Assembly: GCA_913060655.1 (NCBI GenBank)
Contig: CAJXTG010000016.1
Span: 1 to 33,105, forward strand
Reading direction: 5' to 3'
DNA length: 33,105 bases
Source of the DNA: an uncultured Nitriliruptoraceae bacterium
Lineage (GTDB): Bacteria > Actinomycetota > Nitriliruptoria > Nitriliruptorales > Nitriliruptoraceae
Below the pieces are notes generated by a model. That model had not been told where the DNA came from, made no database searches, and worked only from the letters and a program-made list of their open reading frames with translations. Below are positions 1 to 33,105 of the stretch, one piece after another. Numbering within the stretch: the stretch's first letter is position 1; every line of letters starts with the position of its first letter. Made by a program: the position numbers and the translations under genes.

Positions 1-1
1 C

Positions 2-334
2 TCCGGCTTCCCCGCCGCCTGGAACATGCTCGCCGTCGTCGTGTTCGTGGCCGGACCGCCGTCGACGCTGCTGCTCGTCGTCGTGCTCGTCCTCACCGTC
101 ACCATGTTCCTGCCGGTGAAGTTCATCCACCCGGTGCGGACGCGGCGCTGGCGGCCGCTGTCGCTGCCGGTCGCGATCGCCTGGACCGGCCTCGCCGCCT
201 GGGCGGCCGTCGTCGACTTCGCACTCCCCGCGGCGGCGACGGTCGCGCTGGTGGCCGCCAGCGTCTACCTCGCCGTCGCCGGTGCCGTCCAGCAGCTGGT
301 GGGGGAGCGGCCACCGGCCGTCGCGGGCGCCTGA
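2..334 (+). CDS. pcs: Phosphatidylcholine synthase, C-terminal part (5' end outside window)
   Basis: The frame is open from the window edge, so the gene begins upstream. About 111 C-terminal residues are visible, with roughly three hydrophobic segments. The run beginning SGFPAAWNM and the later block PVKFIHPVRTRRWRPLSL resemble the C-terminal half of bacterial phosphatidylcholine synthase, a membrane CDP-alcohol phosphotransferase that joins choline to CDP-diacylglycerol. The catalytic CDP-alcohol motif would lie outside the window, so the assignment rests on this C-terminal pattern alone. The stop lies one base from the stop of the convergent antiporter gene. Another CDP-alcohol phosphotransferase is possible. 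Confidence 0.66.
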   Translation, partial: SGFPAAWNMLAVVVFVAGPPSTLLLVVVLVLTVTMFLPVKFIHPVRTRRWRPLSLPVAIAWTGLAAWAAVVDFALPAAATVALVAASVYLAVAGAVQQLVGERPPAVAGA

Positions 335-335
335 G

Positions 336-2468
336 TCACCGTTCCTCGTCGCTCGGCGGGAACACCACGCCGATGACGGTCTGCCGCGCGTGCTCGAACA
401 GCCACTCGGTCCCGTGGCCGAGGAACGGCCGTCCGTCGACCGGCCGGACGGTCGTGCCGATCACGATCGTGTCGGCCTGCCACTCCTCCGCGGTGCGCAG
501 CAGCTCGTCGGCCGCCATCGGCGCACGGCGTGCCTGGAAGACCCCGCGGACCCCGAACGCGTCGGCGGCGCCGCGGACGCGGGTGAGCTGCCGTTCGACG
601 GCGGGGGAGAGCTCGGTGCCGTCCTCCCCGCGGGTGACGACGTGGATGGCGAGCAGCCGGGCCGCGTAACGGCCCGTCATCCGGAAGGCGACCTCCTCGG
701 CCGCGAGGCCCGGTCGCATGCCCGTCACGCCGAGGAGGACGCGGCGGAACGGGTTCCCGGCCAGGTCGGCGGCATCGCGGATGTGCTCGCCGCGTCGGAC
801 CAGCAGGAGCGGGACGGGGCTGTCGGCGATGACGCGCTGGACGGGTTCGGAGAGCTGGTGCGAGCCGGCGAAGTCGTCGTTGAGGCCGAGCGTGACCAGC
901 CGGTGGCCGAGCGCCGCCTCACCGAGGATGCGGGCCGCCGGGTCCGCGTCGACCTCCGAGTGCAGCTCGACCGACCGTCCCCGCAGCGCCGCGTACACGC
1001 CCTCGAGCGCCGGTGCCGCGTCGGGTCCGTCCCGACGTGCCCGCACCGTGAGGACCGTGACCGATGCGGACGGCTGCAGCAGCGCGTCCACGACCCGCGC
1101 GGCGACCTCGGAGTTGCGACCACCGCGCGTCGGCAGCAGGGCGCTCGGTGAACCGGCGATGAGCGCCCGCCCGAGCAGGTCCTCCTGGGCGAGGCGTTCC
1201 GACTCCTCCGGAGCCGCCCGGAGCCGGCCGAGGAACAACCGGAGCGACGGCGGGGCCGCGATCGACGTCACCAGGGCGAGCAGCATGATGGCGGCGTAGG
1301 AGACGTCGTTGAGCGCCCCGAGACCGAGCCCGATCGTCGCCAGCACGATGCCCATCGCACCGCGGGCGTTCAGCCCCGCGCCGGCGACGAGCGACTCCAC
1401 CGTGCTCATCCCCGCCAGTCGGCCCCCGACCAGCGACCCGCCGAGCTTCGACACGGTCGCGACGCCGAGGATGACGACCGACCAGAAGGCGCCCTCCGGG
1501 GTGAGGAGCAGGCTGAAGTCCGCGTACAGCCCGGCGGTGGCGAAGTAGACGGGGGCGAAGATGGACTGGCTGAGCACCTCCACGGTCCGGCGGACGTCCT
1601 GGCGCTGGTAGCGGGAACGTCCGAGCACGATCCCGGCGACGAGCGCGCCGAGGACGGCCTCGACCCCCATCGCCTGCGTCACGGCACCGAGCAGCAGCAT
1701 CACGCCGATCGTCGCGGTCAGCGCCGAGGCGAACCCGCCGGCGCTGCGCGCACGTCGCAGCACCTGGTCGACGGCTCGCTGGCCGACGGTGACGCTGGCG
1801 ACGAGGAACGCGAGCACCGCCGCGAGCGTCAGCGCGAGCTCGTCGAACCGCACCGTGCCCGACGACGACAGGCCGATGATCAGTCCGAGGAGGATCCATC
1901 CGACGAGGTCGTTGACCATCCCGGCCGCGATCGTCAGCTGGCCGACGTTGCGGCGCATCAGCCGCATCTCCGTCATGATCTTCGCGATGACGGGCAGCGC
2001 GGAGATGCTGAGCGCGACGGCGAGGAAGGCGGCGAAGCCGAGCCGGCCCGTCGCCGGCCCCCAGAAGCTCGCCGGCATGACCCAGCCCAGCCAGAACCCG
2101 GCGGCGAGCGGGAGCACGAGCGAACCGAGTGACAGGCCGACCACGGGTCGCCCGAGGCGGCGGAGCAGCTCGAGGTCCGTCTCGAAGCCGGTCATCAGCT
2201 GGAGCAGGAGGATGCCCAGCCAGGCGACGGCGAGGAGCAGCGCGGACTGCACCGCGTCGCCCGGGAACAGCCAGGCGGTCACGTCGGGCAGCAGGCGACC
2301 GGCGACCGTCGGGCCGAGGAGCAGGCCTGCGGTCAGCTCGCCGACGACCCGGGGCTGCCCGATCCGCTGGGCGGCGAGGCCGAGCGCCCGTGCGGCCGAC
2401 AGCAGCACGACGAGCTGGAGCCACAGCAGCAGGAGCTCGTGCTCGCCGACGGGCGTGAGCATCGTCAC
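336..2468 (-). CDS. CPA2-type cation:proton antiporter with two C-terminal universal stress domains
   Basis: This 710-residue protein has an N-terminal membrane part (about residues 10-415, roughly a dozen hydrophobic helices) of the Na+/H+ exchanger fold. SISALPVIAKI (154-164) and MVNDLVGWILL (184-194) match the family core; N186-D187 occupy the ion-binding pair position, and an ND pair is usually linked with electroneutral exchange. The soluble remainder holds two UspA-like domains (about 430-560 and 575-706); the second ends with a GTTVRP...GHGTEWLF pattern like a UspA nucleotide-binding loop. It probably exchanges K+ or Na+ for protons, gated by the cytoplasmic domains; ion choice cannot be read. 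The start is GTG (2466-2468), overlapping the bcp stop as GTGA; an ATG two codons later (2460-2462) is an alternative. Confidence 0.88.
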   Translation of the reverse strand: MTMLTPVGEHELLLLWLQLVVLLSAARALGLAAQRIGQPRVVGELTAGLLLGPTVAGRLLPDVTAWLFPGDAVQSALLLAVAWLGILLLQLMTGFETDLELLRRLGRPVVGLSLGSLVLPLAAGFWLGWVMPASFWGPATGRLGFAAFLAVALSISALPVIAKIMTEMRLMRRNVGQLTIAAGMVNDLVGWILLGLIIGLSSSGTVRFDELALTLAAVLAFLVASVTVGQRAVDQVLRRARSAGGFASALTATIGVMLLLGAVTQAMGVEAVLGALVAGIVLGRSRYQRQDVRRTVEVLSQSIFAPVYFATAGLYADFSLLLTPEGAFWSVVILGVATVSKLGGSLVGGRLAGMSTVESLVAGAGLNARGAMGIVLATIGLGLGALNDVSYAAIMLLALVTSIAAPPSLRLFLGRLRAAPEESERLAQEDLLGRALIAGSPSALLPTRGGRNSEVAARVVDALLQPSASVTVLTVRARRDGPDAAPALEGVYAALRGRSVELHSEVDADPAARILGEAALGHRLVTLGLNDDFAGSHQLSEPVQRVIADSPVPLLLVRRGEHIRDAADLAGNPFRRVLLGVTGMRPGLAAEEVAFRMTGRYAARLLAIHVVTRGEDGTELSPAVERQLTRVRGAADAFGVRGVFQARRAPMAADELLRTAEEWQADTIVIGTTVRPVDGRPFLGHGTEWLFEHARQTVIGVVFPPSDEER

Positions 2469-2935
2469 GCGAGCAGCTCCCGGCAGGCCTTCAGGGCCCG
2501 CTCAGCGTGCGTCCGTGCCTGCGCGCGGCGCCACACCTTGCGGACGCGGCCGTCCGCCCCGATCAGCACGCTCGAGCGGATCGGGCCGACGCTGGTGCGG
2601 CCGTAGAGGACCTTCTCGCCCCAGGCGCCGTAGGCCTCCATGACCCGGTGGTCGGGATCGGCGAGCAGCGTCTGCGGGAGCCCGTGCTCCGCAGCGAACC
2701 CCGCGTGCGTCGTCACGTCGTCGGGGGACACGCCGACGACGCGGACGCCGAGCTCGGCGAACTCGTCCCACCGGTCGCGGATGTCGCACGCCTGGGTCGT
2801 GCAGCCGGGGGTGCCGTCGGCGGGGTAGAAGGCGAGCAGCAGCGGCCCGTCGTTGAGCTCCGAGAGGGAGCGCTGCACCCCGTCCTGGTCGGGGAGCGTG
2901 AACGGCGGGGCGAGGTCGCCGACCTCGAGCGTCAT
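2465..2935 (-). CDS. bcp: Thiol peroxidase of the Bcp/PrxQ family
   Basis: This 156-residue AhpC/TSA-fold protein has the usual Bcp length. The motif DGTPGCTTQAC places the peroxidatic cysteine at C45 and the resolving cysteine at C50, the two-cysteine pattern of PrxQ/Bcp enzymes, which reduce hydroperoxides in the cytoplasm using thioredoxin. A strong purine-rich ribosome site (GGAGGGGG) lies just before the ATG, and a TAGCCT element lies upstream, so it starts a new unit after the molybdoenzyme gene. Its stop overlaps the GTG start of the antiporter, which ties the two in translation. A pairing of peroxide defence and stress-regulated ion transport is inferred from that coupling. Confidence 0.93.
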   Translation of the reverse strand: MTLEVGDLAPPFTLPDQDGVQRSLSELNDGPLLLAFYPADGTPGCTTQACDIRDRWDEFAELGVRVVGVSPDDVTTHAGFAAEHGLPQTLLADPDHRVMEAYGAWGEKVLYGRTSVGPIRSSVLIGADGRVRKVWRRAQARTHAERALKACRELLA

Positions 2936-2959
2936 GCGTCCCCCTCCGACGGGCCGCGG

Positions 2960-2965
2960 AGGCTA
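2960..2965 (-). promoter_or_regulatory. Probable -10 element of bcp (TAGCCT)
   Basis: On the minus strand this reads GTAGCCTCCG, the extended motif found before most units in the window. It lies 24 bases upstream of the bcp ATG, in the 68-base gap after the molybdoenzyme gene. No convincing -35 element is visible. Confidence 0.55.
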
Positions 2966-3003
2966 CGGCATGGGCGGGTGCGCGGGGCCGGCGTCTCCGC
3001 CCG

Positions 3004-4404
3004 TCAGGTGCGGGCGAGCACCGGGATCATGTGCCAGCCCTCCGCCCCGTCGGGGAGCACCGGCTTCGGTCCCTGCGGCTGCAGCACCCCGTCCCCGTCG
3101 ATCGCGCGCGCCTGGATGACGTGATCGCCCGGGGTGAGGTCCACGTCGATCCACCACTGCCGCCACACGGTGTCGCCGAGCGGGTCGGCGCACGTCGCTG
3201 GCAGCCAGTCACCGGTGTCGAGCCGGACCTCGACGGCGGACACGCCGCGCGGCGGCGCCCACGCCACGCCGGCGACGCGGACCGGCCCCGGCGTCACGAC
3301 CCGCCCGGGCACGTCGATGCGGGTCATCGTCTTCACCGGGCCCTCCTTCGCCCAGCCGCGACGGATCCAGTACGCGTCGTAGTCGTCCCAGCGGGTCAGC
3401 TCCAGCTCCGTCAGCCACTTCGTCGCCGACACGTAGCCGTACAGCCCGGGCACGATCAGGCGGGCCGGCGCGCCGTGGCGGACGGGCAGCTCGACCCCGT
3501 TCATGCCGATCGCCACCAGCGCATCGGGCGCGGCGGCGAGGGCCGTGGGGAACCCGGCGGTCCAGCCGTCGACGGAACGGCCGACGAGCTGGTCGGCGTC
3601 CTGCTCCGGACCGGCGAGCGCGAGCACCCGTGACAGCGGGACGCCCGTCCAGCGGGCGGTGCCGACGAGGGTGCCGCCGACCTCGTTGGAGACGCAGCTG
3701 ATCGTCGCGTCATGCTCCTCCAGGCCGAGGTCGACGAGCGCGTCGAGGTCCAGGGTGACCTCCTCGCGGACACGTCCGTGCACCCGGAGCCGCCAGCTGC
3801 GCCGGTCGACGCGCGGCAGGGTGATCGCCGTGTCGATGCGGTAGAACTCGTCGACCGGCGTGAGCGTCGGGGACAGTCCCGGGATGCGCGGTGACGCGTC
3901 CTGCGCGGCGGTCAGCGGCGGCAGCCCGCGGGCCGCCCGGAGCCGTCCGGCGAGCGCCGCGTGCGTGCCCGTCGCCCGCGGCCGCAGCAGCATGAGCCCG
4001 CCGACGACGACCACGCCGGTCGCGCCGAGGCCGGCGAGCAGCGCCCGCCGGCTGAGCGGGCCGGCGGCCGTCGCCGTTGCCGGCCCGCCGTCCTCCGGCC
4101 CGCCGTCCTCCGGTCCGGAGGCTCCGGCCGCCTCGGCGTCGGTCGGGGCCCGCTCCCGCCGGCGCACGCTCAGCAGCACGACCCCGGCGGCGAGCAGCAG
4201 CGTCGCCGCGGCGGCGATCGTCAGGGGGCGGGCCGCCGACCGGAACGTCTGCAGGAACGCCGTCGCGATCGGACCGGGGGTCGCCGTGACGAGGACGTCG
4301 GCCACGGCGGCGGTCGGGGACGGCAGGGCGACGACGACCCGTGCGGCCGCCTCGACCGCGGCGAGGACACCGGTCGCGACGAGCAGGCGGGTGCGGAGCG
4401 TCAT
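3004..4404 (-). CDS. Membrane-anchored sulfite-oxidase-type molybdopterin oxidoreductase
   Basis: This 466-residue protein has an N-terminal part with hydrophobic segments near residues 8-28, 58-80 and 121-140. The third follows LSRRALLAG, a Tat-like twin-arginine stretch (118-126), so the catalytic part is probably carried out by Tat and stays anchored. A linker repeats GPEDGGPEDGGP (98-108). Residues from about 185 form the molybdopterin-binding domain; ISCVSNEVGG carries the expected molybdenum ligand C237. The end (about 365-460) resembles the Mo-co dimerisation domain. The substrate is unknown: sulfite is the textbook case, but many actinobacterial relatives are uncharacterised. Its ATG overlaps the comB-like stop (ATGA), so it is the last gene of the coupled dapD-dapE-comB run. 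Confidence 0.87.
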   Translation of the reverse strand: MTLRTRLLVATGVLAAVEAAARVVVALPSPTAAVADVLVTATPGPIATAFLQTFRSAARPLTIAAAATLLLAAGVVLLSVRRRERAPTDAEAAGASGPEDGGPEDGGPATATAAGPLSRRALLAGLGATGVVVVGGLMLLRPRATGTHAALAGRLRAARGLPPLTAAQDASPRIPGLSPTLTPVDEFYRIDTAITLPRVDRRSWRLRVHGRVREEVTLDLDALVDLGLEEHDATISCVSNEVGGTLVGTARWTGVPLSRVLALAGPEQDADQLVGRSVDGWTAGFPTALAAAPDALVAIGMNGVELPVRHGAPARLIVPGLYGYVSATKWLTELELTRWDDYDAYWIRRGWAKEGPVKTMTRIDVPGRVVTPGPVRVAGVAWAPPRGVSAVEVRLDTGDWLPATCADPLGDTVWRQWWIDVDLTPGDHVIQARAIDGDGVLQPQGPKPVLPDGAEGWHMIPVLART

Positions 4405-5138
4405 GGCCCGAGGGTACGGGCGCGCACCTCCACGACGTCGCCCACGGCCGCACGCGACCCGCCGTCGGGCAGCGCCGGCTCAGGGGTGGACGCGACGAGC
4501 GCCACGGTGAACCGGTCGACCTCGCAGGCGCGGTGCAGGTCCGCCTCGGGCGCCCATTCGGGCCCGTCCGGGCCGAACAGCCGGCCCGCGTCCGACGTCG
4601 CGACCCGTGCCGTGAAGCGCGCCGGGTCGGGGTCGTCGCCGGCCGCGCGGGCGGCGATCAGCTCCGCGCATGCCAGGTCCTCGTCACCGTCACGGCCGAG
4701 CGAGTCGCCCGTGATGACGAAGGTGACGTCGTCGACGCCCCGGGCGCGCAGCAGCTGTGCCGTCGCGCCGGCGGTGACGAACGAGGCGGCGATGACGAGC
4801 GACGACCCCGCGGTCCGCACGAGCCCGGGCGTGCCCGCCGACGTCCGGTGCACGAGCGTGCGGCCGGCGACGTCGTGCCGGTCGAGGGCGACGGGCGAGT
4901 TGCCGAGGTCGAACCCCTCCAGCGGGCGGCCACCCCGCTCGCCGGCGGCGAGCGACCCGGGCAGGACGTCGCGGGCCAGCCGCAGCGCGGCGTCCGCGTC
5001 GGCGACGGCGAGGACGCGTGCGGCGCCGTGCGCGAACGCCCACGCCTCGAACGTGAACGCGCGGAGGACGTCGATCACGACGACGGTGCCGCCGGGACGG
5101 GCCTCCTCCAGCGCGACCGCGCGCCAGCGGAACGTCAC
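4401..5138 (-). CDS. comB: ComB-like 2-phosphosulfolactate phosphatase family protein
   Basis: With the GTG start at 5136-5138 the protein has 245 residues, the normal family length. This start makes a GTGA overlap with the dapE stop and begins just before the conserved part; a longer reading would run deep into dapE. The ComB marks are VIDVLRAFT (21-29), GERGGRPLEGFDLGNSP (66-82) and TSAGT (99-103). ComB removes phosphate from 2-phosphosulfolactate in methanogen coenzyme M synthesis. Many bacteria without coenzyme M carry the family, and its role there is open. Here it sits between dapE and a sulfite-oxidase-like molybdoenzyme, overlapping both, which hints at sulfur or sulfonate metabolism. 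The true substrate cannot be read from sequence. Confidence 0.83.
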   Translation of the reverse strand: MTFRWRAVALEEARPGGTVVVIDVLRAFTFEAWAFAHGAARVLAVADADAALRLARDVLPGSLAAGERGGRPLEGFDLGNSPVALDRHDVAGRTLVHRTSAGTPGLVRTAGSSLVIAASFVTAGATAQLLRARGVDDVTFVITGDSLGRDGDEDLACAELIAARAAGDDPDPARFTARVATSDAGRLFGPDGPEWAPEADLHRACEVDRFTVALVASTPEPALPDGGSRAAVGDVVEVRARTLGP

Positions 5139-6283
5139 CGGGACCCGGCCGATGCGTCGCCGGCGAGGAACGTCGCCAGCCGCGTGCGGGCGTCCACCAG
5201 CGCGTCCACGGCGACGTGCTCGCCGCGCCGGTGCGCCTGCGCGGTCGCACCGGGACCGAAGTTCAGTGCCGGCACCCCCCGCTCGGCGAAGCGTGCGACG
5301 TCCGTCCACGCCTGCTTCCCGCCGACGTCACCGCCGACGGCGGCGACGAACCGGTCGACGACGGGGTCGGCCCGGAACGGCGGGGCGGGGGGCGCCCGGT
5401 CGATGACGTCGACGGTGATCGGGACGTCGCCGGCGAGCGCCGCCAGCTCCGCGCGCAGCTCCGTCTCGGCCGCGTCGAGGTCGCGGGAGGGTGCGAAGCG
5501 GAGGTTGACGTTGATGGTGAAGCGGTCGGGGACCACGTTGCGGGGGCTCGTGCCGTCCCCGTCCGGTCCCAGCCCGCCCGTCCACGCCTGGGTGGCGACG
5601 AGCACGTCGTGGTAGGGGACCCCGTCGACGCTCCGCGCGACGGGGGCGCGGGTGTCGAGCGCGCCGAGCAGCGGGCCGGCGGCCGTCAGCGCGCTGCGGC
5701 CGTGCCACGGCCGCGCGGAGTGGGCGGCCTCGCCGGCGACCACGACCCGAGCGTGCAGGCCGCCGAGGCAGCCGAGCTCGACCCGGCCGTCGGTCGGCTC
5801 GAGGACGACCGCGAGCGCCGCGTCCGTCAGCCACGGCACGGCGTCGAGCACCGCCGGCAGCGCGTTGCCCTCCGCCGGGCCCTCCTCACCGGCGTACAGG
5901 ACGACGGCGAGCGACCACGGCGACGACGCCCGCAGCGCGTCGTCGCCCAGCAGGTCGAGGGCGACGACGTTGCCGGCCTTCATGTCCGACGCGCCACGTC
6001 CGACGACGACGGCCGTCCCGTCGTCCAGGGTCGCCGTGCGGGGGGTCGCGTCCGCGTCGGTCGCCGGCACGGTGTCCAGATGGCCGACGAGCAGCACGGT
6101 CGGGCGTGCCGGGTCCGGGGCACCGATGACGAGCGAGTCGCCGACCCGCACGACCGGCGCTCCGCGCGTCCGCTGCTCCGCCTCCAGCCGGTCGGCGAGG
6201 GGGCCCTCCGCGCCCGTCGGCGACGGGACGGCGCAGTGGTCGACGAGCCGTGCGGCGAGCGTCTCGCGCAGCGCCGCGCCCAT
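5135..6283 (-). CDS. dapE: Succinyl-diaminopimelate desuccinylase
   Basis: This 382-residue M20 metallopeptidase-family enzyme would split N-succinyl-LL-diaminopimelate to succinate and LL-diaminopimelate in lysine and peptidoglycan synthesis. Metal and catalytic motifs are visible: GHLDTVP (H68, D70), GRGASDMKAG (bridging D100), and the acidic pair E133-E134 in AGEEGPAEGN, followed by the dimerisation lid (about 180-300). The ATG at 6281-6283 overlaps the dapD stop by one base (TGATG), which fixes the start. Its own stop overlaps the comB-like GTG. DapE fits well because dapD is next door, though M20 enzymes vary in substrate. Confidence 0.92.
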   Translation of the reverse strand: MGAALRETLAARLVDHCAVPSPTGAEGPLADRLEAEQRTRGAPVVRVGDSLVIGAPDPARPTVLLVGHLDTVPATDADATPRTATLDDGTAVVVGRGASDMKAGNVVALDLLGDDALRASSPWSLAVVLYAGEEGPAEGNALPAVLDAVPWLTDAALAVVLEPTDGRVELGCLGGLHARVVVAGEAAHSARPWHGRSALTAAGPLLGALDTRAPVARSVDGVPYHDVLVATQAWTGGLGPDGDGTSPRNVVPDRFTINVNLRFAPSRDLDAAETELRAELAALAGDVPITVDVIDRAPPAPPFRADPVVDRFVAAVGGDVGGKQAWTDVARFAERGVPALNFGPGATAQAHRRGEHVAVDALVDARTRLATFLAGDASAGSR

Positions 6284-7302
6284 CAGTCGTTCGTGTGGAG
6301 CGCGACGTTCAGCCCGCCCCAGTCGCCGCGGTGCCCCTCGCGGGGCAGCGCGACGACCGCACCGGTGCGGGAGTCGCGCCGGAACAGCAGCGCAGCACGT
6401 CCGGACAGCTCCCGCGCTGCGACGACGCCGCCGTCGGGCAGCGTGACCTTCGTCCCGGCGGTCACGTACAGCCCGGCCTCGACGACGCAACCGTCGCCCA
6501 GCGAGATGCCCACGCCGGCGTTCGCGCCGACGAGGCACCGCTCACCGATGCGGATGACCTCGGTCCCGCCACCGGACAGCGTCCCCATGATGGACGCGCC
6601 GCCGCCGAGGTCGCTGCCGTCACCGACGACGACGCCGGCGGAGATGCGTCCCTCCACCATCGAGGCGCCGAGCGTCCCCGCGTTGAAGTTGACGAAGCCC
6701 TCGTGCATCACCGTCGTCCCGCTGGCCAGGTGGGCGCCGAGCCGGACCCGGTCGGCGTCGCCGATGCGCACACCGGCGGGGACGACGTAGTCCGTCATGC
6801 GGGCGAAGCGGTCGACGGAGCGGACCTGCAGCCGACGGCCCTCCGCGGCGAGCGCGAGGCGGACGTCGTCGACGGCGTCCGGCTCCAGCGGGCCGAGGTC
6901 GGTCCAGGCGACGTTGGGGAGCAGGCCGAACACGCCGTCGACGGAGAGCCCGTGCGGGGCGACGAGCCGGTGCGACAGGAGGTGGAGGCGCAGCGTCGCC
7001 TCGAGACGGTCGGCCGGCGGCGCCGCGACGTCGTGCACGATCGCCGCGACGGCGACCCGTTCCCCGTCGAGGGCGTCGCGCGCGCCGGCGGCGGCCAGCA
7101 CCCGTCCGAGCACGGCATGCCCCTCCGGGTCGGTCGCCGCGTCGAGCTCGAGGCTGCGCGTGCCCGATCCCGGCAGGACGGCGTCGAGGGCCGCACCGGT
7201 GTCGTCGTCGAGCCCGACCGTGGGGAACCACGCGTCGAGCAGCTCGCCGGAGCGGGCGCCGCGGGTCGCCAGCCCGACGCCGTACGCGAAGGACGCGTCC
7301 AT
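6283..7302 (-). CDS. dapD: Tetrahydrodipicolinate N-succinyltransferase, actinobacterial type
   Basis: This 339-residue enzyme transfers succinyl from succinyl-CoA to tetrahydrodipicolinate. It is the long, mycobacterial form: an N-terminal domain (about 1-165), then a left-handed beta-helix with hexapeptide turns ([30 protein letters not shown]) and the conserved stretch [15 protein letters not shown]. The ATG at 7300-7302 gives the family N terminus [13 protein letters not shown]; a GAGG lies just before it. The reading frame is open further upstream, but into the divergent glpQ gene, so the longer form is rejected. It heads the coupled run dapD-dapE-comB-molybdoenzyme. Confidence 0.93.
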
Positions 7303-7328
7303 GGCACCTCGTCGGGTCCGGGGACGTC

Positions 7329-7362
7329 GGCCGGGACGGACCGCAGGCCGGGACGGACCGCG
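7329..7362. repeat. 17-bp tandem repeat in the dapD leader
   Basis: Two adjacent 17-bp units (7329-7345 and 7346-7362) differ only at their last base. They lie between the predicted dapD -10 element and the dapD start, so they would be in its 5' leader. Confidence 0.8.
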
Positions 7363-7367
7363 GCGGC

Positions 7368-7373
7368 AGCCTA
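7368..7373 (-). promoter_or_regulatory. Probable -10 element of dapD (TAGGCT)
   Basis: On the minus strand this reads GGTAGGCTGC. It faces away from the plus-strand TAGCCT of glpQ, 15 bp apart, so the two divergent promoters probably overlap. The predicted leader is about 60 bases and holds the 17-bp tandem repeat. Confidence 0.5.
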
Positions 7374-7388
7374 CCGACGGGGTTCCCG

Positions 7389-7394
7389 TAGCCT
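7389..7394 (+). promoter_or_regulatory. Probable -10 element of glpQ (TAGCCT) with overlapping palindrome
   Basis: This reads GTAGCCTCCG. A perfect inverted repeat, CCTCCG (7392-7397) and CGGAGG (7404-7409) with a 6-base spacer, overlaps the end of the element and the ribosome site. It could be an operator, or only the chance pairing of a promoter flank with a Shine-Dalgarno sequence. Confidence 0.52.
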
Positions 7395-7416
7395 CCGGAC
7401 CGTCGGAGGGGTCCTG

Positions 7417-8190
7417 ATGGCGCATCCGTTCCTCCAGCTGGACCGGCCGGGCACGGTGCGGGCGATCGCGCATCGCGGCGGCGGCGGCGCCGTCGAGAAC
7501 ACCCTCGTCGCGTTCGAACGGGCCGTCGACCGCGGCTACCGGCACCTCGAGACGGACGTCCACGTGACCGCCGACGGGGTCCTCGTCGTCTCCCACGACC
7601 CGACGCTCGCCCGGGTCGCGGGTGACCCGCGTCCGATCGCCACGCTGACGCGGGCCGAGCTCGCGTCGGTCCGGGTCGACGGCCGCGAGCCGGTCCCGAC
7701 GTTCGACGAGCTCGTCACGGCGTTCCCCGACGCTCGCCTCACCGTCGACCTGAAGGTCGACGGTGCCGTCGGGCCGATGCTGCACACGCTCGAGCGCCGT
7801 CCCGAACTGCTCGGCCGCGTGTGCATCGGGGCGTTCACGGGTGCGCGGGTGCGCACCCTGCGACGGCGGTTCGGGCCGGCCCTGATGACGGCGGCGACCC
7901 CGGGGGAGATCGTCCGGCTGCTGGCCGCCGTCCGACTGCGGCGCCGCCCACCGCGGCTGACCGCGGGGGTCGTCGCCGTGCCGGAGCGCTACCCCGAGGG
8001 CGGCCGCAGCGTCGCGGTCGCCGACGCGGCCCTGCTCGCCGCCGCGGACGACGTGGGACTGCCCGTCCACGTGTGGACGGTGAACGATCCGAGCCGGATG
8101 GCGGCGCTCGTCGCCGCCGGCGCGGCCGGCATCGTCACCGACGAGCTCGACCTGCTGCGCGGGACCCTCGAGACGCTGGGGCGCTGGTAG
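7417..8190 (+). CDS. glpQ: Glycerophosphodiester phosphodiesterase
   Basis: This 257-residue TIM-barrel enzyme would split glycerophosphodiesters to glycerol-3-phosphate and an alcohol. Family motifs are present: [12 protein letters not shown] (H19, R20, E27), ETDVH (E45, D47) and SHDPTL (H60), followed by a late HVWTVND motif typical of the cytoplasmic UgpQ-type group. No signal peptide is seen, so it is probably cytoplasmic. The ATG at 7417 has a good ribosome site (CGGAGGGG). It is divergent from dapD and stands alone; the next gene has its own promoter. Confidence 0.9.
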
Positions 8191-8275
8191 CGGCCGTCCA
8201 CCTGCGCGTCACCCGCCCGTGGGGCGCTGTTCCCCTCCGGCGACTAGCGTCCGCTCATCGCGGGAGGGGGAGCGC
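8191..8275 (+). promoter_or_regulatory. Gap with -10 element (TAGCGT, 8245-8250) before the transporter gene
   Basis: This 85-base gap holds a weak inverted repeat (GGGG at 8221-8224, CCCC at 8232-8235, 7-base loop), then GACTAGCGTCC and a strong ribosome site, GGGAGGGGG. The hairpin is too short to call a terminator. Confidence 0.45.
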
Positions 8276-9787
8276 ATGGCCGCCGAGGACGCGCAGCAGG
8301 GCACGGCGGTCCGCCGCCGGGACACCCGCCAGCAGCGGGGCTGGTACGTCTACGACTGGGCGAACTCGTCGTTCCCCACGACCGTCATCACCCTGTTCTT
8401 CGGCCCCTACCTGATCGTCGTCGCCCAGGCGGCGATCGAGCGCGCCCTCCGAGCCGCGGCGGACACGCTCGGTGCGACGCTGCCGGTCCTCGGCGACGAG
8501 GCGTTCCGCGACTGGGTCGCCGCCGCCGTGCCCGTGCTGCAGGCCTCGGCGACCACCGCCGGTGCGGACCTCGCCGCGCTGGTGGGGACCGCCGCCCTCG
8601 AGGGGAAGGTGGAGCTGCTCGGCATCGCCCTGTTCCCCGAGCAGCTGTTCTTCTACGTCATCCCCGTGTCGGCCATCATCCAGATCCTCACCCTGCCGGT
8701 GCTCGGCGCCTTCGTCGACCGGTCGTCGCGCAAGCGCGCCTGGCTCGGCTGGACCGCCTACCTGGGTGCGGCGACGACGATGGCGATGTTCCTCATCGTC
8801 CCGGGTCGCTGGCAGCTCGCCCTGGTGCTGGTGGGCGTCGCGAACATCCTGTTCCAGGCGTCGCTCGTCGTGTACGACTCGTTCCTCCCGGAGATCGCCG
8901 ACCCCGACGACCGTGACCGCGTCTCGTCGCGCGGCTGGGCGTTCGGCTACGTGGGCGGCGGGACGCTGCTCGCCGTGAACCTCGCGATCCTCACCCTCGA
9001 GCCGTTCGGCATCGACGGGATCCTCGCGGTGCGCATCAGCCTCGCGAGCGCCGGGGTGTGGTGGGCGCTGTTCACCGTCGTCCCGCTCCGTCGCCTCGAG
9101 GACGGGCCGCCGCTCGTCACGCAGGGCAGTGCGGCGCAGGCGGTCCGCGGCGCGTTCGGGGAGCTCGTGCGCACGACGAAGCTCGTCGTCAGCTACCGCG
9201 AGACCCTCAAGTTCCTGCTCGCGTTCCTGCTGTTCAACGGCGGGGTCGGCACGGTCATCACCGCTGCGGGCTCCTACGCCATCGAGGAGCTCGCCATCGA
9301 GCAGGAGATGCTCGTCCTCGCCATCCTGATGGTGCAGTTCGTGGCGTTCCTCGGTGCGCTCATCATCGGACGCATCGCCGTGCGGTTCGGGGCGAAGACG
9401 GTCGTGCTGTGGACCCTCGTGCTGTGGAGCGTCGTGGTGACCTACGGGCGCTTCGTGCCCGCCGGCGACGTCGCCATCTTCTTCGTGCTCGCCGGCGCCA
9501 TCGGGTTCGTGCTCGGCGGCACCCAGGCGCTCAGCCGGTCGCTGTACAGCCACCTCGTGCCCGCCCGGCGCGAGGCGGAGTTCTACAGCTTCTACCAGAT
9601 CTCCGACCGCGGCACGAACATCATCGGGCCGGCCGCGCTCGCGTTCGCCTACGGCCTGTTCGGTTCCTACCGGCAGGGCATCCTCGTGCTCATCGTGCTG
9701 TTCGTCGCCGGAGGACTGCTCCTCGTCATGACCGACATGCGCAAGGGCATCGACGCGGTCGGCAACGCGCAGCCGAAGGTCCTGTGA
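8276..9787 (+). CDS. Atg22/UMF1-type major facilitator transporter
   Basis: This 503-residue membrane protein carries YVYDWANSSF (24-33), the hallmark of the UMF1 family (Atg22-like, named after the yeast vacuolar effluxer), and GGTQALSRS and FYSFYQISDRGTNI near the end, also typical. About a dozen hydrophobic helices are visible. An extra 60 to 70 residues between the first and second helices (about 50-115) contain acidic and alanine-rich sequence. The export substrate of bacterial members is unsettled; amino acids are suggested from yeast Atg22. The ATG at 8276 is preferred over an upstream in-frame ATG because of its strong ribosome site. Its stop overlaps the next gene's GTG (GTGA). Confidence 0.86.
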   Translation: MAAEDAQQGTAVRRRDTRQQRGWYVYDWANSSFPTTVITLFFGPYLIVVAQAAIERALRAAADTLGATLPVLGDEAFRDWVAAAVPVLQASATTAGADLAALVGTAALEGKVELLGIALFPEQLFFYVIPVSAIIQILTLPVLGAFVDRSSRKRAWLGWTAYLGAATTMAMFLIVPGRWQLALVLVGVANILFQASLVVYDSFLPEIADPDDRDRVSSRGWAFGYVGGGTLLAVNLAILTLEPFGIDGILAVRISLASAGVWWALFTVVPLRRLEDGPPLVTQGSAAQAVRGAFGELVRTTKLVVSYRETLKFLLAFLLFNGGVGTVITAAGSYAIEELAIEQEMLVLAILMVQFVAFLGALIIGRIAVRFGAKTVVLWTLVLWSVVVTYGRFVPAGDVAIFFVLAGAIGFVLGGTQALSRSLYSHLVPARREAEFYSFYQISDRGTNIIGPAALAFAYGLFGSYRQGILVLIVLFVAGGLLLVMTDMRKGIDAVGNAQPKVL

Positions 9788-10692
9788 GCGCTGCGGCCGC
9801 TCCCGACGGGCCGGGCCCCGTCCGCACCCTGCTCACCGGTTCGGCGATGGGCGCCGCCGACCTCGTCCCCGGCTTCTCCGGCGGCACCGTCGCGCTCGTC
9901 GGGGGCGTCTACCCGCGGCTGATCGCGAGCATCCGTGCGGCCGCCCACCTGCTGTCGCTCGTGGTCCGGCTGCGACTGCGGGACGTGCCCGGAGCGGTGC
10001 GGGCGCTGGACGCCGGCTTCCTCGGGGTGCTCCTGCTCGGCATCGTCGGGACGGCCCTCGCGCTCGCCTCGACGCTCGAGGCGCTGCTCGTGACGCGCCC
10101 GGTCGTGATGAGCGCGGTCTTCCTCGGCCTCGTGCTCGGTGCGGCCGTCGTCGCACGCCACCAGTTCGTCGCACCACCCGGCGCGTCGGCGGTCCTGCTC
10201 GTCGTCGCAGCGGCCGGCGTCACCGCGGTCGCCCTCGGCCTGCGACCCGCGGCGCTGGTCGACCCGTCCCCGACGGTGCTCGCCCTCACCGCGGCCGTCG
10301 CCGTGTGCGCGATGATCCTGCCCGGCGTGTCCGGCTCGTTCCTGCTGCTGGTGCTGGGCACCTACGAGCCGATCATCGCGGCCGTGTCGGAGCGCGACCT
10401 CGTCACCATCGCCGTCGTCGCCGCCGGTGCCGCCGGCGGACTGCTCGCGTTCTCCACCCTGCTGGCCTGGCTGCTCGCCCGCGCCCACGACGTCGTCCTC
10501 GCCCTGCTCATCGGCCTCATGGTCGGCTCCGCACGGGTGCTGTGGCCGTGGCCGTCGGCGACCGGTGTGGGGGACCCGTCGCTGGCCGCCCCGACCGGCG
10601 ACGTCGTCGCCCCGATCGTCGCCGCCGTCGTCGCGCTCCTCGCGGTCGTCGGCATCGACCGGGTCCTCAGACGGGCAGCTGACCCCGCCTGA
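9784..10692 (+). CDS. DUF368 membrane protein, possible undecaprenyl-phosphate flippase (PopT-like)
   Basis: This 302-residue protein with about 8-9 hydrophobic helices has the two DUF368 half-repeat motifs: GAADLVPGFSGGT (23-35) and ILPGVSGSFLLL (178-189). DUF368 proteins have been reported to return undecaprenyl phosphate across the membrane for reuse in wall synthesis; extending this to the present protein is inference. The GTG at 9784 is chosen because it overlaps the transporter stop as GTGA and directly precedes the conserved part. The gene ends 26 bp inside the tail of the convergent aminotransferase gene. Confidence 0.87.
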   Translation: MSAAAAPDGPGPVRTLLTGSAMGAADLVPGFSGGTVALVGGVYPRLIASIRAAAHLLSLVVRLRLRDVPGAVRALDAGFLGVLLLGIVGTALALASTLEALLVTRPVVMSAVFLGLVLGAAVVARHQFVAPPGASAVLLVVAAAGVTAVALGLRPAALVDPSPTVLALTAAVAVCAMILPGVSGSFLLLVLGTYEPIIAAVSERDLVTIAVVAAGAAGGLLAFSTLLAWLLARAHDVVLALLIGLMVGSARVLWPWPSATGVGDPSLAAPTGDVVAPIVAAVVALLAVVGIDRVLRRAADPA

Positions 10693-11842
10693 GCGCGTCG
10701 GCCCAGCGGCCCATCGCGTCCCGGCAGCCGTCGACGTCGGGCACGAGCGCGAGCCGCAGCCAGCCCTCACCGCCGGTGCCGAACGCACGGCCCGGCGTCG
10801 CGACGACGCCGGCGTCGAGGAGCCCACGGGCGTACGCCACGTCATCACCGCCCGGCACGCGGACCCACACGTAGAACGTCGCCGCCGACCCCGACCACGT
10901 CAGGCCGAGCGCGGCGAGCGCGTCGAGCACGACCGCCCGCTTGGCCGCGAACGTCGCGCGCCGCTCGACGACGTGGGCGTCATCGTCCCAGGCCGCACGC
11001 GCCGCCGCCTGGACGAAGTCGGGGGACGCCGTCCCGGTGTCCTCACGCAGCCGCCGCAGCGGCGCCACGAGGCTCGCGTCGCCGACGATCGCGCCGGAGC
11101 GGTAGCCGGTCATCCCGGAACGCTTCGACAGCGACAGCACCGCCAGCGCGCCGCGCGCGTCGTCCCCCGTCGCCTCCAGCAGGCTCGGGGCCGGGGTGTC
11201 GAACCACAGCTCCTGGTAGCACTCGTCGGAGCACAGCACGACGTCGTGGGCCCGGGCGACGGCGAGCTGGTCGCGCAGGTAGGGGAGGTCGACGGTCGCC
11301 CCGGTCGGGTTGTGCGGGTAGCCGATCCATGCGATGCAGGTGCGGGCGAGGACGTCCTCGTCGAGCCGGGTCAGGTCGAGCCGCCAGCCGTCCGCCTCGG
11401 TGAGCACGACGGCGTGGGGCGCACCGCCGGCGAGCCGCGCGCCGCGCGCGTACGTCGGGTACCCCGGCGACCCCCACACGACGGTGCGACGCGGCCCGCC
11501 CGGGTCGACGAACGCGAACGGCAGATGGAGGATCGCCTCCTTCGACCCGGAGGTGATGAGCACCTGGGAGGCCGGGTCGACGGTGACGCCGTGACGGCGT
11601 GCGACGAACCGGGCGACCGCCTCCCGCGTCTCGAGCCGCCCCGGTCCCGTCGGGTAGGACGACACGGGGCCGACGGCCGCCCGCAGCGCGTCCCGCACCG
11701 CCGTCGGCGTCGGCTCGTCGGGGTCGCCGATCGACAGGTCGCGCAGGTCGACGCCGCCGGCCCGGCGCCGGGCGACCTCCTCCCGCAGCAGCGCCAGCGG
11801 GTTGGTCCCGCCTTCCGCGAGCGCCGGGTTCGTCGAGGGCAT
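10667..11842 (-). CDS. dapC: PLP aminotransferase, probable succinyl-diaminopimelate aminotransferase
   Basis: This 391-residue fold-type I aminotransferase has Schiff-base K240 in LSLSKRSGMTGYRSG, with PLP contacts N178 (YPHNPTG), D206 and Y209 (SDECYQE). The SIGDPDEPTP start and the MTGYRSG motif are like actinobacterial N-succinyl-LL-diaminopimelate aminotransferases, and dapD and dapE lie 3 to 4 kb away. That context supports DapC, but a general aspartate or LL-diaminopimelate type enzyme is possible. The ATG lies six bases after a TAGGCT element, which suggests leaderless mRNA. Its 3' end overlaps the DUF368 gene tail to tail. Confidence 0.78.
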   Translation of the reverse strand: MPSTNPALAEGGTNPLALLREEVARRRAGGVDLRDLSIGDPDEPTPTAVRDALRAAVGPVSSYPTGPGRLETREAVARFVARRHGVTVDPASQVLITSGSKEAILHLPFAFVDPGGPRRTVVWGSPGYPTYARGARLAGGAPHAVVLTEADGWRLDLTRLDEDVLARTCIAWIGYPHNPTGATVDLPYLRDQLAVARAHDVVLCSDECYQELWFDTPAPSLLEATGDDARGALAVLSLSKRSGMTGYRSGAIVGDASLVAPLRRLREDTGTASPDFVQAAARAAWDDDAHVVERRATFAAKRAVVLDALAALGLTWSGSAATFYVWVRVPGGDDVAYARGLLDAGVVATPGRAFGTGGEGWLRLALVPDVDGCRDAMGRWADALRRGQLPV

Positions 11843-11848
11843 CGGAGG

Positions 11849-11854
11849 AGCCTA
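11849..11854 (-). promoter_or_regulatory. Probable -10 element of dapC (TAGGCT), leaderless
   Basis: On the minus strand this reads GTTAGGCTCCTCCG directly before ATG. Only six bases separate the hexamer from the start codon, so transcription would begin at or next to the A of ATG. A plus-strand TACGCT (11857-11862) beside it could serve serB, but is less convincing. Confidence 0.55.
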
Positions 11855-11959
11855 ACTACGCTGGCCTCGCGGGCCGAGGACCGGGGACGCCCGTCCCCGG
11901 CGCGGCGCGGCCCGGCCCGGCACGGACACCGGGCACGGGCGACGGGCACGGGAGGCGGC

Positions 11960-13213
11960 ATGGGCGGGGTGCGGCCCGACGCGGTGGCGAGTGACGGCAC
12001 GGCGACCGCCCAGCGGCTGGTGCGCGTCAGCGGGACGGACCGGCCCGGCATCACCGCCGCCGTCCTCGAGGCGCTCGCCGCCGCCGACGTGACCCTCCAC
12101 GAGATGGACCAGCTGGTCGTGCGGGGCAAGCTGACCCTCGACCTGCTCGTCGCCGGTGACGCGACCGCCGACCTCGACGCGCTGCTCGGGCCCCTCGCGA
12201 CCGGGCTCGACGTCCGGCTCGACGTCGAGCCCGCTCCGGACCCGGCCGACACCCCGAACGTCGGCCCGCGCGCGCTCGTCACGGTCATCGCCCCGCGGCT
12301 GACCGCCGCCGCGCTCGCGGCGGTCACCGGTGCGATCGCCGCCGCCGGCGCGAACATCGCCCGGATCGTCCGGCTCGCGCACCGGCCCGTCTGCGCGTTC
12401 GAGTTCCGGGTGAGCGGCGGTGACCCGGCGGGACTGCGCGAGGTCCTCCTCGAGGCGGCCGCCAGCCATGGCGTCGACGTCGCCGTGCAACCGGAGCGGC
12501 TCGAGCGGCGCGCGAAGCGGCTCGTCCTCCTCGACGTCGACTCGACGCTCATCCGCGACGAGGTCATCGAGCTGATCGCCGACGAGGTCGGGCGTGGCGA
12601 CGAGGTCGCGGCCATCACCGCTCGGGCGATGGCCGGTGAGCTCGACTTCGAGGCGAGCCTCAGGGCGCGGGTCGCGCTGCTCGCCGGCGCGGACCTCGCC
12701 GCGCTCGAGCGGGCGGCCGCCCGGGTCCGGCTGACGCCGGGGGCACGCACGCTCGTCGCGACGCTGCGGCGGCTCGGCTACACCGTCGCGGTCGTCTCCG
12801 GCGGGTTCGACCATGTCGTCGCACCGATCGCCGCGGCCCTCGGCATCGACCATGCGGTCGCGAACCGGCTCGAGGTCGTCGACGGACGGCTCACCGGCGG
12901 GCTCGTCGGCCCCGTCCTCGACCGGTCGGGCAAGGCCCGGGAGCTGCGGCGCATCGCCGAGCTCGAGCGCGTCCCCCTCGAGCAGACCGTCGCCATCGGC
13001 GACGGCGCCAACGACCTGGACATGATCGCCGCGGCCGGCCTCGGGGTGGCGTTCAACGCGAAGCCGGTCGTGCGCGCGGCGGCCGACACGAGCGTGAACG
13101 TCCCCCGGCTCGACGCGATCCTGTTCCTCCTCGGCATCCCCGCCGACGAGATCGTCCTCGACCCCGACGACGACGAGCCGTCGGCCGCACCGGCCGGCTG
13201 CCAGGAGCCCTGA
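11960..13213 (+). CDS. serB: Phosphoserine phosphatase with N-terminal ACT domains
   Basis: This 417-residue cytoplasmic enzyme catalyses the last step of serine synthesis. The N-terminal part (about 18-180) has two ACT-like domains (RVSGTDRPGITAAVLE, then LVTVIAPRLTAAALA), as in mycobacterial SerB2, where they bind amino acids for feedback. The HAD phosphatase domain follows: LLDVDSTLIRDE (nucleophile D192, D194), VVSGGFD, and GDGANDLDMI near the end. The ATG at 11960 has a GGGAGGCGG ribosome site and directly precedes the first ACT domain; the much longer open frame upstream lies over dapC. The about 100 bases upstream are CG-rich low-complexity sequence. Confidence 0.93.
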   Translation: MGGVRPDAVASDGTATAQRLVRVSGTDRPGITAAVLEALAAADVTLHEMDQLVVRGKLTLDLLVAGDATADLDALLGPLATGLDVRLDVEPAPDPADTPNVGPRALVTVIAPRLTAAALAAVTGAIAAAGANIARIVRLAHRPVCAFEFRVSGGDPAGLREVLLEAAASHGVDVAVQPERLERRAKRLVLLDVDSTLIRDEVIELIADEVGRGDEVAAITARAMAGELDFEASLRARVALLAGADLAALERAAARVRLTPGARTLVATLRRLGYTVAVVSGGFDHVVAPIAAALGIDHAVANRLEVVDGRLTGGLVGPVLDRSGKARELRRIAELERVPLEQTVAIGDGANDLDMIAAAGLGVAFNAKPVVRAAADTSVNVPRLDAILFLLGIPADEIVLDPDDDEPSAAPAGCQEP

Positions 13214-13215
13214 CG

Positions 13216-14037
13216 ATGGACCGTGTCACCGTCCTGCACCGCACCCCGGTCGTGAACCTCCCGCTCATCGAGGTCGACGGGCTGCGGACCCGTGCCGACC
13301 TCAGCGACCGGCTCGGCCCGCTCGGCCCGTTCGACGCGGCGGCCCCCGGTCGCCATGCCAACGGCCGGCGGGTGTCCGGCTGGGTGTCACGCGCCCACGC
13401 CGACACGCTCCGCGACGAGCTGGGCGCCGGCATCGTGCGCTTCAGCGTCGACCCGCGTCGTGCGCTCGCCGGCCGGGCGCAGGACCGGCAGGACGACCCC
13501 GCCGGGGCGTGGGAACGCCTGCGCCCGCTGGCGGCCTGGCTCGCCGAGGCCGGTGACGTCACTGCGCTGCCCGACGACCTCGAGGTCCACCAGGAGCAGC
13601 CCGTCCGCGCCAAGCTGCTGCGCATCCTCGCACCGGACCCGGAACCGGGCGCCTACGGGCCCTTCGACCGGATCGTCGCCGAGGTGGCCGACACCGACCG
13701 GGTGGCGGCGAAGCTCGTCATGCATCTCGCCCTCGCGGCGGCGGACGGCGACGGGGCCGATCCGGCGTTCCTCGCCGCCTGCGCGCTCGCCTGGCGGGAC
13801 ACGGAGGACGCGCGGGACCTGGGGCGGCGCGTCGCCCGTGCCGACGCGGAGGGGGTGCTGGAGGCCGTGCTCGTCGAGCAGGAGGACGCGGCGCCGGAGG
13901 CGGTCGGCCGCCTGCGCGACGTGCTCGACGAGGTCCGTGCCGCCGCCGGGGAGGACGGGGACCTCGGGGAGCGGCTGATGGACCGGTCCGAGGCGTCCCT
14001 CACCCGCATCGTCCGCGGCGGTGACCTCAGAGGCTGA
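13216..14037 (+). CDS. Unrecognised protein; N-terminal part resembles an ADP-ribosyltransferase fold
   Basis: I do not recognise this 273-residue protein. Its ATG is two bases after the serB stop, so it is cotranscribed with serB. No signal peptide or membrane helix is seen. The N terminus (VLHRTPVVNLPLIEVDGLRTR, residues 6-26) recalls the start of DarT/KptA-like ADP-ribosyltransferase folds, where a histidine-containing strand leads to a GL-(R/S) turn; a later segment (SGWVSRAHADTL, about 54-65) and LEVHQEQPV with E123 could supply the rest. The C-terminal half is helical, alanine-rich and acidic. This fold reading is only a pattern match by eye. The end overlaps the convergent cold-shock-like gene by 11 bp. 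Confidence 0.7.
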   Translation: MDRVTVLHRTPVVNLPLIEVDGLRTRADLSDRLGPLGPFDAAAPGRHANGRRVSGWVSRAHADTLRDELGAGIVRFSVDPRRALAGRAQDRQDDPAGAWERLRPLAAWLAEAGDVTALPDDLEVHQEQPVRAKLLRILAPDPEPGAYGPFDRIVAEVADTDRVAAKLVMHLALAAADGDGADPAFLAACALAWRDTEDARDLGRRVARADAEGVLEAVLVEQEDAAPEAVGRLRDVLDEVRAAAGEDGDLGERLMDRSEASLTRIVRGGDLRG

Positions 14038-14233
14038 CGATGTTGAGCGTGGCGACCGTGCGGGCGTCGCCCTCGCCGGTCACGGTGAAGCGCACGCGCT
14101 GGCCGATGCGCAGCTCGCGCAGCCCCGACGCCCGCATCGCGTCCGCGTCGAAGGCCAGCTCGACGAGGTCGTCGTCGAGGAGCACGCCGCTCCGACCGGC
14201 GGCGTCGAACGAGCGGATCGTGCCCTGCGGCAT
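14027..14233 (-). CDS. Small cold-shock-domain-like protein lacking the usual RNA-binding aromatics
   Basis: This 68-residue protein reads like a cold-shock OB fold: GTIRSFDAAGRSGVLLDDD, then a central strand and LRIGQRVRFTVTGEG. In classic CspA proteins the first motif is KGFGFI and the second VFVHF; here they are GRSGVLL and VELAFDA, so the stacking aromatics are missing. Nucleic-acid binding is thus doubtful or of another kind. The gene starts 14 bases after the cofC stop and is probably cotranscribed with it. A purine-rich GGGGG precedes the ATG. Confidence 0.72.
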   Translation of the reverse strand: MPQGTIRSFDAAGRSGVLLDDDLVELAFDADAMRASGLRELRIGQRVRFTVTGEGDARTVATLNIVSL

Positions 14234-14247
14234 GTCGGGACCCCCGG

Positions 14248-14985
14248 TCAGCTGCTGACGTGGCGGGGAGGGTAGCCCCGCAGGTCGGCGAGGAACGCGG
14301 CGGTCGCGGCGCCCGGGCCGCGGCCGTCGACGTCCGCGAGCAGCGCGGCGAGGTCGGAGGAGGCGTCCACGTCCGCCCGCGCGCCGGGCAGGTCGAGCAG
14401 CGCGACGCTCCGGCCCGCGGCCGTGCCCGCCCGCAGGTGGCCGTCGGCCGACCCCGGGCCGTACCGGGTGGGGAGGCGCACGCCCGCCGCCAGGCGCAGC
14501 AGCGCCGTCCCGCCCCCCGCGGTGGGGGCGACGGCGACGTCCGCCGGATGCGCCAGCACCGCGGTCACGTCCGCGGCGGCGAGGCGCGGCAGGTCGGCGG
14601 CGACCACGATGCGCGGACGGTCGTCGGGGAGGCCGGCGAGCGCCGCGTCGACCGCCGCCCGCAGCCGGACGTCGCCCCCGGTGCTCGTGCCGTGGGCCGT
14701 GGGCCGCGCCGGGTCCGGCGCACCCCCGACGGGTGGCGGCGGGTCCGCGATCGTGGGGAGCCCGCGGGCCGCGGCGACCCGGCCGGCGCCACGGCCACCG
14801 GCGAGCAGCCGGACGTCGTGCACCCCCGCCCCGCGCAGCGCCGTCAGCACGTCATCGAGCATCGCCACGGTCAGGGCGTCGCGTCGCTCGCCGACGAGCG
14901 CGGCACCGAGGCGTGACTTCCCGCCGGTCCGCAGCGGGACCAGTGCGATGGGCGCAGGGTCGGCGGAGGGTGCGGCGTGTGGCAT
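14248..14985 (-). CDS. cofC: CofC/FbiD-type guanylyltransferase for coenzyme F420 synthesis
   Basis: This 245-residue nucleotidyltransferase has the family N terminus ALVPLRTGGKSRL (14-26, K23). CofC/FbiD activates 2-phospholactate, or phosphoenolpyruvate in mycobacteria, with GTP to start the F420 side chain. Other family marks are the central VVAADLPRL and a late LPTRYGPGSADGHL block. The ATG at 14983-14985 lies seven bases after a TAGCCT element, so the mRNA is probably leaderless. The upstream open frame runs into the divergent gpsA leader and is rejected. No other F420 genes are in the window. Confidence 0.87.
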   Translation of the reverse strand: MPHAAPSADPAPIALVPLRTGGKSRLGAALVGERRDALTVAMLDDVLTALRGAGVHDVRLLAGGRGAGRVAAARGLPTIADPPPPVGGAPDPARPTAHGTSTGGDVRLRAAVDAALAGLPDDRPRIVVAADLPRLAAADVTAVLAHPADVAVAPTAGGGTALLRLAAGVRLPTRYGPGSADGHLRAGTAAGRSVALLDLPGARADVDASSDLAALLADVDGRGPGAATAAFLADLRGYPPRHVSS

Positions 14986-14992
14986 GGGGTGG

Positions 14993-14998
14993 AGGCTA
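14993..14998 (-). promoter_or_regulatory. Probable -10 element of cofC (TAGCCT), leaderless
   Basis: On the minus strand this reads CCTAGCCTCCACCCC then ATG. Seven bases separate the hexamer from the start codon, the spacing of leaderless actinobacterial genes. It is divergent from the gpsA promoter, 35 bp away. Confidence 0.57.
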
Positions 14999-15033
14999 GG
15001 CCGGTCGGCATCGGACCCGAGCCGTGTGCGCGT

Positions 15034-15039
15034 TAGGGT
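15034..15039 (+). promoter_or_regulatory. Possible -10 element of gpsA (TAGGGT)
   Basis: This reads GTTAGGGTGCTC, 44 bases before the GTG start. It departs from the TAGSCT form seen elsewhere, in keeping with the different base use of gpsA itself. Confidence 0.42.
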
Positions 15040-15083
15040 GCTCACGCGGCAGGACGACGTTCGCGTCCGTTGGAGGAGACCCT

Positions 15084-16109
15084 GTGGGCACGGTCGCCGT
15101 GATGGGTGCGGGTGCCTGGGGGATCGCGTTCGCGCTCCGCTGCCACGCTGCAGGTCGAACGGTCCGGCTCTGGGCCCGCGATGAGCAGACCGTCGCAGAG
15201 ATGCGCACACGACGTGCGCATCCACGGGTCCTCCCTGGCGTGCCGCTCCCCGAGGACCTCGAGCTCACCGCGGACGCAGCGGTCGCGCTCACCGGGGCGG
15301 ACCTCGTCGTCGTGGCGATCCCGTCCGTCGGTCTGACGCAGCAGCTCCGCGCCTGGGGGCGGTCCGTCCCGCCCCACGCGACCATCGTCAGTCTCACGAA
15401 GGGTTTCGACGGTGAGGGCGCTCGACTGCCCAGTGCGGCGATCACCGCCGAACTCGGAACGCCGTCGGCGCAGGTCGTGGTCGTGAGTGGTCCCAACCTC
15501 GCGAAGGAGGTCGCCGCCGGATGGCCGGCAGCCGCGGTCGCGGCAGGTCCCGACGCTCAGCGGGTCGAGCACGTGCGGTCCGCGGCGATGGGGGATTCCT
15601 TTCGGCTCTACGCGAACATGGACCGGCTCGGCGTCGAGTTGGGGGGAATCGTCAAGAACGTCATCGCGATCGTTGCGGGTGCAGCTCAGGGGCTCGGCTA
15701 CGGCGAGAACACGACCGCGATGGTCGTGACGCGGGGACTCGCCGAGGTCACCAGCCTCGGGATCGCACTCGGGGCGGATCCACGGACGTTCCAGGGTCTC
15801 GCCGGTCTTGGCGACCTCGTCGCGACCTGTACGGCTGCGTCGTCACGGAACCGCAGCTTCGGTGAACGGCTCGGTCGGGGGGAAACGCTCTCCGCCGTCG
15901 TGGCATCCATGGGGCCGGTCGTCGAGGGCGTGCGCGCCGCCCCGCACGTGGCGGCGCTGGCGGATCGTCATGGGGTCGATATGCCGATGGTGCGCGCGGT
16001 CGTCAGCGCCACGCGTGACGGCGAGGACGTCTCCGCGCTGGCGAACACCCTGCTCGCGCGGCCGCCTCGGTCCGAAGTCGCTCTTCCGCCGCGTGGGTCG
16101 GACCCCTGA
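15084..16109 (+). CDS. gpsA: NAD(P)-dependent glycerol-3-phosphate dehydrogenase
   Basis: This 341-residue cytoplasmic enzyme reduces dihydroxyacetone phosphate to glycerol-3-phosphate for phospholipid synthesis. The Rossmann motif VMGAGAWG (6-13) opens the protein; SLTKGF and SGPNLAKEV follow, and K191 in GGIVKNVIAI is the expected catalytic lysine, with GLGDLVATC later. The GTG at 15084 follows a clear GGAGGAG and leads straight into the Rossmann motif, so an ATG 60 bases upstream is rejected. Its third codon positions use A or T far more often than neighbouring genes. The stop overlaps the next ATG by one base. Confidence 0.93.
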   Translation: MGTVAVMGAGAWGIAFALRCHAAGRTVRLWARDEQTVAEMRTRRAHPRVLPGVPLPEDLELTADAAVALTGADLVVVAIPSVGLTQQLRAWGRSVPPHATIVSLTKGFDGEGARLPSAAITAELGTPSAQVVVVSGPNLAKEVAAGWPAAAVAAGPDAQRVEHVRSAAMGDSFRLYANMDRLGVELGGIVKNVIAIVAGAAQGLGYGENTTAMVVTRGLAEVTSLGIALGADPRTFQGLAGLGDLVATCTAASSRNRSFGERLGRGETLSAVVASMGPVVEGVRAAPHVAALADRHGVDMPMVRAVVSATRDGEDVSALANTLLARPPRSEVALPPRGSDP

Positions 16110-16684
16110 TGGCCGCCGGAATGGTGCTCGTTCTCGACGGGCCGTCGTCGGTCGGCCGGTCGACCACGCTCACCGCCCTGCAGGAGCGGTGGTCCGCGGT
16201 CCGCTCCGGACCGCTGCTCGTCGCCGGCCTCGCGGCGACGCGACGTCAGGCGGCCGCCGCCGGCGACGGCCGCTGGGCGGACCTGTTCGACCGGGTCGAA
16301 CCGTCCACCGCCGGGCGGCCACCACGCTTCCGGTACGGCCCGCTCGGCCGCACGCTCATCGCCGGCATGCACCGGAGTGCGGCCGCCTGGGCACGTGCCG
16401 GCGTCGACGTCGCCCTCGACCACTGCATCGTCGACGGGGCGATGCTCGCCGACCTCGAGCGCGCCTGCGCCGACGTCCCGCTCGTCATCGTCGGGCTGAC
16501 CTGCGACCCGGTCGTCCTCGACGCGCGCGAGGCGGACCGCGACGACGTGGTCCCGGGCCGCTCGGCGGCGGAGCGGGCCGCCGTCCTCGGGGTCGCGCAC
16601 CGTGACGTGGTGGACACGACGGCGGCGACCACCGACGAGGTCGTCGACGAGCTCGTCGCGCTCCTCCGGGTCAGTCGAACGTGA
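16109..16684 (+). CDS. Chloramphenicol-phosphotransferase-like P-loop protein with altered Walker A
   Basis: This 191-residue protein matches the CPT-like P-loop family: a start like VLVLDGPSSVG, a middle strand AGVDVALDH (97-105), then VGLTCDPVVLDAREADRDD (128-146) and VVDTTAATTDEVVDEL. The Walker A motif reads GPSSVGRST, so the usual lysine is R17. Known members phosphorylate chloramphenicol, but most homologues are kinases or phosphotransferases of unknown substrate. The ATG overlaps the gpsA stop (TGATG), and the 3' end overlaps the convergent SDR gene by 14 bp. Resistance should not be assumed. Confidence 0.75.
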   Translation: MAAGMVLVLDGPSSVGRSTTLTALQERWSAVRSGPLLVAGLAATRRQAAAAGDGRWADLFDRVEPSTAGRPPRFRYGPLGRTLIAGMHRSAAAWARAGVDVALDHCIVDGAMLADLERACADVPLVIVGLTCDPVVLDAREADRDDVVPGRSAAERAAVLGVAHRDVVDTTAATTDEVVDELVALLRVSRT

Positions 16685-17591
16685 TGCCCAGCGCGGTGAT
16701 GATGCGGCCGGTCTGCTCGAACAGGTTGGCGAACTCGCCCACGCCCTCACCGAGCGGCAGGGCGTTGATGTCGTCCCAGCGGTCCGCGATGTCGTCGACC
16801 GTCGGCACCCCGTCGAACGTCGTGCCCGGCCCCTCCACCGTCGCGACCCGCGCGAGGTAGCCGCCGCCGACGGAGTAGACGTGGCCGGTGTCGGCGCAGC
16901 CCTCCGACGCGAGGAACACGACGAGCGGGGACACGTGCTCCGGCTGCAGCCGCTCCAGCAGCTGCGGCGGCATGATGTCCTCGGTCATGCGCGAGTTCGC
17001 GACGGGGGCGATGGCGTTCGCCGTGATGCCGTACTTCGCCCCCTCGATCGCGAGCGTGCGGGTGAGCCCGACGATGCCGAGCTTCGCCGCCGCGTAGTTC
17101 GCCTGCCCGAAGTTGCCGTACAGGCCCGAGCCGGACGCGGTCGAGACGATGCGTCCGTACTCCTGCTCCCGCAGGTGCGGCCACGCCGCCTGCGTGACGT
17201 TGAAGGCGCCGTACAGGTGGACCTTGAGGACCAGATCGAGCGCGTCGGGCTCGAGCTTCTGGAAGGACACGTCGCGCAGGATGCCGGCGTTGTTGATCAC
17301 GACGTCGACGCGGCCGAACGTGTCCAGCGCCGTCTGCACGATCGCACGGCCACCGTCGGGCGTCGCGACCGAGTCGTAGTTCGCCACGGCCTCGCCGCCG
17401 CCGGCGACGATCTCGGCGACGACCGCGTCGGCCATCTCCGAGCCGGCGCCCGACCCGTCGCGCGCCCCGCCGAGGTCGTTCACGACGACCTTCGCCCCGC
17501 GGGCCGCGAGCGCGAGCGCATGGCTGCGTCCCAGCCCGCCGCCCGCACCGGTGACGACCGCCACGCGCCCGTCGAGCTCCACCTGTGCCAT
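16671..17591 (-). CDS. SDR of the MFE-2 hydroxyacyl-CoA dehydrogenase type
   Basis: This 306-residue short-chain dehydrogenase has the cofactor motif TGAGGGLGRS (14-23), NNAG (100-103) and a complete catalytic set S153, Y166, K170 (YAAAK). The VVVNDLGG stretch with an inserted loop after it, and the long C-terminal tail past residue 240, resemble the dehydrogenase domain of peroxisomal multifunctional enzyme 2 and its actinobacterial stand-alone relatives, which oxidise (R)-3-hydroxyacyl-CoA. No hydratase domain follows. Its ATG is at 17589-17591 and it is divergent from ddl. The exact acyl substrate is unknown. Confidence 0.85.
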   Translation of the reverse strand: MAQVELDGRVAVVTGAGGGLGRSHALALAARGAKVVVNDLGGARDGSGAGSEMADAVVAEIVAGGGEAVANYDSVATPDGGRAIVQTALDTFGRVDVVINNAGILRDVSFQKLEPDALDLVLKVHLYGAFNVTQAAWPHLREQEYGRIVSTASGSGLYGNFGQANYAAAKLGIVGLTRTLAIEGAKYGITANAIAPVANSRMTEDIMPPQLLERLQPEHVSPLVVFLASEGCADTGHVYSVGGGYLARVATVEGPGTTFDGVPTVDDIADRWDDINALPLGEGVGEFANLFEQTGRIITALGITFD

Positions 17592-17639
17592 GTCCGTGCC
17601 TCCGTCCGTGATCGGTCGTGCCGCCCCGCGGCCCGCCGC

Positions 17640-17645
17640 AACCTA
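17640..17645 (-). promoter_or_regulatory. Possible -10 element of the MFE-2-type SDR gene (TAGGTT)
   Basis: On the minus strand this reads GGTAGGTTGC, 48 bases upstream of the ATG. It diverges from the ddl element 54 bp away. Confidence 0.45.
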
Positions 17646-17699
17646 CCGGTCGGGCCGGCCGGCCGGTCCGGGGTCCGGAGGCGCGTGCGCGGCCGTCGA

Positions 17700-17705
17700 T
17701 AGGCT
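17700..17705 (+). promoter_or_regulatory. Probable -10 element of ddl (TAGGCT)
   Basis: This reads GATAGGCTCCG, 24 bases before the GTG. The flank CTCCG (17704-17708) can pair with CGGAG of the ribosome site (17717-17721), as at glpQ. Confidence 0.55.
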
Positions 17706-17729
17706 CCGCCGGCGTCCGGAGGGGTCCCC

Positions 17730-18791
17730 GTGGCACGCGTGCTCGTCCTGTACGGCGGCCGCTCGGCGGAGCATCCCGTCTCCTGCCTGTCGGCCCGTTC
17801 GGTGCTGCACGCGCTGGGGTCGACGACCCACGACGTCCTCCCCGTCGGCATCACGACGGACGGGCGGTGGACGCTCACCGACGGCGCGATCCCGGCGGTC
17901 ACGGACGGCACGCTCCCGCAGGTCCCCGACGACGGGCCGACGGCGGCGCTGGTGACGACCACCGACGGTCCGGAGCTGGTCGTGCTCGAGCGGGACGGCA
18001 CGCTGACGCGCCGTGGCCGCGTCGACGTCGCCTTCCCCGTGCTGCACGGGCCCGGCGGGGAGGACGGTGCGGTCCAGGGGCTGCTCGCGACCGTCGGCCT
18101 GCCCTACGTCGGTGCGGACGTCGCCGCGTCCGCCCTCGGGGTCGACAAGGCGGCGATGAAGGGCCGCTTCCGCCTGCACGGGCTGCCCCAGGTCGCCTAC
18201 GTCGCGTTCGAGCATGGCCGCTGGCGGCGGGAACCGGACCTGGTGCGTGACGAGCTCGGGCGCATCCCGCTGCCCTGGTTCGTCAAGCCGGCCCGGCAGG
18301 GCTCCTCGATCGGCATCACCCGTGTCGACGACCCGGGCGAGCTCGCCGACGCGGTCGCCGCGGCCGCGGCGCACGACCACCGCATCGTCGTGGAGGAGGG
18401 CCTGACCGGCCTGCGCGAGCTGGAGGTCGGCGTGCTCGAGCAGGACGGCCACGTGGAGGTCTCCTGCGTCGGGGAGATCGTCCCCGCCAACCGCTTCTAC
18501 GACTTCGACGCGAAGTACGTCACCCCCTCGCGCCTCGACGTGCCGGCCGACGTCGACCCGGGGACGGCCACGGCGATCGACGAGGTCGCCCGTCGCGCGT
18601 TCGACGCGATCGGCGGCCGGGGCATGGCACGCATCGACCTGTTCCTCGCCGACGACGGGCGGCTGCTGCTGAACGAGATCAACACGATCCCGGGCTTCAC
18701 GGAGGCGTCGATGTTCCCGCGCGTGTGGGCGGCGTCCGGTGTCGACTTCACCGCGCTCGTCGAGCGGCTGCTCGCCGCCGCCCGCGCCTGA
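17730..18791 (+). CDS. ddl: D-alanine--D-alanine ligase
   Basis: This 353-residue ATP-grasp enzyme joins two D-alanines for the peptidoglycan stem peptide. Family marks: LYGGRSAEHPVS (8-19), LHGPGGEDG (105-113), FVKPARQGSSIGI for the ATP-binding strand, VEEGL...ELEVGV, and NEINTIPGFTE (N315 binds magnesium). The GTG at 17730 follows CCGGAGGGG and begins the conserved N terminus. It is a full-length enzyme. Downstream a five-codon ORF links its stop to the recG start, so recG appears translationally tied to it. Confidence 0.95.
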   Translation: MARVLVLYGGRSAEHPVSCLSARSVLHALGSTTHDVLPVGITTDGRWTLTDGAIPAVTDGTLPQVPDDGPTAALVTTTDGPELVVLERDGTLTRRGRVDVAFPVLHGPGGEDGAVQGLLATVGLPYVGADVAASALGVDKAAMKGRFRLHGLPQVAYVAFEHGRWRREPDLVRDELGRIPLPWFVKPARQGSSIGITRVDDPGELADAVAAAAAHDHRIVVEEGLTGLRELEVGVLEQDGHVEVSCVGEIVPANRFYDFDAKYVTPSRLDVPADVDPGTATAIDEVARRAFDAIGGRGMARIDLFLADDGRLLLNEINTIPGFTEASMFPRVWAASGVDFTALVERLLAAARA

Positions 18792-18808
18792 TGCGCCCCG
18801 GCGTCTGA
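18791..18808 (+). other. Five-codon ORF (MRPGV) linking ddl and recG
   Basis: ATG at 18791 shares its A with the ddl stop; five codons later a TGA at 18806-18808 shares its A with the recG ATG. Both joints are TGATG. No purine-rich ribosome site precedes recG in this gap, so the mini-ORF may hand terminating ribosomes on. Confidence 0.5.
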
Positions 18809-20985
18809 TGCTCGACGACGCCGTCACCCGCCTGCCCGGCGTCGGACCGGCGGCCGCGAAGCAGCTCGCGACGCTCGGGGTGCGCAGCGTCCGCGACCTG
18901 CTCGAGCACTTCCCGCGCCGCTACGCGGACGCGGGCGAGGTCGTCGACCTGTCCGCCGTCGAGGTGGGCAGCCCGGCGACGCTCGTCGGCGAGGTCGTCG
19001 ACGCGCAGGTCCGCCGCCTCGCACCGAAGGGCCGGACGCGCCGCGACCTCGCCGAGCTGGTCGTGCGCCAGTCGGGCGGTGCCGTGTTCCGCGTGTCGTT
19101 CTTCAACCAGCGCTGGATGGCGGACCGGCTCGCCCCCGGCACCGTCGCCGCGTTCAGCGGCAAGGTCGGCGAGTTCCGCGGCCAGCTCCAGCTCGCCTCC
19201 CCGAAGGTCGAGGTGCTCGGGCACGTGCGCGCCGGCCGCAGCGCCGAGGAGGCCGCCGAGGACCTGCGCCACCAGCGGCTGCTGCCCCTCTACCCGGCGA
19301 CCGGCGCGCTGCCCAGCGACCGCATCCGCACGTTCGTCGCCGCGGCGCTCGACGCCGTCGGGCCGCTCGACGACTGGCTCGACCCGGCGCTGCGCACGCA
19401 GGAGGGGCTCGTCGACCTCGACACGGCCGTCCGGTCGATCCATGCGCCCGAGCACTGGGACGACGTCCGTCGGGCCCGCGACCGGCTCGTGTTCGACGAG
19501 CTGCTCGTCCTCCAGCTCGGTCTGCAGTGGCGCCGCCGGCGCCTCGAGGACGGCATGGTCGGCCTCGACAACGCGCCCGCCACCGGCGGGTGGGGCGCCC
19601 GGCTCGTCGACGCGCTGCCGTTCGCCCCGACCGGGGCGCAGCGGCGTGCGTTCGACGGCATCGCCGCCGACCTCGCGCTCGACCGGCCGATGCACCGGCT
19701 GCTGCAGGGCGACGTCGGGTCCGGCAAGACCCTCGTCGCCGTGTGGACGATGCTCGCCGCCGTCGACCGGGGACGGCAGGCCGCCCTGATGGCCCCGACG
19801 GAGCTGCTGGCCGAACAGCATCTGCGCACGCTGACCACCCTGCTCGCACCGCTCGGGGTGAACGCGCCCGGCGGGGTCCGCATCGAGCTGCTCACGTCGT
19901 CGACGTCGGCCGCCCGACGCCGACGTGTCCTCGACGACCTCGCCAGCGGTGACGTGCACCTCGTCGTCGGCACCCACGCGCTCATCGAGGAGGGCGTGCG
20001 GTTCGCCGCGCTCGGCGTCGTCGTCATCGACGAGCAGCACCGCTTCGGCGTGTCCCAGCGCGTCGCCCTGAAGGACAAGACGGCGACCGCGGACGACGAC
20101 GGTCCGGACGTGCTGCCCGACGTGCTCGTCATGACGGCGACCCCGATCCCGCGCTCCCTCGCCCTCACCGTCTACGGCGACCTCGACGTCACCGTCCTCG
20201 ACGAGCTGCCGCCCGGACGGACCCCGGTGCGGACGACGCTGCTGGACCCGTCGTCGCCGGAACGGCGCGAGCGGCTCTACGACCACATCCGGCGGCAGGC
20301 GGGCCTCGGCCTGCGCGCCTACGTCGTCTGCCCGCTCGTCGAGCCGGGGGAGAGCGGCGCGACCAGCGCGGTCGGCCACCACCGGCACCTCGCCGAGGAG
20401 GTGTTCCCCGACCTCGACGTCGAGCTCGTCCACGGGCGCCTGCGGGCCGACGCGAAGGAGGCGGCGATGGAGCGGTTCCGCACCGGGGCGGCCCAGGTGC
20501 TCGTCGCGACGACCGTCATCGAGGTCGGCGTCGACGTGCCGGAGGCGACGACGATGGTCATCGAGGACGCCGAACGATTCGGCCTCAGCCAGCTCCACCA
20601 GCTCCGCGGACGGGTCGGACGTGGCGCCGACGTCAGCGACTGCGCACTGATGGCCTCGCAGCCGCTCGACGAGCTGACCGACGACGGCCGAGCCCGGCTC
20701 CGGGCCCTCGTGGAGACGACCGACGGGTTCGCCCTTGCCGCCACCGACCTCGAGCTGCGCGGGTCCGGACAGCTGTTCGGCCGCCGCCAGTCGGGGCTGC
20801 CCGACCTCCGGCTCGCCCGCATCGACCGCGACCTCGACGTCATCGGCAGGACGCGTGACCTCGCCCGCACGATCGTCGCCGCGGACCCCGACCACGCCGA
20901 CCCGACCCATGCGAGGATGCACGGGGAGGTGGTCCGGCGCTTCGCCGACGACCTCGAGGGCCTCGAGGCGTTGGAGACCGGATGA
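18808..20985 (+). CDS. recG: ATP-dependent DNA helicase RecG
   Basis: This 725-residue superfamily 2 helicase remodels stalled replication forks and Holliday junctions. The N terminus (RLPGVGPAAAKQLATLGV) leads to the OB-fold wedge (about 55-160). The helicase core has Walker A GDVGSGKT (K307), APTELLAEQH, DEQH (408-411) in VIDEQHRFGVSQR, MTATPIPRSLA, and motif VI QLRGRVGRG. The C-terminal RecG box includes LRGSGQLFGRRQSG. The ATG at 18808 is chosen because it begins the family N terminus; longer frames lie inside ddl. The stop overlaps the next gene as ATGA. Confidence 0.96.
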   Translation: MLDDAVTRLPGVGPAAAKQLATLGVRSVRDLLEHFPRRYADAGEVVDLSAVEVGSPATLVGEVVDAQVRRLAPKGRTRRDLAELVVRQSGGAVFRVSFFNQRWMADRLAPGTVAAFSGKVGEFRGQLQLASPKVEVLGHVRAGRSAEEAAEDLRHQRLLPLYPATGALPSDRIRTFVAAALDAVGPLDDWLDPALRTQEGLVDLDTAVRSIHAPEHWDDVRRARDRLVFDELLVLQLGLQWRRRRLEDGMVGLDNAPATGGWGARLVDALPFAPTGAQRRAFDGIAADLALDRPMHRLLQGDVGSGKTLVAVWTMLAAVDRGRQAALMAPTELLAEQHLRTLTTLLAPLGVNAPGGVRIELLTSSTSAARRRRVLDDLASGDVHLVVGTHALIEEGVRFAALGVVVIDEQHRFGVSQRVALKDKTATADDDGPDVLPDVLVMTATPIPRSLALTVYGDLDVTVLDELPPGRTPVRTTLLDPSSPERRERLYDHIRRQAGLGLRAYVVCPLVEPGESGATSAVGHHRHLAEEVFPDLDVELVHGRLRADAKEAAMERFRTGAAQVLVATTVIEVGVDVPEATTMVIEDAERFGLSQLHQLRGRVGRGADVSDCALMASQPLDELTDDGRARLRALVETTDGFALAATDLELRGSGQLFGRRQSGLPDLRLARIDRDLDVIGRTRDLARTIVAADPDHADPTHARMHGEVVRRFADDLEGLEALETG

Positions 20986-21779
20986 GCGGACAGGGGCGCG
21001 TCGCGGTCGTGACCGGGGCGTCGAGCGGGATCGGCGCGGCGACGGCGCGTCGGCTCGGCGCGGACGGCTGGACGGTCGTGCTCGTCGCACGCCGCGCCGA
21101 CCGGCTCGCCGCCGTCGCCGACGACGTCGCGGCCGCCGGCGGTCGCGCCATCGTCGAGCCGCTCGACGCCGCCGACGGTCCGGCCGTCGACACGATGGCG
21201 GCACGCGTGCTGGACGTCGCCGGGCCGCCCGACGCGCTCGTCAACTCCGCCGGCGCGGGCGTGTGGCGCTGGATGGAGGACACGTCGCACGACGAGCTCG
21301 CGACGATGCTCGGCGCGCCGTTCCTCGCCGCCTGGAACGTCACCCACGCGTTCCTGCCCGCGCTGCTCGCACGGGGCGCCGGCGTCGTCGTCCACGTCGG
21401 TTCCCCCGCGTCGGTCGCGCCGTGGCCCGGCGCGACGGGGTACACGACGGCCCGCTGGGCGCTCCGGGGGCTGCACGAGGCGCTCCGGCAGGACCTCGCC
21501 GGCACCGGGGTGCGCTCCTGCCACGTCCTGTTCGGGGAGGTCACGAGCGACTACTTCCTCGCGAACCCGGACTCGCACGCGCACATCCCGCGCGTCGGTC
21601 GGCTCATCCCCACGATCACCCCGGAGCGTGCCGCACGGGTGATCGTCCGCACGCTCGCGCGTCCCCGGCCACAGGTGTTCGACCCGCCGATGCTCGCCGC
21701 GCTGCAGGTCGCGAACCGCCTGTCGCCGCGGCTCGTCGCGCTGGTCGCACGGCGGACCGGACGGCGTCGGGGGACGTAG
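20982..21779 (+). CDS. SDR-family oxidoreductase with arginine at the catalytic lysine position
   Basis: This 265-residue protein is a classical short-chain dehydrogenase in outline: TGASSGIG (11-18) for the cofactor, NSAG at 88-91 in place of NNAG, active-site S141 and Y154. The YxxxK motif, however, reads YTTAR, with R158 where lysine is expected. The C-terminal end (about 245-265) is basic. Substrate unknown. It overlaps the recG stop by four bases and so belongs to the ddl-recG unit. Its TAG stop is part of the -10 element of the next gene. Confidence 0.85.
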   Translation: MSGQGRVAVVTGASSGIGAATARRLGADGWTVVLVARRADRLAAVADDVAAAGGRAIVEPLDAADGPAVDTMAARVLDVAGPPDALVNSAGAGVWRWMEDTSHDELATMLGAPFLAAWNVTHAFLPALLARGAGVVVHVGSPASVAPWPGATGYTTARWALRGLHEALRQDLAGTGVRSCHVLFGEVTSDYFLANPDSHAHIPRVGRLIPTITPERAARVIVRTLARPRPQVFDPPMLAALQVANRLSPRLVALVARRTGRRRGT

Positions 21780-21782
21780 CCT
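21777..21782 (+). promoter_or_regulatory. Probable -10 element of the S9 peptidase gene (TAGCCT)
   Basis: This reads CGTAGCCTCAG. The TAG is also the stop codon of the upstream SDR gene. The ATG follows 27 bases downstream. Confidence 0.5.
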
Positions 21783-21809
21783 CAGCGCGCCCCCGCCACC
21801 GGAGCCCCG

Positions 21810-23945
21810 ATGCCGCTCACGTCGCCCGACCGCACCCCACCGGTCCCGCCGAGACGTCCGCACCTGCTGACCCGCAGCGACGGCACCACCGTCGACGACC
21901 CGTGGTACTGGCTGCGCGAGCGGGACGACCCGGCGGTGCGGGCCCACCTCGAGGCGGAGAACGCCCACACCGCCGCGCTGTTCGACCCGCTCGAGCCGCT
22001 CATCGACGCGCTGTTCGACGGCATCCGCGGCCGCATCGTCGAGACGGACGCGTCGGTGCCGGTGCTCGACGACGGCTGGCTCTACTACCGCCGTACCGTC
22101 GAGGGGCAGCAGTACGCGATCCACTGCCGCCGGCCCGCACCCGCGGGCGTCACGGACCCGGGGGACCTGCCCGACACCGACCGTCTGCCCGTCGACCCGC
22201 ACGACCCGCCCGACGACGAGGTCGTCCTGCTCGACGGCAACGTCGAGGCCGCCGGGCACCCCTACTTCTCGCTCGGCGTGTTCTCGATCAGCCGCGACCA
22301 CCGGCTCGCGGTCGTCGGCGTCGACACCGACGGCGGTGAGGTGCTGCGCCTGAGCGTGCGCGACCTGACGACGGGGGAGACCGTCGAGGAGGTCACCGAC
22401 CGGGCGACGTACGGCTGCGCCTGGTTCGACGACGACGCGACGTTCCTCTACCTCGTCCCGGACGACGCGTGGCGCCCCTTCCAGGTGTGGCGGCACCGCA
22501 TCGGGTCGCCGGCCGGCTCCGACGAGCTCGTCCTCGAGGAGCCGGACGAGCGCTTCTGGATCGGCCTCGGCCGCACCCGCTCCGAGGCGTACGTCGAGAT
22601 CCACCTCGGCAGCAAGGTCGTCGACGAGGTCCACCTCGTCCCCGCCGACGAACCGACGGCGACACCGACCTGCGTCGTGCCCCGCAGCCTCGGCGTCGAG
22701 GCGTCCGTGGAGCACCGCGACGACCTGCTGTACGTCGTCACCAACCGCGACGGCGCGACCGACTTCAAGCTCTGCACCGTGCCCGTCGACGACCCCGACC
22801 CGGGCCGTTGGACGGACCTCGTCGCCCACCGGCCCGGCGTGCGGCTCGAGGACGCCGACGTGTTCCGCGACCACCTCGTGCTGTCGGAACGCACCGGCGG
22901 TCGCACCCAGGTCCGGCTCGCCGACCCCACGACGGGGGAGGGGGAGGTGCTCGCCTTCGACGAGGACGTGTACACCGCGGGGCTGGGCAGCGTCGCGTCG
23001 TTCGACGCCCGCACGCTCCGCCTCGGCTACGCGTCGCTCACCACGCCGATGCAGGTCCTCGACCTCGACACCGTCACGGGGGAGCGGCGGCTGCTGAAGC
23101 AGCAGGAGGTGCGGGGCGGCTACGACCGCGCACGCTTCGTGAGCTCCCGCACGTGGGCCCGCTCCCACGACGGCGCCGACGTCCCCGTCAGCCTCGTGCA
23201 CCGTGCCGACGTCGCCCACGACGGCAGCGCCCCCTGCCTCGTGTACGCCTACGGCGCGTACGAGGCGTCGATGGACCCCGTGTTCTCCTCCGCACGGCTC
23301 GAGCTGCTCGAGCGGGGGGTCGTGTTCGCCATCGCGCACGTCCGTGGCGGTGGGGAGATGGGCCGCGGCTGGTACGAGGGCGGCAGGCTCGCGCACAAGG
23401 CGAACACGTTCCACGACCTCGTCGCGAGCGTCGAGCATCTCGTCGCCACCGGCGTCGCCGCCCCGGACCGGGTGGCGGTGCGTGGCGGCTCCGCCGGGGG
23501 GCTGACCGTCGGGGCGACGTTGAACCTGCGTCCCGACCTGTTCGCCGCCGCCGTCGCCGAGGTGCCCTTCGTCGACATCGTCACGACGATGTCGGACCCG
23601 ACGATCCCGCTGACGGTCACCGAGTACGACGAGTGGGGTGACCCGTCCGTGCCCGAGCTGCTGCGGGTGATGCGCGCCTACTCGCCGTACGACAACGTCC
23701 GGCCGGCGCCGTACCCGGCGCTGTACGTCACCGCCGGCCTCAACGACCCGCGCGTGCAGTACTGGGAGCCGGCGAAGTGGGTCGCGCGGCTGCGGGAGGC
23801 GACGACGTCCGGCCGCCCGATCGTGCTGGAGACCGAGCTCGAGGCGGGCCACGGCGGACGCAGCGGCCGCTACGACGCCTGGCGCGACGAGGCGAAGGTG
23901 CTCGCGTTCGTGCTCGCCGCGCTCGACGTGCCCACCGCCCGCTGA
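21810..23945 (+). CDS. S9A prolyl-oligopeptidase-family peptidase (oligopeptidase B-like)
   Basis: This 711-residue protein has an N-terminal beta-propeller (about 70-410) and a C-terminal alpha/beta-hydrolase domain. The start DDPWYWLRERDDPAV is typical of oligopeptidase B. The catalytic triad is visible: S561 in RGGSAGG, D646 in GLNDPRVQYWEP, and H681 in AGHGG. YGAYEASMDP and GGGEMGRGWYEGG are family signatures. It would cut short peptides, probably after basic residues, in the cytoplasm; no signal peptide is seen. Its stop overlaps the rsmD ATG by one base. Confidence 0.92.
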   Translation: MPLTSPDRTPPVPPRRPHLLTRSDGTTVDDPWYWLRERDDPAVRAHLEAENAHTAALFDPLEPLIDALFDGIRGRIVETDASVPVLDDGWLYYRRTVEGQQYAIHCRRPAPAGVTDPGDLPDTDRLPVDPHDPPDDEVVLLDGNVEAAGHPYFSLGVFSISRDHRLAVVGVDTDGGEVLRLSVRDLTTGETVEEVTDRATYGCAWFDDDATFLYLVPDDAWRPFQVWRHRIGSPAGSDELVLEEPDERFWIGLGRTRSEAYVEIHLGSKVVDEVHLVPADEPTATPTCVVPRSLGVEASVEHRDDLLYVVTNRDGATDFKLCTVPVDDPDPGRWTDLVAHRPGVRLEDADVFRDHLVLSERTGGRTQVRLADPTTGEGEVLAFDEDVYTAGLGSVASFDARTLRLGYASLTTPMQVLDLDTVTGERRLLKQQEVRGGYDRARFVSSRTWARSHDGADVPVSLVHRADVAHDGSAPCLVYAYGAYEASMDPVFSSARLELLERGVVFAIAHVRGGGEMGRGWYEGGRLAHKANTFHDLVASVEHLVATGVAAPDRVAVRGGSAGGLTVGATLNLRPDLFAAAVAEVPFVDIVTTMSDPTIPLTVTEYDEWGDPSVPELLRVMRAYSPYDNVRPAPYPALYVTAGLNDPRVQYWEPAKWVARLREATTSGRPIVLETELEAGHGGRSGRYDAWRDEAKVLAFVLAALDVPTAR

Positions 23946-24550
23946 TGCGCATCGTCGCCGGCACGGCGCGCGGTCGGCGGCTCGTCGTCCCGCCGGGTGA
24001 CGCCGTGCGGCCGACCGCCGACCGGGTCCGTGAGGCGCTGTTCTCGTCGCTCGCCCCGCTGCTGCCCGGCGCGTCGGTGCTCGACGGCTTCGCCGGCACG
24101 GGTGCGCTGGGACTCGAGGCCGCCTCGCGCGGTGCCGCGCACGTCACGTTCGTCGAGCGGGACCGTCGCGCCCTCGCCGCCCTCGACACCAACCTCACGG
24201 CGGTCGGCACCGCCATCACGGCGGGCGGCGCCGGCGCCGTCGAGGTGGTCCGGGCCGACCTGCTCCAGCGGGCCGCCGGCGCGCTGCCCGGCGCCCCGTT
24301 CGACGTCGTCCTGCTCGACCCGCCCTACGCGCTCGAGGAGGGCCCGCTCGCCGGGCTCCTCGCCGACCTCGTCGGCCACCTCGCCGTCGACGCGACCGTC
24401 GTGATCGAGCGCGCGGCCGACGCGCCGGCCCCCCGCTGGCCCGCCGCCCTCCGGGCCGAGGCGTCGCGCCGCTACGGTTCGACCCGCCTCCACCGGGCGA
24501 CCCACGTCGGGTCCGGTCCGGTGCCGTCGGGGGCGGGGAGGGACGCGTGA
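23945..24550 (+). CDS. rsmD: 16S rRNA (guanine966-N2)-methyltransferase
   Basis: This 201-residue SAM-dependent enzyme carries the RsmD N terminus MRIVAGTARGRRL, then VRPTADRVREALFSSL, the SAM loop LDGFAGTGALGLEAASRGA, and catalytic DPPY (125-128). It methylates G966 of 16S rRNA in the 30S subunit. The ATG at 23945 overlaps the peptidase stop (TGATG) and begins the conserved sequence. It ends overlapping coaD (GTGA), the usual rsmD-coaD pairing. The last 25 residues (VGSGPVPSGAGRDA) look disordered. Confidence 0.93.
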   Translation: MRIVAGTARGRRLVVPPGDAVRPTADRVREALFSSLAPLLPGASVLDGFAGTGALGLEAASRGAAHVTFVERDRRALAALDTNLTAVGTAITAGGAGAVEVVRADLLQRAAGALPGAPFDVVLLDPPYALEEGPLAGLLADLVGHLAVDATVVIERAADAPAPRWPAALRAEASRRYGSTRLHRATHVGSGPVPSGAGRDA

Positions 24551-25026
24551 GCGGCGCGGCGATCTACCCGGGCAGCTTCGACCCGCCGACCTTCGGGCAC
24601 CTCGACCTGATCGCCCGTGCCGCCGGCCTGTTCCCCCGCCTCGTCGTCGCCGTCGTCGGCAACCCGTCGAAGCGGGCGCTGTTCAGCGTCGAGGAACGCG
24701 TCGACCTCCTCACCGCGGAGCTCGACGGCGTCGCCGGTGTGGAGGTCACCGCCTTCGACGGGCTGCTCGTCGACCTGTGCGCCCAGCTCGGCATCCCCAC
24801 GGTCGTGAAGGGGCTGCGGGACGGGGGCGACCTCGACGTGGAGCTGCGGATGGCGCGGACGAACCGGGAGATCGGGGACGTCGAGACGGTCCTGCTCGCC
24901 AGCGACCCGGCCCGGTCCCACCTCGCCAGCTCGTTCGTGCGCGAGATCGCGCGCTTCGGCGGCCGCCTCGACCACGCCGTCCCGCCGCGCGTCGAGGCGG
25001 CGCTGCGCGAGCGGCTGCGGGCCTGA
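24547..25026 (+). CDS. coaD: Phosphopantetheine adenylyltransferase
   Basis: This 159-residue enzyme makes dephospho-CoA from phosphopantetheine and ATP, the fourth step of CoA synthesis. It has the nucleotidyltransferase motif TFGH (15-18) in YPGSFDPPTFGHLD, then NPSKRALFSVEER, VKGLRDGGDLDVELRMARTNR, and SSFVREIARFGG near the end. Length matches the family. GTG at 24547 overlaps the rsmD stop. Confidence 0.95.
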   Translation: MSGAAIYPGSFDPPTFGHLDLIARAAGLFPRLVVAVVGNPSKRALFSVEERVDLLTAELDGVAGVEVTAFDGLLVDLCAQLGIPTVVKGLRDGGDLDVELRMARTNREIGDVETVLLASDPARSHLASSFVREIARFGGRLDHAVPPRVEAALRERLRA

Positions 25027-25036
25027 CGGACGGGGT

Positions 25037-25066
25037 CGGTGCCCGGCTGCCGGCGATCGGGCGCCG
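25037..25066 (+). terminator. GC-rich hairpin after coaD, possible terminator
   Basis: The arms CGGTGCCCG (25037-25045) and CGGGCGCCG (25058-25066) pair over nine positions, one of them G-U, with a 12-base loop. No U-run follows, so it is not a textbook intrinsic terminator. The promoter of the next unit begins directly after it. Confidence 0.4.
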
Positions 25067-25067
25067 G

Positions 25068-25073
25068 TAGGCT
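25068..25073 (+). promoter_or_regulatory. Probable -10 element of the SepIVA-like gene (TAGGCT)
   Basis: This reads GGTAGGCTCG. Two copies of GGCGCCGGT (25060-25068, 25079-25087) flank it, 19 bp apart from start to start, which could be a regulator site. Confidence 0.5.
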
Positions 25074-25118
25074 CGTTCGGCGCCGGTCCCGGCGTCCCCG
25101 GTCGCACGCGAGGTCCCC

Positions 25119-25670
25119 ATGTCCGGCACCCAGGTCCCCGAGGACGCGGCGGTGGACGTGCCCGTCGACGTCGCGGGGCTGCTCGACGCCCTCGAGCGGG
25201 CCATCGGTGAGGCGCGCACGATGCCGCTGTCGACGTCGGCGGTCGTCAACCGGGCCGAACTGCTGGCCCTGCTGCGCCAGCTGCGCGGCGACCTGCCCGA
25301 CGAGCTGGAACGGGCCCGCTGGGTCGTCCGCGAGGAGGACAGGATCCTCGAGCACGCCCGCACCGACGCGGAGGAGCTGCGCGACGAGGCCCGGCAGGAG
25401 CAGGCGCGGCTCGTGGCCGAGGAGGCCGTCGTCCGCGCCGCGCAGGAGGAGGCCGACCGCATCGTCGACGCCGCGCAGGACACGGCCCGGCAGATGCGGC
25501 TGGAGGCCGAGGACTACGTCGACGCGAAGCTCGCGAACTTCGAGGTCGTCCTCCACAAGACCCTCACGGCGGTCGAGCGGGGACGTGAACGGCTCCGCGG
25601 CCGCCTCGACGTCGACGCGCTCGCCGACGACGACCCCGACGGTCCGGGCGCGGCCGACGACGAGGACTGA
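25119..25670 (+). CDS. SepIVA-like DivIVA-family coiled-coil protein
   Basis: This 183-residue acidic protein has an N-terminal part ending near residue 55 and a long coiled coil (about 60-165) rich in Ala, Glu and Arg, e.g. AEELRDEARQEQARL. Its place between coaD and DUF177 matches mycobacterial SepIVA (Rv2927c), a DivIVA-like factor of septation and intracellular membrane organisation. Sequence match is through composition and position rather than a clear motif, so the name is by synteny. It ends with an Asp-rich tail. DUF177 starts four bases after its stop. Confidence 0.75.
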   Translation: MSGTQVPEDAAVDVPVDVAGLLDALERAIGEARTMPLSTSAVVNRAELLALLRQLRGDLPDELERARWVVREEDRILEHARTDAEELRDEARQEQARLVAEEAVVRAAQEEADRIVDAAQDTARQMRLEAEDYVDAKLANFEVVLHKTLTAVERGRERLRGRLDVDALADDDPDGPGAADDED

Positions 25671-25674
25671 CCCG

Positions 25675-26247
25675 ATGCGTGTCCCCGTCACTGGGCTGCT
25701 CGACCGCCCGGGGGGGCGGCGCGAGCTCGTCACGTCCGTCCCCGCCGACGCGTTCGGCGACGACCCGTGGGGTCCGCTCGTCGACGCGCTCGACGGGCCC
25801 ATCGCCCTCGACCTGCTGCTCGAGTCGGTCTCCGGCGGCATCCTCGCCCGCGGGTCGATCCGCGCGACGGCCCGGACCAGCTGCGCCCGCTGCCTCGCCC
25901 CGCTGCTGCGCACCTGGGACGTCGACGTGCTCGAGCTGCACCGGGCGCAGGCCGCCGTCGACCGTGAGGACGACGGCGACGAGGACGACCTCGACTACCG
26001 GCTGGTCGACGGCGACACCCAGCTCGAGCTCGACCAGATGGTCCGCGACGCGCTGGTCGTCGGCCAGCCCGTCCGCGCCCTGTGTCGGCCGGACTGTGCC
26101 GGCCTGTGCCCGACCTGCGGCACCGACCGGAACACCTCCCCGTGCGACCACGGCGACGAACGTCCCGTCGACCCGCGCTGGGAGGCGCTCCGCGGGCTCC
26201 GGCTGCCCCCGGCCGCGGGGGAGGGGCCGCCGACGGACGCGGGCTGA
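25675..26247 (+). CDS. DUF177 (YceD-like) protein with cysteine-rich end
   Basis: This 190-residue protein has a conserved core with C70 and C73, then CRPDCAGLCPTCGTD (C137, C141, C145, C148) and C157, a likely metal-binding end typical of the actinobacterial DUF177 group. DUF177 is commonly found just before rpmF; E. coli YceD is linked with 23S rRNA accumulation, but the function here is not known. It follows the SepIVA-like gene by four bases and is followed by a promoter and rpmF. Confidence 0.87.
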   Translation: MRVPVTGLLDRPGGRRELVTSVPADAFGDDPWGPLVDALDGPIALDLLLESVSGGILARGSIRATARTSCARCLAPLLRTWDVDVLELHRAQAAVDREDDGDEDDLDYRLVDGDTQLELDQMVRDALVVGQPVRALCRPDCAGLCPTCGTDRNTSPCDHGDERPVDPRWEALRGLRLPPAAGEGPPTDAG

Positions 26248-26267
26248 CGCACGTGGCCCTGCTGCGC

Positions 26268-26273
26268 TAGCCT
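26268..26273 (+). promoter_or_regulatory. Probable -10 element of rpmF (TAGCCT)
   Basis: This reads GCTAGCCTGC in the 77-base gap between DUF177 and rpmF; leader about 45 bases. Confidence 0.5.
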
Positions 26274-26324
26274 GCCGGCCATCACGAGGTGCGTCGCACC
26301 GCCTGTCGCACCGAGGAGTCCCGC

Positions 26325-26501
26325 ATGGCCGTCCCGAAGCGCAAGCTGTCCCGTTCGCGGACGCGGCACCGTCGTGCCCAGTGGCTGCGCATCCGTCCGA
26401 CGACGACGGTCACGTGCGCGCGCTGCAAGGAGCCGACCCGTCCGCACACGGTCTGCGGCACGTGCGGCACCTACGACGGACGCGCCGTCATCGAGTCCTG
26501 A
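26325..26501 (+). CDS. rpmF: Ribosomal protein bL32, zinc-binding form
   Basis: This 58-residue basic protein of the large subunit starts MAVPKRKLSRSRTRHRRAQW, the standard L32 N terminus, and has two zinc-ribbon pairs C31-C34 and C44-C47 (CARC, CGTC). This is the zinc-containing form, not the cysteine-free one made under zinc limitation. The ATG at 26325 follows CGAGGAG; an in-frame ATG 36 bases upstream would add a non-family extension. Confidence 0.96.
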   Translation: MAVPKRKLSRSRTRHRRAQWLRIRPTTTVTCARCKEPTRPHTVCGTCGTYDGRAVIES

Positions 26502-26519
26502 CCGGCACGGCGGTGCCGG
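26502..26519 (+). terminator. Perfect hairpin directly after rpmF
   Basis: CCGGCAC (26502-26508) and GTGCCGG (26513-26519) form a 7-bp perfect stem with a GGCG tetraloop, starting on the base after the rpmF stop. No U-run follows, so attenuation, RNA stabilisation or an RNase III site are alternatives to termination. Confidence 0.5.
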
Positions 26520-26550
26520 CGTCCCTCCCCACCACAGGAGGCGTCGTCCC

Positions 26551-27249
26551 GTGACTGCTGCCGGGGGACTCACCGCCCGTCTCGGCGTCGATCACGTCGA
26601 CGAGGACCTGCTCCGCCGGGCCCTCACCCACCGCTCGTGGTCCTCGGAGCATGGCGGTGCCCCGCACAACGAGCGGCTCGAACTGCTCGGGGACGCCGTC
26701 CTCGACCTCGCCGTGACCGCCGCGCTGCATGCGCTCGACCCCGCCGCGGACGAGGGTGTGCTGTCGCGCCGCCGCTCGCTGCTCGTGCGCGAGGCGACGC
26801 TCGCCGCGGCCGCCCGTGACGTCGAGCTCGGCCGCGAGCTGCGGCTCGGTCGGGGCGAGGCCGCCTCCGGCGGGGCCGACAAGGACTCCCTGCTCGCCGA
26901 CGCCCTCGAGGCCGTCGTCGGGGCCGTCTTCCTCACCGCCGGCTACGAGGTCGCGGCGGAGCTGGTCATCCGCCTGCTGGACGCCCGCATCGTCGGGGAC
27001 GGCGCCGGCGGGCCGACCGACGCGACCGGTCCCGTCGACGCGAAGACGGCGCTGCAGGAGCGGCTGGCCGCGCGGCGCCTCCCCGGGCCGGAGTACCGCA
27101 CCAGCCGCGAGGGGCCCGACCACGCCCCGACCTTCCTCACCGACGTCCTGGTGGACGGGGAGGTCCTCGGATCGGGGTCGGGACGCTCCAAGAAGGCCGC
27201 CGCGCAGGCCGCCGCACAGCAGGCGCTGCTCGACGGACGCCTCGGGTAG
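26551..27249 (+). CDS. rnc: Ribonuclease III
   Basis: This 232-residue double-strand-specific endonuclease matures rRNA. The signature NERLELLGDAVLD (40-52) carries E41, E44 and D48; D117 and E120 in LLADALEAVVGAVFL complete the metal site. A double-stranded RNA-binding domain follows (about 160-230) with SGRSKKAAAQAAAQQAL. GTG at 26551 follows an AGGAGG ribosome site and begins right before the catalytic domain. Hairpins lie on both sides of the gene. Its TAG stop overlaps a promoter-like TAGCGT. Confidence 0.95.
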   Translation: MTAAGGLTARLGVDHVDEDLLRRALTHRSWSSEHGGAPHNERLELLGDAVLDLAVTAALHALDPAADEGVLSRRRSLLVREATLAAAARDVELGRELRLGRGEAASGGADKDSLLADALEAVVGAVFLTAGYEVAAELVIRLLDARIVGDGAGGPTDATGPVDAKTALQERLAARRLPGPEYRTSREGPDHAPTFLTDVLVDGEVLGSGSGRSKKAAAQAAAQQALLDGRLG

Positions 27250-27252
27250 CGT
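27247..27252 (+). promoter_or_regulatory. Possible -10 element of the mutM-like gene (TAGCGT)
   Basis: This reads GGTAGCGTCC and shares its TAG with the rnc stop. The predicted leader of about 80 bases contains the 27284-27316 hairpin. Confidence 0.4.
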
Positions 27253-27283
27253 CCGCCCGTCGGCGCGCCGGCCCCGCAGGCAC

Positions 27284-27316
27284 CGCCCGCAGGGATCGTC
27301 CGGCCGGTTGCGGGCG
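27284..27316 (+). other. Hairpin in the rnc/mutM-like gap
   Basis: CGCCCGCA (27284-27291) and TGCGGGCG (27309-27316) pair perfectly over 8 bp; the 17-base loop contains the palindrome CCGGCCGG. There is no U-run. It could be an RNase III processing site or a partial terminator. Confidence 0.45.
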
Positions 27317-27340
27317 CCGACCGCCCACGAGGAGCGCAGC

Positions 27341-28186
27341 GTGCTCGAACTGCCCGAGGCGGAGGTCCTTCGCCGGGACCTCGAGCGCGAGGTGGTCGGC
27401 AAGCGGGCGAAGGACGTGACGGTCACCACCCCCTCCGTGCTCAAGCCGTGGCACCGCACGCGCAAGGACTTCGCCGCACAGCTGGAGGGGCGGCGCATCG
27501 CGACGGTCCGCCGGCGCGGCAACGTCATGCTGCTCGAGCTCGACGAGGGGCTGACGTGGCTCGTCGACCCCGGCGCGCAGGGCTCGCTCCACCTGGAGAC
27601 GTCCACCGCGGATCCCGGTGCGGACACGCACGTCGCCGTCGCGTTCGCGACCGGCGGGGCCCTCCACCTCAGCGAGGCCGGCCGGGAACCGACGCTGCGC
27701 TGCGGGGTCGTCCCGTCCGAGGAGGCGGACGACGCGGCCGGCGTCTCCCGAGACGCCCTCGACCTGCTCGCCGACACGCCGACGTGGATCGAGTTCGGCC
27801 GCTACCTCCTCGCCGGTGACGAGCAGCTCAAGCTGCTCCTCGCCGACCCGAAGCGGTTCCTCGGCCTCGGCCCGGTGTACAGCGACGAGATCCTGTGGGA
27901 GGCGGGACTCCGCCACGACCGCCTGTCGTCGTCGCTGTCACCCCAGGAGATCCGCCGGCTGTACCGCGCCGCGCACGAGGTGCTGCTCGCCGGCATGAAG
28001 GCGTCGGGGTCGGCGCTCGACGATGCGGAGCCGGACACCTACACCGAGGACGACGGCAGCGTCGCGGGCCACCTCAACGTGTTCGGCCGCGAGGGGCAGC
28101 CGTGCCCGCGGTGCCGGACGCCCATCGAGCGCACGCGGCTGCGGCGCGGCCTGACGAGCTTCCACTGCCCCCGCTGCATGGGCTGA
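27341..28186 (+). CDS. MutM/Fpg-family protein lacking key catalytic residues
   Basis: This 281-residue protein has the length and layout of formamidopyrimidine-DNA glycosylase: N-terminal beta-sandwich, helix-two-turn-helix region (about 165-220, GLGPVYSDEILWEAGL) and a C-terminal zinc finger with C255, C258, C276, C279. The usual start MPELPE reads MLELPE, so the catalytic N-terminal proline is leucine. By eye the other key positions also differ: N61 for the conserved lysine in RRGK, P178 for the DNA-contacting asparagine in GxGN, and L271 for the zinc-finger arginine. E3 is kept. GTG at 27341 follows CGAGGAGCG; the longer open frame is inside rnc. It probably binds DNA but may not be a glycosylase. 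smc starts two bases after its stop. Confidence 0.85.
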   Translation: MLELPEAEVLRRDLEREVVGKRAKDVTVTTPSVLKPWHRTRKDFAAQLEGRRIATVRRRGNVMLLELDEGLTWLVDPGAQGSLHLETSTADPGADTHVAVAFATGGALHLSEAGREPTLRCGVVPSEEADDAAGVSRDALDLLADTPTWIEFGRYLLAGDEQLKLLLADPKRFLGLGPVYSDEILWEAGLRHDRLSSSLSPQEIRRLYRAAHEVLLAGMKASGSALDDAEPDTYTEDDGSVAGHLNVFGREGQPCPRCRTPIERTRLRRGLTSFHCPRCMG

Positions 28187-28188
28187 CG

Positions 28189-31100
28189 ATGTTCCTCACG
28201 TCCCTCACCATGCGCGGCTTCAAGTCCTTCGCCGACGCCACGACGCTCGAGGTCGAGCCCGGCATCACCGTCGTCGTCGGCCCCAACGGGTCGGGCAAGT
28301 CCAACATCGTCGACGCGCTGTCGTGGGTCCTCGGCACCCACTCGGTGCGCAAGGTGCGCGGCTCGGCCATGACCGACGTGATCTTCGCCGGTGCGCCGGG
28401 GCGGGCCCGTGCCCGACGCGCCCGCGTGGAGATCGTCATCGACAACGCGGACGGACGCCTCGAGCCGTCCGGGGTGGGGACGGCCGGGTCGGCCGGCCGC
28501 TTCCGGGAGGTCCGCGTCGCCCGCACCATCGAGGAGGACGGGCTCGGCGTCTACGAGATCAACGGGGAGGAGGTCCGGGCCCTCGACGTGCAGGAGCTGC
28601 TGAGCGACACCGGGCTCGGCCGCGAGCTGCACACCATCGTCGGGCAGGGGCAGCTCGACGAGATCCTCAACGCCCGGCCGGAGGAGCGCCGCCGCTACAT
28701 CGAGGAGGCCGCCGGCATCCTCAAGCATCGCCGCCGCCGTGAGCGTGCGGTGAAGAAGCTCGAGACGGTCGACGAGCACGTCGACAAGCTGCGCACCGTC
28801 CTGCGCGAGCTGCGTCGGCAGCTGCGTCCGCTCGAGCAGCAGGCGAAGGCGGCGGACAAGCATGCGGCGCTGCAGGCCCAGCTGCGGGAGGTCCGTGTCC
28901 AGCGGGTCGCGCGCGAGGTCGCGCTGCTCGACCGCGCCGCCCTCGACGCCGGACGGGACGAGGCCGACGCGCGGGACCGTGAGCTGCTGCTCGAGCAGGC
29001 GCTCGACGGCGCCCGTGAGGACGAGCGGACCCTGGGCCGCCGGCTGGAGGACGCGTCGCGTGAGGGCGGCGCGGGCGACGAACGGTTCCACGCCCTGTCA
29101 CGCCTGTCGGAGCGGCTCCGCGGCACCGGCGACCTGATCGCCGCGACGCGCCGACGGCTGGCCGACGCCGTCGAGGAGCCCGTCCTCGACCGTTCCGGGG
29201 ACACGCTGCGGGCCGAGGCCGCGCAGCTCGAGGAGGGGCGTCCGGCGCTCGAGGAGGCGGTCACCGCCGCCGAGGCGGCCGACGCGGCCGCCCGCACCGC
29301 CCTGCGCACCGCGGAGCGCGAACGTGAGGCGCACGCCGACGCGCGTGCGGCCGACGAGCGTGCCCGGGCCGTCGCCCGCGAGCGGCGCTCCCGGCGACGC
29401 GCCGACATCGCCGCGCTCGAGCGGCGCATCGACGACCGGGAGGCGGAGCGCGCCCGGACGGCGGCACGCCTCACCGAGGTGGAGCAGCGGGAGGCCGCCC
29501 TCAGCGACGACGTCGCCCGCCTCCGTGACGACATCCACCGGCTGGACGCCGGCGAGGCGGAGCTGACCGAACGGCTCGACGTCGCCGAGGCGAAGCTGCG
29601 CTCCACCGAGGTCCGGCTCGACGAGGTGCACGAGGAGGCGCGGACCGCCGGGTCGGAGCGCGCCGCCCAGCTCGCGCGGGCCGAGGCGCTGCGCGCCACG
29701 GCGGCGGACGCCGCGCGCACCGCGGACGCGCTCGTCGACGCGGGACTCACCGGCGTGCACGCGGCCGTCGTCGACCTGCTCGAGGTCGACGAGGACGACC
29801 GGGTCGCCGTGGCGACCGCGCTCGGACCGCTCGGTCCGGCCGTCGCCGTCGACGGTGACGCCGGCCTCGGACGTGCCGTCGACTGGCTGCGCGACGCGGA
29901 GGGCGGCGCGACCCTGCTCGTGGCGGACGGCGGGCGTGACGCCGACGCCCTCGACGCGGACGCCCGCGCGCTCCTCGCCGAGGTCGGCGCGCGCACCGTC
30001 GGGGACGCGGTCCGTGCCGCCGGCGGCGGCGAGGTCGCCGGGCGGGTCGTCCGCGCCGTCGCCAGCGCCCTCGCGACGACCGTCATCGTCGACGGCTGGG
30101 ACACGGCCGTGCGGCTGCACGCCCGGCTGCCGCACGTCACCGTCGTCACCCGCGCGGGCGACGTCGCCGGGCCGCTCGGCTACCGGATCGGGACGGTCGG
30201 GACGGGCGGCCCCGCCCTGGCCCGGGCAGCGGCCGAGCAGGCCGAGGAGGCGGTCGTCGCGCTCGAGGAGCGGCTGGCGGCGCTCGATGCGCGCGCCGAG
30301 GAGCTGCGCGCCGAGGTGGCGGCCCGGACCGCGGAGCGGGACGCCGCGCAGGCGGCGCTGCAGGACTCCGACGCCCGGCTGACCGGCGCCGCCGAGCGGC
30401 TCGAGCGGCTGGAGGAGGAGCGGCGGCTCCTCGCGGAGCAGCGGGCGGGTCTCGCCACCCAGCGGGACGAGAGCGTCGAGGTCCTCGAGGAGGACCGGCG
30501 GACGCTCGCCGCGCTCACCGCGGAGGAGGCGGAGGACCCCGACGACGACGCGCAGCCCGAGCCCGACGGGGACGCGCGGGCCGCCGAGCTCGACGCGGCC
30601 CTCGACGCGGCCCGCGAGGCCGCCTTCGAGGCCCGCATCGCCCTGCAGCGGGCGGAGGACGCCCGGGACCGCGCCGCCGCCGAGGTCGTGCGCCTGCAGG
30701 GCGAGGCCGACGCCATCGACGCCGCGCACGCACGTGCCCTGGCCCGCCGGGAGGCACGACGGGAGGGCGTGGTGCGGTGCGACGCGCTCGAGCGGGTGGC
30801 GGCGCAGGCCCGCACCGTCCTCGAACGTGCGCTGGTGGAGGCCGACGAGGCCCGGGCCTCCCGCCTCGCCGAGCGTGACCGGCTGCGGGACGAGCTCGAC
30901 GCCGCCCGTGAGGCGACCGTCGAGGCGTCGCGCCGGCTGGAGCAGCACCGGGAGGACCGTCACCGCAGCGAGCTCGCCCGTGCCGACGTCGACGCCCGGC
31001 TGGGTGCGCTCGCGGCGCGGGTGCGGACCGAGCTCGCCCTCGACCTCGACGAGGTCCGCAGCGAACAGCCGGACGCGGCCGAGCTCGACGACGCGCGGCT

Positions 31101-31836
31101 GGTGGAACGTGAGGACGTGCTGGTGCGCCGCATCGGCCTGCTCGGACGCGTCAACCCGCTCGCGCTCGAGGAGTTCGAGGCGCTCGAGGAGCGGCACCGG
31201 TTCCTGTCCGACCAGCTCGACGACCTGCGCCGTTCCCGCAAGGACCTCGAGGAGGTCATCGCGGCGGTCGACGAGCGCATCCGCGTCGTGTTCAAGGAGG
31301 CGTTCGACGACGTCGCCGAGGAGTTCCAGGCGACGTTCGAGACGATGTTCCCGGGTGGGAAGGGCCGGCTCGTCCTCACCGGGGCCGACGACCTGCTCAC
31401 CGCCGGCGTCGAGGTCGAGGCACGGCCGCCCGGCAAGCGGGTGCAGCGGCTGTCGCTGCTCAGCGGCGGTGAGCGGTCCCTGACCGTCCTCGCGTTCGTG
31501 TTCGCGATCTTCCGTGCCCGGCCGTCGCCGTTCTACGTGCTCGACGAGGTCGACGCGGCCCTCGACGACGTGAACCTGCAGCGGCTGCTGAAGGTCGTGC
31601 GCTCGTTCCGCGGCCACGCGCAGGTGATCATGGTCACCCACCAGAAGCGGTCGATGGAGATCGCCGACCTCCTCTACGGCATCACGATGGGACCGGACGC
31701 CATCACGAAGGTGGTCTCCGAACGGCTGCGCGATCGCCGTGCCGTCGCTGCGCTCGACGACCGCGCCTCGCAGGCACCGACGGAGGCGCTCGCCGACGAG
31801 CAGGACGCCGCCTCGGCGTCCGCCCGGTCCGCCTGA
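28189..31836 (+). CDS. smc: Chromosome segregation protein SMC
   Basis: This 1215-residue condensin ATPase has Walker A GPNGSGKSN (31-39) in the N-terminal head, two very long coiled coils, a hinge (about 519-670), and a C-terminal head with signature LSGGE (1091-1095) and Walker B FYVLDEVDAALDD (D1119, E1120). It forms the ring that compacts and separates chromosomes with ScpA and ScpB, whose genes are not in the window. The ATG two bases after the mutM-like stop starts the family N terminus MFLTSLTMRGFKSFAD. Confidence 0.97.
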   Translation: MFLTSLTMRGFKSFADATTLEVEPGITVVVGPNGSGKSNIVDALSWVLGTHSVRKVRGSAMTDVIFAGAPGRARARRARVEIVIDNADGRLEPSGVGTAGSAGRFREVRVARTIEEDGLGVYEINGEEVRALDVQELLSDTGLGRELHTIVGQGQLDEILNARPEERRRYIEEAAGILKHRRRRERAVKKLETVDEHVDKLRTVLRELRRQLRPLEQQAKAADKHAALQAQLREVRVQRVAREVALLDRAALDAGRDEADARDRELLLEQALDGAREDERTLGRRLEDASREGGAGDERFHALSRLSERLRGTGDLIAATRRRLADAVEEPVLDRSGDTLRAEAAQLEEGRPALEEAVTAAEAADAAARTALRTAEREREAHADARAADERARAVARERRSRRRADIAALERRIDDREAERARTAARLTEVEQREAALSDDVARLRDDIHRLDAGEAELTERLDVAEAKLRSTEVRLDEVHEEARTAGSERAAQLARAEALRATAADAARTADALVDAGLTGVHAAVVDLLEVDEDDRVAVATALGPLGPAVAVDGDAGLGRAVDWLRDAEGGATLLVADGGRDADALDADARALLAEVGARTVGDAVRAAGGGEVAGRVVRAVASALATTVIVDGWDTAVRLHARLPHVTVVTRAGDVAGPLGYRIGTVGTGGPALARAAAEQAEEAVVALEERLAALDARAEELRAEVAARTAERDAAQAALQDSDARLTGAAERLERLEEERRLLAEQRAGLATQRDESVEVLEEDRRTLAALTAEEAEDPDDDAQPEPDGDARAAELDAALDAAREAAFEARIALQRAEDARDRAAAEVVRLQGEADAIDAAHARALARREARREGVVRCDALERVAAQARTVLERALVEADEARASRLAERDRLRDELDAAREATVEASRRLEQHREDRHRSELARADVDARLGALAARVRTELALDLDEVRSEQPDAAELDDARLVEREDVLVRRIGLLGRVNPLALEEFEALEERHRFLSDQLDDLRRSRKDLEEVIAAVDERIRVVFKEAFDDVAEEFQATFETMFPGGKGRLVLTGADDLLTAGVEVEARPPGKRVQRLSLLSGGERSLTVLAFVFAIFRARPSPFYVLDEVDAALDDVNLQRLLKVVRSFRGHAQVIMVTHQKRSMEIADLLYGITMGPDAITKVVSERLRDRRAVAALDDRASQAPTEALADEQDAASASARSA

Positions 31837-31838
31837 CC

Positions 31839-32936
31839 GTGGAGGCCCTGCTCGAGGGTCCTGCACTCGTCGCGCTGATCGCGGCGGTGCTCGCGTCCGG
31901 GGTCGGGCTGGCGCTGCGGGGACGACGTGGGTCGCGCCGCGACGTGCCGCCCGACGTGCCGCCGGAGCCCGTGGCGCCGGACGTGTCGCCGGAGCCCGTG
32001 GCGCCGGACGTGCCGGCCCCGCAGGTCGTCCCGGAGCCGGCCGGCGTCGCGGGTCGCCTCGCCCGGACGCGCACGCTGCTCACCTCGGCCCTCGCCGACC
32101 TGGTCGGCGCCGGACTCGACGACGCCGCCTGGGAGCGTCTCGAGGAGGGGCTGCTCGCCGCCGACGTCGGCGTCCAGGCCACCACCGCCGTCGTCGCCGA
32201 CGTGCGCCGACTCGCCCGCGAGCAGGGGGTGCGGGACGTCGACGGTGTGCGCGGGCTGCTGCGCACCGCGCTCGTCGGGGAGCTGTCGGCAGGGACGCGG
32301 GCGCTCGGTCGTCGCGCGGACGGCGGGCCGACCGTGTGGTTCGTCACCGGCGTCAACGGCGCGGGGAAGACGACGACGATCGGGAAGCTCGCCGCCCGCG
32401 AGGTCGCCGACGGTCGGCGGGTCGTGCTCGCCGCGGCCGACACGTTCCGAGCCGCGGCCGCCGAGCAGCTCGGCATCTGGGCGGAGCGGACCGGCGCGGA
32501 GCTCGTCCGCGGCGAGGAGGGCGCCGACCCCGCGTCGGTCGCCTACGCCGGGGTGGACGCCGCCCTCGCGAGCGCCGCCGACCTGCTGATCGTCGACACG
32601 GCGGGTCGGCTGCAGAACCGGCGCGAGCTGATGGACGAGCTCGGCAAGGTCGCCCGCGTCCTGGCCGGCCGCGCGGGCGGTATCGACGAGACGCTGCTCG
32701 TGCTCGACGGCACCGTCGGGCAGAACGGCATCGCCCAGGCGGAGGCGTTCCACGCCGCCGTCGACGTCAGCGGCGTCGCGATCACCAAGCTCGACGGCTC
32801 CTCCCGTGGTGGCGTCGTCGTCGCCGTGCAGCGCCAGCTGGGCCTGCCCGTCAAGCTCGTGGGGCTGGGCGAGGGTGTCGCCGACCTGCAGGCGTTCGAC
32901 CCCGACGCGTACGTCGACGGGCTGCTCGGCGACTGA
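31839..32936 (+). CDS. ftsY: Signal recognition particle receptor FtsY with membrane anchor
   Basis: This 365-residue SRP GTPase has an N-terminal hydrophobic helix (about 6-27), then a Pro/Val/Asp linker with a 9-residue repeat (DVPPEPVAP, DVSPEPVAP), the helical N domain (about 70-155) and the G domain: GVNGAGKTTTIGKL (171-184, K177), DTFRAAAAEQL, DTAGR (253-257) and TKLDGSSRGG. It docks SRP-ribosome complexes at the membrane. The anchor is a common actinobacterial trait, unlike E. coli FtsY. GTG at 31839 lies two bases after the smc stop. Confidence 0.95.
   Translation: MEALLEGPALVALIAAVLASGVGLALRGRRGSRRDVPPDVPPEPVAPDVSPEPVAPDVPAPQVVPEPAGVAGRLARTRTLLTSALADLVGAGLDDAAWERLEEGLLAADVGVQATTAVVADVRRLAREQGVRDVDGVRGLLRTALVGELSAGTRALGRRADGGPTVWFVTGVNGAGKTTTIGKLAAREVADGRRVVLAAADTFRAAAAEQLGIWAERTGAELVRGEEGADPASVAYAGVDAALASAADLLIVDTAGRLQNRRELMDELGKVARVLAGRAGGIDETLLVLDGTVGQNGIAQAEAFHAAVDVSGVAITKLDGSSRGGVVVAVQRQLGLPVKLVGLGEGVADLQAFDPDAYVDGLLGD
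31953..32006 (+). repeat. 27-bp tandem repeat in the ftsY linker
   Basis: Two near-identical 27-bp units (31953-31979, 31980-32006) differ at one base, which changes P to S, and encode nine residues each. They lie between the anchor and the N domain, where length is free to vary. Confidence 0.9.
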
Positions 32937-32993
32937 CCGCCACCGCGCGCGGCTGCGCACGTGCACGGCACGGTCGGTGGGGAGCGCCAGCGG

Positions 32994-32999
32994 TAGCCT
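32994..32999 (+). promoter_or_regulatory. Probable -10 element of ffh (TAGCCT)
   Basis: This reads GGTAGCCTCCG in the 93-base gap after ftsY, 30 bases before the ffh ATG. The rest of the gap shows no clear terminator. Confidence 0.55.
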
Positions 33000-33029
33000 C
33001 CGCCGCCCGGCGACCGTCACGGAGCGACG

Positions 33030-33105
33030 ATGTTCGACGCCCTCCAGCAGCGCCTCTCCGGCGCGCTCGACGGGCTGCGCGGACGCGGTCGCCTCGACCC
33101 GGCCG
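33030..33105 (+). CDS. ffh: Signal recognition particle protein Ffh, first codons only
   Basis: Twenty-five codons are visible before the window ends. MFDALQQRLSGALDGLRGRGRL is the typical N terminus of the Ffh/SRP54 N domain. ATG at 33030 follows ACGGAG. Ffh binds the signal peptide and 4.5S RNA and pairs with FtsY, the gene before it. Nothing can be said of the G and M domains. Confidence 0.88.
   Translation, partial: MFDALQQRLSGALDGLRGRGRLDPA

Follow-up and report, generated by a model that had tools for sequence, protein, structure and literature searches.

A MutM-family protein without most of the catalytic residues is retained at the rnc-smc locus of Nitriliruptoria

Introduction

MutM (Fpg) is a textbook repair enzyme that is assumed to work only by excising oxidised bases, and in actinobacteria its gene usually follows rnc. 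P2 and E3 form the catalytic pair, and K60, N174 and R264 are phosphate-binding residues conserved across the family (PMC3188539); M77, R112 and F114 are sites mutated in MutM structures. The Fpg-family paralogue Fpg2 of M. tuberculosis (Rv0944) lacks the N-terminal catalytic residues (PMC2734929); it is truncated, with full-length orthologues in other mycobacteria. Nei2 of M. smegmatis has a role in psoralen repair in vivo that does not need its AP lyase activity (PMC11323726), and the NFACT-N domain of RqcH/Rqc2 is related to Fpg but serves a purpose other than DNA repair (PMC6514570).

Here, we describe a MutM-family gene in a 33,105-nucleotide stretch of DNA from an uncultured Nitriliruptoraceae bacterium, the whole of which is referred to as the window. 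Its product resembles Fpg/MutM (BaFpg1-type; 1r2y, E. coli Fpg) in full-length homology, domain order and predicted fold, and the gene likewise lies after rnc. Unlike Fpg/MutM, it is acidic, scores under the curated fpg cutoffs, and lacks P2, K60, H74, M77, R112, F114, Q166, N174 and R264. In contrast to Rv0944, it keeps the whole N-domain, and its residues are substituted throughout the class and at the ancestral locus. Nei2 offers a precedent for a non-lyase role, but its active site is kept and it is catalytically active. NFACT-N sits in a larger ribosome rescue protein, whereas the window protein has only weak similarity to it in the helix-two-turn-helix (H2TH) region. A description of this subfamily was not found in the open PMC literature, which was the scope of the search.

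Results

Gene structure and predicted fold

The gene occupies positions 27341..28186 (+) of the window, an open frame that starts with GTG and encodes a non-catalytic MutM/Fpg-family protein of 281 aa beginning Met(GTG)-Leu-Glu-Leu-Pro-Glu. The gene order is recG .. rsmD-coaD .. rnc-[mutM]-smc-ftsY. Upstream lies rnc, encoding RNase III (26374..27249, +; this is the longest ORF, and the true start is probably internal), and the ATG of smc (28189..31836, +) follows the stop codon of the mutM-family gene after 2 bp. The intact frame and its distance from smc thus agree with the initial annotation of this DNA, which had been made from the letters alone.

Over its full length, the protein aligns with structurally characterised MutM, and it contains the Pfam domains Fapy_DNA_glyco and H2TH. 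It falls below both NCBIfam fpg cutoffs, scoring 144 bits against TIGR00577 (cutoff 203) and 151 bits against NF002211 (cutoff 212). An AlphaFold2 model (pLDDT 91.3) found MutM 1r2y as its best PDB match, with a TM score of 0.84. All four cysteines of the zinc finger are present (C255, C258, C276 and C279; the second pair at 28166..28177, +). Its Fapy_DNA_glyco N-domain, H2TH and predicted MutM fold place the window protein in the Fpg/Nei superfamily, both structurally and by ancestry, but it does not have the catalytic features that define MutM.

Several orthologues (L013, L016, L019 and L025) have a stop codon 3-6 codons 5' of the same GTG. The GTG start is therefore secure, and no upstream start would give a proline at position 2; a misplaced start masking this proline, which had been named as grounds for rejecting the original reading, is ruled out. 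An assembly error or a local pseudogene is ruled out as well, since the same pattern is found throughout the class. The residue pattern being common to the whole class, it is not due to chance or sequencing error.

Active-site residues

The protein was aligned with the MutM sequences of B. stearothermophilus and E. coli, both entered by hand; family residues are numbered as in B. stearothermophilus MutM, and all coordinates below are on the + strand. The nucleophile Pro2 is replaced by L2 (27344..27346), and removal of Met1 ahead of this leucine is not expected from the sequence. E3 is kept (27347..27349). All three phosphate-clamp residues are exchanged: Lys60 for N61 (27521..27523), Asn174 in the H2TH for P178 (27872..27874) and Arg264 in the zinc-finger hairpin for L271 (28151..28153). 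The void-filling triad is missing too: Met77 has become A79 (27575..27577), and in the intercalation loop Arg112 and Phe114 have become G114 and E116 (27680..27688). D76 replaces His74, which column conservation shows to be invariant in active MutM (27566..27568), and P170 replaces Gln166 (27848..27850). In summary, the substitutions are P2L, K60N, H74D, M77A, R112G, F114E, Q166P, N174P and R264L, and every first-shell residue except E3 is gone.

Frame translation and alignment confirmed the MLELPE start with leucine for the catalytic proline that had been noted initially, as well as the exchanges at N61, P178 and L271 and the persistence of E3, the H2TH and the four zinc cysteines. That list was right in what it named but incomplete, as D76, A79, G114, E116 and P170 had been missed.

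At least 95% conservation in active MutM was found for 45 columns; 35 of these are kept, and ten (K60, H74, M77, R112, F114, Q166, N174, I175, D224 and R264) are lost, that is, kept by <40% of the non-catalytic rows. Judged from the alignment, and with a site list partly drawn up post hoc, the losses are concentrated in DNA-reading residues. Position 2 is Leu in the window's family and Thr, Ser or Met in the rest of the class, where E3 is not conserved either and mostly gives way to Gln, Tyr, His or Leu. One genome of the same genus (G003) has P2 but lacks K60, M77, R112, F114, N174 and R264, a combination that fits a position 2 released from constraint.

Distribution and phylogeny

Relatives were sought in 61 genomes. 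An orthologue was found in 59 of them; in the other two, the best match was a canonical MutM. All 33 near-complete genomes of the class Nitriliruptoria (at least 90% complete, at most 5% contaminated) carry the orthologue, in a single copy at E <= 1e-40. The named records among the closest loci belong to Nitriliruptoraceae, Nitriliruptorales and Euzebyales, and the NCBI taxonomy places Nitriliruptoraceae within the class Nitriliruptoria. Three more lineages of the phylum show this loss, whether or not P2 is present: the families f6 and f17 and an acidimicrobial group with Candidatus Microthrix parvicella among its members. Plasmid-borne relatives reached 31% identity at best among the matches listed.

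The orthologues share the locus rnc-[mutM]-smc, and rnc adjoins the gene in nearly all relatives, active or not. Only compact genomes have the tight link to smc, and the 2-bp gap is limited to the window's genus (1 bp in G036). Since most relatives have other genes between the mutM-family gene and smc, the tight spacing looks like genome compaction, which weakens the SMC partnership that had been deduced from it. By eye, the intervening genes include an acylphosphatase-like gene (L076) and a hydrolase-like ORF on the opposite strand (L096, L102).

A tree was built with the trait columns left out. The non-catalytic lineages (Nitriliruptoria, support 99/99; f6, 100/98; f17, 100/100; Acidimicrobiia, 58/97) nest in a clade that contains active MutMs of the locus, and the loss is inherited across the class Nitriliruptoria, as the initial annotation had proposed to check. 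The best tree has at least two changes of state, yet one clade of all non-catalytic copies was not rejected (AU p = 0.108). The number of origins of the non-catalytic state may be small.

Another clade of MutMs at the rnc-smc locus lacks proline 2 in a different way: the start codon stands in its place, giving Met1-Glu2-Leu3-Pro4, and the other active-site residues are intact (L139, L142, L148, L100, L104, L106, L115, L136 and L144; L167, L168, L170-L174, L177 and L179-L181). In L139, L142 and L148, a stop codon lies directly upstream. No further Fpg above the cutoff turned up in the genomes of this clade that were checked, so the nucleophile may be the amine of an uncleaved Met1.

A second, intact MutM

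Genomes were searched for further copies, and a separate MutM was counted when it scored over the curated fpg cutoff. The window's genome proved to encode the second, canonical mutM that had been suggested as a check; it lies at G000:C4:5810-6643, scores 249 bits (fpg cutoff, 203) and has all residues intact. A third, more distant Fpg/Nei-like match is found in the same genome at G000:C7:731-1444 (89 bits).

Of the 32 genomes with a non-catalytic locus copy, 29 had a separate MutM, and of the 17 with an intact locus copy none did (Fisher p = 1.8e-10, a statistic that ignores shared ancestry). The second MutMs from genomes with a non-catalytic copy form a clade of their own (100/100). In two of the three exceptions, the second copy is in pieces that fall below the cutoff (G135:C6:38575-39319 and G165:C3:132576-133171; frameshift, assembly error or decay). 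The third, G036 (L052; 2.1 Mb, 96% complete), has the non-catalytic copy as its only Fpg match and apparently no canonical MutM.

At three f17 loci (L241, L242 and L243), a second Fpg/Nei-family gene adjoins the non-catalytic copy. Its product starts PELPELDVLAENL and has P2, E3, K60, N174 and R264.

Selection, charge and the retained C-lobe surface

For close pairs of the non-catalytic copy, dN/dS (NG86) was roughly 0.08-0.25, compared with 0.20 for the canonical copy; the gene thus evolves under purifying selection. Entropy in the intercalation loop rose from 0.36 to 2.18, with a similar rise in the other DNA-reading segments. The N-terminal helix 11-30, the strand at ~101-110, segment 141-150 and the H2TH helix 201-210 are as constrained as in active copies, or more so.

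The window protein has a pI of 5.6 and a net charge of -8, whereas the canonical MutM of the same genome has a pI of 10.9 and a charge of +14; the median pI is 5.3 for the non-catalytic copies of Nitriliruptoria versus 9.4 for the second MutMs. In Nitriliruptoria, Asp and Glu account for 35% of the residues at eight sites that formerly read DNA, against a background of 16%, and a weaker trend is seen in the other non-catalytic lineages. By its predicted charge, the former DNA cleft has turned acidic.

A basic surface remains in the C-lobe. It comprises the long H2TH helix with Q202, R205, R206, R209 and K220 (27944..28000, +), which we propose as a retained functional surface, and the zinc knuckle C255-P-R257-C258-R259 (28103..28117, +). 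W149 (27785..27787, +) is clade-specific and, like R205, R206, R209, R257 and R259, present in 46/46 non-catalytic rows; all six also occur in the active locus clade. The five invariant arginines use 4-6 synonymous codons each. Outside the locus clade, few or no MutMs have W149, R205, R209 or R259, while R206 is more widespread (48%) and R257 general (90%).

The zinc cysteines are lost in 10 of the 46 non-catalytic rows, where R257 and R259 stay invariant. These losses fall in the sublineages L034, L049, L051 and L052, and L099, L124, L128, L131, L134 and L147. The model of an acidimicrobial relative that lacks the zinc site has a pLDDT of 92.4. The conservation pattern suggests that these C-lobe residues serve a function that predates the loss of catalysis; alternatively, the arginines could form a structural salt-bridge network particular to the clade.

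Discussion

We consider it probable that the window gene derives, as its position indicates, from the mutM of the ancestral actinobacterial rnc-mutM-smc locus and has become a pseudoenzyme, which may be kept for an older, non-catalytic job. The locus protein no longer has the residues that evert the base, clamp the phosphates and form the Schiff base. Such a copy would neither excise 8-oxoG nor cleave AP sites, nor would it bind lesion DNA in the former cleft, and the repair work would fall to the other, intact MutM. With less certainty, the locus protein may already have had its second job before catalysis was lost, carried by the basic C-lobe surface (R205, R206, R209, K220, R257, R259 and W149). 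Putative binding of a protein or RNA partner would then be the reason the gene is still kept. We hold this partner-binding role, deduced from residue conservation, with moderate confidence. The presence of E3 in the window's family counts against a pseudoenzyme.

The adjoining rnc gene and the Fpg-related NFACT-N domain (PMC6514570) raise the question of whether the protein is linked to RNA or the ribosome. Its invariant arginines would fit such a factor, and weak NFACT_N matches occur in 45/54 and 17/21 non-catalytic copies. However, these matches stay below the Pfam cutoff, cover the H2TH region only in the rows inspected, and are also seen in 26/47 active MutMs; active MutM has rnc as a neighbour too, in an ancestral arrangement. 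We therefore regard this explanation as unlikely. Membership in NFACT/RqcH itself, which requires a larger multidomain protein, is rejected: the match of the window protein spans 45 residues and reaches 15 bits, against a cutoff of 31.

The initial annotation had offered a protein that binds DNA without cleaving it, as a lesion sensor or an architectural factor working with SMC. Its non-catalytic part is strongly supported by the loss of the first-shell residues other than E3, the class-wide pattern and the second canonical mutM. The DNA-binding part is not supported. The window protein does keep the H2TH and the zinc finger, and smc is only 2 bp away, but the intercalating residues and those of the phosphate clamp have been exchanged, in many cases for acidic ones (K60, H74, R112, N174 and R264 are lost, and the former cleft is enriched in acidic residues). 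The low pI, the relatives without zinc cysteines and the genes that intervene before smc in most relatives speak against it as well, and we think a role of this kind quite improbable.

In a rewired glycosylase, the N-terminal amine of Met1, Thr or Ser would stand in for that of proline, and the phosphate clamp would be built differently. Methionine aminopeptidase would expose a Thr or Ser at position 2, and the window's family keeps E3. Moreover, NEIL3 has valine instead of the proline (PMC11323726). Against this, K60, N174, R264 and the triad have given way to many different residues rather than to one new set, and position 2 varies between L, T, S, M and P. The AP lyase activity of Nei2 requires Lys51 and Pro2, and its glycosylase activity requires Lys51 and Glu3 (PMC11323726). 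We think this reading very improbable. Slow decay of a functionless gene is barely credible: the ancestral activity is lost and part of the sequence evolves fast, but the frame is open in 33/33 genomes, dN/dS is far under 1, clade-specific residues are invariant, and the gene is kept in genomes of 1.7-2.1 Mb.

If the locus protein is indeed a pseudoenzyme retained for an older job, the gene at the rnc-smc locus would be misannotated as 'fpg' in at least four actinobacterial lineages, whose working MutM lies elsewhere. Tentatively, we can go one step further: the active MutMs of the locus clade might have a second function independent of base excision and carried by the conserved basic C-lobe surface, with catalysis dropped wherever a dedicated MutM took over and a pseudoenzyme left behind. 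If this is true, active MutMs at the rnc-smc locus still do both jobs. A copy free of catalysis in an entire class would separate the enzyme's job from the other role of the protein and provide a clean genetic handle on it.
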